Assembly: GCA_006503475.1 (NCBI GenBank)
Contig: RSEH01000063.1
Coordinates: forward strand, 115,584 to 179,583
Origin: Stentor roeselii
Lineage: Eukaryota; Ciliophora; Heterotrichea; Heterotrichida; Stentoridae
Direction of reading: 5' to 3'
Length of the DNA: 64,000 bases
The position numbers and the translations under genes are program-made. Of this stretch, positions 1 through 64,000 are shown in pieces. Numbering within the stretch: position 1 is the first letter of the stretch; each line of letters opens with the position of its first letter. The notes beneath the pieces are model-generated. The model was given only the letters and a program-made list of their open reading frames with translations. It was not told the origin of the DNA and searched no databases.

Positions 1-3000
1 AGGTGTTACTTCAGCCACTTCGTCTATAGTAGTATCAGCTCCAGCTTTATATAGCATAACTCTAGAAGCTAAACCTTCATCTCCTTCTGCAAGGTTCCCA
101 TTCAATATAACAGCCACTCTGAAAGATCAAGACGGAGATCCTTTTACAGCGTCCTCCTTGACTCTTTCAGCAAATCCTTCAGTTTCAGGGACTACTTCAG
201 TGACGAGCACTTCATATATGTTCACTTTTACAGTTACTGCAACTTCTTCAGGGACATATACATTTTCATCCACACTTTCTGGAGTGACTGGAACAATAAC
301 TGTAGGGGTTTTAGAAGATTCAATCTTAATAATTTCTACAACCCCAAGTTCAACAGTAAAATTTATTCAGCCAACTTACACCACAACAGCAATTTCTGTT
401 GAAGCAGGTGTTTATGGAAACTCGGGGATTCACATACTTCTGGGATATTCCTTTACACTCACTCTTGAAATTACTCCGATCTCCTCATTTTCAGGCACTA
501 GTACTTCAACTACTTCATCAACAACAGGAAAATGTACATTCTCCAATATCAAAATAAACAATCCTGGGACATATCAATTCAAAGCCACTTACACCGGAAT
601 GACATCGGTACTTGGCACGAATATCACAATTAGTCCGTTTACATTAGTCTCGATACAATTATCTTCTAGTGTAACTGAAATAAGTGCTTACTTTTCATTC
701 ACTCTATCAATTTCACTTTTGAATGAAGTTAATTCTGCATATACCACTTCAACAACTGTTACCCTTGCAGGAAGTTTAACGTTCGGTGGATCAACTTCTC
801 TAACAACTTCATCAGGTTCCGGCACTTTAAGTGTCTATGGTATAAAACCAGGCAATCTTTTATTTACTGCTGAATCAAACGGAAAATCCGCATCAGTAAC
901 AGTAATAATAAAACCCAATATAATGAAATTTGATTATATCGGCCCAACCGTAATAACTCCGTAGCCCACAACAACTTCCTCAGTCTTTGAAGTAAAAGTT
1001 GGCGTTTATGACTCGACAGGCACCTCCTACATAAATTCAGGGCAACTTTCAATAACTTTATCTTTATCGCCATCAGGAACGATATCAGGAAGCAATCCGG
1101 TTAGTACTTCATCGACTTTTCAAAGTATTTTTACAGGATTGTCAATTACAACTGAAGATACTTACTATATAATCGCATCTGCAAGTGATTTATCTTCAAT
1201 CACTTCGTCATCATCATATACAATAATAGCACCAGTCCTTTCGACGATAACTGTTACATCTAGCACCTCAACTCCAACTGCATATTTCGACTTCACAATA
1301 ACAGTAACATTAAAAGACCAAACCTCTTCACTATGGACAACAAGCACATCAACCGACTTATCAGGATCAAACCTATATTCCTCATCATCACTCACCCAAA
1401 CAATCACAGGAGGCACCGGGACATTTTCCGTATACGTGACATCCTCTGGTAATATCACAATGACAGCAACTAGTTCAACCATATCAGGATCCTTGACATT
1501 AGAAGTGAAACAACTACTCCTAGTGGTCTCATTGAGTTCAACAGTAATAAATAATCAGCCAACTTTAACCAACAGTGTTTTTAATGCCACTGTGAAGATC
1601 AGAGACTATAGCGACACCCAAGACCTGACATCCCGAGGGTCTTTCACGATAAACTTAAACACTGTTGATCTCACAGGAGCGACGACATCAGAGATCAACT
1701 TATCAGCGACTTCAAGTTCAGGGTCCGTTTCTTTCAGTTCATTAACGATTTCCAAGAGTGGAAGTTATAAACTCTCTGCAACTTCAACTGATATGGTCAC
1801 TGGAAACTCATCAACACTGACAATAGCAGACCTTGAATTAACGACTATCACATTGTCGAGCTCTAATCTAATCCCGACTATTTACTTTGATTTTACGATC
1901 ACTGCGACTTTAACAGACCAATCAGGAGGATCTTGGAGTAATTCAACGTTGCTTAGCTTGACTCCTGTGAGTCTGGTCTCGGGATCAACTAGTGAAACAG
2001 CGACAGGAGGGTCAGGAACTTTTTCTTTATATGGGATAAGTGCCGGGATTTATACTTTAACAGTCAGCAATGGTTCAGTTTCAGGAACAATTGACATTGA
2101 ATTTAAAAAACTTGCTTTGGTCTTTAGTTTATCTGGAACTTCAGTACTTTTTATTTAGCCTACAACAACAGAGAGCGTTTTTGGAGCAGTTGTGAGTATT
2201 AAAAGTAATGATAAGAGTTTGGACTATGGAAAAACAGATACTTTTAATATTCAACTTTCAATTAATAACAATGGACAACTGGATGGGGTGAAAAATGTGG
2301 TTTCTTCGGGAAATACAGCAAGTTTTACTTCACTTTCAATAACATCAAGTGGAACTTTTGTGATAACTGGATCAGGAACTGACATGATTGATGGCCTTTC
2401 TGATAGTTTATTGATCAATGCAGCTGCTTTAGGAAGTATAAAAATTACCACAAATACAACAACTCCTTCTGCATTCTTTACATTTGAGTTAAAATTAGAA
2501 CTGCTGAGTGATTCAGGATTAGTATGGACATCAACAAGTAGTTTAAATATTGAACCTTCATCGTCATTAGGTGGGACCCTTTCACTATCAACAAGCAACG
2601 GTACATGCTACGGTTACATATATGCATTAACTTCAGGACCTTTAACTGTGGAAGTAAGCAGCGGGTCCGTGACTACCTCAAAAATTCTCACAATTCAAAA
2701 AGACATTTTAAAAATCACTCTAGTCTCTTCAACTCCTCTCTACACAAATTCTTATTTCTCAATAAACGTGAAGGTCTATGACTTCGAAGGCAACTCTCTT
2801 GAAGACCAAAGAGGAACTCACTTAATTGATTTATCAGTCACTCCAGGTACCCTTTTAGGTACAGTCTCAGGAAGTACTTCATTAGGTTCTATTTCTTTCA
2901 CGAATCTTCAAATCACTTCCTCTGGGCTGAACACTTTAAAAGCTTCTTGCACTGACATGGTTCCTGATACGATGGATTTTACTATTACTGCCTTGGCTTT

Positions 3001-6000
3001 GACTAGAATTGAAATCGATTCTTATCCGTCTACTTCTCCTGCCTTTACTTTATTCTCTGTCGTTGTCAAGGCCTATGATCAGACTGGTCTTTGGACCAGT
3101 CCATGCACAGTGACTTTGACTGGAAACTTGGAAATTGATGGGGATTTAAGTCTTAGTATCACTGAACAAGGGACTTTTGAGATTTATTGCAAAGAGGTTG
3201 GAAGTTTGAATTTGAAGGCTGAGACTGAAAGTTTTAGTCATTTTGTTGATATTGAGATTACAAAGGATTATTTGAAAATTGAGTCTTTGAGTAGTGTGGT
3301 GAGAGTTATTTAGCCGAGCTTTACTGTTGACTCTTTTGATGTTCAAGTTTGTGTTTATAGTGATGGACTTTTTAACTCGAAAATAGAACTTTATGGAAAT
3401 TTTTATGTGCAGCTGAGTTTGGATAATTCTGGAAGTTTAAGTGGAAGTGATGCAGGAAGTACGGTTAATGGTTGTGTTGATTTTTCTGGATTGAAAGTTA
3501 GTAGTCCTGGGGTATTTGTACTTACAGCCACAAATCAATATTCATACCCATTTTCTTATTCAAGTTTGACAATAAATTCTCTAACTATCACCATAACATC
3601 AGACTACGACCCCACATCTTTCTTCGACCATTCACTATCAATAGAAATAAGAGACTACCAAAGCAATCTCTACATCCATTCACTTCAAGTAACTTTATCC
3701 GCCTCAAACAGTATAATCACCACGAATCCATTAACAACCTCATCCGGATCCTGTTCATTTTCCCTTTACTTCACCCAATCAGGCCAAATTCAAATTTCCG
3801 CATCTTCATTAGGCTACACAGGACAATTATCCCTTACAGTAAACAAGCCAATCTTAAAGCTTTCAATGATTCCTCCATCAGTACTTTTTACTTAGCCCTT
3901 CCTCGTCGTTTCCGAATTTTCCGTTTCCATATCCATAAAAAATTCAAACGAATCTAAAACAGAGCAAAATTACGGTCCTCATTCAATCACCTTATCAATA
4001 TCTCCATCTTTTTCCTCATTCCCATTATCAAGCTCTTCATCCTCAGGGGTAGTTTCATTCACTTCACTAAAAATCACAACATCAGGAACCTATTCATTAA
4101 CCGCTTCAGCGACTGACATGATTTCAGCAGATTCTTCTTCTTTTACAGTCTTAGACCTTGCCCTGACAACGATGAAGATGGCTTTTAACAAAGTGAGTCC
4201 TTCAGCCAATGAAGACTTTAATGTTTTTGTTGAGCTTTTTGACCAGCAGCCTGTTTATTTCTTGAGTGAAAGCTCAGTGAGTCTTTCAGGAGACTTAAGC
4301 ATTTCAGGGTCGATCTCTGGAAATACGAGTACAGGGTTTGTTACTTTCGTGATTCATTGTTTGAGTCCTGGAAGTTTAACTGTCACTGCAGTGAGTGGGT
4401 TGATTTCAGTGAGTGAAACGATTACTATCAAGCCTCAAAAGTTAAATTTTTCAATCACTCCTCCTTTATCTGTGAAAAGATTTGAAAGATTCGCTTTTGA
4501 AGTGTCGGTCTTTGAGAACTCATTGACAGACTTGAGTAGTTACGGACCTTTCACAATAACTATCACTACAGACCCGTCGACTACAGTGGTTGGGGCCTTG
4601 GTTCTTTCGACATCTTCAAGTAAAGCGAGTTTTTCAAATATTCAGCTTTTTGAAATAGGTTCATTCAAGCTGGTCGCAAGTTCTTCTGACATGTCAAGCA
4701 TTTCAACCAGTGCAATAACAGTGAACATCAACTACGAGCTTTTAATTGAAGTGGAAGTTCCGAGTTACACCCCGATGTTGAAGTATTACTACCAGTTCCC
4801 TGTCACTGTCCACAACCTAACAAGTTCAGCTCCGTTATCTTCAGCTTCCGTGAAACTTTTCATGAATTCCACTCTCATCGCGACGCAAACTACGAACTCA
4901 ACAGGCCAAACTATCTTCACATTACTTTTCCAGACTTTAGGAAAAGTCACTCTTAGATTTGAATGCGATATCGCTAGTCTTAACAAAGAACTTCAAGTTA
5001 TTGTCTCTGATAATCAAGACGATCTTTGTATTATCGCTCAGAATGCTTCAGTTTGTATGACTTGTGTCCAGAACAGCTTTGTTATTAATGGAACTTGTGT
5101 TTGCTTCCATAATGGAACATTTTCTAATACTAGTGGAAAATGTGAATGTCCTCCTGCTCATAATCCTGTTAATAATTATTGTATTGATTGTGGGTTTTAC
5201 TTTAATGCTTCGGAAATTACAAGTAATTATGACAGGAGCTTTAAGGTGGTCTGGGTTTACTTTGATCGTAATGTGAATAGGAAAAATTTGAATGGTTGTC
5301 AAGATATTCTTGTTAGTCCTGCATATTTTTTAGAACCTAGTGTCTCTTGTTTGTGGATTTCTGGAACTGTTTTGAAGATTGTGATTGGGGAGTATACTGA
5401 TCTTACTTATGACTACCTTGAAATCGATAACTACAAAGTACAAGCAATAAGCGACAAATGCGATGTATACATAGAAGACCTTATAATTCCAATTCAAAAG
5501 CAAGTGAATATCACAACTCCCTTCACAGAAATAACAGCGCCAGATACTTTTTCAATTGCATGCACAAAGTCAAACCTTCTGATCTCATCAACCCTAATAG
5601 GGAAAAACGTGACATACGTCTGGTCAGTAACAATAACCCCCAACAATTCATTAGTTTCCACCTTCATTTCATACCAGACATCAAGTGCAATAAGCATTCC
5701 CTTCACAATGCTATCCGAGTCCATCCTAAATCTAACCCTAACAACCAAATACGAAGGTCTCGAGAGCACATACATTACAACCAAATCAGTAAAAGTAACA
5801 AACGATCAAAATCTAGACGTTTACCTTAACACCCAAAGTTTAATAAAGCTTCGAGTATCTCAATCTTACACCCTAGTGGCAGGTGTTGACTCATCCTGCG
5901 GTAACAGCGAAACATCCTACACTTACAAATGGACCTGCAACGACAGTACTCTAAACATTTCAAATTTTCAATCAAATTCAACCCCAAACTCCTTGACCAT

Positions 6001-8548
6001 CGCGAAGTACTCATTAATTGCTTTAAAATGTTATACCTTCCAAGTACTCGCATCTGATGGAAGTCTTTCCGGAACTGCTGAAACTGTAATCTGCATGATT
6101 CAATCCGACCTTGTAATTGTCCTCAGTCGGTCAAGTGGAAGTGTCAGTCCATCTGTTGACTTTATCGTGAATTCAACAGTCTCTGACCCAGACGACGCTT
6201 TAGCCGTGATTTCAACTGAATGGTCCTGCATCGAGTCTTCAACTTTCTGCCTCAACAAAGACAACTCTTCCCTTTCACTTTCCCAATCCTCAGGTAATCT
6301 TTCAGTATCCTCTCTTCGAGAACGAGCCTTGTACCAATTCACTTTAAAAGCCTTCACATCTCTAAAAGTCAATTACGCCTCTTTACTTATTTATGTGGAC
6401 CCTTCGATAAAAGGAGAAGTTCTGATTTCAGGCCCACTTGAAAAAATCAACCCAGACTACATTTACAACGTTATTCCCAAGTTTACCTTACAAGGCAAGC
6501 CGGAATTCAAATGGTCTATCACGAATGGCGAGGTCGATTCATCTCAACTGACTCTAAGCAACTCTTTTGTAGGTCTTCCTGAAGCAAGTTTAATACGAGG
6601 AACTGGGTATTTACTGAAAGTCCAGGTAAAAAGCAGCCAGTTTGAAGGTACTTTGGAAAGTCAAGTCAACGTCAATACCAACAAAGGACCTGCTTGTTCT
6701 GAGATCACTTATGAGACTTCAGCGGATACTATTGAAGTCTTGGTTTCTGGATGTGTTGACCTTGATGATGAAGACTACCCTCTTGCTTATCAGACTGGAA
6801 TGGTTTTTAAAAATAAAACTGTCTGGGTCAATGCTCTTAATGGTAATCCTTGGAGTAAAGTTAAACTTCTCCCAAGTGCTCAGAAGGTCGTGGTCAAGGT
6901 CTGTGATGCTTTAGAAACTTGCACTTTCATTGAAAAAGAACTGAAAGTGCAGAATCGTCTGCTGGAAGAAGACGATTTGATGACTGTCATGCAAGAAACA
7001 AGAGACTCTCAAAAAATCCCGAATATTATTCAGGTTTATATGGAAAAAGACATCAGTTTTGCTACTTTTTTGTTTTTATATGAAAAGTTTTATGGGTATT
7101 TCAATGCACTTGAAATGAATCTTCAGAATTTTCAGATGTTTTCGAATTGCTTGAATTGTATCCTTGCTTTGAAGGATAAAGCTGTTGATATTGTTGAGAA
7201 CTCTACTTTTATTACCGCTTCTGTTGTTGGTAGGCTTGGAAAGAGGCTTAAAGGGTCGGATGTTGATGATTTGATTCGGGCTTATGAACCTTTTGTTAAT
7301 TTCACATCGTTTGATGCTCTTAAAGATATGCTGCTTGTTATTGCTGATTGTTGGACTACTGATTTGACTCCTAATGCAGAAATTACTTATAGTGGAACGA
7401 TTTCTTATTTTAGGGCTAAGTTGATTGGAGCTTATTACCCTGGAAGGCTTATGAAAAGTCAGAGTTTAGAAGTATTGGTTTCTAGGGAAACGGCTTTTAG
7501 TTACTCGAAAGTTTATGACTTGACTGTTTTTGTAATTCAGGTGAATCAGAGCATTTATTTGATTACTAATTCAACGGTTTCTGCTGATTATGAAGATTAC
7601 TATTTGCAGCTTAGGAGTTTGAAAGAAAGTGGAGTAAGTTTCAGACAACCTGTATCAATAACCCTAAAAAACTCCTTAAAACTATCATCAGCAAAATGCG
7701 ATTCCACATCTTCATCCTGTAAAGTGACAAAAGTAAACAACACTCACATCCAAATAAACATCTACAACTTTTCAAACTACGAAATAAAAGACTCTGGATC
7801 CGCCTGCACATTAAAATCGACTCCAGTTTACATAATCTCAAGTCTTTCATTTTTCTTCATAATCGCGAGTATCTGGGTGTATCTGAAAGACCGTCAATAC
7901 AAATACGAGCACATAAAATTCTACCGTTTTCTAGCCCTTTACCCCTTAACCTCGATTTTTATCCCTCAACACAACCCGAATCGCGTGATGGCCATGAGCC
8001 ATCTTTGTGCCTGCAGCACTTTCATGCTAGGAGCAATCGGATTCACCTACAACGACCTAGAAAAAGATCTAAATACCTTCAACATTACCATCGGAGACGT
8101 TACTTTCAAACATCTTGCTCGAGGACTCATCGGTCTTGGCCTTGTTCAAATTTTATCGATTTTCAATTTAATCGTTAAAATCAATGGAAATATTAATAAA
8201 AAGTTGGAGTATGTTGCTGTTACCATCAATTTTTTATTCACTGCTATTGGCGCTGGGGTCGTTGGAATCACTTGCTTGTTTATGTGTCCTGAAAGTTTTG
8301 ATATCTGGATTGTTAACTTTGGGATTTTTATTTGTTTACATTTATTTGTGTTTGAAAGTAGCTACTCTGGAATTTCGGTTTGGTTGGTTAGGAAAAGAGC
8401 CTCTGGTGTCATTAAAGTCACTAGGGCACCTGAGGATTTGACGAATTTTTCAAAGGATTTTAAGATTATTGCTGAAGGGGCTGCTGATACTTCGAGACAT
8501 TCGAAGAAACTTGATAGAACTCAAACTAGGAGTTTTATTAATCCTTAG
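1..8548 (+). CDS. Giant repeat-containing membrane protein with REJ-like region (5' end outside window)
   Basis: The frame is open from base 2 to the TAG at 8546-8548 once six 15-nt phase-0 introns are removed, giving about 2,818 residues without the true N-terminus. Residues 1 to about 1,570 are Ser/Thr-rich beta-type repeats of about 190-200 residues. Around 1643-1708 is a Cys-rich EGF/GCC-like stretch (CMTC, CVC, CECPP, CIDC). Around 1800-2290 is a region with W/C spacing and motifs (YVWSV, YKWTC, EWSC) resembling REJ/PKD-type ectodomains of polycystin-like proteins. About five hydrophobic helices follow (near 2580, 2635, 2675, 2710, 2740), then a short basic cytoplasmic tail. I see no clear GPS cleavage motif. 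Likely a cell-surface adhesion or sensing protein; the REJ label is by resemblance only. It is followed by two more surface-protein genes on the same strand. Confidence 0.85.
356..370 (+). other. 15-nt intron (giant gene, unit 1)
   Basis: gtaaaatttattcag, phase 0. It contains no stop, so it would pass as coding (VKFIQ). It is identified because it sits exactly where sister repeats carry stop-containing 15-nt introns. Confidence 0.8.
950..964 (+). other. 15-nt intron (giant gene, unit 2)
   Basis: gtaataactccgtag, phase 0, ending with an in-frame TAG. Removal joins the frame to the next repeat unit. Confidence 0.92.
1544..1558 (+). other. 15-nt intron (giant gene, unit 3)
   Basis: gtaataaataatcag, phase 0, no in-frame stop. 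Assigned by its position in the repeat, exactly 594 bp after the previous intron. Confidence 0.8.
2144..2158 (+). other. 15-nt intron (giant gene, unit 4)
   Basis: gtactttttatttag, phase 0, in-frame TAG at its end. Removal restores the repeat frame. Confidence 0.92.
3299..3313 (+). other. 15-nt intron (giant gene, unit 6)
   Basis: gtgagagttatttag, phase 0, in-frame TAG at its end. The preceding unit, near 2730, has no intron at this position. Confidence 0.92.
3881..3895 (+). other. 15-nt intron (giant gene, unit 7)
   Basis: gtactttttacttag, phase 0, in-frame TAG. It differs from the unit-4 intron at a single base. Confidence 0.92.
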
Positions 8549-8917
8549 GTAATAGATTAGGTTGATATTTAGGGTTTTTTGCTTTGGTTTTAGATATGGT
8601 GATGCTTTTGAGAAATATAAATTTAATTTAAGAGAGTCTATGTGTTTGGAATTATTGTGAATGATCATTGTTTGTTTATAAGAGATTATATATAGACCTT
8701 GGGTAGCAGGAAATTGATTAAATAAATATTACGCACTTTACCAATGATCTAGAAAATCTCATCTAATAATCACTTTTCATTACTCAACATCAACCCAGGG
8801 TAAACTTATCAATAATCCATGGAAAAAAATGATAATAAATCCTTAATTTGAAAATCTCATCAACTTCTTATATAAAAAAATCTCTTAAAAATAAAAGCTC
8901 AATATAAGAATATAAAA
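8549..8917. other. Intergenic region
   Basis: No coding potential seen. The first ~130 bases are T/G-rich (3' flank of the giant gene). The last ~170 are G-poor and A/C/T-rich, as before other + strand starts here. Confidence 0.6.
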
Positions 8918-11900
8918 ATGATCTTTTTCATATGTTTTCCTCATCTTTTCCTAGCATTTCCCGTAACTTTCATTCCTGATACAAAGTCTCCTCCAGCAGC
9001 GCGAAGTGAAGCATTTATGGACTACTTACAAACCAGGTCATCTTTAATAATCTTCGGAGGGTGGAACGGCGAAACATTATTCAATGATCTCTGGGAATTT
9101 TCCATACTTTCTTTCACCTGGTCAAAAACCCTATCATCATCATTCGAGATTCCACGTAATCTTTAAAAAGAGCCAAGAAGCAGCTTTGGAGGATTTTCTA
9201 GTCCAAGTGAGTCGAAGATCTTTATTTTTGGAGGAATGACTTCATCAGGACCTGAGAATGATTTCTGGGAATTTGATTTCAACAGCATGAAATGGGAGAA
9301 GATTAAAACATTTTCAACACCTTCTCCTCGTAATTGGTTTGGATTTACTTCTTATTCTATGTTCGGTACGATTTTCTTTATAGTGCAAGGCGGGTCTACT
9401 TTAATTGGAACTGTTAATGAAATGTTCAGGTGAGAGATGAATAGATTGAATTTCACTAGTCTTCAATGGGAAAAACTTCCTGGAAATGGAGAAATTCCTG
9501 AATCTAGTGATGGACCTGTCTTGGAGTTTTATGAAGGAAAGATTTTGCAAGCTGCTGGAAATCCTGTTGGTGGAAAGGCTTGTTTACCTTACTTGTACAG
9601 CTACTCTCTTGAAAATCTTGAATGGTCTGTTATTTCGGATAAAGAAAGCTCGTTTGAATGTGTAGGACTAACTCAAAGTTATATTTACCAGAACGAGTTA
9701 TTTATTGTATTTGGCTGGAATTACCTAAAAAATAACGACTCTACTGATTTGTACAAGATAAATCTTGTGAATGAGAATAAAAAGTGGGAAAAACTTAGTA
9801 TTTGGCCTGAACTTGCTGGAGATGCTTTTTGTTTTACAGTAGTTGGAAACTTTGGGTACTTTTTCGGAGGGTTTAGTTTAACTCTTCAAGTTCATACTAA
9901 TAAAATCAGCAAGATTCAGCTTGAAAATCTTCTTCATTTTCCTTTAAACCACAATTTTTTAATACCAAAGCCCAGAGCCTTGCATTCAATGGTTGTTTTA
10001 AACACGAAACTTTATGTCTTTGGAGGAGTTGACTCTAGTTTGCTTTTTAATGATCTTTGGACTTTTGATATCTTGAATAACCTGTGGGAACAAGTCTTGG
10101 TGAAAGGAGATGTTCCAGCTCCAAGACATTCTCATGCAGCTAATTCTGAGGGTGATACTTTTGTTGTCTGGGGAGGGGAAGGGTTGAATGGATTATTAGA
10201 TGATATGTTTATTTTTAACTCAATTACTGAAACCTGGACACAGCTTACCTCTTCATCATCAATTAAACCCAGTCCAGCAGCAGGAGCTTGTTTGGCTTTA
10301 AAAAACTTTAAAGTTTACATCTACGGAGGTAAAAGAAACTCAAACGTTTCTAATGAGCTCTGGGTTTACAATATCGGAAGCAACTCATTTCAACTCTTGT
10401 CATTCGGTCCTGTTAAGGTCAGCTTTGCTCACTGTTGGATTGATTTAGATCTTTTTTATGTTTCTCTGGGAATGAATGAAATTTCTGGACCATCAACTGA
10501 AATTTGGTTTTTTAATTATTCGAATGTAAGTTGGAATATTTTTCATCAACATGAAATGAATGGTTATGATTCTGCACAGTCTAGCCAGATTTTCATTGAT
10601 AATCGTTTGATTAGTATTGGAGGGCATATTTGGATGCAGACTGCAGGTTACAAGGTTATTATTTTAGGTAAAGGAAATAAACTTTCGATCTTTAAATCTG
10701 AGATACCATTCCATACCATTGGTTCTGCTTCAGTTTACTTTAACATGTCACTCTACATATTCGGCGGATCTAGTGTTTTAGGCAGTACTTTACTACCGAA
10801 AATCGGTAGTAATCTCTTTTCTAAAATAAACATAAACGAGTTATGTCAAGATTCAGACTGCAACGCTTTATGCTCTAAAGGTACAGTTCAGAACGGAAAA
10901 ATTTGCAACCTTTGCATCAAGGGTACCTATATGGAAGAGATGGGCAAAGCCGAATGCCTAAAATGCCAGCCAGGCACATTCAATAATAAATCCGGTTCAG
11001 CGAATCCATATCAATGCCTACCCTGCCCAGAAGGCACTTATAACTCATTAATCGCTTCATCATTTTGCATAACTTGCCCTGCAGATAAATATTGTCCCAT
11101 CAGGAGTTCAAAGCCTCTGGACTATCAAAATTTTCCACAAGTTGAATTTACTCAGCCTTCCCTTTACGAGCAGGTTGACCTAAGCGAAACTTTGCTGATA
11201 TATCGAGTTTCAGTCAGTGCTTTTCTCACCATCTCTCTCATATTTTGTCTCTGTATAAGAAAACTGAGAATAAAGCTAGAAAAATTAGACATGTTCAGTA
11301 AAAGGCACAAAAACTACGAGAATAACTACGTGATTAAAAAACAAACAGTGATTGGAGCTTGCTTTTCTATCTTGTTTCTGATAAGTGCTTTGATTTTAAC
11401 TGGAACATCAGGTTTTAGCTACTTGAAAGCGAATATCTCTGAAACTAAAGGACAAGTGCCTCTAGTTGTGTTAAAATCAGACGTTTCTTCCTATATATCA
11501 CAAGAAATCACCTTAAAACTTTCCTTCAATTCATATGGTGGAATATGCGAGTCAAATTCTGAATGTAACCCATTATTTTCCTTCACGTCTTCAAACATCT
11601 TCTGCTCCGACATATCAAAATCTTGTAAATTAACCGATATCGACACTTGTTCAATCCTTTTAACCTGCATGTCAGGAGAGTTCAAATCAAGTGCAAAACT
11701 TTTTTTCTCCTTAAAAGAAAACCAGAGTTATTCATCAAAAATTAAAGTGAACTTGACTTCTAGTTCTTCAATTCCTGGAGAAATCAGCTCAATGTCCTCA
11801 GTCCTGTCTTCTGATAGTGGGTCAGTTTTCATAGGGCCAGTCGCAAGTCAGTTTTTCTTTCTAGCGACTCCTTCTTTGTTCACTTCAGAGTCTTCTGAAT

Positions 11901-12262
11901 GGAAAAGTAAAGAGACTGGTTATCATATATCTGAAAAAAGTAGTCCTTTGTCGGGAAGCCAGGTGACTCCTGAGGACTTGCCGGCTGTTTCTTATCTTAA
12001 TGTTCAGATAAACATTGAAACAAGCTCTAATGCGCTTTTAACTCAGAGAATGTTGAAACAGGATTTTTTGGTTTTCGTTGGAGCTCTTCTTGGAAGTGTT
12101 TCTGGACTTTTTGCTGTTTCGGGAATCGCTATGAGTTTTTTTGAGGGCCAGGTTGAGAAGTTTCTTTTGAGGAGGAAGATGATCACGTTTGCTGCTGAGA
12201 TTAAGGGGATTGATACTGCTTTAGGAGTTTTTAAAAAGGATGAAAATATGAAGAAGAGTTAG
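8918..12262 (+). CDS. Kelch-repeat, GCC2/GCC3-like cysteine-rich, three-TM surface protein (copy A)
   Basis: Three frame segments join through two 15-nt introns into about 1,104 residues. A hydrophobic N-terminus (MIFFICFPHLFLAFP) looks like a signal peptide. Residues ~30-620 carry kelch-type motifs (IFGGWNG, YVFGGVDS, VWGGEG, IYGGK) with W/D spacing typical of a kelch propeller. Residues ~630-720 are Cys-rich with CxxCPxGTY-like motifs of GCC2/GCC3 or ephrin-receptor-like repeats. Hydrophobic helices lie near 747-770, 800-827 and 1040-1067. A ~210-residue beta-rich Cys-containing domain separates helices 2 and 3. Start ATG lies in an A-rich context. It is a tandem paralogue of the next gene and probably a plasma-membrane protein. 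Function unknown; kelch propellers usually bind partners. Confidence 0.88.
9156..9170 (+). other. 15-nt intron 1 of kelch copy A
   Basis: gtaatctttaaaaag, phase 1, contains an in-frame TAA. Splicing gives an IPQPR sequence that aligns with VPEPR in copy B. Confidence 0.92.
9430..9444 (+). other. 15-nt intron 2 of kelch copy A
   Basis: gtgagagatgaatag, phase 2, in-frame TGA. Splicing gives MFRLNFT, continuous with the second half of the gene. Confidence 0.92.
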
Positions 12263-12646
12263 TTCATTAGATTATTGGGTTTTCAGATTATTTCATTGAA
12301 ATTTTATGAATTTAGGTTGTGGTAGGATAATAGAGATTCATTTTTTTATTTAATTTTAATGGGCCATCTAATTATCTATAAATGATGAAATATCAATAAA
12401 TATTATATTTATCTGTCTTTCTATGAACAAATTTTAGAATTATTTACAAATATCAGGTTTTCAATGATACGTTTCGTTTTTTATCTAAAGATAGGACATC
12501 ATGAAATTTGACTTGATATCCTAAATTTGAACTGATTAAAAAATTTAATTCTCATACCCAATCAATAAAAGTAAAACTCCAAAAAAAATACCTCTAATCC
12601 CTAAACAAGTCTTATCCTAAAATAATTAAAAGCATTCAAATGTAAA
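12263..12646. other. Intergenic region
   Basis: AT-rich spacer between the two kelch paralogues. No reading frame or RNA gene recognised. The final ~100 bases are G-poor. Confidence 0.6.
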
Positions 12647-15600
12647 ATGATCTTTTTCTTCTTACTTTCTCTTTCCTCATCATTTCCTACAGTTTTCATT
12701 CCAAGCACAAAGTCTCCCCCAGCAGCCCGAAGTCAATCATTAATGAACTACTTACAACCAAGGTCATCTTTATTAATCTTCGGAGGTTGGAACGGTGAAT
12801 CCAGCTTCAACGACCTTTGGGAGTTTTCCTTGAATTCCCTTACCTGGTCCAAGATCCTTCCATCATCACTTGAAGTTCCAGGTAAGCCTTATTCAGAACC
12901 CCGATACAATTTAGGAGGATTTTCCAGTCCAACAGATGAAAAATTATACATATTCGGAGGTGTTACATCATTAGGACCTGAAAATGATTTCTGGGAATTC
13001 GATTTCAACAGCATGAAATGGGAAAGATTAAAAACTTTTTCAACACCTTCGCCTCGTCATTATTTTGGATTTACTACTTATTCGATATCTGATACGATTT
13101 TCTTCGTTGTGCAAGGTGGGCTTACCTTTAAAGGAGCTGTTAATGATATGTTTAGGTGAGGGATAATTAGATTGAATTTCACTGGGCTTCATTGGGAAAA
13201 ACTTCCTGGAAATGGAGAAATTCCTGAACCTTGCTTTGGACCTGTTTTAGAGTTTTATGATGGAAAGATCTTACAAGCTGCTGGCGCTAGTGAAAGTGGA
13301 AAGAATTGTTTACCTTACTTGTATAGCTACTCTCTTGAAAGTCTTGAATGGTCTGTTATTTCGGATAAGGACAGCTCGTTTGAATGTGTTGAGTTAACTC
13401 AAAGTTATATTTACCAAAACGAGTTATTTATTGTATTTGGCTGGAATTACATAAAAAACGAAGACTCTTCTGAGGTTTATAAGATAAATCTTGTGAATGA
13501 GAATAAAAAGTGGGAAAAAATTAGTATTTGGCCTGAACTTGCTGGAGACGCCTTTTGTTTTACGACTGTTGGTAAAGTCGGGTACTTCTTTGGAGGGTTC
13601 AGTTCAACTTTGCAAAGTCATACAAATCAACTGAGCAGGATAGATTTAGACAAAAGACTTCATTTCCGTATTAACCCGAACATTTTTTTACCCAAACCAA
13701 GAACTCATCATTCTATGGTTGTTTTGAATGCGAAATTCTATGTCTTTGGAGGAGTTGACTCTAATTTGCTTTTTAATGATCTTTGGACTTTTGATATCTT
13801 GAAAAATCTGTGGGAACAAGTAAATGCGAAGGGAGAGGGACCTGCTCCAAGACATTCTCATGCAGCTAATGCTGAAGGAGATACTTTTGTTGTCTGGGGA
13901 GGGGAAGGGTTGAATGGACTTCGAGATGATATGTTTATTTTTAACTCTATTACTTCATACTGGACTCAGCTGATTTCTTCATCATCTGATAAACCTAGCC
14001 CTTCGAAGGGTGCTTGTTTGGTGTTAAAAAGCTTGAAAGTTTATATTTTCGGAGGAAAACGAGAATCTGATTTTTCAAATGAGCTTTGGATTTATGATAT
14101 CGGTGCCGACAAATTCGAACTCCTCTCATCTGGCCCTTTAAAACTGAGCTTTCCTCATTGTTGGATCGACTCTAACCTATTTTACGTTTCTCTGGGGATA
14201 TTAGAATCCGATGCGCCATCAACAGAGATATTATTTTTCAACTTTTCCTCAAAAACCTGGAAACCTTTCCACAAGCACTCATTATCAAGCAGCGATTCTG
14301 CCCAATCAAGCCAGCTGTTCATCGAAAACCAGTTGATAAGCATTGGAGGTCAGACCTGGATGCAAACTCCAATTTACAAGGTAAGCATTTTGAAAGCAGG
14401 CAATAAATTTTCAGTATTAAAGTCAGAAATAAGCTTTAATAATTTTGGATCAGCATCAAGTTATTTCAACAAGTCTTTATATATATTTGGAGGAGGAAGC
14501 GTTTCAGGAAAGACGATGTTTCTGAGACTGGGGAATAATATTTTAACGAAGATTGATGTTGATGAACTGTGCTTGGAGGATGATTGCAAGGCTTCTTGCT
14601 CTAGTGGAACGGTTTGGAATGGAAAAAAATGTGAAATCTGTGGGGAAGGGACTTATGTGGAAGAAAGGGGAAAAGAAAAATGTTTGGAATGTTTACCTGG
14701 GACTTATAACAACCAAACTGCCTCTACAAATTCATATCAATGCCTGCCTTGTCCTGAAGGAACTTTCAATGAATTTAAAGCGGCTTCAAGTTGCAAGTCT
14801 TGCCCGGATAATAAATACTGTCCGATTAGAAGTATCAAGCCATTAGAAAAAGTTTTATCTGAACAAAGCGAGTCGTTTCAGCCAGTTTTATATGAACAGC
14901 CAGATCTCAGTGAAACTTTGCTGATTTACCGAGTTGTAGTAAGCGCTCCGTTGATTTTACTTCTAATTATTTTCATCAGCATCAAAAAACTTCGAGAAAA
15001 ATTTCAACATATCGACATGTTCAGCCAAAAACATCAAAACTACGAGAATGATTATGTTGTAAAGAAAAAAACAATGATCGGGGCTTGTTTTTCGGTTTTA
15101 TTCGTTATCAGTGCGTTGCTTCTGACTTGCTCAGCAGTTCTTAGCTACTTAAAAGCAAATATTCATGAAACTAAAGGCCAGGTGCCTTTAGTCGTGTTGG
15201 AATCTGATGTTTCTTCGTTTATAGCTGAAGATATTACCTTGAAACTTACTTTTATATCATATGGAGGGGAATGTGAATTGAATTCTAAATGTAATTCTTT
15301 GATTTCTTTCACTTTTTCTAATATTTTTTGTTCAGATACTTCAGTGTCGTGCAAAATGACTGATGATGACACCTGCTCTATTATTTTATTGTGTAAATCA
15401 GGAGAAATCAAAACAAGTGCCAAGATTTTTTTTTCTCTTAAAGAAACTTTAAGCTACTCATCTGAAATTAAAGTGAATTTGACTTCTAGTTCTTCAATTC
15501 CTGGACAAATCAGCTCGATTTTGTCTGTTTTGGCTTCTGATAGTGGAAATGTGTTTATTGGGTCAGTTGCGAGTCGGTTTTACTTTTTAGCGATTCCTTC

Positions 15601-16000
15601 TTTGTTTAAATCGGAGTCTTCTGAATGGAAAAGTAAGGACACCGGATACCATATCTCCGAGAAAAGCAGTCCTTTACCAGGGAGTCAATTCACCCCTGTG
15701 GAATTGCCAGCTGTTTCTTATCTCAACGTCGAAGTAAACATCGAAACCAGCTCCAACGCTCTATTAACTCAAAGAGTATTGAAACAAGACTTCGTAATTT
15801 TTGTAGGAGCTTTTCTTGGAAGTGCTTCAGGTCTTTTTGCAATCGCTGGATTCGCTATGAGTTTTTTTGAGAAGCAGGTAGAAAAGTTTGTGAATAGGAA
15901 GAAATTGAATGCGGTTTCTAAACAAGTTCATGAAAAGGAGGTGGTTGTTAGGAAATCGAATATTCTGGAAACGACGAAGATTGAGGTATGGGGAAAGTGA
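12647..16000 (+). CDS. Kelch-repeat, GCC2/GCC3-like cysteine-rich, three-TM surface protein (copy B)
   Basis: After removal of two 15-nt introns at the same positions as in copy A, the protein is about 1,107 residues. It has the same order: signal peptide (MIFFFLLSLSSSFP), kelch propeller motifs (IFGGWNG, YVFGGVDS, IFGGK), a Cys-rich GCC-like stalk (CSSGT, CEICGEGTY, CLPCPEGT, CPDNKYC), helices near 748-771, 799-825 and 1039-1065, and a beta-rich loop between helices 2 and 3. The basic C-terminal tail differs from copy A and is longer. The two copies are clearly homologous along their whole length, so this is a tandem duplication. A broken third copy lies at the right edge of the window. Confidence 0.88.
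12882..12896 (+). other. 15-nt intron 1 of kelch copy B
   Basis: gtaagccttattcag, phase 1. It contains no stop and would read as GKPYS. Its position matches the stop-containing intron 1 of copy A exactly. Confidence 0.85.
13156..13170 (+). other. 15-nt intron 2 of kelch copy B
   Basis: gtgagggataattag, phase 2, in-frame TGA. Same position as intron 2 of copy A. Confidence 0.92.
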
Positions 16001-16437
16001 TTAATAAGATAGGTTGTTGTCTATGAACTGATGATTACTCTTTTGATGTAAGTATCTTTGGAGATTACTGGAAAGATTATGCAATCAAGTTTAGGGAATT
16101 ACTTATTTTCGGTTTTATTAATTTTTTAATCTGAATACAAAGCCAGCTTGCTGAATATGAAGATTAAACTGAAATTGTTTGATACTATATTGAAAGTTTG
16201 ATATTACTATCACTTCAGTATAAAGGACATACAGCTGAGATTTCGAAAAAGTTTCAGCTTAATTTATCTAATTATTTGTATTTAAACAATTCTGAATTAT
16301 CCTGGGTATCTTAACACCTTGTTACCAATGATCAGATAATAATTCTTAAAAAATACTCATTTATGTTCTTTTCTACATATATGAATATTCTGAAATCAAA
16401 TATATCATCCTCTTAGCTTTTCTCTGCCTTTAGCGTC
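16001..16437. other. Intergenic region
   Basis: AT-rich 3' flank of kelch copy B. No gene seen. Confidence 0.55.
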
Positions 16438-16813
16438 ATGTTCCTTTCAATTAAAATACTGCCTCTCTTGGTAATTATTTCATCCTTAATATTTCTGAAC
16501 TGTTCTAATGAGCTCAAATTATTAAAAAGGCTGCCTTAGGAGTTAAAAAAGAATTCAATTCAAGGAATATTGACAAAAGAAGCTGCTCAGTCTTCAAGAA
16601 AGGATTAAAATTAAAAATGGTCTCCGTAAGCATGGTTTTCACGAAATTGCGTATTACCAAATCATCGAGTTTCTTGTTACCAGTAATAAAACATATTGTG
16701 CATGCAATCTTTTAAAGTGTGATACCAAACTGCTGAAAATGCAAGGATTCATATATTTTATAGAAAAGACAGTGCTTCTATTGCAAAAGATTAAAAAAAA
16801 TTCCCTTTTATAA
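16438..16813 (+). pseudogene. Possible decayed small secreted-protein gene
   Basis: ATG at 16438 opens a signal-peptide-like start (MFLSIKILPLLVIISS) that stops after about 33 codons. A second frame then looks coding (KAALGVKKEF...RSCSVFKKGLKLK). Near 16617, at an A-run, sense shifts to a third frame containing HGFHEIAYYQIIEFL and CACNLLKC, ending at TAA 16811-16813. The pattern suggests one small secreted Cys-containing protein broken by frameshifts. No family recognised; it may also be chance. Confidence 0.25.
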
Positions 16814-17926
16814 TAACTATGTAAGCGCATATCTGGGTATCAGCAGTTTTGGAATTTGCTGACAGTGGTCGAATTTTTATCTTACTTGAGTTGGGATTAT
16901 AGTTATAATTATAGGATATTGAGATTTTTTTCATCAACAAGTCTCATTGAATAAATCACGGTGAAAGTGATGATGGGACATTTTGTTATCAGATCTCTAG
17001 AATTGCTTAGAAATTAAGATCGAACCTGTGGACTCTCTAGGCAAATTTTATCGAAACAAGAGTGTGTTAATAATATTAAAATAGTTAATTTTTTTTATGT
17101 TAAAATATATAGTATAGGTAGAGAATAATCATTTATTATTAAGAACACATTCAACAATTTTTTTATATTTTTACCTCTATATAAAGAAAACATACATTTA
17201 TGCATTTGAATGTGAAACCTGTATGACAAAAACTTAACTTTGATCTGGTTATGAAAATTTTATGATAATTTTTCTAAGATTTTTTATCATTTGTATGATA
17301 TTTTTTTTTATTTAGAAATTTATAGTATCCTACCTTGAATCAATCTATACACTAATAGTTAATATTTTACATTTGAGTATCATCTGATACAATTTATAAT
17401 CAAAATTATTATATATGCATTTGAACCAATCTAGATTAGGATGTTTCCTATTTGACTATTATTAGATAGATTTTAATCATGATTCAATTAAATTTTCAAG
17501 CTTACTTAGTTCAAGATCAATCGAAATAACATTATTTAAAGACATTATCAAGCTTTCTTAATTCAAGATCAATCAAAATAACATTTAATTCAAAGTATTT
17601 TCAAATAATATGAATTAATCCTCAGTGTATTAATAATTTTCCTTACCAGGACAAATATATAACCTGTATGCATAAACTCTGAAAAAAAAATTACAATAAT
17701 TTTCTGTTTACGATTTTCCAAAAATCCTTTGTAATTACCTATCTAAGCCGTGAAGCATAAGCCAAATATCCAAAAAAATACCAGTTTAATTAAAATATAA
17801 ATCCTAAATAATCTAAATTAAAAATTGTCTAAAAATCTGATCTAAAAGATCATAGAGACGTCTAGATGTATTCCTAGTACAAGAATATAAACCAATTCAT
17901 TAAGTTTGATTAATTTTAAATAATAT
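16814..17926. other. Long AT-rich intergenic region
   Basis: No frame with coding character and no RNA gene recognised. Contains the direct repeat at 17498-17590 and many homopolymer A/T runs. Confidence 0.55.
17498..17590. repeat. Two-copy direct repeat
   Basis: A ~38-bp unit starting caagctt and containing ttcaagatcaatc occurs at about 17498 and again at about 17549 (51-bp offset) with a few mismatches. Confidence 0.6.
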
Positions 17927-18364
17927 TTACTCTACTTTGACATGAAGGTTCGCTTCTTTGTCCCTGGGAAAAGTGGTTGCAGTGAATAATATCTTAGATT
18001 CTTTAGATTCTTCATTGTTATCTTTTTTACCTTGCAAATGAATCGCCTCTGATGGGCATTCAGACAACGGGATGTCAGGATTTTTAATGAATTCATTCGG
18101 AAGAATTGATGCTTCCGTGTCTATTGAATTCGACATTTCGTTGTTTGTGAGATCAGTTGCAAGAATAGATTCTTCATAAAAGAATCCTAAAAACTGTTTC
18201 CAATCGGAATTTGAAAGATTTTCCTCGTTGGGTAAATGAGAAACTATTGTCGCATTGCAAATAGATTCTCCTGCTTCATCTTGTATAACAATACTAGATG
18301 AAAGTTCTTCGTTATTTTCTAGATGAGCTAATTTAGGGAGATTCTCATTTGTGTGGTCATACAT
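17927..18364 (-). CDS. Hypothetical acidic protein
   Basis: A 145-residue frame starting at the first ATG (MYDHTNENLPK). The frame stays open slightly further upstream but only with non-ATG codons. The protein is Glu/Asp/Asn/Ser-rich, has no helix or signal peptide that I can see, and matches no family I recognise. The C-terminal part (FTATTFPRDKEANLHVKVE) is the least low-complexity piece. It stands alone between two long spacers. An upstream exon joined by a 15-nt intron is possible but I could not place one. Confidence 0.45.
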   Translation of the reverse strand: MYDHTNENLPKLAHLENNEELSSSIVIQDEAGESICNATIVSHLPNEENLSNSDWKQFLGFFYEESILATDLTNNEMSNSIDTEASILPNEFIKNPDIPLSECPSEAIHLQGKKDNNEESKESKILFTATTFPRDKEANLHVKVE

Positions 18365-19148
18365 CTGTAGTTGTTTTTCTCTAATTATCAAAGAATTAGA
18401 CAATAAATTATCGATTTAAATTTGAATTCAAACTTAACTTAATGATTAAAACTCGAATAGTTTCATTATCAAGAGTTACTTCATTCGTTTCTCCAACAGT
18501 TCCGAATGTCTACTGATTCAGTATTAACAAATTCTGCCTGATTATGTTGATTTTTATTTATTATAAAAATTTAAAAATCTCTTGGTTTAATCTTGCAGAT
18601 GTGCTTATATCTTGAGAATTTAGTAATTTTATTTGCTGATAAATGAATGTTACCAGAAGGGTCAGATATAATGCATATACAATAAAAATAGGGAAAATTT
18701 TATAAACTAGATTTACACTAGCTACATACTCGAAGATTCAAGTTCAATAATACATAAATTTTAACATAGATTTATTTTACTTTCTTAAAATGTGTTTGGT
18801 CTTAGGTCCAGTAATTTGATAATATTAAATCTCAAAAACCACCATATAAACTATTCCTTCAGATAATAAAACCTTCCAACATAAATATTTTTTTATAAAT
18901 CCCATAAAAAATCCTTCAATAATTTCGACCCTCCATTAATTTTCCAATTTCCCCATAAATTGTTAATTCAAAGAAGTAAAAACCTAAAAAATCTTAAAAA
19001 CTATTCTAAAAAATCCCAATCATCAACCAACCCTTCAACTCCATTCATCCAACTAATCCCCTTCATTCAACCCTCCTAAACTCCTCCAAACCCTTAAAAT
19101 CCCGAACCCTTAAATCATACAAAAACTCCTAAAATCAGTTGAATATAA
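18365..19148. other. Intergenic region upstream of the ABC transporter
   Basis: No gene seen. The last ~200 bases before 19149 are strongly G-poor and A/C-rich, the composition seen before other + strand genes here. Confidence 0.55.
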
Positions 19149-22100
19149 ATGGAAGCCGCATCGACTGAAACAAAACCCTCATCAGCCGATTCCAACCCTT
19201 CCGCAAGTTTCAGAGTTTTATTCAAATACGCATCATGCCTTGACTACCTTCTGATGTTAATCGGCACATTAGGTGCCTTCGGGATGGGTATTCTTCAACC
19301 ATTATTCTTCATGTTTATGGCAGAATTTTTCAACGGTAACAGCAGTGGAAATTCATTTTACGATAACTCAATGGAAGTAGTGACCCTTCTATTGATATTA
19401 GGAGCAGTTTTCACTGTTTGTGGATGGGTCGCCGTTGTTTGCTGGGTGACTGTTGGCTCCCGACAGGCAAAGGTCTACCGAGAAAAGTACTTCCGCGCGG
19501 CGCTTAACATCGACGCTGCCTGGTACGACAGCAAGTCCATCGCGGAGATCCCAGGGCTGATATCCAGCGATTCCTTGAAAGTCGAGAGGGCAACAGGTGA
19601 CAAAATGGTGATTTTCTTGTTTACCTCTTCTATGGTAGTTAGTTCCTATATCATTGCACTTATTTTAGCTACTCAACTCACACTTCTTTGCTTGTTCTTC
19701 GCACCTTTCGTCATTTTCGGACTTGTAATGCTGAATCGAGGAGCTGAACAAGCAGCGAAGGCAGCTGACACTTCTTATCGCAAGGCAGGCGGCATTGCAG
19801 AGGAAGCTCTTCAAGAGATCAAAACAGTCGCGTCTTTAAACGGACAGAAACATGAAACTAAAAAGTACGTCCAAGCACTTAAGGAAAATCAAGACTCAAT
19901 GAAGAACCAAGGCCTGAAAATCGGAGTCGGAATGGGCTTCGCGATTATTTCTTTTTTATTCATGATGGCTTTTTGCTATATGGTCGGCGCCAAGTTCATG
20001 AACGAAGAGTATTACAACTGGGGAGATAACGAAAAGTTCAACATCGGAAAAATCATCATTGCCATGTTCATCGCAGTTCTAGCTTTTAACAATATGGGAA
20101 CTTTAGTACCAGGGTTTAAAATGATATCAGAAGGAAAAATCGCAGCAGGTAGAATCCAGGAGTTTATTCATGTGAAAAGTCAGCTGAAATCAGGAAATCT
20201 TCAAACTACAATAGTTGGAGAAATCGAGTTTCACAAGGTTAAATTCGCTTATCCCACCGCTAAAGATACAAGAGTTTTAAAAGGCCTGAGCTTCAAGCTC
20301 AGGCCAGGAGAACGACTGGGAATCGTGGGGGCGACAGGTTCAGGAAAAAGCACTGTGATCCAGTTACTTCTTCGTTATTATGAACAAGACTCAGGGACCA
20401 TCACAATCGACGGCGTCGACATCAGAGACTTCGACATAAAATTCTTAAGAGAAAATATTTCAGTTGTTTCTCAAGAACCTGTCTTGTTCAATGAGTCCAT
20501 CGCTGAAAACATTCGTTATGGAAAACTTGAAGCGAAAGACAAGGAAATTAAAAGAGCTGCGAGAAGAGCTGGTGCTTTGGAGTTTATTGAAACTTTACCG
20601 GACAAGTTCGACACGAAATGCGGTTCGAAAGGTTCTCAGCTTTCAGGAGGTCAGAAGCAAAGAATTGCCATTGCTCGAGCAATTATAAGAAAACCGAAAA
20701 TTCTTTTACTTGATGAAGCTACAAGTGCACTTGACCGTCGAACTGAAAGACAAGTAGTTGAATCTATTGAAAATGCTTTTCCTGAATGTTCTAGAATCAC
20801 TGTTGCTCAGAATCTCTTGACTATTAAGGACTCTACGAAAATTATTATGATTGAAAAAGGGAAACTTGTGGAACAAGGCACTCATGATGAATTGATTGAA
20901 ATGCAAGGAGCTTATGAGAAGTTATTTAAAATGCAGGAATTGCAAATGAAGGAAAGTCAAAATACTTTTGATGAAGAAAGTGAAAAAAGCTTTGAAGAAT
21001 TAAAGGTTGAGGAAAAACCTTTGGATAAAGAAGAGGAAAAAGTTTTGAAAAATGTGGCGTTGAAGAAAATGATGGTTATTGGAAAGACTGAAAAAAAATG
21101 GCTTTTGCTTGGATGTCTTGGGTCTGTTGTTGTTGGAGCTTTTGATCCTTTGGCTGGGGGATTGATGAGTGGACTTCAAATCGCCAATTTAGGAGGGACT
21201 GATAAAAATGAGAGACTTGAGAAGAGTATTCGATATGGATACCTTCTTATCATTTTTTCGGTCATTATCTTCTGTGGGCTTATTCTTCAGTCTATTAGTT
21301 ATCCCAGAATGAGCGCTAATGTTGTTTCAAAAATCAGACAAAAAAGCTTTCGCTCCATCATCGGTTTCAACGCCGGTTTCTTCGACCTTCCCGAGAACAA
21401 CTGCAGTGCCTTATCAGCAAAGTTAAACATCGACTGCCAACTAGTAAACAGTTTATCCGGAGGTATCCTTGGTCTATTCCTAGGAATCTTCACCTCTCTC
21501 TGCAGTGCTCAAATAATCGCCGGTATCTACGCATGGCGCATGTCCCTAATAGTCCTTGCGATATTCCCAATAATGATCTTCGCAATAACTGCAAATTTCA
21601 TGGCCCAAATGGTGGGTGTAGTGAAATTTAACTACGAGAACGAAAACGCAGTAGCTTCCGACGTGATTTTAAACTACAGGACCACTAAAGCGTTTAACTT
21701 AGAACAAGTCATGGAAAAAAGGTACCTCGTGCCAGTGTTGGTCGAAACGAAAGCGACTCAAAAGCGCTCTATCGGGGCAGGGCTCTCCTACGGCCTGGGC
21801 TTCGGGATTTTATTCTACGTTTACGCTCTGCTCTTCTGGTACGGGGCAAAACTCGTTGATGAAGGGACGAACACCTTTAAAGAAATGATCGTCGCCATGA
21901 TCACTGCACTTGTCGCCACTGACTCTTTTTTCCACGCGGGGGTCTTCGCCCCTGACATGAAAAACGGCTTCGAAGCAGGAAAAAGACTTTTTAAGGTCAT
22001 CGAGTACATCCCTTCAATTTACATCAGGTCGAAAGAAGGGTTGAAAAATGAGATCTCTGGAAAGATCGAGTTTAAAAATATCAACTTTTCTTATCCTAAC

Positions 22101-22775
22101 AGAAATTACATGGCGCTTAAAGATGTCAGCTTTCTTCTTCCTGCAGGTAAATCTCTCGGCATCATCGGAAGGACAGGTTCAGGAAAGTCAACCATCATGC
22201 AACTCATCCTCAGACAATACGACCCTGTCGACGGAAATATAAAAATTGACGGGATTGATTTAAAAGAACACAACTTAAAACATCTTCGATCAAAAATTAG
22301 CGTCGTCAGTCAAGAACCTGTCTTGTTTTCTGGAAGTATTTCAGAGAATATCGCTTATGGCATTCAAGCAGATGATGAAAAAATTAAAGAAGCTGCGAAA
22401 AAAGCTCAGGCCCTTGAGTTTATTTTAGATCATCAGGATGGATTTGATAGGGAAGTTGGGAATAAAGGAAGTCTGCTCAGTGGAGGTCAGAAACAAAGAA
22501 TTGCGATTGCCAGAGCTATTATTAGGAATCCAGCGATTTTACTTATGGATGAAGCAACTAGTGCATTGGATAGCAACACGGAAAATGAAGTACTGGGAAA
22601 TATCAGGAAACTTATCAGTGAAGCCACTTGTGTCATTGTTGCACATCGACTTAAGACTATTGATAATTGTGATCTTGTCATGGTTATGGAAAGTGGAAAA
22701 GTTGTGGAGTTTGGGGAAAGGAATGAACTGAAGATGAGGGGAGGATATTATGCGGATATGATTAAGGCTCAGTAA
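19149..22775 (+). CDS. ABCB-type (P-glycoprotein-like) full ABC transporter
   Basis: 1,208 residues in the order TMD1-NBD1-TMD2-NBD2, the usual size of a full ABCB/MDR exporter. NBD1 has Walker A GATGSGKST (~394), signature LSGGQKQR (~498), Walker B ILLLDEATSALD (~518). NBD2 has GRTGSGKST (~1007), LSGGQKQR (~1110), ILLMDEATSALD (~1129) and H-loop VAHRL (~1163). In NBD1 the H-loop reads VAQNL, so the switch His is Gln at residue 554 (codon 20808-20810). Both catalytic Glu are present. It probably exports hydrophobic compounds across the plasma or a vacuolar membrane, with one weakened ATP site if the substitution behaves as in other asymmetric ABC proteins. Substrate unknown. Confidence 0.95.
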   Translation: MEAASTETKPSSADSNPSASFRVLFKYASCLDYLLMLIGTLGAFGMGILQPLFFMFMAEFFNGNSSGNSFYDNSMEVVTLLLILGAVFTVCGWVAVVCWVTVGSRQAKVYREKYFRAALNIDAAWYDSKSIAEIPGLISSDSLKVERATGDKMVIFLFTSSMVVSSYIIALILATQLTLLCLFFAPFVIFGLVMLNRGAEQAAKAADTSYRKAGGIAEEALQEIKTVASLNGQKHETKKYVQALKENQDSMKNQGLKIGVGMGFAIISFLFMMAFCYMVGAKFMNEEYYNWGDNEKFNIGKIIIAMFIAVLAFNNMGTLVPGFKMISEGKIAAGRIQEFIHVKSQLKSGNLQTTIVGEIEFHKVKFAYPTAKDTRVLKGLSFKLRPGERLGIVGATGSGKSTVIQLLLRYYEQDSGTITIDGVDIRDFDIKFLRENISVVSQEPVLFNESIAENIRYGKLEAKDKEIKRAARRAGALEFIETLPDKFDTKCGSKGSQLSGGQKQRIAIARAIIRKPKILLLDEATSALDRRTERQVVESIENAFPECSRITVAQNLLTIKDSTKIIMIEKGKLVEQGTHDELIEMQGAYEKLFKMQELQMKESQNTFDEESEKSFEELKVEEKPLDKEEEKVLKNVALKKMMVIGKTEKKWLLLGCLGSVVVGAFDPLAGGLMSGLQIANLGGTDKNERLEKSIRYGYLLIIFSVIIFCGLILQSISYPRMSANVVSKIRQKSFRSIIGFNAGFFDLPENNCSALSAKLNIDCQLVNSLSGGILGLFLGIFTSLCSAQIIAGIYAWRMSLIVLAIFPIMIFAITANFMAQMVGVVKFNYENENAVASDVILNYRTTKAFNLEQVMEKRYLVPVLVETKATQKRSIGAGLSYGLGFGILFYVYALLFWYGAKLVDEGTNTFKEMIVAMITALVATDSFFHAGVFAPDMKNGFEAGKRLFKVIEYIPSIYIRSKEGLKNEISGKIEFKNINFSYPNRNYMALKDVSFLLPAGKSLGIIGRTGSGKSTIMQLILRQYDPVDGNIKIDGIDLKEHNLKHLRSKISVVSQEPVLFSGSISENIAYGIQADDEKIKEAAKKAQALEFILDHQDGFDREVGNKGSLLSGGQKQRIAIARAIIRNPAILLMDEATSALDSNTENEVLGNIRKLISEATCVIVAHRLKTIDNCDLVMVMESGKVVEFGERNELKMRGGYYADMIKAQ

Positions 22776-23079
22776 AGTACTATTTTTTAGTTTAAGATTA
22801 GGAAGGTTATGGAATTTGGGATAGAGGTGGGTTTGGATATAAGGGATTAATTTTAGGATGGGATGTTTTTAGTTGTGATGGTGAAAATAGGGTGAAGGTT
22901 TTTTTTGATTGTTGTTTGGAAGAATTTTTAATTTCTACATTTATAGAAAACTTTGATATAATTCTTTTTGTATCAATGAGGATTTATAGGGGCATTTTGG
23001 GATGCAGGATATTTGATCAAGGTTAAATTTTACATTTGCTCAAGCTTCAACTTTACGATTGCTCAAAAATTAGATTATA
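22776..23079. other. Intergenic region
   Basis: 3' flank of the ABC transporter; the first ~150 bases are markedly T/G-rich and C-poor. No gene seen. Confidence 0.55.
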
Positions 23080-23229
23080 ATGGATAATCAAAGAAGAGAA
23101 GTTGATTCAGAAGACGAAGCCACAACCCCTGCCAACCTCAGAGAAGCCAGCCGGAGAGTTTACGAAAAATTAGCTTCTCAACTATTTGACTTTGAGAAAG
23201 CAATTGAAGAAGCCACAGATCCGACTTGA
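23080..23229 (+). CDS. Small 49-residue hypothetical protein
   Basis: ATG at 23080 (MDNQRREVDSEDE) to TGA at 23227-23229. The sequence is charged and probably helical in its second half (LREASRRVYEKLASQLFDF). Composition is more GC-rich and codon-like than the flanking spacers, and the frame ends just before an inverted repeat with a T-run. No family recognised. It could be a real micro-protein or part of a longer spliced gene. Confidence 0.5.
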   Translation: MDNQRREVDSEDEATTPANLREASRRVYEKLASQLFDFEKAIEEATDPT

Positions 23230-23263
23230 TTAGATTAGATAATTAGCTTTATAGATAATGTAT

Positions 23264-23295
23264 AACCAGACCAAGTAGCATCGATCTGGTTTTTT
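23264..23295 (+). terminator. Inverted repeat followed by a T-run
   Basis: aaccaga (23264-23270) pairs perfectly with tctggtt (23285-23291) around a 14-base loop, and the T-run continues to 23295. It lies 35 bases after the stop of the 49-residue ORF. It may be a 3'-end element or a small RNA terminator. The role is inference. Confidence 0.35.
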
Positions 23296-23495
23296 ATAAA
23301 AAAAAACAATAAACTATTACATTCCTTAATAATCTAATTTTTCAACATTTGACTCATGAATCGTTTTGATAATGATTTAGAATTATTCCTTTAGTAATTG
23401 AATAGAGATTAATCATCCTTCAAGGCATGAATTTTTTTAATATTAAGTCGTTGAACAGTTATAAAGACTTAAAAAAACATTGATTATAGTAAAAG

Positions 23496-24473
23496 TTAAT
23501 TCTTATTAAAATAAGGATGCATCAAATTGTTCTTCAGGTAATGATTCCTGGATTTGCTGTCATGACAATAGGCAGCCCAGAACCTACTTCCCTCAAATGA
23601 ATGCTTTTCCCTACTAATACTCCCAAGAGTTAATGTTTTAAAAGTATTTTCTTCATCTTCTGAAAATAGAAAGTCAATGAAATAATTATAAAATTCAATA
23701 TTTCTAGCATATTTGAAAAATTCATCAAAGTATGGTCTAGTAACATTGAACTTTTGATTGAATTCTTTAAATCGTGTATCACTTCTCGCAATTTCGATTA
23801 ATTTTTCTAATATTGGCTCTCTCTTATTAGTAATTTCAATGAACTTTAATTTACAATTATTGTTCATTTTAATCTTGTTGACATTATGCATGGGTTTTAT
23901 AATAAATTTTCTAACTGTTAAGCACATTCTCATTAATAGTTTCCTCAAATTATGTAAATTTAAGTTTCTATTAATTTTTTTTGTGCATTCAGTGATTATG
24001 TTTGAAACTCCTTTATTATTATGATGCATGATTTCTCTAGATGCTAATTCAATATCAGGATCAGAAGAGGATAAATCTGAGTCTTTTTTCATCATCTTTT
24101 CCATTTTTTTTTGTGAATTTTCATGATTTTGACTATATTCTTGTTCCAGGATTCTCTCGAAATCTTCATGCATAAAGTCATCATTCTTGAAACTTGCTTC
24201 AAAATTATAGAAAAAATTTGGTTTTAAGTCAATAAAACAATTTTCTGTGCATTCAGTGTTTCTTAATTTTTCTAGATCTTCTCGAAGATAACTATCTTCG
24301 ACAACATATTGTTGAGAAGCGTCGCAGCTGTTTGAATTATATTGTTCCTTATCTAGGTCACGGCTTGTAATATATGGCGATAATTCTAAGGAATGGCTTT
24401 CTATGAGTTTACCTGAGGGATCATCGACATCGATCCTGCTAAGGTTTGAGAAATCGAAGTTTTTACTTCGCAT
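23496..24473 (-). CDS. Hypothetical protein, Asn/Glu/Lys-rich
   Basis: 325 residues from ATG (MRSKNFDFSNLSRID). The first half is acidic and low-complexity. The second half (from about residue 165) has a more globular character, with helices and the sequences KPMHNVNKIKM, FNVTRPYFDEFFKYAR and SRFWAAYCHDSKS. No motif identifies a family. The start has an ATATAATG context. Stand-alone gene between the 49-residue ORF and the RING gene. Confidence 0.65.
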   Translation of the reverse strand: MRSKNFDFSNLSRIDVDDPSGKLIESHSLELSPYITSRDLDKEQYNSNSCDASQQYVVEDSYLREDLEKLRNTECTENCFIDLKPNFFYNFEASFKNDDFMHEDFERILEQEYSQNHENSQKKMEKMMKKDSDLSSSDPDIELASREIMHHNNKGVSNIITECTKKINRNLNLHNLRKLLMRMCLTVRKFIIKPMHNVNKIKMNNNCKLKFIEITNKREPILEKLIEIARSDTRFKEFNQKFNVTRPYFDEFFKYARNIEFYNYFIDFLFSEDEENTFKTLTLGSISREKHSFEGSRFWAAYCHDSKSRNHYLKNNLMHPYFNKN

Positions 24474-25212
24474 TATATAAGTGTCTACAATTCGAAGGCT
24501 TCTAAAGAAATCGAGTTGGAGAAAATGTCTAATTAATTGATTGAATAATTCATTAGTAAATATTTTTTGGTTTCTTTCACAAAATGTTTATTCACAGTTC
24601 TCGTTATTAAATAGTGCAAGATGACTGTATCATATTTAGACTACTTGGTGATAAAAGATTTAAGATTTTGTATACAAACTCTTGATCTTTTTGCTATCTA
24701 CACAATCATTTATATTATAGAATGAACTTTAAAAAATGAAAGATAGTTTATTTTGTTCAATACTTATATCCTTGAGACTAACGATGATAGTCTCCTGATT
24801 CAATAAGATTTCAATCTCTAATTACCTTATTGATGAGAAACTCATAGCAATCCTTTTTGACCAGAAATTTTTACCTATTCAAATCAGATGAAAAATTGCA
24901 TTATTAATATACCAATTTATTTAATTATAATCAATAGGCTAAAATCCTAATAAATATTCAATTTCATTTCCAACATAAGAATAATCTTTCCATACCCTTT
25001 ATCAATAAATTACTTTAAAAGCTTTTATATAACCTAAAAAAAAAAATGATTCACAAAGAAATTCTCCAAACCTCCTAAAAACCATAAAATCTAAAATCAT
25101 TAAAAATTCCAAAAAACCCCAAAAAACTCCTAAAAATTCAAAAATTCCAACCTTAAACCTAAACCTAAAACTCCAAAACAAAACCTCAAATATCCTTAAA
25201 CCTCAATATTAA
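24474..25212. other. Divergent intergenic region
   Basis: Separates the divergent starts at 24473 (-) and 25213 (+). The last ~180 bases before 25213 are almost G-free and A/C-rich. No gene seen. Confidence 0.6.
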
Positions 25213-26943
25213 ATGTTTAAAGGAAAGCTAAAACTCAACGAGCCAGACATCTCACTCCCATCAATTCAAAAAGGAAAGTCAACAGCGAACAGTCCAAAGC
25301 ACACAGTGAATCTTTCTCCGATCACAAACATGGTAGTCTCCCTGTCGCCTACTTTCCGAGACTCAGGCCAATCAAGGTCTCCGAACGAGTTCATAGTGAC
25401 AGGTCTTGAAGACGTGGTAAAGCAACGTTCAAAAGTACTTTCTAATCAGGCTTCAAAACTAAATCTACATCACAAGATCGCTACTCTAATCAAAGAAATA
25501 GAAGAGCGAGATGCTTATATTCGATCTCTTGAAACTGAATTTCGCTCAGAAAAAAATGAAGCAAATTCTAAAAAGAACAGAAATTCTGTAAAATCTCCAG
25601 TTATTCCTCAAATTATTGAAAGTCAAGAAGGAAATGAAATGGAAAAGAAAGAAGTAGCTGAGGACAAAATTGAAATTTTAAGTGAAATTGAAAAGAATAA
25701 TAATCGTGACTCGGAAATTATGAAATTGAGGAAAATTGTTGAGGATAATCAGAAACAAATTGTGAAATTGACGGGAGATAATAAAGATATCAAGAAAAAA
25801 ATCAAGGATTTCAATGAAGTTGTTGATAAGTCTAAGAAAATTCAAAGTGAAGTTGATGCTGTTAGAGCTTTTTGTAAAGAAGAAGTCAAAGCTGCTCAGA
25901 ATAAATTGAATGAGCTTGAAATTGAGTTGAATTCTCATGAAGCTGATATGCAGGAACTGACTGAGCTGCTCAAAAGGTCTGAAGAAAAGCGAAACTACAG
26001 CCAAGAATACAACTCTTACATGGAAAACAACAGTTCAAAGTTAAAAGACAAACTCGTCGAATTAAACACCGAAAAACAACGTCTAGAACAAGAGTTAAAA
26101 TCTCTTCAATCAGAGCTAATCGAAAAGCGAAGCTACTCCGAAGACCTGAAAAAAAAGTTAGAACAAGCAAAAGCTTACCTAGACTACGAAAAGATGAAAA
26201 ACTCGACATTAACCTACAACTACGAGTCAATGAAAGAAACCTTAAAAGCCAGCAACGAAAAAAACGAGTTACAGCGAATCAGGCATCGAACTGAAAAAGA
26301 AAAACTTCAAAAAAAACTAGACCTTCAAGGATCCGAAAAGAAACAAAAGAAAGAAACTCTAAAGCGCAAGGCAACTCTTCAAGAGCAAAACCACATGACA
26401 GAGATTTCAAAAGAAGAAACCGCCCGATGGCAGGCAAAATGCAACCAAATCGAAGAAGAACTGCAAAAAACTCATGAACACATCGAAAAGCTCAGTAGGA
26501 CTGAAATTTACTTGAAAAATCAACTTTTGACTAAAGATTTGATGATTTCGCAAATTGAAGCACTTATCAAAATGCATGAAGAAGAAACTCTTGACCCTCC
26601 TGATAATGTTGGACTTGCCAATGTTCAGTCAAGTAACATTGCAAAACTCGCAACAATGATAGAAGAAATTCGATATCAGTATAAAAAATCTGATGATAAA
26701 ATCAAATGTGTCTCTTGCTTTAAAACTCCTCAGGAATGCTTTCTTGCAATGCCTTGTGGACATATTTCTTGTCAGAATTGCAAGGCGGAATTTGAAATGA
26801 TCTGTCCTAATTGCTCTGGAAAGACCAAAGGACTGGTTAGAGCTTTAGTTGTTGAACAGATCATAGCGCATTTGAAGAGGGAAAGTGAAAATATTGAAAA
26901 AGCTAAGAAAATTTTAAGGGATCAGAGCTTGAATTCGGTGTAA
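25213..26943 (+). CDS. Coiled-coil RING finger protein (putative E3 ubiquitin ligase)
   Basis: 576 residues. After a ~70-residue Ser/Pro-rich start, residues ~75-480 are long Lys/Glu-rich coiled coil. A C-terminal RING-type finger lies at ~499-535, with CVSC, CFLAMPCGH, CQNC and CPNC. The PCGH core is typical of C3HC4 RINGs of the MGRN/IAP-like class. Probably a ubiquitin ligase that dimerises through the coiled coil. It is convergent with the MYB gene; the two stops are 32 nt apart, so 3' ends must overlap or nearly touch. Confidence 0.85.
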   Translation: MFKGKLKLNEPDISLPSIQKGKSTANSPKHTVNLSPITNMVVSLSPTFRDSGQSRSPNEFIVTGLEDVVKQRSKVLSNQASKLNLHHKIATLIKEIEERDAYIRSLETEFRSEKNEANSKKNRNSVKSPVIPQIIESQEGNEMEKKEVAEDKIEILSEIEKNNNRDSEIMKLRKIVEDNQKQIVKLTGDNKDIKKKIKDFNEVVDKSKKIQSEVDAVRAFCKEEVKAAQNKLNELEIELNSHEADMQELTELLKRSEEKRNYSQEYNSYMENNSSKLKDKLVELNTEKQRLEQELKSLQSELIEKRSYSEDLKKKLEQAKAYLDYEKMKNSTLTYNYESMKETLKASNEKNELQRIRHRTEKEKLQKKLDLQGSEKKQKKETLKRKATLQEQNHMTEISKEETARWQAKCNQIEEELQKTHEHIEKLSRTEIYLKNQLLTKDLMISQIEALIKMHEEETLDPPDNVGLANVQSSNIAKLATMIEEIRYQYKKSDDKIKCVSCFKTPQECFLAMPCGHISCQNCKAEFEMICPNCSGKTKGLVRALVVEQIIAHLKRESENIEKAKKILRDQSLNSV

Positions 26944-26975
26944 GTAGGTTTTAATTGAATTTAATGAGTCTACAT

Positions 26976-27968
26976 CTAAGAATAGTGAATATTCTTCGGC
27001 GACAAATAATGTTTAAAGTTGTTGGTAGGGCTGAAAGACGGGAATATAAACGAGTTGTTATGAGGACTCGGAACCTGGTTCATAAGTTCAATGCGATCAA
27101 GCTGATCAGTAGCAATAATCCTTTTAAACCCAGCAGGACTATGAGGAATCTCAAAAGACGACCCAGGTGAAGGATAAGTATCCCAATTCAAATTCACATC
27201 TTCCGGAAACTTAAAAATCGAGGTCTTCGAGCTCACAGCAGGTGCCGTGAAAGAAGAAATAAACAAACTCGGCGAAAAAGGTTCTAAAATCTTCAATTCC
27301 GCAGCTTTTGTCGGTGAAGGACAAACAATTTCCCCAGGTTTCCCTTTCATAGTAACAGGCTGAGACCTAGAAACTTTTTCACTTTCCTCTAAAATAATCT
27401 TCAAGTCATTATCCACTTCACTTCTCGAACTAAGTCGACTTGATCTTCTCCTGTTTTTTCATTACAAGTTCAGCCCATCAGTACATTTATTAATTTTTCT
27501 TTTACAGTTGTCTTCAATTTCTAGAATCTTCTTCGTCAACTCTGCATTTTGTATCACGTCTTGAACTGATAATGAAATTTGTTCACTTTTCGGACGGTTC
27601 TTGTTGTGCCATCTGATCTTTCGTCGGATTGTGCTGTAAAAATGGTTTTTGATTGAATTGTCTGTGCGACCTGGAAGGAGCTTTGCAATGTCGGACCATT
27701 GGTTGCCGCAGCGGATTTGGTACTCGAAGATTATCTTTTCTTCTGTGGGTGTCCAGTAGTTTTTTACTATTTCTGGATCTAAATGGTTGTGCCAACGTTC
27801 TCGGCATTGCTTTGCATTTCGTCCTCTGATATTATAACGAGTGATTAGCATTTTTGAGATTAAGGTCCACTCTTTGTTACCGAACTCTTCAACAAGACAC
27901 TTTATTGCATCGTCTTCCTGATTTTGAATTACCTCTAAGCCCCATGGTCGTCGATCATGATGTGCCAT
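26976..27968 (-). CDS. R2R3 MYB-type DNA-binding protein
   Basis: Two frames join by a 15-nt phase-2 intron to give about 325 residues. The N-terminal half has two MYB repeats: R2 with EWTLISKML, an inserted TRYNIRGR, then [17 protein letters not shown]3 with [36 protein letters not shown]. These match R2R3 MYB factors that bind DNA with both repeats. The C-terminal half, reached only through the intron, is Ser/Pro-rich ([17 protein letters not shown]) and could be a regulatory region. Nuclear transcription or cell-cycle factor by family. Confidence 0.9.
27451..27465 (-). other. 15-nt intron of the MYB gene
   Basis: Read on the minus strand: gtaatgaaaaaacag, phase 2, containing the in-frame TAA that otherwise ends the MYB domain. 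Splicing gives [10 protein letters not shown] and continues 146 codons. Confidence 0.88.
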
Positions 27969-29086
27969 TTTAATTTGTTTGGTGAATGTTTGTGAAGGAT
28001 TTAGTGGAGTTTAGAGATTGGCTTATGGATAGGAATTATGTGTTGAAGAGATTGGGAGTGAAATGATGAATTTTTAGGATTATTTGTTTGATTATGAAAC
28101 TTTTAGTAAAGATTGAGAAATTTATGAATTGTTTTAAAGTTTTCATTATTCTTGATGTGGTAAGAATTTTCTAAATTTTTTTTTTCGATGGGTGTAAATA
28201 TTAAATATGTTATGAGAGATTGGAATATTTAAGGAATTGAGTATAAGATATTTTGAGTTTGATTTGGGTATTTTCAAGTTCTTAATAAACTGGATAAAGA
28301 AAAATTTAATAGTTAGAGAAAAATTTTTTATTAAATAGAATTGGTTTAAATCTAGTGAGTTTAAAGTTATTTTGATTTTTAATTCGGAAATAAATCAGGG
28401 AGTCGTATATCATTTTAGACTTAAAATATTAACTATCAAACAAAAATTTTTATACTATAAATAAGAATATTAAAATCTAAATTATTTCCTCAAGAGATAA
28501 TGTCCTATTAAACAACTAAAAATTGACCATAAGAATAAGTTAGCCTCTTGTTTATCCCTTAAGATGAATCGTATATTTAAATATATAATTGACCAATAAA
28601 AGAATTAAAGCCAATCATACAATTAATACTTAAATAAAATGAGCTTTTTTATCTACTGTTATTTAAGTTTTAGATTATCAACAGCAGCAGTAAGTTACCA
28701 GGAGTAAATTTCACCGTAAAATATTTTATAATCTATGACTCAATAACTAATTCTATCTGATTCACCTAATATCACTTCCAGAAGCATCTCTATATTCAGT
28801 CCAATTCTTAATCAAATTTGCATTCCATAGTAACCTATTAATAATTTTCACCTAAACTTTAACCTAATCTCATAATCCCATTCCACCTGAAAGATGCCAG
28901 AATATCATCAACTTCATAATCTCTCAAAAAACTCAAATTCTCCTAAAACAATAAAACAACCTTCTCCCTTCAATCAACTCCAAAACCCTTCCTCACTCCC
29001 AAAATCAAAAATCAAAAAAATCCACCGACAATAACCCTTTAAAAAGATTCACAAATTTCCGATTCAATCTTAAAAATCCTATTCTA
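27969..29086. other. Divergent intergenic region
   Basis: Lies between the MYB start (-) and the BCAS3-like start (+). The MYB side is T/G-rich on the + strand (A/C-rich on its own coding strand); the last ~200 bases before 29087 are A/C-rich. No gene or RNA recognised in between. Confidence 0.6.
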
Positions 29087-30244
29087 ATGGAATACTTCTC
29101 AACAGTTCTAAACTACGCAGTTTCCAAGATATCGCCAGACCGACGAGACCCAGTCCACGACAAAATCACGACCTTCCACTTTTTCACTCTTCCCTTCAAG
29201 TCAAAAATCAAAAAGTGTCTTTCAGTAGGTTTCGAAAGAGGTTTCGAGGTATGGAGCTTGGAAGACACGCGCCACCCGAGCCAGCTTCTTTCAATCCGGA
29301 ATTCCGGAGTCAAAAGCCTCGTCTTTCACGAGGCCGAGGCAGACCCGAGCCTTCTGTTGCTTTCTCTTTACGCGACTCTTGACTTTCCAATATCAAGTTT
29401 CCAGGTTTTTTCAATGAAATCATGTAAAACAACTCGAACAGTGACAATTGAAGAAGATATTGAAAGTTTAGCCTCTAAGGGAAAATATATTTTTATATCA
29501 ACAGTCGCGAATTCTATACAAATTTTCAACAAATATGAGAAAACTTGTGTTATTTCCCCGGTAGTCTCCAGGCCTGAACTATTTCAACCTGTTTTTGGAG
29601 TAAGTGACACGATTTTAGCTTATACTTTAACTGAAAGACCTGCAAGAATAAGTGGAATTTCTGAGAGTTTATTTAATTTTGCGAATAATTCCCTTGAAGC
29701 TATAATTGGACAGACGATTAATGCGAAAATTGCTGTTCATTTTCAAGTTTGTATTGTAGAGTTAGAGAGTCAAAGCAAGTTGCAGAGCTTTCAAGCCTTT
29801 GAAGTCCCTGTGAACTTTATCGCTTTTAATGAAACAGGGGATATGATGTTTTTAAGTCCTGAGAACGGTCAAAGTTTTCATATTTACAGAAGAGAAGATC
29901 TATTTCGCCTGGTTTTCAGTCTTTATCGAGGCTTATCCCTGGCAAGCACGATTGACGTTTCATTCAGTCCAAGTACTTCAGAAGTGACAGTAACTTCTAA
30001 CAAAGGAACCTGCCACATTTTCTCCTTGACTCCATCAAAATCACTGTCTTACAAACAAGGCGCGAAAAGTCGCCTTCGTCTAAACGCGCTTGGAAGTCAT
30101 TACTTATCAAGCACTGAGTGCCTGGTCCTAACGAAAACTGGAGAAATTCTTTCAATTCAAGACTCAAACGTCGATCATCTTTTCTCAGTCACGCGGCAAG
30201 TTGACTTCAAATGTAAAACAATGCAAGAGGACTGGTCCCTGTAA
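29087..30244 (+). CDS. BCAS3-like WD40-propeller protein
   Basis: 385 residues. The pattern matches the N-terminal propeller of BCAS3: SVGFERGFEVWSL, a GVKSLVFH strand, IESLASKGKYIFIST, then VPVNFIAFNETGDMMF, SFHIYR, FSLYRGLSLASTIDVSFSP and GTCHIFSL. BCAS3 proteins bind phosphoinositides at autophagic membranes with PHAF1. This copy is much shorter than animal BCAS3 and lacks the long C-terminal region. It is convergent with the next gene, with only 4 nt between the stop codons. Family assignment is by pattern, moderately sure. Confidence 0.75.
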   Translation: MEYFSTVLNYAVSKISPDRRDPVHDKITTFHFFTLPFKSKIKKCLSVGFERGFEVWSLEDTRHPSQLLSIRNSGVKSLVFHEAEADPSLLLLSLYATLDFPISSFQVFSMKSCKTTRTVTIEEDIESLASKGKYIFISTVANSIQIFNKYEKTCVISPVVSRPELFQPVFGVSDTILAYTLTERPARISGISESLFNFANNSLEAIIGQTINAKIAVHFQVCIVELESQSKLQSFQAFEVPVNFIAFNETGDMMFLSPENGQSFHIYRREDLFRLVFSLYRGLSLASTIDVSFSPSTSEVTVTSNKGTCHIFSLTPSKSLSYKQGAKSRLRLNALGSHYLSSTECLVLTKTGEILSIQDSNVDHLFSVTRQVDFKCKTMQEDWSL

Positions 30245-30248
30245 AATA

Positions 30249-31244
30249 TTAGTTAACTTTAGTACATCTAAGGCAAATGTAAAACTCGCAGGAACTACAG
30301 CTGAAGGCACCTCCACCTAAGAAACTTTCATGACACTTTTCGCATCGAAATTCACATCGTTTGTACTTTTCTTCTATTTGAGCACATAAGTCATGTGCCC
30401 AGATCATTGAATGGCTTTGAGGACATTTAACTGATGGCTTGCTGGATAAGATCTGCTCGCAGAGGTAGCAGATGTCGAATAAACAGGAGTAACAGTGCAG
30501 ACCTGTACCGTCTGGGAAAAGGTTGCAGGTCCTGCAAGAGTATTGAGAGTTTAGGAATTTCTTTTGATAGTAGGCGTTCAGATTAGTAGACCTTCTCAGC
30601 CGATGCGATCTAAAACACATCAACTCTTCTTTTTCCGCCAAGATCGAATTACTAAAAGACTCTTGACAAGTTTGACACACCGAAACCGAGCACTCTTGAC
30701 AAGTCCACCCTTTAATAATTTCATTTTTACAAAAGCAACACCTAATCTTTTCAAATACATTCACATAACTCATCAAATGACCCTTTTCACAAGAAGGTGA
30801 GACTGAAAAGTTCTTGACATTATCCGAAATAACTTCCCACAACTCAACAGACGACATTCCTTTCTCACGTAGTTCATTAACCCCATTTTTCGAAATAAGC
30901 TTCAAATTCGAGTTGATCACAACAAGGTTAAAAGTGTTTTCTAATTGGAAATAATGAGCAAGTTTTACCCGGTGCTCAATATTCTTGTAAGGAACAGACG
31001 GCCAGGGCATTTCCTCGGAATAAGCCTCGAAAGACTCTTCATCGCGGTCAAAACTCACAAAAATTATTTGAAGTTGTTTGCTGCCAGAGTTTAGTGACTT
31101 GTAAGCCGAGATCAGTTTTGGAAGAAAGTTTCGAGCGGGGGGCGCCCAGTGAGCTGCGAAGTAAAAACCTATGAATTTGTACTCTTGGCATATTGTTGAG
31201 AGAGTTGAAGGCTTGCAGGATAAGTCTAGGGTTAAAAGATCCAT
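30249..31244 (-). CDS. Nucleoredoxin-like protein lacking active-site cysteines, with C1-like zinc fingers
   Basis: 331 residues. Residues ~1-140 form a thioredoxin/tryparedoxin-like fold (FIGFYFAAHW, LQIIFVSFDRDEESF, PWPSVPY). Where nucleoredoxins have WCPPC this protein has W33-A34-P35-P36-A37, so both redox Cys are Ala. Residues ~165-331 hold three Cys/His-rich blocks (CCFCKNEIIKGWTCQEC, CRTCNLFPDGTGLHCYSC, CEKCHESFLGGGAFSCSSC) like C1/DC1 zinc fingers, which also follow thioredoxin domains in plant nucleoredoxins. It cannot carry out thiol-disulfide exchange by the usual mechanism and may act as a binding module. Confidence 0.85.
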   Translation of the reverse strand: MDLLTLDLSCKPSTLSTICQEYKFIGFYFAAHWAPPARNFLPKLISAYKSLNSGSKQLQIIFVSFDRDEESFEAYSEEMPWPSVPYKNIEHRVKLAHYFQLENTFNLVVINSNLKLISKNGVNELREKGMSSVELWEVISDNVKNFSVSPSCEKGHLMSYVNVFEKIRCCFCKNEIIKGWTCQECSVSVCQTCQESFSNSILAEKEELMCFRSHRLRRSTNLNAYYQKKFLNSQYSCRTCNLFPDGTGLHCYSCLFDICYLCEQILSSKPSVKCPQSHSMIWAHDLCAQIEEKYKRCEFRCEKCHESFLGGGAFSCSSCEFYICLRCTKVN

Positions 31245-31512
31245 GCTTATATATCAGAATGGTTTCAAAGTAAAAGAATATGACTAAAAATTATAGACCT
31301 TTTGAAAATTCAGCTTGATTTTACTAGAAAGTGATGAAACCATTATTTCTTCAAAGCCTTAAAGAATAAATATAAAGAGTTTATAATACTCAACTTAAAT
31401 TTACTATAATTAACCCTTTCAAAACACGAAAACTTCTCAGTTAAAACTTCAAGACTAAATAACCATCTCTCATTCAACCCAAAATAATCTTTAAATCCAA
31501 GCAGTTATAAAA

Positions 31513-33222
31513 ATGTCAGAAGAAGACGGAGCATATGTAGTAGAAGAAGTCAACTTAACCGATTCCGAAAACGACGACTTCGAGTACCAAAGCGTAGCTC
31601 TAGACACTGAAGAAGTCGCAGAAGGCGACGAGGACTACGAAGCGATGGTTCAAGCAACAAAGGGGCGGGCAGAAGGTCCAAAGGCTCCAGTGGAGGTCCT
31701 TGAAAGCAAGTTCACGATTCGTCATGAAAGCACTGACGACTTCGTGCGAAACTTCTTAGTGCGACTTGGAATGACGAAGACTTTAGAAGCCTTTCAATCC
31801 GAGTGGTACGAGTTGAAAGCTAAAGGAAAATTAAAAGAAGAAGACGTGGCACCTGTGCCTGACGTGTACCTAAAAAATCAAAGTCTTCGTGAACAGGTCA
31901 GCACCATGAGAAGTGAACTAGAAAAAGCTTATTACGACGCTGAAAAAGCAATGTCCACCTGGGATAAGTTAAGAAAAGAAAAAGACTTTCACAGAATGCA
32001 TCATAATCGTGTACAACAAGAAAAACAGAAACTTATCGCTGATATTGATAAACTGAGAAAAGGTAATGAGCAGTATGAAGCTAAATACAAGGAACTAGCT
32101 TCTAAATACGAAGCAGCAATGAAAGAAAAAATGCTCATGAAACTTGAAAGGGATCGACTCAAGGGTCGAGTTGATACTTTAGAAAAAAGTCTCTCACAGA
32201 CTAATCAAGAGTCACTTCCACAAGACACCAAAAAGAGCTTAATGGAAAAATCTAAAACAAAGAAAGAAGAAACTCCTTGGCCTAGTGAAAACAGACAAAA
32301 TCCTTATTTAGCTGCTACTGGAATTGAACCTACTCATGCAGAGTCTTTCATGCTCAGTCGGACTTATAAAGGACATCAACTCGCTATTTCAGGACTTGGA
32401 CTTCATAGCAGGAAACCTATTCTTGCTACTGTCTCTGATGATCATACTTGGAAAATGTGGAGCCTTACAAATGGAGAACTTATCATGTCAGGTGAAGGAC
32501 ATACTGACTGGGTTTCGTCAGTTTGCTTTCATCCTAAAGGCACTGTTATTGCTACTGCCTCTGGAGATCAGACTGTTAAGATTTGGGACTTTGTAAATGC
32601 GAGGTGCACTAATACTTTTACTCAACATACACAAGCTGTTTGGAATGTCGATTTTCATGATTCTGGAGATTTCTTAGCTAGTTGTTCTATGGATCATTCC
32701 ATTAGACTTTGGGATATGCCTACACAGAAATGTAGGCAAAGCTATAGAGGACATGTTGATTCGGTTAATCATTGCAAGTTTCAACCGTATAGTAATTTCT
32801 TGGCTTCTGCTTCTGGTGATAAGACTGTTTCTGTTTGGGATATGAGGACAGCGCAATGCGTGCAGACATACTACGGCCACTTGAACTGCGTCAATCACGT
32901 GGCCTTCAACATGAAAGGCGACTCAATCTCATCTTGCGACAGCGACGGCGTCGTCAAGATCTGGGACGCTAGAATGGTTAGGGAAAGGACACAGTTCGAC
33001 ACAGGCGACCATCCCGCCAATGCTTCAGTCTTCGATAAAAGCGGTGTGATGCTAGTTGTTGCAAGTGAAGATGCAAGCATCTATGTTTTTAATTTAGAAT
33101 CAAGGGAACAGGTGCATGTATTGAGAGGACATGAGCAAGGAGTGCAAGATGTGCTTTTTGATCCCACTGGAAAGTTTTTGGTGTCTGCAAGTTCTGACGC
33201 CACGTTCCGTGTTTGGCAATAA
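31513..33222 (+). CDS. SPAG16: SPAG16/PF20, axonemal central-pair WD-repeat protein
   Basis: 569 residues. An acidic N-terminus is followed by the conserved block DDFVRNFLVRLGM...EAFQSEWYELKAKG, then coiled coil with DFHRMHHNRVQQEKQKLI and KYEAAMKEKMLMKLERDR, characteristic of PF20/SPAG16. Seven WD40 repeats follow (~275-569; VKIWDF, IRLWDM, VSVWDM, VKIWDA, FRVWQ). PF20 sits on the bridge between the two central-pair microtubules and is needed for ciliary motility. Synonymous codon choice changes abruptly near 32850, from T-ending to C/G-ending codons, within the WD repeats. The stop is 19 nt from the convergent LRR gene. Confidence 0.95.
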   Translation: MSEEDGAYVVEEVNLTDSENDDFEYQSVALDTEEVAEGDEDYEAMVQATKGRAEGPKAPVEVLESKFTIRHESTDDFVRNFLVRLGMTKTLEAFQSEWYELKAKGKLKEEDVAPVPDVYLKNQSLREQVSTMRSELEKAYYDAEKAMSTWDKLRKEKDFHRMHHNRVQQEKQKLIADIDKLRKGNEQYEAKYKELASKYEAAMKEKMLMKLERDRLKGRVDTLEKSLSQTNQESLPQDTKKSLMEKSKTKKEETPWPSENRQNPYLAATGIEPTHAESFMLSRTYKGHQLAISGLGLHSRKPILATVSDDHTWKMWSLTNGELIMSGEGHTDWVSSVCFHPKGTVIATASGDQTVKIWDFVNARCTNTFTQHTQAVWNVDFHDSGDFLASCSMDHSIRLWDMPTQKCRQSYRGHVDSVNHCKFQPYSNFLASASGDKTVSVWDMRTAQCVQTYYGHLNCVNHVAFNMKGDSISSCDSDGVVKIWDARMVRERTQFDTGDHPANASVFDKSGVMLVVASEDASIYVFNLESREQVHVLRGHEQGVQDVLFDPTGKFLVSASSDATFRVWQ

Positions 33223-33241
33223 TAAATAGAATAATAGTTAT

Positions 33242-34810
33242 CTATGCTGTCAACATCCTATTCAACTCCTCCGATATATAATCAATCTCCGCTTTCGGAG
33301 GTTCCACTTCTCTAGACTTATCAAAGCTAGGTTTTTTGACATAAGACCTATACCCCCTAGACTCAGTGCTCTGTGCATAAGCCTGATGTTTCTGTTTATT
33401 CTGATAAGTAATCGGGTGTTTCACCATATGTCTTAACTGCCGATAAGCCGTTTGCAAATCAAAAGCTTCACTATACTCTTTCTTCTCAGCCAAAATAAGT
33501 TTCGCCATAAGTCTAAACTCTTCCAACTTGCTTCTACCAGGCCTGACACGTGTGGGGTCTCCATTTCCATCAGCTTCCGTAACAAAGAACAAATTTTTCT
33601 CCCTATTCGGCCTAGAAGACCCAAGATCATTACTAGGAGTGTAAATATCTTTATAAGGCTGTGCTTCAATCGCTGCAGGAAAAATTTCATCATCTGCTTC
33701 TTTTGAATCAATTTCGCTCATGCCTAAAGCTCGCATGTCTTTTGAAAGCTCGACACCGAAAAGTTGATTTTTTATTGCAGAGGTGTAGTCCTGGGCTATG
33801 TACGCAATTGGTCTCGCGTATGGCGCTTTTGAACGCTTTTTGGTGAAGAGGTCTTCGTAGATCACGCTACAGCCGATTTCAGAGGATAAGATGTTTTCGA
33901 GGTCGTGAACTTCTTTAGTTATTGCGAATGGGTTCTTTGTTACGATTAGGATTTGAAGGTTCTTGATTTTTACTGCGAATAATAAGTTTTCGTGACTGTC
34001 TACCCAGTTGTTGGAAAAGTCGAGTTCTCTTAAATGGGAAAAGGAACCCTCGGATAGTAATTCGCTGTGGATTCCTCGTAATTTGTTACGGCTTAGGTCT
34101 AGCTTTTGTAAATGCTTTATTGATGATAGCGATTTGAAGAGAAGACTTGCGGAGACTAGAACTGAATCGGTGGAAAATGAATTGTCTGAGAGGATGAGAG
34201 TTCGGAGAGACCTGAAACCTGACATATCCTCAGGCAAGGTGCACAACTCATTCGAGCTCAAATCCAGAACCTCCAGTTTAGGCAGGCTAAACAAATTCGG
34301 TAAGTCCTTCGAGTGAACCTTATTGAAACTAAGGTTCAAAACCTCTAAACAAACAAAAGCAGGCAAAGGAAGTGCAGGAATCGTCGTGATTTTATTACAC
34401 ATCAGGTTCAATTCAGCTAAACTTTCAAGTCCCACAAGTTTTTCCAGTTTAATAAAGTTATCTGACAGGTCCAATTGACTCAAATTCGTAAAATACTTCA
34501 AATGTTCTTCAACAATCTCACAAATGCCTTGTCCGCTGAGCTTCGCGACAATGGCCTCGCTTGGATTTTCTACTTTGCAGAATTCAATTAAAAGAAAACC
34601 GTCAAGTACTTTGTTGTAAGCTTTTGTTTTGAATGAATTCGGAGTTTCTTTGTAGAAGTTGTTGAATGGGTTTTTTCGAAGGTTCCGAACTCGCTTAGGA
34701 TTTGATGGCTGGATTTCGGCGTTTAAGTCGTGTACACGGATTGGGAATGAGTGGAGTTTGTCGTTGCTGCGCATTCGAGTTTGTGCTAGGAATGTTGAGG
34801 AAACTGCCAT
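33242..34810 (-). CDS. Leucine-rich repeat protein, XRRA1-like
   Basis: 522 residues. After a basic N-terminus, a short DGFLLIEFCKVENPSEA / LSGQGICEIVEEHL block precedes about eight LRRs (~115-300; LSQLDLSDNFI, LAELNLMCNKI, LEVLNLSFNKV, LEVLDLSSNEL, LRTLILSDNSF, LQKLDLSRNKL, LRELDFSNNWV). The SGQG block and repeat layout resemble XRRA1. The C-terminal ~220 residues are charged, without a recognised domain, ending EELNRMLTA. XRRA1-like proteins are often found in ciliated organisms, but a ciliary role is inference. Confidence 0.75.
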   Translation of the reverse strand: MAVSSTFLAQTRMRSNDKLHSFPIRVHDLNAEIQPSNPKRVRNLRKNPFNNFYKETPNSFKTKAYNKVLDGFLLIEFCKVENPSEAIVAKLSGQGICEIVEEHLKYFTNLSQLDLSDNFIKLEKLVGLESLAELNLMCNKITTIPALPLPAFVCLEVLNLSFNKVHSKDLPNLFSLPKLEVLDLSSNELCTLPEDMSGFRSLRTLILSDNSFSTDSVLVSASLLFKSLSSIKHLQKLDLSRNKLRGIHSELLSEGSFSHLRELDFSNNWVDSHENLLFAVKIKNLQILIVTKNPFAITKEVHDLENILSSEIGCSVIYEDLFTKKRSKAPYARPIAYIAQDYTSAIKNQLFGVELSKDMRALGMSEIDSKEADDEIFPAAIEAQPYKDIYTPSNDLGSSRPNREKNLFFVTEADGNGDPTRVRPGRSKLEEFRLMAKLILAEKKEYSEAFDLQTAYRQLRHMVKHPITYQNKQKHQAYAQSTESRGYRSYVKKPSFDKSREVEPPKAEIDYISEELNRMLTA

Positions 34811-34947
34811 TTATATGATTTCGAATGTTTTGATGTTATTACTTTGAAGGATGAGTTAATCCATCACGATTCCCTTATTCCATAATAACTTATCAATCCA
34901 TATCACCTCTAATCCATTTTTCAAAAACCCAAATCATTACTTCTAAT

Positions 34948-35775
34948 CTAATCAATACTACTAGGAAGTAGCCTAAAAACAACCGATGTGTGAAAATCCG
35001 ACTTACCCGACAAATTAGGTTTGTGAAAAATCGGCAAATAAGTATCCTGATACAAAGAAGTATTTTTCGAATTCACATTCGATATCCAAGATGTAATTTC
35101 TCCATTTCCCTTCAACCCCCTAACAGCCCTCAACTTGGGCGACTCATTAAAATTTTCCTTTTTGGTCCTAACAACACTTTCAACATAACTTTCCGATCGT
35201 TTTTGCTGAAACTTCTCCTCTCTTATCTTCCGAGGGGCTTTCAAAGGTGACTGCGACTTTCCCACCTGAGCAGCTTTGACCCAAGAGTAGCATTCTCGAT
35301 GCGAAGAAGTAGGAAAAGCTTCTTGAGACCTGAAGACCGAGTAAATTCCTCTTAAAAATATAAGAACTAGGTTCTGATAGTAAAAATCATCTTTCAACAT
35401 AAGCCAACTTTCGATATTTTCAAGAGTTTTCAAAGACAAGACTTCAGAACATTTGAGTTCTGAAAGTTTTTTATACTTAAAAATTCCTGTTTCAGGTCCT
35501 TGTTCCTTGCAGAATTCCGAGTTGTAGTTAGACTTCAAGTACTTCTTCTTCAACTGGTCAACTGTTGACAGGACTGAGTCGTTTTGAGCAGGTCTCGGGC
35601 GGAATTTTTTAAGACCTTCATGTTTTTGTATGGAATAAACAACTTTCAGTCCTTTAATCTCGTTTTTTGTAGCTGATGAAAGAAAAGTCTCGATAAAGGG
35701 GAAGACTTTTTCTGATAGGACTTGATGACAGAGAGATTTTAATGATTTTTCAGTTATTTCTGAGGATTCGACCAT
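34948..35775 (-). CDS. Hypothetical protein
   Basis: 275 residues from ATG (MVESSEITEKSLKSLCHQVL). The N-terminal ~170 residues look globular and helical (VLSEKVFPFIETFLSS, ESWLMLKDDFYYQNLVLIFLRGIYSVF). The C-terminal third is basic and Ser-rich. No family recognised. The start is only 27 nt from the divergent start of the COPI-associated gene at 35803. Confidence 0.7.
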   Translation of the reverse strand: MVESSEITEKSLKSLCHQVLSEKVFPFIETFLSSATKNEIKGLKVVYSIQKHEGLKKFRPRPAQNDSVLSTVDQLKKKYLKSNYNSEFCKEQGPETGIFKYKKLSELKCSEVLSLKTLENIESWLMLKDDFYYQNLVLIFLRGIYSVFRSQEAFPTSSHRECYSWVKAAQVGKSQSPLKAPRKIREEKFQQKRSESYVESVVRTKKENFNESPKLRAVRGLKGNGEITSWISNVNSKNTSLYQDTYLPIFHKPNLSGKSDFHTSVVFRLLPSSID

Positions 35776-35802
35776 TTTAGATTTATTGATTTCAACGTTA
35801 TA

Positions 35803-36276
35803 ATGAATTACTCGGTCATGTCCTCGGCTCCTGCACCTCGACAGGAATGTGCTTTGAGGACTTTGTGTATTTTAAGTGGATTGGGACTTGCTACTGATGG
35901 AATTGTTTTGTTTTTGATATCGAGGACTGAGTCGACTCTTCAATTTTTACTCCAGAGTTATTATATGTAAAGTTTATGAAGATTGTTTGGAGTTCTCATT
36001 GTTTTGATTGAACTTGAATTGAAAGTTATTAAAAAGTACTGGAGGTTTCTTATTCAAGTGTTTGGAAAGGGAATGTTTTACTTGTTGTAAGGAGTAAATA
36101 GTGCGGGATCTATGTGCATTTATGGAGATTTTGTGTAGACGGTAAATAGGTTCACTTATTTGATTGGAGCACTGCTTATTGTCACTGGGGTTTTTATTCT
36201 TTGTTGCAGGCCGAAGTATGGAGTACCTCAAGCTTCTGACCCGCCTGATGAGAAGGGCAAGAGAATCGATATTTAA
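35803..36276 (+). CDS. COPI-associated (TVP15-type) four-TM membrane protein
   Basis: A 142-residue protein appears only after three 15-nt phase-2 introns are removed. It starts MNYSVMSSAPAPRQE and ends PPDEKGKRIDI at TAA 36274-36276. It has four hydrophobic helices: LCILSGLGLATDGIVLFLI, QSYYILFGVLIVLIELEL, VFGKGMFYLLF..CIYG (across intron 2) and FTYLIGALLIVTGVFILCC. The FGKGMFYL motif between helices and the overall size fit COPI-associated/TVP15-like Golgi membrane proteins. Each intron carries a stop, so the longest unspliced frame is about 55 codons. All three junctions keep frame and hydrophobicity, which strongly supports the model. Confidence 0.85.
35967..35981 (+). other. 15-nt intron 1 of the COPI-associated gene
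   Basis: gtaaagtttatgaag, phase 2, in-frame TAA. Splicing joins QSYY to ILFGVLIVL. Confidence 0.85.
36087..36101 (+). other. 15-nt intron 2 of the COPI-associated gene
   Basis: gtaaggagtaaatag, phase 2, in-frame TAA. Splicing joins GMFYL to FAGSMCIYG. Confidence 0.85.
36135..36149 (+). other. 15-nt intron 3 of the COPI-associated gene
   Basis: gtagacggtaaatag, phase 2, in-frame TAG. A 17-nt alternative starting two bases earlier would break the frame. Confidence 0.82.
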
Positions 36277-36359
36277 TAAGAAAATTTGTGAAAGTTTTAA
36301 TGTTTTTTATTATTTTGAAGAATATTTTAATGAGAAAAAAACGATTTGATTATACCTGT

Positions 36360-36673
36360 GGTATTCAAACTATTTATTCAAAGATAGTTTCAATCAACAG
36401 TTACACCTTGATAAACTTTCCAGGTATTCGAACTATTTATCTAAAACTATTTTCTATCAATAGTTACACCTTTATCAACTTTCCGGTATTTAAACTATTT
36501 ATTTAAAACTATTATCTATCAATAGTTACACTTTAATCAATTTTCCTGGTATTCAAACTATTTATTCAAAGATAATTTATATCAATAGTTACATCTTAAT
36601 CAGCTTTCCTGGTATTCAAACTATTTATTCAAAACTATTTTCTATCAATAGTTACACCTTAATTAACTTTCCC
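36360..36673 (+). repeat. Minisatellite, five copies of a 62-63 bp unit
   Basis: Units beginning ggtattcaaac or ggtattcgaac start at 36360, 36423, 36485, 36548 and 36611. Each contains tctatcaatagttac or a close variant and ends in ctttcc. Copies differ by a few substitutions. The array fills the gap between the convergent COPI-associated and coiled-coil genes, and its last copy contains the stop codon and last few codons of the latter. Confidence 0.92.
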
Positions 36674-37495
36674 ATTCAACCCAGTACTCTTAGATCTCTG
36701 ATTCGCCGGAACCTGTTTGCTTCTAGGGTTAATAGCAGGTAAAGGTTCATTCATTTTCCTAATCGAATAAATCCAAAGATCCTTATGAAAAGATGTCTCA
36801 TCTTCCTCCTCCTTACTTTCAACTTCCACTTCCTCAAACCTTCCAACTTTAACCTCCTCAACCACCTGAGCGGGTTTCCTCTTCCTTTTATTCTTATTCC
36901 CTAAAAAAATATCCCTATCTGCCCCTTACAACTTATGCATGATATCTCTAATAACCTTATCCTTTTCTTCCAGTTCTTTCCTCAACCCCACAATTTCGCC
37001 TTGACTTTCACTTGACAAGTTTTCCAAAAGAGAAATTTTTTCATCAGTTGTCAATTTTTTTGATTGAATTATTTCTTCTAATGTTTCTTGTTTTTTTTGC
37101 TTGGGTTTCTTGAATTCCGGGTGTCTATGAAGAAGAGATTTTATGACTGGCTTCTCGAATTCTGAGAGTTTTTTTGAGAGGAGAAGAGAATTGTTAGAAA
37201 TTATTACGATCCAAGGTAGTTCTGAGACTTGTAGTTCTGAAAAGGATTTTAATGAAGACCCTCCGTTAAAGGATTCCATTGATTCTGGCTCTTTTTGTTT
37301 CCAGAGATGGACTTTTTTGCTTTCTTCGCCGATGTAGATCCCTGTGGCTTTTAAGAGGGAATTTGATAGGTCTTTTGGAAGTTCTTTGAGCAGGAGGATG
37401 TCTTTGAGTGAGAAGAATAGAAGGAGTGTTGGGGAAGAGTAGGTTAGTCTTACTGGCTCTGATGTGTACAGGTCGGTTAGCTTAAGTTTTTCCAT
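36659..37495 (-). CDS. Hypothetical coiled-coil protein whose 3' end lies in a minisatellite
   Basis: Two frames join by a 15-nt phase-2 intron into about 273 residues. The N-terminal ~125 residues look globular (YSSPTLLLFFSLKDILLLKEL, LPWIVIISNNSLLLSKKL). Residues ~135-190 are coiled coil (LLENLSSES, GLRKELEEKDKVIRDIM). The tail after the intron is very basic and then acidic (GNKNKRKRKPAQ, EEVEVESKEEEDE), ending LNGKVN. The stop TAA at 36659-36661 and the last codons lie inside the last minisatellite copy, so the C-terminus may have been created or altered by repeat expansion. No family recognised. Confidence 0.75.
36915..36929 (-). other. 15-nt intron in the coiled-coil gene
   Basis: Minus strand gtaaggggcagatag, phase 2, in-frame TAA. 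Splicing joins IMHKL to DIFLGNKNK. Confidence 0.85.
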
Positions 37496-37924
37496 TTATT
37501 CGGCTTGGAAGATATTGGATGAGTTTTATGTTGGGAAGAGAAGATTTTGAAGGGTTAGATTAGTTTAAAAGAAGAATTTTTAGAATTAGAGTTGGTCGAA
37601 TTTGGATTTTTTATTTGAAGGGTTTATAGAAAAAGATACGGATTTAGTTGAGATTGGGTTTATTCATTATTGGGATTATTAATGTTTGGATAGGAATTTC
37701 AAAGGATATGGAAATAATGAATGTTTCAGAGGAATGTTCAATATGATAGAAAATTATAAAGAATGATAAAATCCTTTCAATAATTCTTTATCTTGTGTTT
37801 CAAATACTAAACTATTATGAATTATTTCTTATTAAAGTCATTTATCATGCTTAACAATTAGCTAAACTATTATTAATTATTTCTTATGAAAGTTATTTAT
37901 CATCTTTGCCAATCAGCATCTAAT
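37496..37924. other. Intergenic region
   Basis: Spacer upstream of the coiled-coil gene and downstream of the RING-UBL gene. First ~200 bases T/G-rich. A short imperfect duplication (aaactattatgaattatttcttat / aaactattattaattatttctta) lies near 37809 and 37864. No gene seen. Confidence 0.5.
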
Positions 37925-38404
37925 TTATACTTTCTTTATCCTGATCCAACTGACTAAAAATAAAATGTCTCCATCTTCCACTCCAGCCTGATCCAACCTT
38001 TCCTCATCTTTCAAAACAATCCCATTGAACAAAATAAGCTGATCCCTAATCCTAAGTTGATTTTTCCTTCCCAAATTTTCTTTAATAAAAGCGACATTAT
38101 CCTCAGGCCTGACTGAAATTCCGAAATTATTTCCATTCAAAGTCCTAACAACAACTTTAAAACTTTCTTGATCATTGCAACTTTTATTCCCAGACTCAAA
38201 CATCTGAAAAAACTTTTCAGGTTGATTATTCCTAATAAGTTGTTCAACATCAGAAGTGATCTTCAAACAAGCAGGGCACTTAACCTGGCTATTATTTTTT
38301 AGATAAAGATTGAGACACCCACTACAAACAACATGTTTACAGTCCAAAGTGACAGGAAGTATAAGAATCTTGTCGTATTTTCCAAAGCAGACAGGGCATA
38401 TCAT
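37925..38404 (-). CDS. RING finger plus C-terminal ubiquitin-like domain protein
   Basis: 159 residues. The protein starts directly with a RING (MICPVCFGKYD, LDCKHVVCSGC, KCPACLKI; residues ~3-46). Residues ~80-155 resemble a ubiquitin-like fold (FKVVVRTLNGNNFGISVRPEDNVAFIKENL, IRDQLILFNGIVLKDEERLDQAGVEDGDILFLV). RING followed by UBL is the reverse of Parkin. Probably a small E3 ligase or an E3 regulated by its own UBL. The ATG must be at 38404 because the first zinc Cys follows two residues later, leaving just 14 nt after the stop of the upstream same-strand gene. Confidence 0.85.
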   Translation of the reverse strand: MICPVCFGKYDKILILPVTLDCKHVVCSGCLNLYLKNNSQVKCPACLKITSDVEQLIRNNQPEKFFQMFESGNKSCNDQESFKVVVRTLNGNNFGISVRPEDNVAFIKENLGRKNQLRIRDQLILFNGIVLKDEERLDQAGVEDGDILFLVSWIRIKKV

Positions 38405-38418
38405 GTATTATTAAACAA

Positions 38419-40800
38419 TTATAAAGAATACGCGATTTTTGAGACTATCACCATTAGTTCCTCTAGGTTTAGATGAGGTTTCACGTCATTTAAACCTGTT
38501 TGAAGCATCGGGACTGATAGTTGAAGGTCTCGAATGCTGAAGACGCTGTAAATCCGGAGGTCTTGTCGAAGTTTCTTTAAAAGACGTGGAATGTCTGGAG
38601 GCGTCTCTGATGAAGTCTTGTTTATTGAGCAGATTCCGAAGAACTTGTTCAAAATTTTCGCGACTAAAGAGTTTAGAAGGTCTTTTTCAGTTTTTTCGAA
38701 TTTCTCTGGGTGTAGCTCAGGACTTGCTTCGAGAAAAGAGTCTTTTGACTTACCTTTTTCTTTTAATTGAATTGATTTTATCATTTCCTTTAAAACCTCG
38801 ATTTTTCTGTCTTTTTCGTAGAGTTCTTTTAAGAGTTTGTCAGTTTTTTCATCGGTTTTTGGAAGTTCTAACTTGTTTTGGTTTAACTCGTTGAGGGTCT
38901 TTTCGAGTTTTAAGATGTTTTTCTTGGATTTCAGTAAAATTGTGTCTTTTTTCCAGAATTCTTCGTGTAAGGACTGGATGTTTGTGGTTAAATTTTGGTT
39001 TTGGCTTAGAAGTTTCGAGAGTTCTTTCTTTTTATCTTCGAGTTGACTTGAGAGGGTCTTGTTTTTTCCTTTGAGTTCAATGTTTTCCTTTTCAAAAAGG
39101 TTTTTCACTTCTAAAACTTTCCTCATTTTTTCCTCGTTTTTTCCTAAAAGACTATCAGAATTAATGATTTTTGATGAAAGAGAAGTGATTTTTCCTTCTT
39201 TTCTAGAAATTTCAAGTCTTAAAGTTTGGATCTCGGCTCTTAGAGAATCGTTGAAGTCCTGTAAGGTCTTCATGGAAAGATTTAAATTTTCAAGACTTTG
39301 CTGGTGTCCTTTGTGAATATCAGAAATAAGTTCTTTTAAAGCGAAAATCTCATCATTTAAAGGTTTTTGTTGATTTTCAATGATCCTGAGTTCCCTTTCA
39401 GCTTTTTCCAGTCGATCCGAAAGTTCTTTTTTGCCTCTGCCATTTTTTTTCTCTTTCTTCAAAAAATCAAGATTTTCATCAAATTTCAAATTTTTTCTTT
39501 TTCTTACAATTTCTTCAAGTTCACTGAATTTTTCTCTAATTTTCGCAGTTTTAAGCCATTCTTTTTCAATAAGCTCAACTTTTTCAACACCTTCCAACCC
39601 ATCCAAAGGAATCTCTTCAGGTTTTTTCCAGTCATTTAACAGTTCTGCTGATTTTTCTTTGACAAATTCAGCAAAAGCTTGCAAGTCTTCAACAGCGATT
39701 ACTAAATTTTTAACTGCTACTTTTGCATCTTCTTCTTTTTTTTCTGCATTTCGAAAGGCTCGGATGTATTCATTTAAAGAGCCTTCAAGTTCTGGAAGAG
39801 ATGCTGCTTTGACTTCACTTTCATAAGATCTTATTTTCAGGGTTTCTAAGTCGGTATTTAACTTTTCGATTTTTTCGTTTAGGTCTGAGTTTAACTTTTT
39901 GAATTGCTTGATTATTTCAGAGAGCTTTTGAATGTCTTCGAGCATTCCTTGAGCTTCTTCGTCTTTGCTTTTTAGTTGGGATCTGAGAAGGTCGTTTTCT
40001 TCTTGGATACTTTCTACAAGATTTTGGAGTTGGTCTTTGTCGTCTGATGAGTTTTGGGTTGTTATTTTTAAGGTTTCTGAAAGGTCTTCGAACTCTTGGA
40101 TTAGGATTAGTCTTTCTTTTTCGAGATCTGTGACTCTTTGTTGAAGGGTCTTCAATCTAATCAAATCTTCATTTTCAAGTTTTACCGACTTACTCGAAGT
40201 TTTCATTTGAATGAGTTCTTTCGTAAGTTCCTCAATCATTAAATCTCGTGACTGAATCTGCAAAAAAGCCTCATCATTTACCCCACTTTGATCCTCAAGC
40301 ATTTCCAAAACTCTTCTTCTTGACTTGATTTTACTTTCAATTATTTCACTATTCTCTAATTTCGAAGGACTTTTTTGAATGGATCTCGTATTTTCCTTGA
40401 TGATGCTTTTTTGGACTTTTGGCTTCGAAGGACTTGAAAAGTTGCGAAAATGAAGAATGTCTTTAGTGGAAGCTTTGTCATTTTGACTTAAATTCATCAG
40501 ATTTTGTGAAGATTCAGGCGATTGTCGTGAGTTTGACTTTAAAGAAGAAGTCAAACCTGATTGAATAGGCTTTTCTTCACCGCTTCTTCTTGAATGAGAT
40601 GATTTGACAAGCTCTTGTGTAACGAATGATCCTGGGTGAGGGGCGGAAGGCTCGGGTTTTGATTTGATTGGAGAGTTGTTTGATGTTGTTGAGGAATTTG
40701 ATGGCAAAACTACTGCCTGCGGTGGGGGAATCGGCTTTTGTGAATCTGGTGCTGAAGGTTTGGATGGTGTTTTTTTTTGTTGTTTAGAAGGAGAGGACAT
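38419..40800 (-). CDS. Long coiled-coil protein
   Basis: About 793 residues from ATG 40800 (MSSPSKQQKKTPSKPS), which sits in an AATAAAAATG context; the frame continues upstream only with non-ATG codons. Residues 1-150 are Ser/Pro/Lys-rich and probably disordered. From ~160 to ~690 the protein is almost continuous Leu/Glu/Lys heptad coiled coil. A small non-coil C-terminal region (LVAKILNKFFGICS, PDIPRLLKKLRQDLRIYSVF) may be a conserved end domain. Such proteins are common in basal-body and cortical structures of ciliates, but I cannot name a family. Its stop is 14 nt from the start of the RING-UBL gene. Confidence 0.85.
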   Translation of the reverse strand: MSSPSKQQKKTPSKPSAPDSQKPIPPPQAVVLPSNSSTTSNNSPIKSKPEPSAPHPGSFVTQELVKSSHSRRSGEEKPIQSGLTSSLKSNSRQSPESSQNLMNLSQNDKASTKDILHFRNFSSPSKPKVQKSIIKENTRSIQKSPSKLENSEIIESKIKSRRRVLEMLEDQSGVNDEAFLQIQSRDLMIEELTKELIQMKTSSKSVKLENEDLIRLKTLQQRVTDLEKERLILIQEFEDLSETLKITTQNSSDDKDQLQNLVESIQEENDLLRSQLKSKDEEAQGMLEDIQKLSEIIKQFKKLNSDLNEKIEKLNTDLETLKIRSYESEVKAASLPELEGSLNEYIRAFRNAEKKEEDAKVAVKNLVIAVEDLQAFAEFVKEKSAELLNDWKKPEEIPLDGLEGVEKVELIEKEWLKTAKIREKFSELEEIVRKRKNLKFDENLDFLKKEKKNGRGKKELSDRLEKAERELRIIENQQKPLNDEIFALKELISDIHKGHQQSLENLNLSMKTLQDFNDSLRAEIQTLRLEISRKEGKITSLSSKIINSDSLLGKNEEKMRKVLEVKNLFEKENIELKGKNKTLSSQLEDKKKELSKLLSQNQNLTTNIQSLHEEFWKKDTILLKSKKNILKLEKTLNELNQNKLELPKTDEKTDKLLKELYEKDRKIEVLKEMIKSIQLKEKGKSKDSFLEASPELHPEKFEKTEKDLLNSLVAKILNKFFGICSINKTSSETPPDIPRLLKKLRQDLRIYSVFSIRDLQLSVPMLQTGLNDVKPHLNLEELMVIVSKIAYSL

Positions 40801-40904
40801 TTTTATTAGAGACGTAAGAATTATCTTTGAATGAATCAAAGTTCCTGCGTTAGTCCTCCCAAAAGCTAAAAATTACCATTCTTTAAATATTTACTTATAT
40901 GTCA

Positions 40905-41285
40905 TTATAGAGTCAGCCTACATAAAGGGCAAGATGAGTGATTTTCAAGCCAAGGATCAATACATCCTTCATGAAACCTGTGATTGCAGCCAAGTTGAAC
41001 TGCTTGAGTCATCGTTTCATAGCAAATTGGGCAGTCTTCTAAACAATTTACTAAATTTTTAGGTATAAAAGTCCCGCCGTTTAAGTAAGTCATGACTTGC
41101 ATCATAAAGTCTGAATTGACTGAAGATTCAACAACAGGAAGTGAAGACAAATCAAGGAAAAAGCTCTGAGCATCTTCACTGAACTCTTCTGTGAGTTCGT
41201 ATTCACATTTTGAACAGGCTGGAATAGAGTTCGAAAAAGGAACTCTGCATAAGTGGCACCAATACAAAGATTCTACCGCGCTCAT
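40905..41285 (-). CDS. RING-H2 E3 ubiquitin ligase (RNF115/126-like)
   Basis: 126 residues. An N-terminal zinc ribbon (WCHLCRVPF...CSKCEYELTEEF) is followed by a linker and a C-terminal RING-H2 (CPICYETMTQAVQLGCNHRFHEGCIDPWLENHSSCPLC). This order is that of RNF115/RNF126-type ligases, which use the zinc ribbon to bind ubiquitin. The protein is much shorter than the animal members (~300 residues) but both functional ends are present. Metal ligands of the RING appear complete. Confidence 0.88.
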   Translation of the reverse strand: MSAVESLYWCHLCRVPFSNSIPACSKCEYELTEEFSEDAQSFFLDLSSLPVVESSVNSDFMMQVMTYLNGGTFIPKNLVNCLEDCPICYETMTQAVQLGCNHRFHEGCIDPWLENHSSCPLCRLTL

Positions 41286-41772
41286 ATTTAAATATGAATT
41301 GAATTGTGATTATGAAACCTATTCATGAGTTTCAAGTGACAATCAATGAGATCTGGTATTTAAAAGTGGTAAACAACTAGTTTATCTAATTCAAAAACTT
41401 TCTATCAACTCTACCCTTTCTTTATCTTTATAAATAAAAATATTAAGTTTTAGGTCTAAAGTTCAAAAAAGTTAATCTTGTAATAAATTTGCTAAATTCT
41501 TTCAATCCTGATGATTATTCTATTTTTCTCAAAGTATGGATATCATCAAATCTTTTCTCTGCAAGCCTAAGCGACATGATCAAAGATAATTAATCATAAA
41601 AAACATAATTTAAAGAATAATTTTTCAAACTAATCACATGTCTTCCTGAGTCTAGACTGAAGAGAATATAAGAAATAATCAATAGAGAATGATTTTTTAG
41701 ATATATTTAAGGAAATTTTATGAAGAATGGTGAAATTATTAAAATTTCTCTGTAATAAGGTTATTATTAACA
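41286..41772. other. Divergent intergenic region
   Basis: Between the RING-H2 gene (-) and the F-box/LRR gene (+). AT-rich, no gene or RNA recognised. Confidence 0.6.
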
Positions 41773-43428
41773 ATGTCTCAGATTGTTGATCTACCCACTG
41801 AAGTCTTGCTAGACATATTTTTTTTGTATGTTTCTTTCAGGGAATGGGTTGTTTTAGCTCAGGTTGCAAGTTGGACAAATTTTCTTGTCAAAAAATGCTG
41901 GGAAAAAAAAATAATTGTGGATTTTGATGAATTATCATTGCCTAGAGCAGTTGATTTTGATCGCTTAGCTCTTGCATTTGTTTGCTTGAAAGATGTGAGA
42001 ATCAATTGTTTTTATTTATCAAATGAGTCTATAAGGAAATTGCCTTCTTCTATTGAATCTTTGAGTCTGATCAATGCTGATAAAATTTTAAGCAAAAGTG
42101 AAAAGTTTATAGAAACTTTGTCTCTTTTTCATCATTTAACCACTCTAAAAATCAAATGCTTAGACCTCAACGAAAAAAGTCTAAACTTCCAAAAATTCTC
42201 TGATTTTCTTAACAGAAACCAAGTAAAATCCCTCGACATCCAAAAAGTTTTCTTAAAACATTCAGGCCAATTATCGGAAATAAAATTCCCATCTACTTTA
42301 CAATCCTTAAAGACCTTAAACCATTTTTCAAGCCATCTTCCACTAAACCTAAAAACATTTAAAACCTGGAAACTCTGCAACTCAAACTATTGGGGTCTAA
42401 ACAACGACACTCTTCTCCAAGTGAGTCACTTTTGCCCAAACCTGAAGTCATTCTCAGTGATCGACAAGTCTAACACATCAATTTCAAGTGACTCTCTGAG
42501 ATATTTAGTTCAAAACTGCAAAAACCTTCAAAAGCTAAAACTTTCCAGAAGAACAACTCAACCAATTAAATCAATAAACGACTTCGCAGCAATGGTTCTA
42601 TCAACTCAAACTCAATCTTTACGATATTTAAACCTCGACAGTTTTCAAAAGCTTTCAGATGCAGGGTGCATAGAAATTTTATCAAACAATGATTCATTAA
42701 CAGGCCTTTCTCTGAGTTATACTTTTATAACAGATGATACTTTAGCTTCTATTTCATCTCATTCACTTGAAAAACTCTGTCTTCGGAACTGCAAACGCGT
42801 TTCTTCAACAGGGCTGAATAAACTTCTCTCTAACCTTCCAAACCTTTATTCTTTAGACCTCGGCAATACGCATGGAGTCGACGAGGAAGTCTTTGAAACC
42901 ATTGAAAAAACTTGCTTAAAACTTAAAAATTTAGTCATTATTTCCCCCGATTTCTCTGAAAAGTTTTTATTAAAATTTGAGAATTTTCTAGACTTGCAAG
43001 GACTTACCCTTGAAAATTCTTCTATTCAAGATTTTTCATTTCTGGGAAGTGAAAAATTGAAAAATTTGAAGTTTTTGTCTTTGGCTCGGTCGGAAGGACT
43101 TACAGGGTCGGATCTTGAAGGGATTGGAAAAAGACTTCCGAGTTTAAGGAAGTTGAAACTTTGCAATTGTTCTAGAATCACAGAGGATGACATTTTAAAG
43201 CACTTGTCACAGGTGAAAGACTTAAGAGCACTTGACTTGAGAGGAATCAGGTTAAGTTCAAATGTGATTTGGAATCTTCCTAGATTTAAAAATTTGCAGG
43301 TTTTAAAGACTTCTGAATTGAAAGTTCCAAAAGAAATCAAACAAACTCAGGTTCTTAGGACTTTCAAGGTGTTAGTTGAGAGAAATGGTGAAAGGTCTTT
43401 TTTGAAGTTTAGGCCAGAAAGTAGTTAA
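41773..43428 (+). CDS. F-box/leucine-rich repeat protein
   Basis: 551 residues. Residues ~1-45 resemble an F-box (VDLPTEVLLDIFFLYVSFREWVV). The rest contains many AMN1/FBXL-type LRRs with their CKxV / L..L.L pattern (LRYLNLDSFQKLSDAGCIEIL, LEKLCLRNCKRVSSTGLNKLL, LYSLDLGNTHGV, LRKLKLCNCSRITEDDIL). Such proteins are substrate receptors of SCF ubiquitin ligases. It is one of four ubiquitin-ligase-type genes in this 18-kb stretch. Base composition switches from T-rich to A/C-rich and back within the gene (near 42140 and 42900). Confidence 0.88.
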   Translation: MSQIVDLPTEVLLDIFFLYVSFREWVVLAQVASWTNFLVKKCWEKKIIVDFDELSLPRAVDFDRLALAFVCLKDVRINCFYLSNESIRKLPSSIESLSLINADKILSKSEKFIETLSLFHHLTTLKIKCLDLNEKSLNFQKFSDFLNRNQVKSLDIQKVFLKHSGQLSEIKFPSTLQSLKTLNHFSSHLPLNLKTFKTWKLCNSNYWGLNNDTLLQVSHFCPNLKSFSVIDKSNTSISSDSLRYLVQNCKNLQKLKLSRRTTQPIKSINDFAAMVLSTQTQSLRYLNLDSFQKLSDAGCIEILSNNDSLTGLSLSYTFITDDTLASISSHSLEKLCLRNCKRVSSTGLNKLLSNLPNLYSLDLGNTHGVDEEVFETIEKTCLKLKNLVIISPDFSEKFLLKFENFLDLQGLTLENSSIQDFSFLGSEKLKNLKFLSLARSEGLTGSDLEGIGKRLPSLRKLKLCNCSRITEDDILKHLSQVKDLRALDLRGIRLSSNVIWNLPRFKNLQVLKTSELKVPKEIKQTQVLRTFKVLVERNGERSFLKFRPESS

Positions 43429-43536
43429 TTTTAATGACGAAAAATAATCAGATGAATTGAAAGGTTTTAGAATTTTTTTGAATTGAGGTTAGGGAATGGG
43501 AAATAAAGAAGATTTTTAATGAATTTGTAATTATTT

Positions 43537-44472
43537 ATGGATAAAACAAATTTTAATGCGAAAAAACTCAATGTTCCAGGTTTGAATTATGGAAGAGAAC
43601 AGATTAGACTGAGGAAGAAGTCTTTGATTAGGGTTCAGGGAAATGTTCTTAAGTTTAGACAGAAAAGTCTTAACAGTTGTAATAAATCCAAGGCTTTTTC
43701 TCATTTTTTTACGATTGGGCTTGGAATGCAAATCGGAACTGGAAAAAGTTCAGCAGTTTTTGCCAGTACTTTAGGATCGCATGAGTATGCTGTCAAAGTA
43801 GTAGAAAAGAAGTATAAAAAGTACGCTAAAAATGAGGCTGAAGTACTTCAGAAGTTATCGAGTGAAAATATTGTTAAGTTCTATAAGAGATATGACAAAA
43901 TTGATAACACTTGGTTGGTTCTGGAGTTAATTCATGGCCAAGATCTATATACTTTAATGAAAAAAACTCATTTATCTCCATCATTCATCTCAAGTTTGTC
44001 TAAACAACTTATTCAAGCATTGCAGACAATCCATAGTTCAGGATTCGTTTACCGTGACCTAAAGCCTGAAAATGTCATGGTCCAATCAGACGGAACAATA
44101 AAACTAATAGATTTTGGCCTAGCTAAGTATATTAAAGCTGAAAAAACCAACACGATATGTGGATCAGCTGAATACATGGCCCCTGAGGTAGTTAAAGGTC
44201 AACTCTATGATTATTCTGTTGATTTTTGGTCACTTGGAGCACTTATTTTTGAATGTTTCGTAGGAAGACCTCCATTTACTGGTAATTCATTCAAAGAAAC
44301 CTCAGAAAAAGTGATTTCAGGAGAAATTGAACTCAATTTAGTGCATCACACTTGGGGAAGGGATTTTATACGAAGGTTATTGAATAGAGATGCTTCTTTG
44401 AGACTAGGACAGATAAATGCGAAGACAAGCTGCATCTGGTCTCATCGTTTCATTAATTTAAAACAGAATTAA
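43537..44472 (+). CDS. Serine/threonine protein kinase, AGC-like
   Basis: 311 residues, essentially a kinase domain with an ~60-residue basic N-terminus. Motifs: glycine loop GMQIGTGKSSAVF, Lys in YAVKVVEKK, catalytic loop YRDLKPENV (~171), DFG in LIDFGLAKY (~192), CGSAEYMAPEVV activation segment, DFWSLGALIFEC, and a closing R in DASLRLGQ. All catalytic residues are present, so it should be active. The YRDLKPENV and GSAEYMAPE forms resemble AGC kinases (PKA/PKG/S6K), but the usual C-terminal hydrophobic motif is missing. Substrate unknown. Confidence 0.92.
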   Translation: MDKTNFNAKKLNVPGLNYGREQIRLRKKSLIRVQGNVLKFRQKSLNSCNKSKAFSHFFTIGLGMQIGTGKSSAVFASTLGSHEYAVKVVEKKYKKYAKNEAEVLQKLSSENIVKFYKRYDKIDNTWLVLELIHGQDLYTLMKKTHLSPSFISSLSKQLIQALQTIHSSGFVYRDLKPENVMVQSDGTIKLIDFGLAKYIKAEKTNTICGSAEYMAPEVVKGQLYDYSVDFWSLGALIFECFVGRPPFTGNSFKETSEKVISGEIELNLVHHTWGRDFIRRLLNRDASLRLGQINAKTSCIWSHRFINLKQN

Positions 44473-44739
44473 GGTATTTAGTGATTTTAATGTTATAGTT
44501 CATTATTAAGAATCATAAAGGCTTAAAATTAGCCCTTAAATTCTCAATCCTCAATCTAGGAGTATAGCATTCTTAATATGCTATTTGAAAATCAAGTTCC
44601 TAAAGTTTTTTCGTTGATGAGTATTGCCAAGTAAACAAAATAAAGTTATAAAATTTTAGAGTTTAATGATGAAAATAAATCCATTTAAATAGACCTTCGA
44701 CTTTAAAATTAAAGCCAAAAATAGTACTCCAATATAAAG

Positions 44740-46743
44740 TTATAAGATATCAAATGAATTATTTAATCTTTCACTAATCCTTCGTGATGCCAGGTCAATC
44801 AACTTGAGCTTGAAAGTCATAAACCCTTCTTTCCTAAACCTTGAAATTCTATTTTTCAAAAGATCAAAATGGTCTAAGTTCATCAAACTATTAGATTTTT
44901 TTAATATTTTCATATCAGATTCCTCATCATCTGATCTTTCACTAAAGTTCACAGCTGCTAAAACCATTTGAGTTGCTTCTTGAAATTCTTGATCACTACT
45001 CTTTTCAAAAGCTTTTTCACAAAGTTGAGACATATTTTTGGTCAGTTCTTCCTGATATCTTAAAAATGATTGACTTGCAACTTTAATCAAGGCCTTAAAA
45101 ATAAAGGCAGGAATCGCGAAGGAGTGAACTACGTCTACTGCTGAATATTGGAAAAATGCTTTCACAGATTTTATAATAAAAAAATCTCCAACTATCCAAA
45201 AAGCTTTTTCTTTTCGGACTAATATAAATCTTTTTTTTTTGTCTTTTTCTTTTCGATTGGCCAAGGCTAGTATTTCAAAATTTCCTGAGATGATAAAGAG
45301 TAATTCGTTTACATTCTCTCCAATTTTAATAATTTTATTCCCAGGATCAAATACTCTCGGCTGCAAATAAACCGCAAACTTATACTTCCAATTCGAATCC
45401 CTTCCAAAAAAATACGCAAACTTCATAAATAAATCTCCAAAAAGAAACTCAAAAACAGAATTTCTCAAACTTTCATCTAAATTCCTTAAAAACTGATCCT
45501 GAACTTCTAAAATTTCTTCAAAACTAGAAGTTTCAAAAGTTTTATTACAAAGTATTCCAATTCTATCATTTTTCCAATAATGTCTAAAAAATCGATTAAT
45601 CCTATTTTTCAATTTGCTTTTCATCCTGCAATGTTTCATCTCAACCCCAGAGATCCACTTCGCCAATTCTCCTTGTTTATTAGAATTTTTCGCAAAGTTA
45701 TATAAAGAGTTCATACTTTTAAAGGCTTTTGAAGTGGTAAACGCGAACCAACTAGGTCCAATAACAAGAATAAAAATATTGAAGATCATTTCATATTTAT
45801 TGACAGAGTAAAAGTCTCCAAATCCCGCAGTAGTCAAAGTAGAAAAAATAAAATACCAAGTTTTTATCATTCTACTCAAGTTACTATCATCTTCCATATG
45901 AAAAAAATTGATGAAATCAGGACTCGGGTTAAGTTTTCGTTTAATGAAATCAGAGTAATAATGCCACAAACAAGCCAGGAAGTAAGTAATAAAGACCATT
46001 ATTGAAATCTGGTTGATTAAGTCCCACATATGAACACAAATAAAAACAATTTCTTTAGTTCTTTGAGAATTTTTCCTTGTTATAAAAGTTGCAACGATTT
46101 TGGAAATCATTTTGATGTTGACTAGTTTAAATAAAAAACCCAGTTTTAAAATACGTGAAAGTCGAAAAGTGTATTCAAGGTTCGGGTTTTCAAACCAACT
46201 GAGAGGTAAAAGAGACACCAAATCAATGAACAACCAACGAGTCGTGTAAAGTTTCAGGATTTTTCTGAGGTTTTTTATTGAGTTGCCTGATTTATCCTCA
46301 GTTTCTATGAAAAATTGAAGGAGAAGGTCTATAAGAAAGAAAAGCCAAACCACGATGTCACAAATGAAACCAACTTTTGAACGATTAAATGCGAGAAAGT
46401 AAAGAGAACTTGTCACTGAGTATAAAATGAACAGTCCTTTTAGAATGTTAAAGAGGTATAAAAGGTTTGAGTTTCTTGAAATTACAATTTTTTCATGTTT
46501 TAAACGCTTTTTGTCTTTAGAGTAGTTTAAGAGGTAGGAGTTCATCGTTTTGCATGAGAGGATTGATGCTCGTAAAGATGAACTTCGTCGAAATAAAGAG
46601 TTTTCTTCGTCGCCAGAAATTCTTGTGAAGATTTTATCATGGATTGAAATGCAGGGATGGCCTAAAAGAATTAAAATCTGATCATCTGAAAAAATTTTAC
46701 TTTTTCTGACGGTCTGAGAAAGTTTTTTCATGCTGGATCTCAT
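44740..46743 (-). CDS. Voltage-gated / cyclic-nucleotide-binding-domain K+ channel (EAG/CNG-like)
   Basis: 667 residues. Six membrane segments span ~90-350. An S4-like segment is seen at FRLSRILKLGFLFKLV. The pore is TTAGFGDFYSVN with selectivity filter GFGD (~306), as in EAG/HCN-related K+ channels. A C-linker and a cyclic-nucleotide-binding fold follow (~458-548; DPGNKIIKIGENVNELLFIISGNF, IVGDFF). The phosphate-binding Arg motif of a strict cAMP/cGMP site is not obvious, so nucleotide binding is uncertain. Ciliates have large families of such channels controlling membrane potential and ciliary beating. Strand-isolated between two divergent neighbours. Confidence 0.92.
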   Translation of the reverse strand: MRSSMKKLSQTVRKSKIFSDDQILILLGHPCISIHDKIFTRISGDEENSLFRRSSSLRASILSCKTMNSYLLNYSKDKKRLKHEKIVISRNSNLLYLFNILKGLFILYSVTSSLYFLAFNRSKVGFICDIVVWLFFLIDLLLQFFIETEDKSGNSIKNLRKILKLYTTRWLFIDLVSLLPLSWFENPNLEYTFRLSRILKLGFLFKLVNIKMISKIVATFITRKNSQRTKEIVFICVHMWDLINQISIMVFITYFLACLWHYYSDFIKRKLNPSPDFINFFHMEDDSNLSRMIKTWYFIFSTLTTAGFGDFYSVNKYEMIFNIFILVIGPSWFAFTTSKAFKSMNSLYNFAKNSNKQGELAKWISGVEMKHCRMKSKLKNRINRFFRHYWKNDRIGILCNKTFETSSFEEILEVQDQFLRNLDESLRNSVFEFLFGDLFMKFAYFFGRDSNWKYKFAVYLQPRVFDPGNKIIKIGENVNELLFIISGNFEILALANRKEKDKKKRFILVRKEKAFWIVGDFFIIKSVKAFFQYSAVDVVHSFAIPAFIFKALIKVASQSFLRYQEELTKNMSQLCEKAFEKSSDQEFQEATQMVLAAVNFSERSDDEESDMKILKKSNSLMNLDHFDLLKNRISRFRKEGFMTFKLKLIDLASRRISERLNNSFDIL

Positions 46744-46959
46744 TCTAGGAATTAGGATAAATATGAAAAGATTTAGAAATAAGAGATTTTGAAGTGTGGA
46801 AAGTTTTTAGCTACGAAAGTGAGAATTGAGTAATTTCTAAAATTTTTCTATTGAAATAAAGAAAAAGTTTTAAAGAAGAACTTTGATATTTTAAAGAACA
46901 TGAAACAACTAAAATTCTTTTATTATTCAATTTTCAATAATTTTATAAGTTTTTAAGGA

Positions 46960-47238
46960 CTAGAACTTTTGACTGGTTGAAGCGAATCTACTTGGATAAG
47001 GAACAGGAGAAGTCAAGCCATAAAGTGGAAGTTTAGGCTTATTCTTTTCATTTTCTATGCAAAGAATTTTTCTTTTTTTTTCAATAATTGGCCCTTTCGG
47101 TATGAACATCTCATAAATACCTGCCAAACAGTCTTTACTTTTTTCACGATTTCTTTTAATAGGAAGTAAAAAAGTTGAATTCGAAACAGAGTTAAAATCT
47201 TCTCTGATTTTTTTGGAATCACCTAAATTTGAAGACAT
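46960..47238 (-). CDS. Small hypothetical protein
   Basis: 92 residues starting at MSSNLGDSKKIREDF; the frame is open a little further upstream but without ATG. Basic, Lys/Pro-rich, with FIPKGPIIEKKRKIL and LTSPVPYPSRFAST. No family recognised. Its ATG lies 18 nt from the ATG of the divergent gene on the + strand, which suggests a shared minimal promoter. Confidence 0.6.
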   Translation of the reverse strand: MSSNLGDSKKIREDFNSVSNSTFLLPIKRNREKSKDCLAGIYEMFIPKGPIIEKKRKILCIENEKNKPKLPLYGLTSPVPYPSRFASTSQKF

Positions 47239-47256
47239 CTTGGAATTTATATAATA
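47239..47256. promoter_or_regulatory. 18-nt divergent intergenic spacer
   Basis: The whole gap between two divergent ATGs is cttggaatttatataata. It contains a TATA-like tract (tttatataata). Any promoter must fit here or extend into both coding regions. Confidence 0.4.
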
Positions 47257-48837
47257 ATGAAATGTCAAGAGTGCCCCAACCCTGCATTTTTTATATGCCG
47301 CTCCTGTGAAAACATTGACCAGTACCTATGCCAAGGTCACTTCGGTGTTCATATGTCAATCAGAGCGAATCATCAATACGAAAATTTATTCTCAGAACTT
47401 GGACCCTCTGAAAAATCGATTATGGCTAAAAAATTAACTAATCGGAAAAATTCTTTGCAAGAACTAAAAAAAGAGATTTTTTTTCAAACAAATGAAACTT
47501 TAGAAATTATTGAAAATTGTCGTGATCAACTTTTGATTGAAATTGATTCTTTGATGAATAAATATGAAGAGTTGTTAAAAAAGTCATTTTTTGATCAAGA
47601 TGAGATCAGAGAAATCGAATTCATCATCAAGTCTGATTTGATTGTTAATCAATTTTCAATGGAAAGCTTCAATGAATTGATCAAAAAATTGCATCATCCT
47701 CATCTTTATTTATGTATCACTGATCAAGATGCTTTGAAATCTCAAATAGAATCATGTATAAGGCAGATGTTTTTTGATACTTATGAAGTTGATGATGCTT
47801 TGAAGGAATCTCGAGATAAATCCATTCAGAAACTGATTGATTTGAATAAAGATTCAATTAAGCTTTCTCAATTAAAACCTGTTGCTTTTGATAAAAAAAG
47901 AATCGCTTTTTTAGTTAAAGAAGCTGGATTAATCTCTGAACCTTTTTATATTCAATCTAAAATTAAAGACACAGATCCTTCTTCAACTTCAAAAATTTGT
48001 CCTTCTGCTGAAGATACTTCAGAAAAAATAATTATTTGCAAAAATCATGAAGAAAAACAAGATCATTCTCAACAAATTTCTTTAAATGCCTTGGATATGA
48101 AAAATAACTCCTATCAAATTATTAAAAATAAAGAAGAAAATTTGAATAATTCCAACTTTTTCTTAGCAGTTTCAAGCAAAGATTCTGAAAATGTTGGAAA
48201 TTTTTCTGCAGAAGTTCCAAAAAATATTTTCCTAAATCATTTTCAAATAGGAAAACTGGTTTCAAGAAAAACTTCAAGATTTAGTTCTAAGAACCGAGGA
48301 AGACCTTCTTCAAGAGCCCTAAATAAAGAATCTGAAAGTAAAACTAATGAATCAGGAAATCTTTTTTCAACTGAAATAATTGGAAATGCAACAAAAAATT
48401 CAAAAACTCTTTTTGAAGGAGTTCAAAATAAGGAAGCTGGAAATACTTGGAAATCATCATTTTTGGCAGGAGTTCAAATAAATGAACAAGATTCAAAGTA
48501 TGAAAACTTTTTGGGTGTTCCTGTTGCAATATCTCCTGATTTCAATATCAAGTCACGATTTCTTAATCCTTCAAATTCAAGATCTGCAGATTTTGAAGAA
48601 GTTTCAACAACGAGATGCACTTTGTTGGAGTCAAATAATTTAAAGACAAAATTTATCTTTGGGTCGAATAGTCAGGGAACTAATTTATTTGAATCTGTTA
48701 GTCAATTTGGCACGCCATTGAAAATGTCTACGGAAAATAAGAGTCTTGGATTAATTTTATCTGGACCTAGAGAACCTAGATATACTTCAACGGCTCTCAA
48801 GACAGAAAAAAGCATGAATTTATTTGGGAAGAAGTAA
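47257..48837 (+). CDS. N-terminal Cys/His finger protein with low-complexity tail
   Basis: 526 residues. The N-terminus has ligands C3, C6, C14, C17, C25, H28, H32, H39, a B-box-like zinc module whose last part (C-x2-H-x3-H-x6-H) is identical in spacing to that of the WD40 protein at 50688-52742. A helical, probably coiled-coil segment follows (~55-200; NSLQELKKEIFFQTNETLEIIENC). The rest is Ser/Asn-rich and carries scattered NLF, LFE, SFLAGV and FG-type dipeptides ending NLFGKK, slightly reminiscent of nucleoporin FG regions. No firm function. Confidence 0.75.
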   Translation: MKCQECPNPAFFICRSCENIDQYLCQGHFGVHMSIRANHQYENLFSELGPSEKSIMAKKLTNRKNSLQELKKEIFFQTNETLEIIENCRDQLLIEIDSLMNKYEELLKKSFFDQDEIREIEFIIKSDLIVNQFSMESFNELIKKLHHPHLYLCITDQDALKSQIESCIRQMFFDTYEVDDALKESRDKSIQKLIDLNKDSIKLSQLKPVAFDKKRIAFLVKEAGLISEPFYIQSKIKDTDPSSTSKICPSAEDTSEKIIICKNHEEKQDHSQQISLNALDMKNNSYQIIKNKEENLNNSNFFLAVSSKDSENVGNFSAEVPKNIFLNHFQIGKLVSRKTSRFSSKNRGRPSSRALNKESESKTNESGNLFSTEIIGNATKNSKTLFEGVQNKEAGNTWKSSFLAGVQINEQDSKYENFLGVPVAISPDFNIKSRFLNPSNSRSADFEEVSTTRCTLLESNNLKTKFIFGSNSQGTNLFESVSQFGTPLKMSTENKSLGLILSGPREPRYTSTALKTEKSMNLFGKK

Positions 48838-49749
48838 AAATTATTTAATTGTGGTTAATTACGTAGATATATGAGTTTTTATTTCATAAAATAAAATTTA
48901 GATTAATATAATTTTTCTCTAAGGAATATAAATAGATTATATTGGAAGGAGGAAACAGTTTTTAATATTTTGAAGTTTGTAAAAGTAATTGATTTAGGAA
49001 CTTAGGTTACAATTAAATATCACATATTTAGAAAAGAAAATAACTTAAAATTATTTGGAATCGAACTTTGCAGACTTGAAGATGAGTAAGGCGAAAACAC
49101 TCAGAAATATAGTAGCATACATTGTATTGATCTTTAATTTAAAATTAAAATACCACATTATTCTAGATTTTCTATAATTATTTATATAGAATATCCCAAG
49201 AAATAATTGTTTTAGATTTTATTTGATACTTTAAGCCTAGTGATTCCTCTAAATAAATCTGCTTTACTAATTTAACCATAAACTTCAAAAGTCACAAGAG
49301 TTTCAGGCAGAATTAGAAAGAGAGGCTCTAAATATTTTAAACTTCCAATAAACTTCAGTCATAAAATATAAAATATGTGTGCATCATCTGGTAAACTTAA
49401 ATATCTTGCACTCGATTATGTTTAAATAAATGGCAATTTGAATAAAATAATTGAAATGATCATAGCAAAAACAAGATCTTCATCAAACTCAGAATCCCTA
49501 TTTGAATGATATTATATTTATATCTTATATTGAGTTGATTGTGAATACAGTTATAAATTCTATTTGTGAAGTTTTTATTTTAATATATAATCAATTCTTA
49601 ACATAATTAACTTGAAGTATCATCCGTAAGTTACTTTAAACCTAGTTTTTATTAAAATCATTCTATAATATAAAAAATCCAGTAAAACATAAAGAATTTT
49701 AATCCTTTAAACTATTCTAATTACAATTTGGAGTTTGCCTCAAAATAAT
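48838..49749. other. Intergenic region between convergent genes
   Basis: About 0.9 kb of AT-rich sequence. A 31-codon frame from near 49082 (MSKAKTLRNIVAYIVLIF) could be a micropeptide but nothing supports it beyond the frame. No RNA gene recognised. Confidence 0.5.
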
Positions 49750-50211
49750 TCAAATTTCTTTGCATTCAAAAATGATATCACGTCCCATAGTACTAAGAAC
49801 AGTACAAGAAACAGTAATTCCATTATCCAGCAAAGTCCTCATCCTCAAACCAGTTTCATTATCAGGAACCTTAATGTCATCTCTAATATCTCCATTATTG
49901 CCCATAAGAGATGCAAACCCATCTCTTGAGATATCGATCAAAGTCCATTCTTCTGATGTGGTCACTGGAACATCGATATTAAGTGAACTGCGGTGAATTT
50001 CTTCGTATTTTTTCCAAGTAAAGAGGTCTATTACAGTGATTTTGGCCTTGGGTAAGCCGATCTTTCCGATTTTAGAAAAAATAATTTCAATTATTTTACA
50101 GGGATGATCATTGAGTATCACGTATCCGTTTTTCTTTAGTGATCCGACTTGGCTGGGAACTGTTAAAGAAGGTTTTGATTTAGTGCTTTCAACATCCTGG
50201 TGATATTCCAT
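49750..50211 (-). CDS. Divergent translation factor eIF5A homologue
   Basis: 153 residues, the normal eIF5A length. The N-terminal SH3-like domain reads GSLKKNGYVILNDHPCKIIEI...IGKIG, aligning with the hypusine loop. The Lys to be hypusinated is residue 50, the same number as in human eIF5A. The C-terminal OB-fold aligns at FTWKKYEEIHRSSLNIDVPV, GFASLMGNNGDIRDDIKVP and TVLSTM. The loop is GKIG rather than the usual GKHG, and many normally fixed positions differ, so this is likely a divergent paralogue. Whether it is hypusinated is uncertain. Confidence 0.88.
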   Translation of the reverse strand: MEYHQDVESTKSKPSLTVPSQVGSLKKNGYVILNDHPCKIIEIIFSKIGKIGLPKAKITVIDLFTWKKYEEIHRSSLNIDVPVTTSEEWTLIDISRDGFASLMGNNGDIRDDIKVPDNETGLRMRTLLDNGITVSCTVLSTMGRDIIFECKEI

Positions 50212-50687
50212 TTATAATCTTTTTGGTTATTCAGAAAATGTATCTATCTAAGGAGAGTTTGAATTTATCTTGTTACAATTTTTGAATGAGCTATGGGGTA
50301 CTGCTTTCTGCTGTGTTTTTTTATTTAGTTGTATTTGCATCTTTGGTATAGGAATTACTTTCTACCGAGGCTAAGGATTCCCATGTCAAGGGCTTTAATT
50401 ATAAACTTATTTGAGTTCTTTGTATTTTTCTTGGAGGCTTTGAAACTCCCATGACTCTGTGTAGGTATTATTTGATGATTTTACCAATGCGGTCTTGTTT
50501 GTGTTGGAAATGAAACTCAAATTGTTCAACTTAGACTTTAATGGAGGACTAATTAATCCTAATAACTAGTCATCAAAATTATGTACATTTTGATTGATAT
50601 AAGATATCAACTGGTCTGCAGGGCTTCCTTTAAAACTTAATACTTAATCTCTTAAAATCTTAATATTCTACTCAATCTAATGATAAT
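50212..50687. other. Spacer containing a possible broken small gene
   Basis: Between the eIF5A-like start and the end of the next gene, both on the minus strand. Coding-like sequence on the + strand is described separately (50286-50569). Nothing else seen. Confidence 0.5.
50286..50569 (+). pseudogene. Possible small hydrophobic-protein gene, broken or spliced
   Basis: ATG 50286 opens MSYGVLLSA. Removing a 16-nt GT-AG candidate (gtgtttttttatttag, from about 50312) continues LYLHLWYRNYFLPRLR and FEFFVFFLEALKLP. After a further one-base shift near 50455 the frame reads FDDFTNAVLFVLEMKLKLFNL to TAG at 50569. It could be a small membrane protein with one frameshift, or chance. Confidence 0.25.
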
Positions 50688-52742
50688 CTAAATAAATATT
50701 AATTCCTTGTAAACATTCCGATATTCTTCAATATTGATTGAAAACTTTTTAAACTCTTTCAGTGAAATAAACTCTTTTAGTACAATCTGCCTTCTAATAT
50801 TCAAACATATAACTCTTCCTTTAATAGTTATAAAAATTAGCACATTTCCACTTCTACTAAATCTTAATTTTTCAGTTAAAACCCCAAGTTTTCCTGGTAT
50901 TAAAATAATAGGATTATTTTGATTTATATCAATCACAGTGATTTTTTCACTTCTGTTAAAAGCGATGAATCTTCCACAGTTTGAGATAGTCAAGCAGCGA
51001 TTATGAGTAAAATTATCTCTAAAATAATGAATCGACTTTTTTTGTTCAATATCCCACATAATTATCTCGTTATTCGAACAAGAAACTCCGATTTTTAAGT
51101 CAGAATTAAGGCAAATATCATAAACTACTCCGGTGTGGCCTCTAAATTCTGTTAAACATTTTGAAGATTGCAAGTCCCACCATCTGACTAAATAATCTGA
51201 TGAACCAGTTAGTAAATACTTGCCACAATTCGATAATGACAAACAATCTGCTGCCACATGGTGAGGAAGACTTAGCTTTTTTACTACCATTTGTTTAGAA
51301 ATATCCCAAACACTAAAGGCACAGTTTTGACTTGGATAAACTACAAAAGAGTGATCTGATGATACTTCCACATATTTGTAGTAAAAGTTGTTAGAAAATA
51401 CTTTACTTAGTGTAAAACTATTGATATGAATTTTTTTTAAGAAGTGAGTGTCTAAGTAGAACGCTAAAGATAAATCATTCATTATTTCAGCGTCGTTGCA
51501 GGCATCATATATTTCAAAACTTCTTATAGCTTCACAAGATTCAATTGAGTAAATAAAAAGAAGTTTATTTGAATGAGAAGACAAAAAGTATTTATCGTCT
51601 TTTGATGAATTCACGAAATTGCATTCAACTGCACATTTTTTAATGATTGTTATTTCCTTGTACGAAGGTAAATCTAAGAGAACTAAAGACCCATCAATTA
51701 ATCCTAAGAGTGCGAATGATTCATTGTTAGCTAAATGAAAACAAATTATTTTTGAAAAGCTTGTATAAGTGTTTTCAACTTTTGAATATTTATTATAAAC
51801 AGATAATTTATTTTCACCAACTTCTAAAAATTTAGAGCTATTAAATATAAACCAAACAATAGGACTAATAATACGATTAATATCAACACCAACAAATGAG
51901 TAAATCACACTATATGTAGATAAACTCCAAACATGAATAATTCCAATATAATCTGCACTAAAGGCTTTTGAGTCTGAACTATCTATTTTTATTAAAATTG
52001 CTGGCATATCATGTATCTTTAAGACCTTTATAGTTTTATTTTCTTTGAATTTCCATAAAACGATTTGGCTGTCATTACTTCCTGAAACAACTAAGTCTGA
52101 ATGACTGTTGGTTGTTAAACTGCATATCTTAGACCTATGTCTGAATAAACAAGCGGTGCATTTGAAATCTTTCAAGTTTATAACTCTTACCACAGAGTCA
52201 ATTCCACCACACACTATGAACTTTTGATCATTTGTTATATTAATGCAGTCAATCGATCCAACAACCTTACTTAAAAAAGATCTTTTTATTTTTGATTGAT
52301 TATCTAATGCAGAATGTTTAAAGTAATCACGGGTGTAGAACTTCTCTATCGCAGCCATAGAATTTTCTTCTAGCCTATTGGTTTTAGTAATGATACTTTT
52401 AACAAATTGTTTTTCAATGTCAGTTATTTTTTTTTTGCTTAAAAAATTTTTCAATCTACTGATTATGGAGCCCAAACTTTTAATAGTTTGATCGCAAAGA
52501 GTTTTCACATGTTGCTGGATTTCAAATGTCTTATTTAAAATTTCTTTCTGAGTTTGTTTTAAAAAATTCAATTTTTCGGCTATCATCTCAAAGCATTCTG
52601 GGCTAGAATCAAGATAAAGTTTTGATATTTTGTGAGTTGGACTTTCTGAGAGATGCTTCCATATATGTTGCTTACAAAATAACTTCTCAGAACATGAACA
52701 GGAATATTCTGAATCTCTTGAACATTCAGAACACGTATACAT
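50688..52742 (-). CDS. B-box-like zinc finger, coiled-coil, WD40 repeat protein
   Basis: 684 residues. The N-terminal finger has ligands C4, C7, C15, C17, C23, H26, H30, H37. A helical region (~45-130) follows, then WD40-like repeats from ~150 to ~640 (FIVCGGIDSVVRVINL, LVVSGSNDSQIVLWKF, YLLTGSSDYLVRWWDL, GVSCSNNEIIMWDI), probably two propellers or one long one. The order finger, helix, propeller suggests a scaffold. The finger is shared with the protein at 47257-48837, so the two belong to one module family. Role unknown. Confidence 0.85.
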   Translation of the reverse strand: MYTCSECSRDSEYSCSCSEKLFCKQHIWKHLSESPTHKISKLYLDSSPECFEMIAEKLNFLKQTQKEILNKTFEIQQHVKTLCDQTIKSLGSIISRLKNFLSKKKITDIEKQFVKSIITKTNRLEENSMAAIEKFYTRDYFKHSALDNQSKIKRSFLSKVVGSIDCINITNDQKFIVCGGIDSVVRVINLKDFKCTACLFRHRSKICSLTTNSHSDLVVSGSNDSQIVLWKFKENKTIKVLKIHDMPAILIKIDSSDSKAFSADYIGIIHVWSLSTYSVIYSFVGVDINRIISPIVWFIFNSSKFLEVGENKLSVYNKYSKVENTYTSFSKIICFHLANNESFALLGLIDGSLVLLDLPSYKEITIIKKCAVECNFVNSSKDDKYFLSSHSNKLLFIYSIESCEAIRSFEIYDACNDAEIMNDLSLAFYLDTHFLKKIHINSFTLSKVFSNNFYYKYVEVSSDHSFVVYPSQNCAFSVWDISKQMVVKKLSLPHHVAADCLSLSNCGKYLLTGSSDYLVRWWDLQSSKCLTEFRGHTGVVYDICLNSDLKIGVSCSNNEIIMWDIEQKKSIHYFRDNFTHNRCLTISNCGRFIAFNRSEKITVIDINQNNPIILIPGKLGVLTEKLRFSRSGNVLIFITIKGRVICLNIRRQIVLKEFISLKEFKKFSINIEEYRNVYKELIFI

Positions 52743-53280
52743 TTTATATATAATGGGAAAGTAGGACTTTAATAAAGGGAAATTTACAGCAGAATGGATT
52801 ATGAGATAATTCAGCTAAATTAAAAGTTAAGATGTACGAAGGAATGAAAGTTTAAGTTTATACAGGTTTTAGAAATATCTGTGGATATTGAAAAGGTTTG
52901 GTTTATGGAATATTATGATATTTGATCTTTAGAGCCTTAGTTTCTAGGATAAAATTGACTTCTGTGTAAGGTACTTTCAATTTGAATAGTTTTAACGAAG
53001 TTTTGATTAGAATGATATGCAATACAAAATATTCTATATCTCATATTTGGACTATTTACCAGCGATTGTAAATATAACTGAATCCCTATGCATTTAAATA
53101 CTTAAACCTTGAACAAACAAATAATTAAAAGCATTCCATTTTTCCAGATATCTAAATCATCCCAAATCCATACCTAATTATCTCTAACTGGCTCTGATAG
53201 TACCCAAATTAATATAAATAGTAACAAAACAGCCACAAAAATGACTAAAAGTAGCAAATCACTTAACCTCTATCAAAATA
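52743..53280. other. Intergenic region
   Basis: 5' flank of the WD40 gene; no gene recognised. From about 53300 onward composition becomes coding-like again. Confidence 0.5.
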
Positions 53281-53299
53281 TCCGCTGATTTTCAAGCCA

Positions 53300-54110
53300 G
53301 TACCTAACACAATTCTATTAGCGATTAAAAAGAGATATTTAATAATTCGAACAATAACCTCTTGCCATCCCATCCAAACAGCATAAGCAGCAATAGGATT
53401 AAAGGCACAGTAAGCCCAAAATTCTCAGAACTAGACCTGTCTTACAATAAGATCGAACTAGTAGGAATCAAGAATTTTCCTATCTTCTCCTCAGTATCTA
53501 CTTCTATAGAAAGCTAACAGAACTAAAACTATTACAAACCCATCTGAAACAAGCACAAACTTAAAAGATTTTCGAAGAAATGATAAAGAAAACTATCTTG
53601 AGCAATCTAAAACTAAAGTCAACAGCCTTCCTGGTATATCTAAGTCCTGGAGGAATTTTTAATATTAAACAAAAGGCTCAAAACCCAAAGCTTTCAAGTT
53701 GTTGCTTAAAGCTGAAACTTTCACAACTTTGCAGTAGTCTTGGAAAAAAACCTTTCTTAGTTGGTAATTGCAAAGGCTTATTTCGTGATTCTGGAGATGT
53801 CGCAAATGCCAAGACTTTTATGGTGAATTAAACTCTAGAACAACTCTACCTGGCGAGTATAAAATCCATTCAAATGGATGATTCGCTCTGGTTATAAAAA
53901 ACAAAGATGGTTGAAATCTGTCAACTAAGCAACAACGAACTGGAAAACGAAGTCGGTTAAGCTTTTTACATATCTTTAGCGTGAATTACTCCTTTATAAC
54001 TCTTAATCTCAATCAAATGAGCGCAAAGTACCCGCTGAACACCTGGACCGTTACCGGGTAAAACAAGAGAGAATGTTCTTCAGAAAATAATTGAAAATCG
54101 AATTAAAAAA
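53300..54110 (+). pseudogene. Decayed leucine-rich-repeat gene
   Basis: LRR-like pieces occur in shifting frames: SELDLSYNKIELVGIKNF near 53430, an 83-codon frame at 53580-53831 (MIKKTILSNLKLKSTAFL), LEQLYLASIKSIQMDDSLWL near 53840, LSNNELENEVG near 53930 and ITLNLNQMSAKYPLNTWT near 54000. Stops and frameshifts separate them and 15-nt introns do not repair them. The consensus resembles RNase-inhibitor-type or generic LRRs. Gene identity unknown. Confidence 0.45.
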
Positions 54111-54239
54111 GTTAAAAGACTCTTATTTGAAGGATGAATGAAAGACTCGTCTAATAAAAAATCGGTTCTTTTATGTCTCTCACGCATCAAAAACATAACA
54201 AAAAACTAGAAAAATGCTGAACAAATCAAAACTCAAGTC

Positions 54240-54880
54240 CACCAATCAGCTTTAAGCAAAACTTTAAAGGACTTAAAATTATGTGAGATAATATCATAAA
54301 CAGTTCAGTGAATACAGAAAAGTCGACGAACTCAAGAGGAAAATGCCTGAAATCGAGAAAGACGTAAAAATTTATTGAAATCCAGTGAATTATACTCAGG
54401 AAGGCTCGCTGCCATTGATAAGATCTCAAGTTTAATGGACTTCGCAATGTTTCACTCTCTTAACCAGTTCAACCTGAGGTTCGAATCGTTAAAAACCCTT
54501 CACATCTTCCTAAGTATTTTGAAGGCATGAGTGCCGGTTGGACTATAACTCTTTTCAACAAGTGCTCAGTAGAATGGCCATGGAAAACACTATTTCTGTT
54601 CCTCTTCTTCCAGAAACCTGAAGAATGATGTTTTAATAGAATCGGTACTTTAAAAGAAGTTTTCGAACTTTTTACACTAGAGGACTATCGAGAATCAAAA
54701 CTTTTGAAATAATTGCTGTTGTTGATATATCTACTCGGAAACTTTGAGATAGAAACTTGAAACGATTTTTAATGTTTTTAGAATCTGGGATAAAGGGAAA
54801 ATGATGAAAATAGGTCTACTTGGTTTTCGATGTTTAGGTCAGGGACTCGGCAAGAGTTTGTTGAGATATTAGAATGTGTT
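54240..54880 (+). pseudogene. Unidentified decayed coding region
   Basis: Coding-like segments on the + strand include SSELYSGRLAAIDKISSLMD followed by FAMFHSLNQFNLRFESL (near 54380-54480), LDYNSFQQVLSRMAMENTI (near 54540) and EVFELFTLEDYRESKLLK (near 54660), in different frames with stops between. The composition is that of a real gene. No family recognised; it could be the continuation of the LRR relic upstream or a separate gene. Confidence 0.35.
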
Positions 54881-55617
54881 TTACTCTAGAAACCCCAATT
54901 CCAGCTAAGCTGCAAAGTATATCAAACTAGTCACAGATAGCTTGTTTGAGAAAAAGATATCAGCTGTTTAATTGTATGTATTTATTTTAAAAAAAAATAA
55001 AAAGAATCAAAAGCTATCGAATATGGATAAGAGAATTCTTATGATTCATATTTATTCCACCACAGATGAAAAATTTTCTTGAATAATTTATTATTAACCA
55101 GAATGAAAAAACAATAATTTCGCTTTGTTAATATCCAACTTATATTGAACATCATTAAATTGTTTGTATTTAGGCTGATACCATTTATAATTTAAAAAAT
55201 AATTAACTGCAGATATTGCATGGAATAAAAAAATCTGGATTTAAAATTTATTTCAAAAGATTAGAAATATTAATCTTTACCTAGTGGTTCATTTACCCCG
55301 ATAATATTGTAAAGTTGATTACTGCTGTGAAGAAGAAAGTTTGAAATAGCTTCTTACATCTAATAGAGGAATTCAATAATTTAGTATCTTTTTAATCCTA
55401 TAGCTTTTATATAATTCAGGTTCTTAGGGTAGAAATATATTTTTAATTGATTTTTGATCACTGAATTTATTATATAATATCAATAAAATTAGTTTAATGC
55501 TTAATATAAAATCTATATACTTAGATCATTATAGACATCTCAATACTTCAAATCAATAATTAATTGAATTTAACCTAAAATCATCAATAACTGAAGCCAT
55601 CCAAATTTTAAAGTAAA
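54881..55617. other. Intergenic region
   Basis: AT-rich spacer; no gene or RNA seen. Confidence 0.5.
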
Positions 55618-56193
55618 TTAAAAATTCCCTTTTTTAACTCCCGATCTCTGATCTTTGTAATCTAAAATTCCATCTTTCACCTTCGTACAAACAATACGAG
55701 CCACAAGCTCAAAAACCCTTTCAACACTATTTTTATCAATCGCAGTAGTTTCCGCATAAAAAATTGAGTTTTGGTTTGCAAAGTTCAGGCCTTCATCAGT
55801 GCTAACACATCTTTCTTCTACAAGATCAACTTTATTAGCTACAACCAAAAAAATAATATCTTGAGGTACCCTTTCTTTTACTTCATTGATCCACATACTC
55901 AAACTTTCAAAAGAATTCCGATTAGTAGCATCAAAAACGACAAAAGCCACAGCAGAATTTCTAAAATAGCCTCTTGATATAGACCAGTAGCTTTTCTGCC
56001 CCGCAGTATCCCACATCTGCAACTGAACAAAAATTTCATCAATTTTTACAAGTCGAGCTTCGAATTCGACTCCTATAGTGGCCTCATGCTTTTCCTTGAA
56101 CTTATGATAGGTGAACTGCCTCAACAAGCAAGACTTTCCAACTTGAGTGTCTCCTATGAGAATGCATTTGACAACTAAAGAATAAGACATCAT
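55618..56193 (-). CDS. Rab-like small GTPase (copy 1)
   Basis: 191 residues from ATG 56193 (MMSYSLVVKC; the second Met at 56190 aligns better with its paralogue). G-motifs are complete: GDTQVGKS (G1), ATIGVEFEARL (G2), WDTAGQ (G3), ANKVDL (G4), and ETTA in place of the usual ETSA (G5). This is the RAB family fold; closest in style to Rab2/4/14-type proteins. The C-terminus ends RSGVKKGNF with no prenylation Cys, so membrane attachment is unclear. It belongs to a minus-strand array with one more intact copy and two relics. Confidence 0.88.
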   Translation of the reverse strand: MMSYSLVVKCILIGDTQVGKSCLLRQFTYHKFKEKHEATIGVEFEARLVKIDEIFVQLQMWDTAGQKSYWSISRGYFRNSAVAFVVFDATNRNSFESLSMWINEVKERVPQDIIFLVVANKVDLVEERCVSTDEGLNFANQNSIFYAETTAIDKNSVERVFELVARIVCTKVKDGILDYKDQRSGVKKGNF

Positions 56194-56235
56194 CACTTTA
56201 ATCAAAGTCAAATTATATTTCAGCTCAGAAAATTT

Positions 56236-56546
56236 TATTAATTTTGATTATCTTGACCAACTTATCTAAACTCTCAAAAGAATCCCGATCAATAGCATAA
56301 AAAACGGCAAACACAGTATAAGCAAATCTACAGTAGACCTAGTGAACTATATGAATACTTCAGCTAAATATCAAAGATCTCCAACTTAATAAACTTTTCA
56401 TTAATTTTCACAGCCGATCTCTAATATCGGCTCCAAAATTCGTAAAGAAGCTTTATTAAAGTTAACATGAGTAAACTGCATCAACAAATAAGACTTCCAA
56501 CTCCAGTATCTCCAACAATATTGAATCAAGATTGAAGATCAGACAT
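56236..56546 (-). pseudogene. Truncated Rab pseudogene
   Basis: Starts ATG 56546 (MSDLQS, then TAG) and continues in broken frames: IVGDTGVGKS-like G1 with one base missing, ILEPILEIGCEN in place of G2, then VFAVFYAIDRDSFESL, which aligns with IVFDATDRDSFESL of copy 2. It ends before G4 and runs into the 5' flank of copy 1. Clearly a dead partial duplicate. Confidence 0.75.
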
Positions 56547-56813
56547 TTATCAATTAAAATTAAGTGAAAATAGATATGAACTTACAAATTTTTTTCAAAT
56601 TTTGCAAAGAAAGGTAATTGTAAGTATTTTAATTTAATTATAAGTTAAAATTTGTTTTACTTATGGAAATCGATTCATTTAACTGATAATATAATTCAAT
56701 TATTGATAGATATATTATTTGAAAAAGATTTATAAATTATCCTATATATTGCTATAAAATTCAAGGCTTAACTTAGAATCCTGTTACTAAACAACAAGCT
56801 TAAAGTCTTTAGA

Positions 56814-57425
56814 TTAGCAAATTAAACACAAGTAAACTATATTTATTATCGAATGAACCATGCTCATATTATCTAATGGAATAAAAATTGAGTTTTTATA
56901 GTTCCACCTTTCATTTTCGAGTAAAAAAAACGAGTTGAAAGTTAAAAAAATTCGCTCAACACTATTTTTATCCATCGCAGAAGTCTCCACATAAATAAGT
57001 GAATATTGATTTGCAAACTTCAATCCTTCATCAGTACTAACACGTCTTTCCTTTACTAGATCAACTTTGTTAGCAACAAGTAAAACAATAATATCATTAT
57101 TTCCATAGGTTTTTACTTCGTTGAGCCACAAATTCAAGCTTTCAAAAGAATCGCGATCGGTAGCATCAAAAACAATGAAAGCAACAGCAGCATTTTTTAA
57201 ATGAGCCCTAGTGATCATCCTGAATCTTTCATGTCCAGCAGTATCCCAAATCTGTATATTAGTAAGCATGTGATCAAATTTAAAAGGTAGAGTTCTGAAT
57301 TCGGCTCCTACTGTAATGTCATACTCTTGTTTTAACCTATAATCCATCAACTGCACTAACAAGCAAGACTTCCCTACTTTAGTATCTCCAACAATAATAC
57401 ATGTCACTGACAAAGAATCTGACAT
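56814..57425 (-). CDS. Rab-like small GTPase (copy 2)
   Basis: 203 residues from ATG 57425 (MSDSLSVTCIIVGDT). G1 GDTKVGKS, G2 ITVGAEF, G3 WDTAGHERF, G4 ANKVDL, G5 ETSA are all intact. After VERIF the sequence stops matching copy 1 and becomes LTFNSFFLLENERWNYKN...LCLIC. The break follows a T-run, and a one-base shift would restore partial similarity, so the C-terminal ~50 residues may be a frameshifted tail. It ends CLIC, which could act as a CAAX-type signal by chance or design. Confidence 0.82.
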   Translation of the reverse strand: MSDSLSVTCIIVGDTKVGKSCLLVQLMDYRLKQEYDITVGAEFRTLPFKFDHMLTNIQIWDTAGHERFRMITRAHLKNAAVAFIVFDATDRDSFESLNLWLNEVKTYGNNDIIVLLVANKVDLVKERRVSTDEGLKFANQYSLIYVETSAMDKNSVERIFLTFNSFFLLENERWNYKNSIFIPLDNMSMVHSIINIVYLCLIC

Positions 57426-57539
57426 TTATCAATAAAAGGAATGATATAGAGATCTGAGGTTGGATAGGATTTTTAATATTGGATTTATTTGGATGAATTA
57501 ATATTTAAGTAATGAGGAGAATGATGCAAATATTGTAAC

Positions 57540-57965
57540 TCCGGTACTCCCAACATTAGGATCTATGGTTCATCTTTCAACTTAGTATAAACAACATGCA
57601 AAGCTCTAAAACCATCCAGACACAATTTTTATCTATGTGCGAAATTTCTGCATAAATTATTGAATATTTTTCTAGAAAAATCAATCCTTTGTCCTAATTA
57701 ATCTCTCCTCGACTCAATCAAATTTATTAGCAACAACTAAAACAACAATATCTTTTTCACATAGTCTTATGTTCACTAACCCACTAACTTTATCCTTCAA
57801 AATGATCCCTATTATTTGCATCAAAACTACAAAAAAAACCAGCATCTCTATAATAAAACCTAAAAATATTCTTGAATCTGGTCATTCCAGTAGTATCCTA
57901 TAATTGTAACTTGAGAAAAATATTAATTTCAACAAGCCCAGTTACTATTTTACCTCCAATATCAA
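57540..57965 (-). pseudogene. Rab pseudogene
   Basis: On the minus strand: GGKIVTGLVEINIFLKLQL, then TAG where Rab proteins have the Trp of WDTAG, then DTTGMTRFKN, RDAGFFCSFDANNRDHFE and, after stops and shifts, IIYAEISHIDKN (G5 region). The G1 loop is missing; the sequence upstream (57970-58158) is not Rab-like. A decayed duplicate of the neighbouring genes. Confidence 0.7.
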
Positions 57966-58159
57966 AATCACAAAAGTGATGAAAAGGCTGATGATTGTGT
58001 TGCCGGTCGTATAGTATAACTTTTTCTTCATTTTTTATATGGTCAGGTCTGTGTAACTGATATGGCATTCGAAGTCCGCACAGAAGTCTAGTGCCTTGGA
58101 AATCAGCATGTTGAACCCTATGATTAAAAGGGAAATAAAAATCATCAGTCCTCTTCAAT

Positions 58160-58998
58160 CGGGTGACTACTTATTTTTTATAATTGATTTATCAAATTGC
58201 AGTGAATGAAATAACATGTTGCAGATTATTGATAGTATTGTTGACACTAATGAACCTATTGATTATCTTAGTAATCTTTCGAAAGTTAAGAGGATTAGTG
58301 TTAATAGATTATGTCTGATGGCACTGGAGGTGATCACATTTTTAGAGAACCTCGGGTAAGGAAGTGTTTTTGCGGCATAAATAGCAAATATGAAGTAAAA
58401 GCAAAGATATTTTAATAGGTTTTAGAATTTGCCAGGGTGTTATTTTTAGTGCTTTTTTACTATGATCTTCTGGGATGTAGTCTTAAATGTAACGAAAGCC
58501 ATTTCATATTTCAAATCATTAGTTATCCTAAAATCCAAAGTTTTTAACATTTTTCTCACCTGTTTTAGTTAATATATTGTCACATTTATGATAATTAATA
58601 CAAAATTTAATAAACTGATCAATTTGATACCCATAACAAACATCTTCCACCTCGACCTTCTGTCGAGACTTTTCAAAAACATCATTCTCAATGAATTCCT
58701 TAAAATATTCATCATAAATTCAATCAGGTACATTGGTAACGCAATAGTACAGTATGAAGGATTTTTATCAGAATCATTAACTTCTTGTGGTTTTATAAAT
58801 GATTTTCCTGCACATCACCAAATAAAAAAATCAGCATAATAAACGCAGCATAAAAAAATACCATCCAACCACTCGCGTTATTGATCAGAGATGATAAATT
58901 TGCTAGCAAGATATTCACATCTCCTTCAAACAGGATTTTTCCAAACTTCACCCAATGTCCAAGCCATTTCTTGCATGACTATGCGACTAGTAAAGGTA
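58160..58998. other. Region without a supported gene
   Basis: Contains a 47-codon frame at 58216-58359 (MLQIIDSIVDTNEPIDYL) of coding-like composition and an 83-codon frame at 58588-58839, neither with a recognised family. They may be gene relics like their neighbours. Confidence 0.35.
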
Positions 58999-59880
58999 GA
59001 TGAGCAAGCCTCTCTATGAAATTTCCCTAATGGTGCAAACCAAGTTCTACAGCTACATCGACCGAGGTTTCTTCTCCTACAACGAGTTCGAGGACTGTTT
59101 AAAGTCCCTAAAGTTCTCCGAAGTTGAATTTTTTTCAAAAAGCGATTTTCAATTAATCCGTTCATCTCTAGGCAGTCGGTCGAAAGCTAGACAAATACCG
59201 AGAAGCAGTGATATTACTTCCTGCAGTATACCACGAATTGATAAACTACATCAACTTGAGCCACAAAGGCTCGAACTCTCGTTTAATCCTGGCGGTTCAT
59301 CCACAAACGCGCGAAGTGCGCAGCGGACTGGTGCTGACACTGGACTCAAGCCGCTACCACATCCAGTTCGACCGCCCGGAACTTGGCCTGTTTTTAGTCC
59401 AGGACCACTCGATTCTGCCCAGCTCCGCTGAGATCGTTAAGCAAGAAGTAGAAGTGCCGTCATTTTTGTGTATGAATCAGTTCAAGAACGTGAAGTTATT
59501 TCTTCTAACTTCGTGATTGAAGGGTTTAAGGCCGGTGTTAATATCTAGGCCATGGCTTTTCTGTTGAAATTTCTTAAGAGAAAAGAAGCTTTTATTAAGT
59601 TGTTGAAGCAGTTTAACTGTAATAAGAACTGAAAACCGGAATATGAGATGAAGCGACAGTATGCATGGATTGTAAGGAGTAGTCTGAGGAATGAAGTTGT
59701 TTGCTTGGAGTAATTGACTTGATTGTCGAGGAAAACGACCCCGCGCTTATCAGACATTTGGATGAAAATTTAAGGCTGCTTACTCCGGCTTGTTAAAGGA
59801 ATAAAGTCGAGTTTGAAGAGGTTTGTGAGTATGTTGAACAGATTAAGAGGAAAATCAGGAAAAGATAGTAGGATTATTTC
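58999..59880 (+). pseudogene. LIN9/ALY (MuvB complex) pseudogene
   Basis: The first frame (MSKPLYEISLMVQ, FYSYIDRGFFSYNEFEDCL, FQLIRSSLG) matches the DIRP domain. Near 59175 the sense moves by +1 into KLDKYREAVILLPAVYHEL, LAVHPQTREVRSGLVL, RYHIQFDRPELG, the conserved tract after DIRP in LIN9/ALY. After a stop at 59515, FLKRKEAFIKLLKQFN, YEMKRQYAWIVRSSLRNEV and EENDPALIRHLDENLRLL follow in broken frames, as in the LIN9 C-terminus. The usual KPRR-type segment between the first two blocks is missing. LIN9 is a core subunit of the cell-cycle MuvB/DREAM complex. Several stops argue against a live gene. Confidence 0.7.
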
Positions 59881-60273
59881 ATTGGTTGAGAATTTAATTG
59901 AACAGGTTGGGTAGGTTTGGATTGATTCAAGGTTCAGATTTGGTCATTTAGAGGAAAGATTGAATTAATTTTGATTTAAGACTACTTGTTTGTGTTGGTT
60001 TTAAGTATTTAGAGAAGTCTTCTTTTTTTTATTGTTTGGGTGACTTTGAAGAAATCAGTTTAGGGTTGTTTTGAGGATACTATTTATTTCTTTACATTTA
60101 GAGCCACAGATGATTGAATATAAACCTTCATTAGTCTTCTTTGAGATAGGAATCTTAAATGCTCCTCCAAAAGGATCACTATAGATTTTGAAAGAATATT
60201 TATTAATAGCTTTATATTTTCAATCTCAATCACAAATCCATCATTCAACCAACCCTTCTACTAAAGGCCATAA
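59881..60273. other. Intergenic region upstream of RPS3
   Basis: No gene seen. The last ~90 bases are G-poor with several caatc/aaccc stretches, as before other + strand starts. Confidence 0.55.
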
Positions 60274-60948
60274 ATGGACGGTGGTAACCTAGCAAGGGAG
60301 ATAAGCAAGAAAAGGAAATTTATCCAGGACGGTTTACGCAAGGCCGAACTGCACTGTTTCCTGGCTCGAACACTTACCCAAGAAGGTTACGCCGGAATGG
60401 ACATGGTATCAACTTCAAGCCTGACGACAGTCTCAATCTATGCGACACATATCGACAAGGTGGTCGGTGAGAACAACACCCGAGTGCGAGAGCTCAACTC
60501 TTTAATCCGAAAGCGTTTTAACTACGCAAAAGACAGCCTTGAAATCCTCGCCAGAAAGGTGCCAAACAGAGGTTTGAGCGCTGCAGTCCAAGCAGAGAAC
60601 TTGAAGTCCAAATTAATGAACGGCTTTCCAGTCAGAATGGCTGCCAACGGTGTCATCAGATTCGTCATGAAAAGTGGAGCCAAGGGTATCGAAGTCGCTG
60701 TTTCAGGCAAGATCAGGGCTCAGAGAGCGAAGACGATGAAGTTCAAAGATGGTTACTTTATCAGCTCTGGAGAACCCAGGAGGGTCTTTGTTGATGAAGC
60801 TGTGAGACATGTCGGATTGAAACAAGGAGTTTTGGGAGTGAAGGTCAGGATTATGATTTCTCATGACCCTGAAGGAGTTTTGGGACCCAAACGACCCCTG
60901 CCTGACCTTGTCGACATCATTGAGCCGAAAGACGTTGCTACTAGTTAA
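60274..60948 (+). CDS. RPS3: 40S ribosomal protein S3 (uS3)
   Basis: 224 residues, close to the usual ~230-245. Motifs: SKKRKFIQDGLRKAELHCFL, TREYAG-like EGYAGMDM, a type-2 KH domain (VVGENNTRVRELNSLI), and the C-terminal domain with AAVQAE, VMKSGAKGIEVAVSGKIRAQRAK, FISSGEPRR, GVLGVKVRIM and GPKRPLPD. Structural protein of the small subunit at the mRNA entry channel. Codon choice is more GC-rich at third positions than in neighbours, as expected for a highly expressed gene. It is intact, although flanked on both sides by decayed genes. Confidence 0.97.
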   Translation: MDGGNLAREISKKRKFIQDGLRKAELHCFLARTLTQEGYAGMDMVSTSSLTTVSIYATHIDKVVGENNTRVRELNSLIRKRFNYAKDSLEILARKVPNRGLSAAVQAENLKSKLMNGFPVRMAANGVIRFVMKSGAKGIEVAVSGKIRAQRAKTMKFKDGYFISSGEPRRVFVDEAVRHVGLKQGVLGVKVRIMISHDPEGVLGPKRPLPDLVDIIEPKDVATS

Positions 60949-61117
60949 GTTGTCTAAATTTTGGGAGGTTTTATTTGGAATTCTTTGAGAAGGGCTTTTA
61001 GGACATTGAACAATTAATTATTTATTTGGCATTTGGATGATTATTTGAAATTTAAGAATGATTGGTTTAGCTTTAAAATAATTATGTAGAGCTTTATATT
61101 TATTACATCTTTTTGAG

Positions 61118-61975
61118 ATGTACTCTTCAAGGCTTGTGCAACGAATTCGTATTTGTTTGGAAGAAATGAACTTGGAAACAAGATTTTTGTGTTTTGTTTC
61201 AAGAAAACAAAATAGTGCCTGTTCAAGTCAGGTTCAAAGGTTTATCAGATCTAGTGAATCACTTTTAATTAAAAATAGAGAAAAAGCTGCATCAACCATC
61301 TGGAATCACTACAAAACCAACAAAAAACGTCTTTCCAATAAAAAACCCCAGTTATTTTACTAGAAGAGCTAAAAATTTAAATGCATCAAAGATTCAAGAG
61401 CCTTTCTGATATTTCAAGCCCTTAAAGCTCAAAATCTCTTGAAAGTCTGTGAAGCTCTTTGAAAAATCGGTGAAGCTGCCGCTTCTCACATTCAAAATCA
61501 CTACAAATTATTCAAATCACGTCAAAAGCATAAAATTTCAGATCTTTATCTAAATTTATTAAGAATTCGAGCCTTTTCAGCGGCATTCATTAAAAAAATA
61601 TTCAAAGGTTGCCGAACTGAAGAGATTCATTTTTCATTCATCACAAGTTTCCATTTAATCACTTGGCAAGGTGCTGAGGAGGTCTCAATGATCAAACGAT
61701 TCACGTATCCTGCCTGGAAAGTCGACATTCCGCTTGTCTACTACAAGACTCTTGGCCTGCCTTACCTTTGTTCTTCGCTGAAAACAAACTGCCTCCAGGT
61801 AGGTTCTCAGGTTCAAGTCAGGTGGTTCAGTTGTTTTAAGTAATGACCTCCCACGCTTTAAAAGCACTTCAGGAGAAGTTTTCAATGTGGTCCTGCTGAT
61901 GACTGAAAAAATTCGCAGGTTTAAAGAATCATCGGCGGAGAAGGGTGAAATCATCGGAGGAATGTAAGGATTTTA
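61118..61975 (+). pseudogene. Decayed IQ-motif protein gene
   Basis: ATG near 61118 opens MYSSRLVQRIRICLEEM, with IQ-like motifs: SSQVQRFIRSS and AASTIWNHYKTNKKRL, stop at 61363; then ASKIQ, and after further shifts EAAASHIQNHYKLFKSRQK. A longer open stretch reads AFSAAFIKKIFKGCR, HLITWQGAEEVSMIKRF, VYYKTLGLPYLCSS. After another shift near 61800 the frame reads GGSVVLSNDLPRFKS and EKIRRFKESSAEKGEIIGGM. IQ motifs bind calmodulin or myosin-light-chain-like proteins. Multiple stops and shifts indicate a relic. Confidence 0.5.
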
Positions 61976-62089
61976 ATGAAACTCGTGAAAACAACGGAAA
62001 AGACCCATCATTTCTGCCTTGTCCAACTTTTCTAGAATGAAAATAAGAAAAAATCTGGACTTTAACTCAATTCTCGGAGACGACTTGAA

Positions 62090-62880
62090 TAATTCCCTTT
62101 GGGTTTCTTTTCAGCTCATCTATCAGCCAAGCCACCGTCGAATGCCGAGTCATTCAGAAGCGAATTCAAGTCTTTCACCAATAAAGCCAGAAAGTTCATG
62201 GGGATCTCTTCATTCGAAGAAGACTGGGCAGACCCCTCAAGTCCTGACAGCCGCTTTTCTTTTGAGATCTTGGAAAAGTTTCATGAAGAGCTGGCAAAGT
62301 CCAGCTTGTCCCTTTTCGCTCTTTCTCATGTCAACGGGTACCTCGAAACCCTGCTGACGTCGGCTTATAACAAACTCCCCAGCCCAGGTTATTCTCCATT
62401 ATTATTCATGATGATCACTCATAAATAACTCTGCACTTTTAGCTTGGAAATTCGCAGTTGGCAGTTTTGAGGATCAAGGAAAAAAATGAACTTCAGGTCG
62501 TTTTGAAGACACGTAAAAGTGAAATCAACTTCAACAGTGTTGAACAACTTGGAAAGGATGCGATGGGGGAGGGAAAAAAATGAAAAGGACTGATCGGAAT
62601 AAGTTTTCTTGCAACCTGTCAGGTCCAGGGATAAACGATTCGAAGTCAAAGGTGGAGATTTTATTGTTGCTGGAAATTCTGGAATTTTCGATAATTTATT
62701 TGATGATGATTTGGCTCAGGTCATTCATACAGAGAAGAAAACTTGGCTCAAGGATTGTTTTGAAGGAGCTGAGGAATGCTTGGGACACTCAGGCAAAATT
62801 CCTTTTATTACTCGGCGAAGGCTCATGGGGTCAAGGGATATTTTCCGTTTTCAAAATATTAGTTCTTGAACCAGGAAGCA
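62090..62880 (+). pseudogene. Decayed PTC7-type PP2C phosphatase with degenerate metal sites
   Basis: Three frames together follow the PTC7/PPTC7 order. Frame one: GISSFEEDW where PTC7 has ADGVGGW, then FSFEILEKFHEELAK and LLTSAYNKLPSPG. Frame two: LHF-stop-LGNSQLAVLRIKEKNELQ where PTC7 has LGDSG. Frame three: GGDFIVAGNSGIFDNLFDDDL where PTC7 has GD..L.ATDG.FDN. All three Asp-containing metal motifs are altered. The stop within LHF-LGNS and the frame changes make it a pseudogene; it may have been a pseudophosphatase before it decayed. Confidence 0.55.
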
Positions 62881-62904
62881 AAATAAGGCCTATGATTTGA
62901 ATAT

Positions 62905-64000
62905 TGATTTTGCGAAATTTGGCTCAGCTTCAGTTAATTATAAAAAATCTGGTTGTTTTTGGTGGATCTCTTAAATTTTAGGTCCAAGCCTTTTTCTAAT
63001 GTTGGCCAAACCTTTTATTTTACCTAAAACTTAAGGAGATTTGTGAAAAAGTTAATTGCAAGGCTTTTTTCAGCTGGAACTATTGCTAATGGAAAAGACT
63101 GCAAACAATGTTCAGCCAGTAGTTTTAACCAACTGACTGGAAGTATGAAATGCATTGAATGCAAACCTGGAAGCTTTAATCAAAATAAAAGCTCCTCAAG
63201 TTTACAGCAGTGTGTTCCCTGCCCCAAGGCCGTTATAATTATGAATATGGAGCGAATGTTTACCAAATCTATCCAAGTGATAAGAACTGTCCAGTAGGTA
63301 GTATTAGCTATTCAGAACAGCAGAATATCGAGAATAAAAGATCTATTCAGCCACCACTATATGAAGACACTGATTTAACAAAATCAATTATTATTTATCA
63401 AACTTCAGTCAGTGTCCCATTGTTTTTAGTCATGGTCTACAAAGTGCTCAAGTTTATTTACCACAGTAAACCTGAGACTCCTTCTGTGAAGCCAGTGACT
63501 CCAGCAGTTCCTATTCATCCAGCTGACAAGACAAAGGTTGGTAAAAATCTTCAAGCTCATCATCCTCAAGTTCTGCAAAGAAGGTGCCTGTTAAAAAACC
63601 AGAAATCACAGTCGATGATAAAAAGACTCCAGTTGAGCCTAAGAAGCCAGAAATCAAAATTGATGATAAAAAGACTCCAATTGAACCCAAGAAGCCAGAA
63701 ATTGCATTACCTAAGCAAGATTCAAAGATTGATAAACCAAAGGTTGGTAAAAAGTCTTCAAGTTCATCATCATCAAGTTCGGCAAAGAAAGCACCTGTTA
63801 AAAAACCAGAAATCAAAGTCGATGATAAAAAGACGACACCTGCCAAAGTAGATGATAAGAAAAAAGCACCTAAAATTCCTTCTGTTAAGCCGATAGTCAC
63901 TCCAGTACTTCCTGGTCAAAAGGTTGACAAGCCAAAAGGGAAAAAGTCTTCCAGCTCGTCATCCTCAAGTTCGAGAAAAAAGGCTTCTGTAAAGAAGCCA
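62905..64000 (+). pseudogene. Third, frameshifted copy of the kelch/GCC surface-protein family (runs off the window)
   Basis: FAKFGSASVNYKKS and VVFGG near 62910-62970 match FNNFGSASSYFNKS and the last kelch motif of copy B. EICEKVNCKAFF then, after a one-base shift in a T-run near 63065, SAGTIANGKDCKQC and CIECKPGSFNQ match the Cys-rich stalk. A one-base loss in a C-run near 63225 leads into SDKNCPVG, SIQPPLYEDTDLTKSIIIYQTSVSVPLF (TM1 region). A third one-base loss in an A-run near 63545 leads to a tail of KKPEIKVDDKKT-type and poly-Ser repeats not present in copies A and B. Shifts at homopolymers may be real or sequencing errors. Confidence 0.7.
63550..64000 (+). repeat. Lys/Pro/Asp and poly-Ser coding repeats
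   Basis: The tail of the third kelch-family copy contains repeated KKPEI(T/K)(V/I)DDKKTP units and three (one frameshifted) GKKSSSSSSSSS-K blocks, each about 190 bases apart (near 63540, 63755, 63950). The frame is open to the window end. Confidence 0.75.

Follow-up and report, generated by a model that had tools for sequence, protein, structure and literature searches.

The host gene lies on the forward (+) strand at the beginning of the window, by which we mean the entire 64,000-nucleotide stretch of Stentor roeselii DNA that was analyzed. With upstream sequence added, it spans window -928, where its ATG is located (contig C432:114655), to 8548, ending in a TAG stop at 8546–8548, with 1..8548 as its in-window part. 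The unspliced frame of 9477 nt contains six internal stops, every one a TAG and each the last codon of a 15-mer of the form GT...AG, and taking out eight such 15-mers yields a single frame of 3118 residues. The product is a huge surface-type protein. A Pfam scan of four stretches of the gene gave no domain at the gathering level and weak matches to Big_1, Big_13, and CarboxypepD_reg, while a fold search returned, at modest TM scores, Ig-like sandwiches of the complement, invasin, and SbsC type. The array within the gene is made up of a two-domain module (A+B) of ~590 bp and comprises nine A units, seven of which carry a phase-0 15-nt GT...AG element and two of which are seamless. The exon at 1559..2143 (+) corresponds to a single repeat module, containing the rest of one A domain, a B domain, and the first strand of the next A domain, and is predicted to form two beta-sandwiches.

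Six of the seven A-unit elements are inside the window, and all are found where an earlier note, made from the sequence alone, had placed them as introns. On the + strand these are 356..370 in unit A2 (GTAAAATTTATTCAG), 950..964 in A3 (GTAATAACTCCGTAG), 1544..1558 in A4 (GTAATAAATAATCAG), 2144..2158 in A5 (GTACTTTTTATTTAG), 3299..3313 in A7 (GTGAGAGTTATTTAG), and 3881..3895 in A8 (GTACTTTTTACTTAG), each in phase 0 and each GT...AG, and the proposed spacings of 594, 594, 600, 1155, and 582 are exact. The A2 and A4 copies are the two that were said to lack a stop, and both are stop-free in frame; the A3, A5, A7, and A8 copies end in TAG, with that of A7 starting with GTG. The two units described as seamless are A6, with its intron-less junction at 2734..2735 (+; SST|PLYTNSYF), and A9, where the approximate homologous site at 4456..4500 (+; TPPLSVKRFERFAF) is without an intron near 4475. 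The size given for the array held for the six in-window introns only, as the full array amounts to nine A units with seven introns, together with one more intron in the non-repeat N-terminal part. Specifically, the seventh array element, in unit A1, is upstream of the window at window -232 to -218 (+) and scores weakly (17% of GT-N11-AG reach its score), and the GT...AG 15-mer outside the repeats, near the N-terminus, is at window -844 to -830 (+). The A3 copy contains TAATAAC and has C rather than A at position 10, so the copies are not all equally safe; among GT..AG stretches of 13-24 nt within 921-1000, it alone covers the stop and preserves the frame.

The units of the gene and of its relatives, whose alignment the earlier note had suggested, were compared using a profile HMM built on 24 pattern-chosen spliced units that are themselves among the units searched. 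There were 50 hits of at least 20 bits, 4 of which were cut at the site and left uncounted. At one site, 38 of the 46 resolved units have between 2 and 7 residues in surplus, exactly 5 in 32 of these 38, while the other 8 show a surplus of 0 or -1. The B domains gave 15 weak hits, and in the 10 of these that were resolved the surplus is absent. There were 33 paralog matches, 13 of them outside the loci that were read. The paralogs have long open frames; loci L012 to L026 cover, for the most part, the final one or two A units, no site came from L016, L019, L021, L022, L024, and L025, and in L011/L030 (C441) the array is not present and no site was given. The host gene and the paralogs read provide 45 copies at the same site, all of 15 nt and all GT...AG, of which 38 coincide with HMM surplus units and 7 were placed by eye; these were found by the pattern V...[stop/Q/K], which is partly circular for GT and AG. 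They constitute the set of sister introns that the note had envisaged for comparing minimal requirements.

The first codon is GTA in 44 of the 45 copies and A occupies position 10 in 43, the exceptions being 950-964 and the copy in L017 at 333. The last codon is TAG in 30, CAG in 14, and AAG in 1, and the Gln codon is never CAA. Fifteen copies are stop-free and might be taken for coding sequence in annotation, the danger that had been foreseen for such copies; 14 of them have GTA, A10, and CAG and the remaining one has GTA, A10, and AAG. Against a background in which GTA represents 16% of Val codons and CAG 36% of Gln codons, the p values are 6e-34 and 7e-7. By hand tally, the A+T content of the 45 copies is 74.8% (505/675). 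Scored with a matrix derived from 12 non-family 15-mers alone, the copies have a median of 11.7 bits compared with 0.0 for 751 regional GT-N11-AG (p 4e-26). Away from the site, four array stretches contain 34 phase-0 GT-N11-AG, 14 with A10 and 3 with both GTA and A10. An additional perfect motif match in the host gene, at 6626-6640, is stop-free and lies within conserved coding sequence that the paralogs also encode, hence the motif by itself is no proof of an intron. As judged from these sequences, the comparison suggests that the minimum requirement would be a GTA start, an A at position 10, and a YAG end, with a preference for A4 and T9 and the rest nearly free.

Over 114 kb of the region, 17 of the 18 single stops that separate open frames of at least 80 codons fall inside a GT-N11-AG 15-mer, or 12 of 13 when the host gene is left aside. 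As controls, such a 15-mer covers 13 of the 194 stops that terminate long frames and 803 of the 13,929 remaining stops (~6%). The 12 covered stops outside the host gene consist of 4 TAG, 6 TAA, and 2 TGA, thus they have the motif in common rather than any particular stop codon, and 11 of these 12 15-mers have A at position 10. The uncovered thirteenth break is a TAG at window -11549, which neither a 15- nor a 16-nt intron accounts for. The breaks include just 7 phase-1/2 introns, too small a sample for judging selection toward in-frame stops (TAG over CAG at phase 0). Since 12 of 13 breaks are covered compared to ~6% of other stops, 15-nt introns and the standard genetic code look like the rule in the region, as in Stentor. 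The standard code leaves long frames open, and introns contain TGA as a stop. A second case is found in two tandem Kelch genes, where a 15-nt intron with TAA that ends in AAG (9156..9170, +) in the first gene has a stop-free sister intron (12882..12896, +; GTAAGCCTTATTCAG) in the second, in the same phase and at a matching protein position.

The observed position of the site, its homology between units, the mostly five-codon surplus, the motif, and the trees lead us to put forward a history for these elements. We consider it very likely, on the sequence evidence, that the 15-mers belong to the heterotrich 15-nt class of spliceosomal introns and that they were copied with the module and with the gene and later lost cleanly in a few units. 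In agreement with the earlier note's reading of them as introns, they have the motif of the other stop-removing 15-mers of the genome, and the element sits at the identical site in paralogs. We propose that a single phase-0 intron resided near the start of the Ig-like A domain, where its most likely location is the loop joining the first two strands, and that it would have been copied in register at each tandem duplication of the A+B module and again at each gene duplication. The spliceosome would excise each copy, with position 10 as the branch point. Clean later losses would have occurred in A6 in the host gene, in A9 in the ancestor of the host gene and its nearest paralogs, and in other units in more distant paralogs. 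The orthologous units A1, A2, A3, A7, and A8 of three paralogs all retain the intron, and among the three the empty A6 is confined to the host gene, its counterparts in C490 (paired with A6 in the unit tree at only 81/75) and C50 (highest identity, 40%) having the intron. Like A9, the final A unit is without it in C50 and in C490. The unit tree of 50 units (42 with intron, 8 without) needs 4 changes, compared with a shuffled mean of 7.6 and none of 500 shuffles as low, a count that gives changes and not loss versus gain. In this tree 14 of the 47 inner branches are starred and 19 are open, the bootstrap is unsettled, and long branches meet, one pair of them in the A9 group; the tree excludes sites L018, L020, and L023, the final A unit of each of L015, L016, L019, and L021, and the next-to-last unit of L024 and of L025. 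In the gene tree, states were coded by eye in 17 of 20 rows for the penultimate unit and in 13 of 20 for the last. Together the two trees favor copying with the repeats followed by at least four changes, which we read as losses. Hence, of the two histories that the earlier note had offered, copying with loss or repeated gain at one site, the data lean clearly to the former.

Any such history has to be weighed against readings in which some or all of the 15-mers are not inherited introns. TAG might be read as glutamine, by reassignment or context-dependent readthrough, making V-x-x-x-Q-P a genuine motif of the repeat protein, and indeed the last codon alternates between TAG and CAG (at three of the five orthologous unit sets, the C490 ortholog of the A2 copy ending in TAG) and Pro usually follows. 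This is highly improbable given that internal TAGs in the 3158 codons of the host-gene frame are confined to 15-mer ends, that the same 15-mer shape elsewhere carries TAA or TGA, with the first copy in C50 containing both TAA and TAG, that GTA and CAG are used almost to the exclusion of their synonyms (44/45 and 14/14), and that the seamless units have the spliced length. Very improbable, too, are independent gains at a favored site of each unit after duplication; the intron is missing from B domains and some A units, and the resolution of the unit tree is limited, but dozens of gains exact to one base would be required compared with about four losses, and the five unit columns occupied in all three paralogs argue against them. 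Leftover germline-limited DNA (IES) or a decaying pseudogene, suggested by the ciliate-like genome, has a vanishingly small probability, as the elements begin with GT, end with AG, and have variable flanks, TA direct repeats were not found at their ends, there are no other stops in frame over 9.4 kb, and the paralogs are open. On this evidence against each, TAG as Gln, pseudogene, IES, and repeated gain are all rejected.

The stop-free copies require separate consideration. Even if the TAG copies are introns, those with CAG or AAG could be normal coding sequence, or former introns that have become exonised. The DNA itself does not require that they be removed, five extra residues would probably be tolerated at the loop position, and 6626-6640 illustrates a chance coding match. 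We regard this as improbable, because all fifteen retain GTA and A10 with CAG or, once, AAG, because CAG and TAG switch among orthologs in three of five sets, and because the Kelch pair matches a stop-free copy to a stop-containing one. A related and rather doubtful possibility is that the copies lacking a stop are facultative introns. They would then form a pool whose members may be spliced, retained, or converted to coding sequence harmlessly, as retention of 15 nt lengthens a surface loop in an Ig-like domain by no more than five residues. Some units would then already have crossed over to coding, candidates being the L024 unit and perhaps the AAG copy in C490, and the array would display ongoing intron loss through exonisation and small deletion.

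In animals, symmetric phase-0 introns occur in arrays of duplicated domains, and those introns are long. As there, the intron position in the Stentor array is copied with every module and the exons are phase-symmetric, but here the introns measure 15 nt and keep the frame, and a third of them have no stop, so that retention would add only five residues. For Stentor coeruleus, the published account describes introns of 15/16 nt with GT...AG, A at position 10, an A+T content of 75.63%, and the standard genetic code (PMC9505925). The array copies resemble these in length (15 nt), ends, position-10 A, A+T (~75%), and code; their removal from the transcript and their branching are predicted. They differ in that many copies are mutually homologous and occupy a single position within a tandem protein repeat. 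Blepharisma stoltei has tiny introns of 15-16 bp, the same length class, and UGA encodes Trp (PMC9942806), whereas here the frames follow the standard code and TGA is a stop within introns. The standard code and the intron type fit Stentor-like heterotrichs, and a pattern search for an 18S gene had no match. In literature listings and the opening parts of abstracts, sister introns of 15 nt within an array of repeats were not reported.

The requirements of 15-nt introns are usually inferred from pooled, unrelated introns. The 45 copies described here, which most likely trace back to a single intron at a single site in the protein, allow these requirements to be tested with shared ancestry and in a fixed context, and about seven of the fifteen bases (GTA, A10, YAG) are held while most others drift. 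The data suggest that about one third of such introns may be stop-free and open to silent annotation as protein. The candidate clean losses, with close relatives that retain the intron, provide material on how intron loss happens.

The giant repeat gene starts at window position -928, in upstream DNA added from the same contig (the window, 115584-179583 of contig C432, lies at the contig end in an assembly of 44.4 Mb and 522 contigs), and closes with a TAG at 8546-8548; its N-terminus, judged by eye, looks like a signal peptide. Its 9477-nt frame contains exactly six internal stops, all TAG and each the final codon of a GT-N11-AG 15-mer, and excision of eight 15-mers, six within the window and two upstream, leaves a single frame of 3118 residues with the terminal stop only. 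The six in-window elements (at 356, 950, 1544, 2144, 3299 and 3881), which the earlier note had read as introns of a coding repeat, are on this evidence real as 15-mers. The putative intron is present in repeat units A1-A5, A7 and A8, and the two units that had been described as lacking it are A6 and A9, both in the class with a surplus of zero or -1 residues in the profile alignment. Site-to-site distances are 588, 594, 594, 600, 591, 564, 582 and 594, which recovers the spacings reported before (594, 594, 600 and 582) and resolves 1155 over two units as 591 + 564. Copy 950-964 lacks A at intron position 10 (A10) and contains TAATAAC, which we take to resemble the classical branch sequence; it may use a branch at position 7, or possibly splices poorly. 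A perfect stop-free match to the motif at 6626-6640, also inside the gene, is judged a chance match within coding sequence, the same stretch being encoded without a gap by paralogs, so a stop-free match is by itself no proof of an intron.

When the genome was searched with the C-terminal 985 residues of the gene product, 33 matches resulted, the gene itself among them; they make up a large family, each surrounded by a very long open frame (1291 to 5184 codons) and all with a common C-terminal region. Paralogs were compared at 19 of the 33, with longer stretches for contigs C50, C490, C119 and C441; the array, in which A and B domains alternate and the intron is seen in A domains only, is present in the first three and was not seen in the longer stretch of C441. 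A separate 63-bp tandem repeat (five copies, 84% matches) lies at window 36359-36672. The A-unit profile, built from 24 spliced units picked by the intron motif and searched against unspliced translations containing those same units, gave 50 matches of at least 20 bits, 4 of them cut at the intron site, a phase-0 position near the start of each A unit. At this site 38 of the 46 resolved units carry between 2 and 7 extra residues (exactly 5 in 32), and the other 8 show 0 or -1. Fifteen weak matches in four arrays, which we take for B units or partial matches, have -3 to 2 residues at the site (10 resolved) or are cut (5).

At the homologous site the gene and its paralogs carry the 15-mer 45 times; 38 of these copies are the profile surplus units and 7 were positioned by eye, with sites partly listed by pattern. 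All 45 have GT and AG, 44 have GTA, 35 have A at position 4, 36 have T at position 9 and 43 have A10, which is absent in 2; the final codon is TAG in 30, CAG in 14 and AAG in 1, and 15 contain no in-frame stop. Since GTA makes up 200 of 1237 Val codons and CAG 259 of 716 Gln codons in open frames, the copies are unlike expected coding sequence. Off the site, both GTA and A10 occur in 3 of the 34 phase-0 GT-N11-AG elements of four arrays. Across five orthologous sets of three copies each (15 pairs), positions 1-4, 9, 10 and 12-15 agree in 60-100%, and positions 5-8 and 11 in 20-40%. The sole copy ending in AAG, GTAATTATCAAAAAG in the C490 repeat region (L028/L009), either has an AAG acceptor (compare window 9156-9170) or is an exonised intron.

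Across 114 kb, 18 single stops separate two open frames of at least 80 codons each, and a GT-N11-AG 15-mer covers 17 of them, including 12 of the 13 outside the gene (11 of these 12 with A10); control stops fall within such elements in 13/194 and 803/13,929 cases (p ~2e-14 for 12/13). The 12 comprise 4 TAG, 6 TAA and 2 TGA, so that the common feature is the 15-mer and not a particular stop codon. The single exception is a TAG at window -11549 (locus L003), which breaks long frames and is covered by no 15- or 16-nt GT-AG element. The window also holds a tandem pair of Kelch genes, at 9437-12262 and at 13172-16000, each plus upstream exons. They have two intron positions in common, the upstream one at 9156-9170 (holding TAA and ending in AAG) and 12882-12896 (stop-free), the downstream one at 9430-9444 and 13156-13170; one of the four 15-mers lacks A10. 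As in the repeat gene, an intron that must be removed may thus have a stop-free 15-mer as its sister. The same length class and position-10 A are found in Stentor coeruleus, for which PMC9505925 gives 8806 annotated introns, 92.8% of them 15 nt, with a branch A at position 10, 75.6% A+T and the standard code.

Were the introns of the gene copied with the repeat or, as the earlier note allowed, gained repeatedly at one site? In the gene tree it clusters with C50 and C490 (support 100/99), and in a tree of 50 units, poorly resolved at depth and from a family read incompletely, the orthologous A1, A2, A3, A7 and A8 of these three genes group with starred support and all carry the intron; these introns are therefore most likely older than the split of the three genes. 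On the unit tree, for which the tool warned of unsettled bootstrap and of meeting long branches (one such pair within the A9 group), four changes of intron state are enough (shuffled mean 7.6, 0/500 shuffles as low). With states coded by eye, the gene tree requires three changes for the penultimate unit (17 rows) and three for the last (13 rows). Shared introns in orthologous units and few changes thus speak for copying, but the trees give no direction, and it is our reading that the changes are losses. A9 is empty in the gene, C50, C490 and also L012; in C119 and L014, by contrast, the final unit holds an intron, stop-free in both. A6 is empty in the gene, but its counterparts in C490 (grouping 81/75) and C50 (highest identity, 40%) carry the intron. 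In locus L024 (~310-375) the intron of its sister L020 (~290-365, reverse strand) is gone, and ACA GAA ATC AAA ACA AGT may retain part of it; one reading would be a small deletion between AAAAC repeats plus exonisation, with part of the intron kept as coding sequence.

The exon 1559-2143, modelled with an alignment of six window modules (five exons, the longest divided at the seamless junction), is predicted to fold into two beta-sandwiches (mean pLDDT 89, pTM 0.70). Fold matches are to Ig-like domains, those of complement C5/C3 (top by E-value), invasin 1cwv (TMq 0.61) and SbsC. The family probably consists of large surface proteins that have a hydrophobic region near the C-terminus. Judged against the B domain, the intron site would lie in the A-domain loop that joins strands one and two, and five added residues might therefore be tolerated there.
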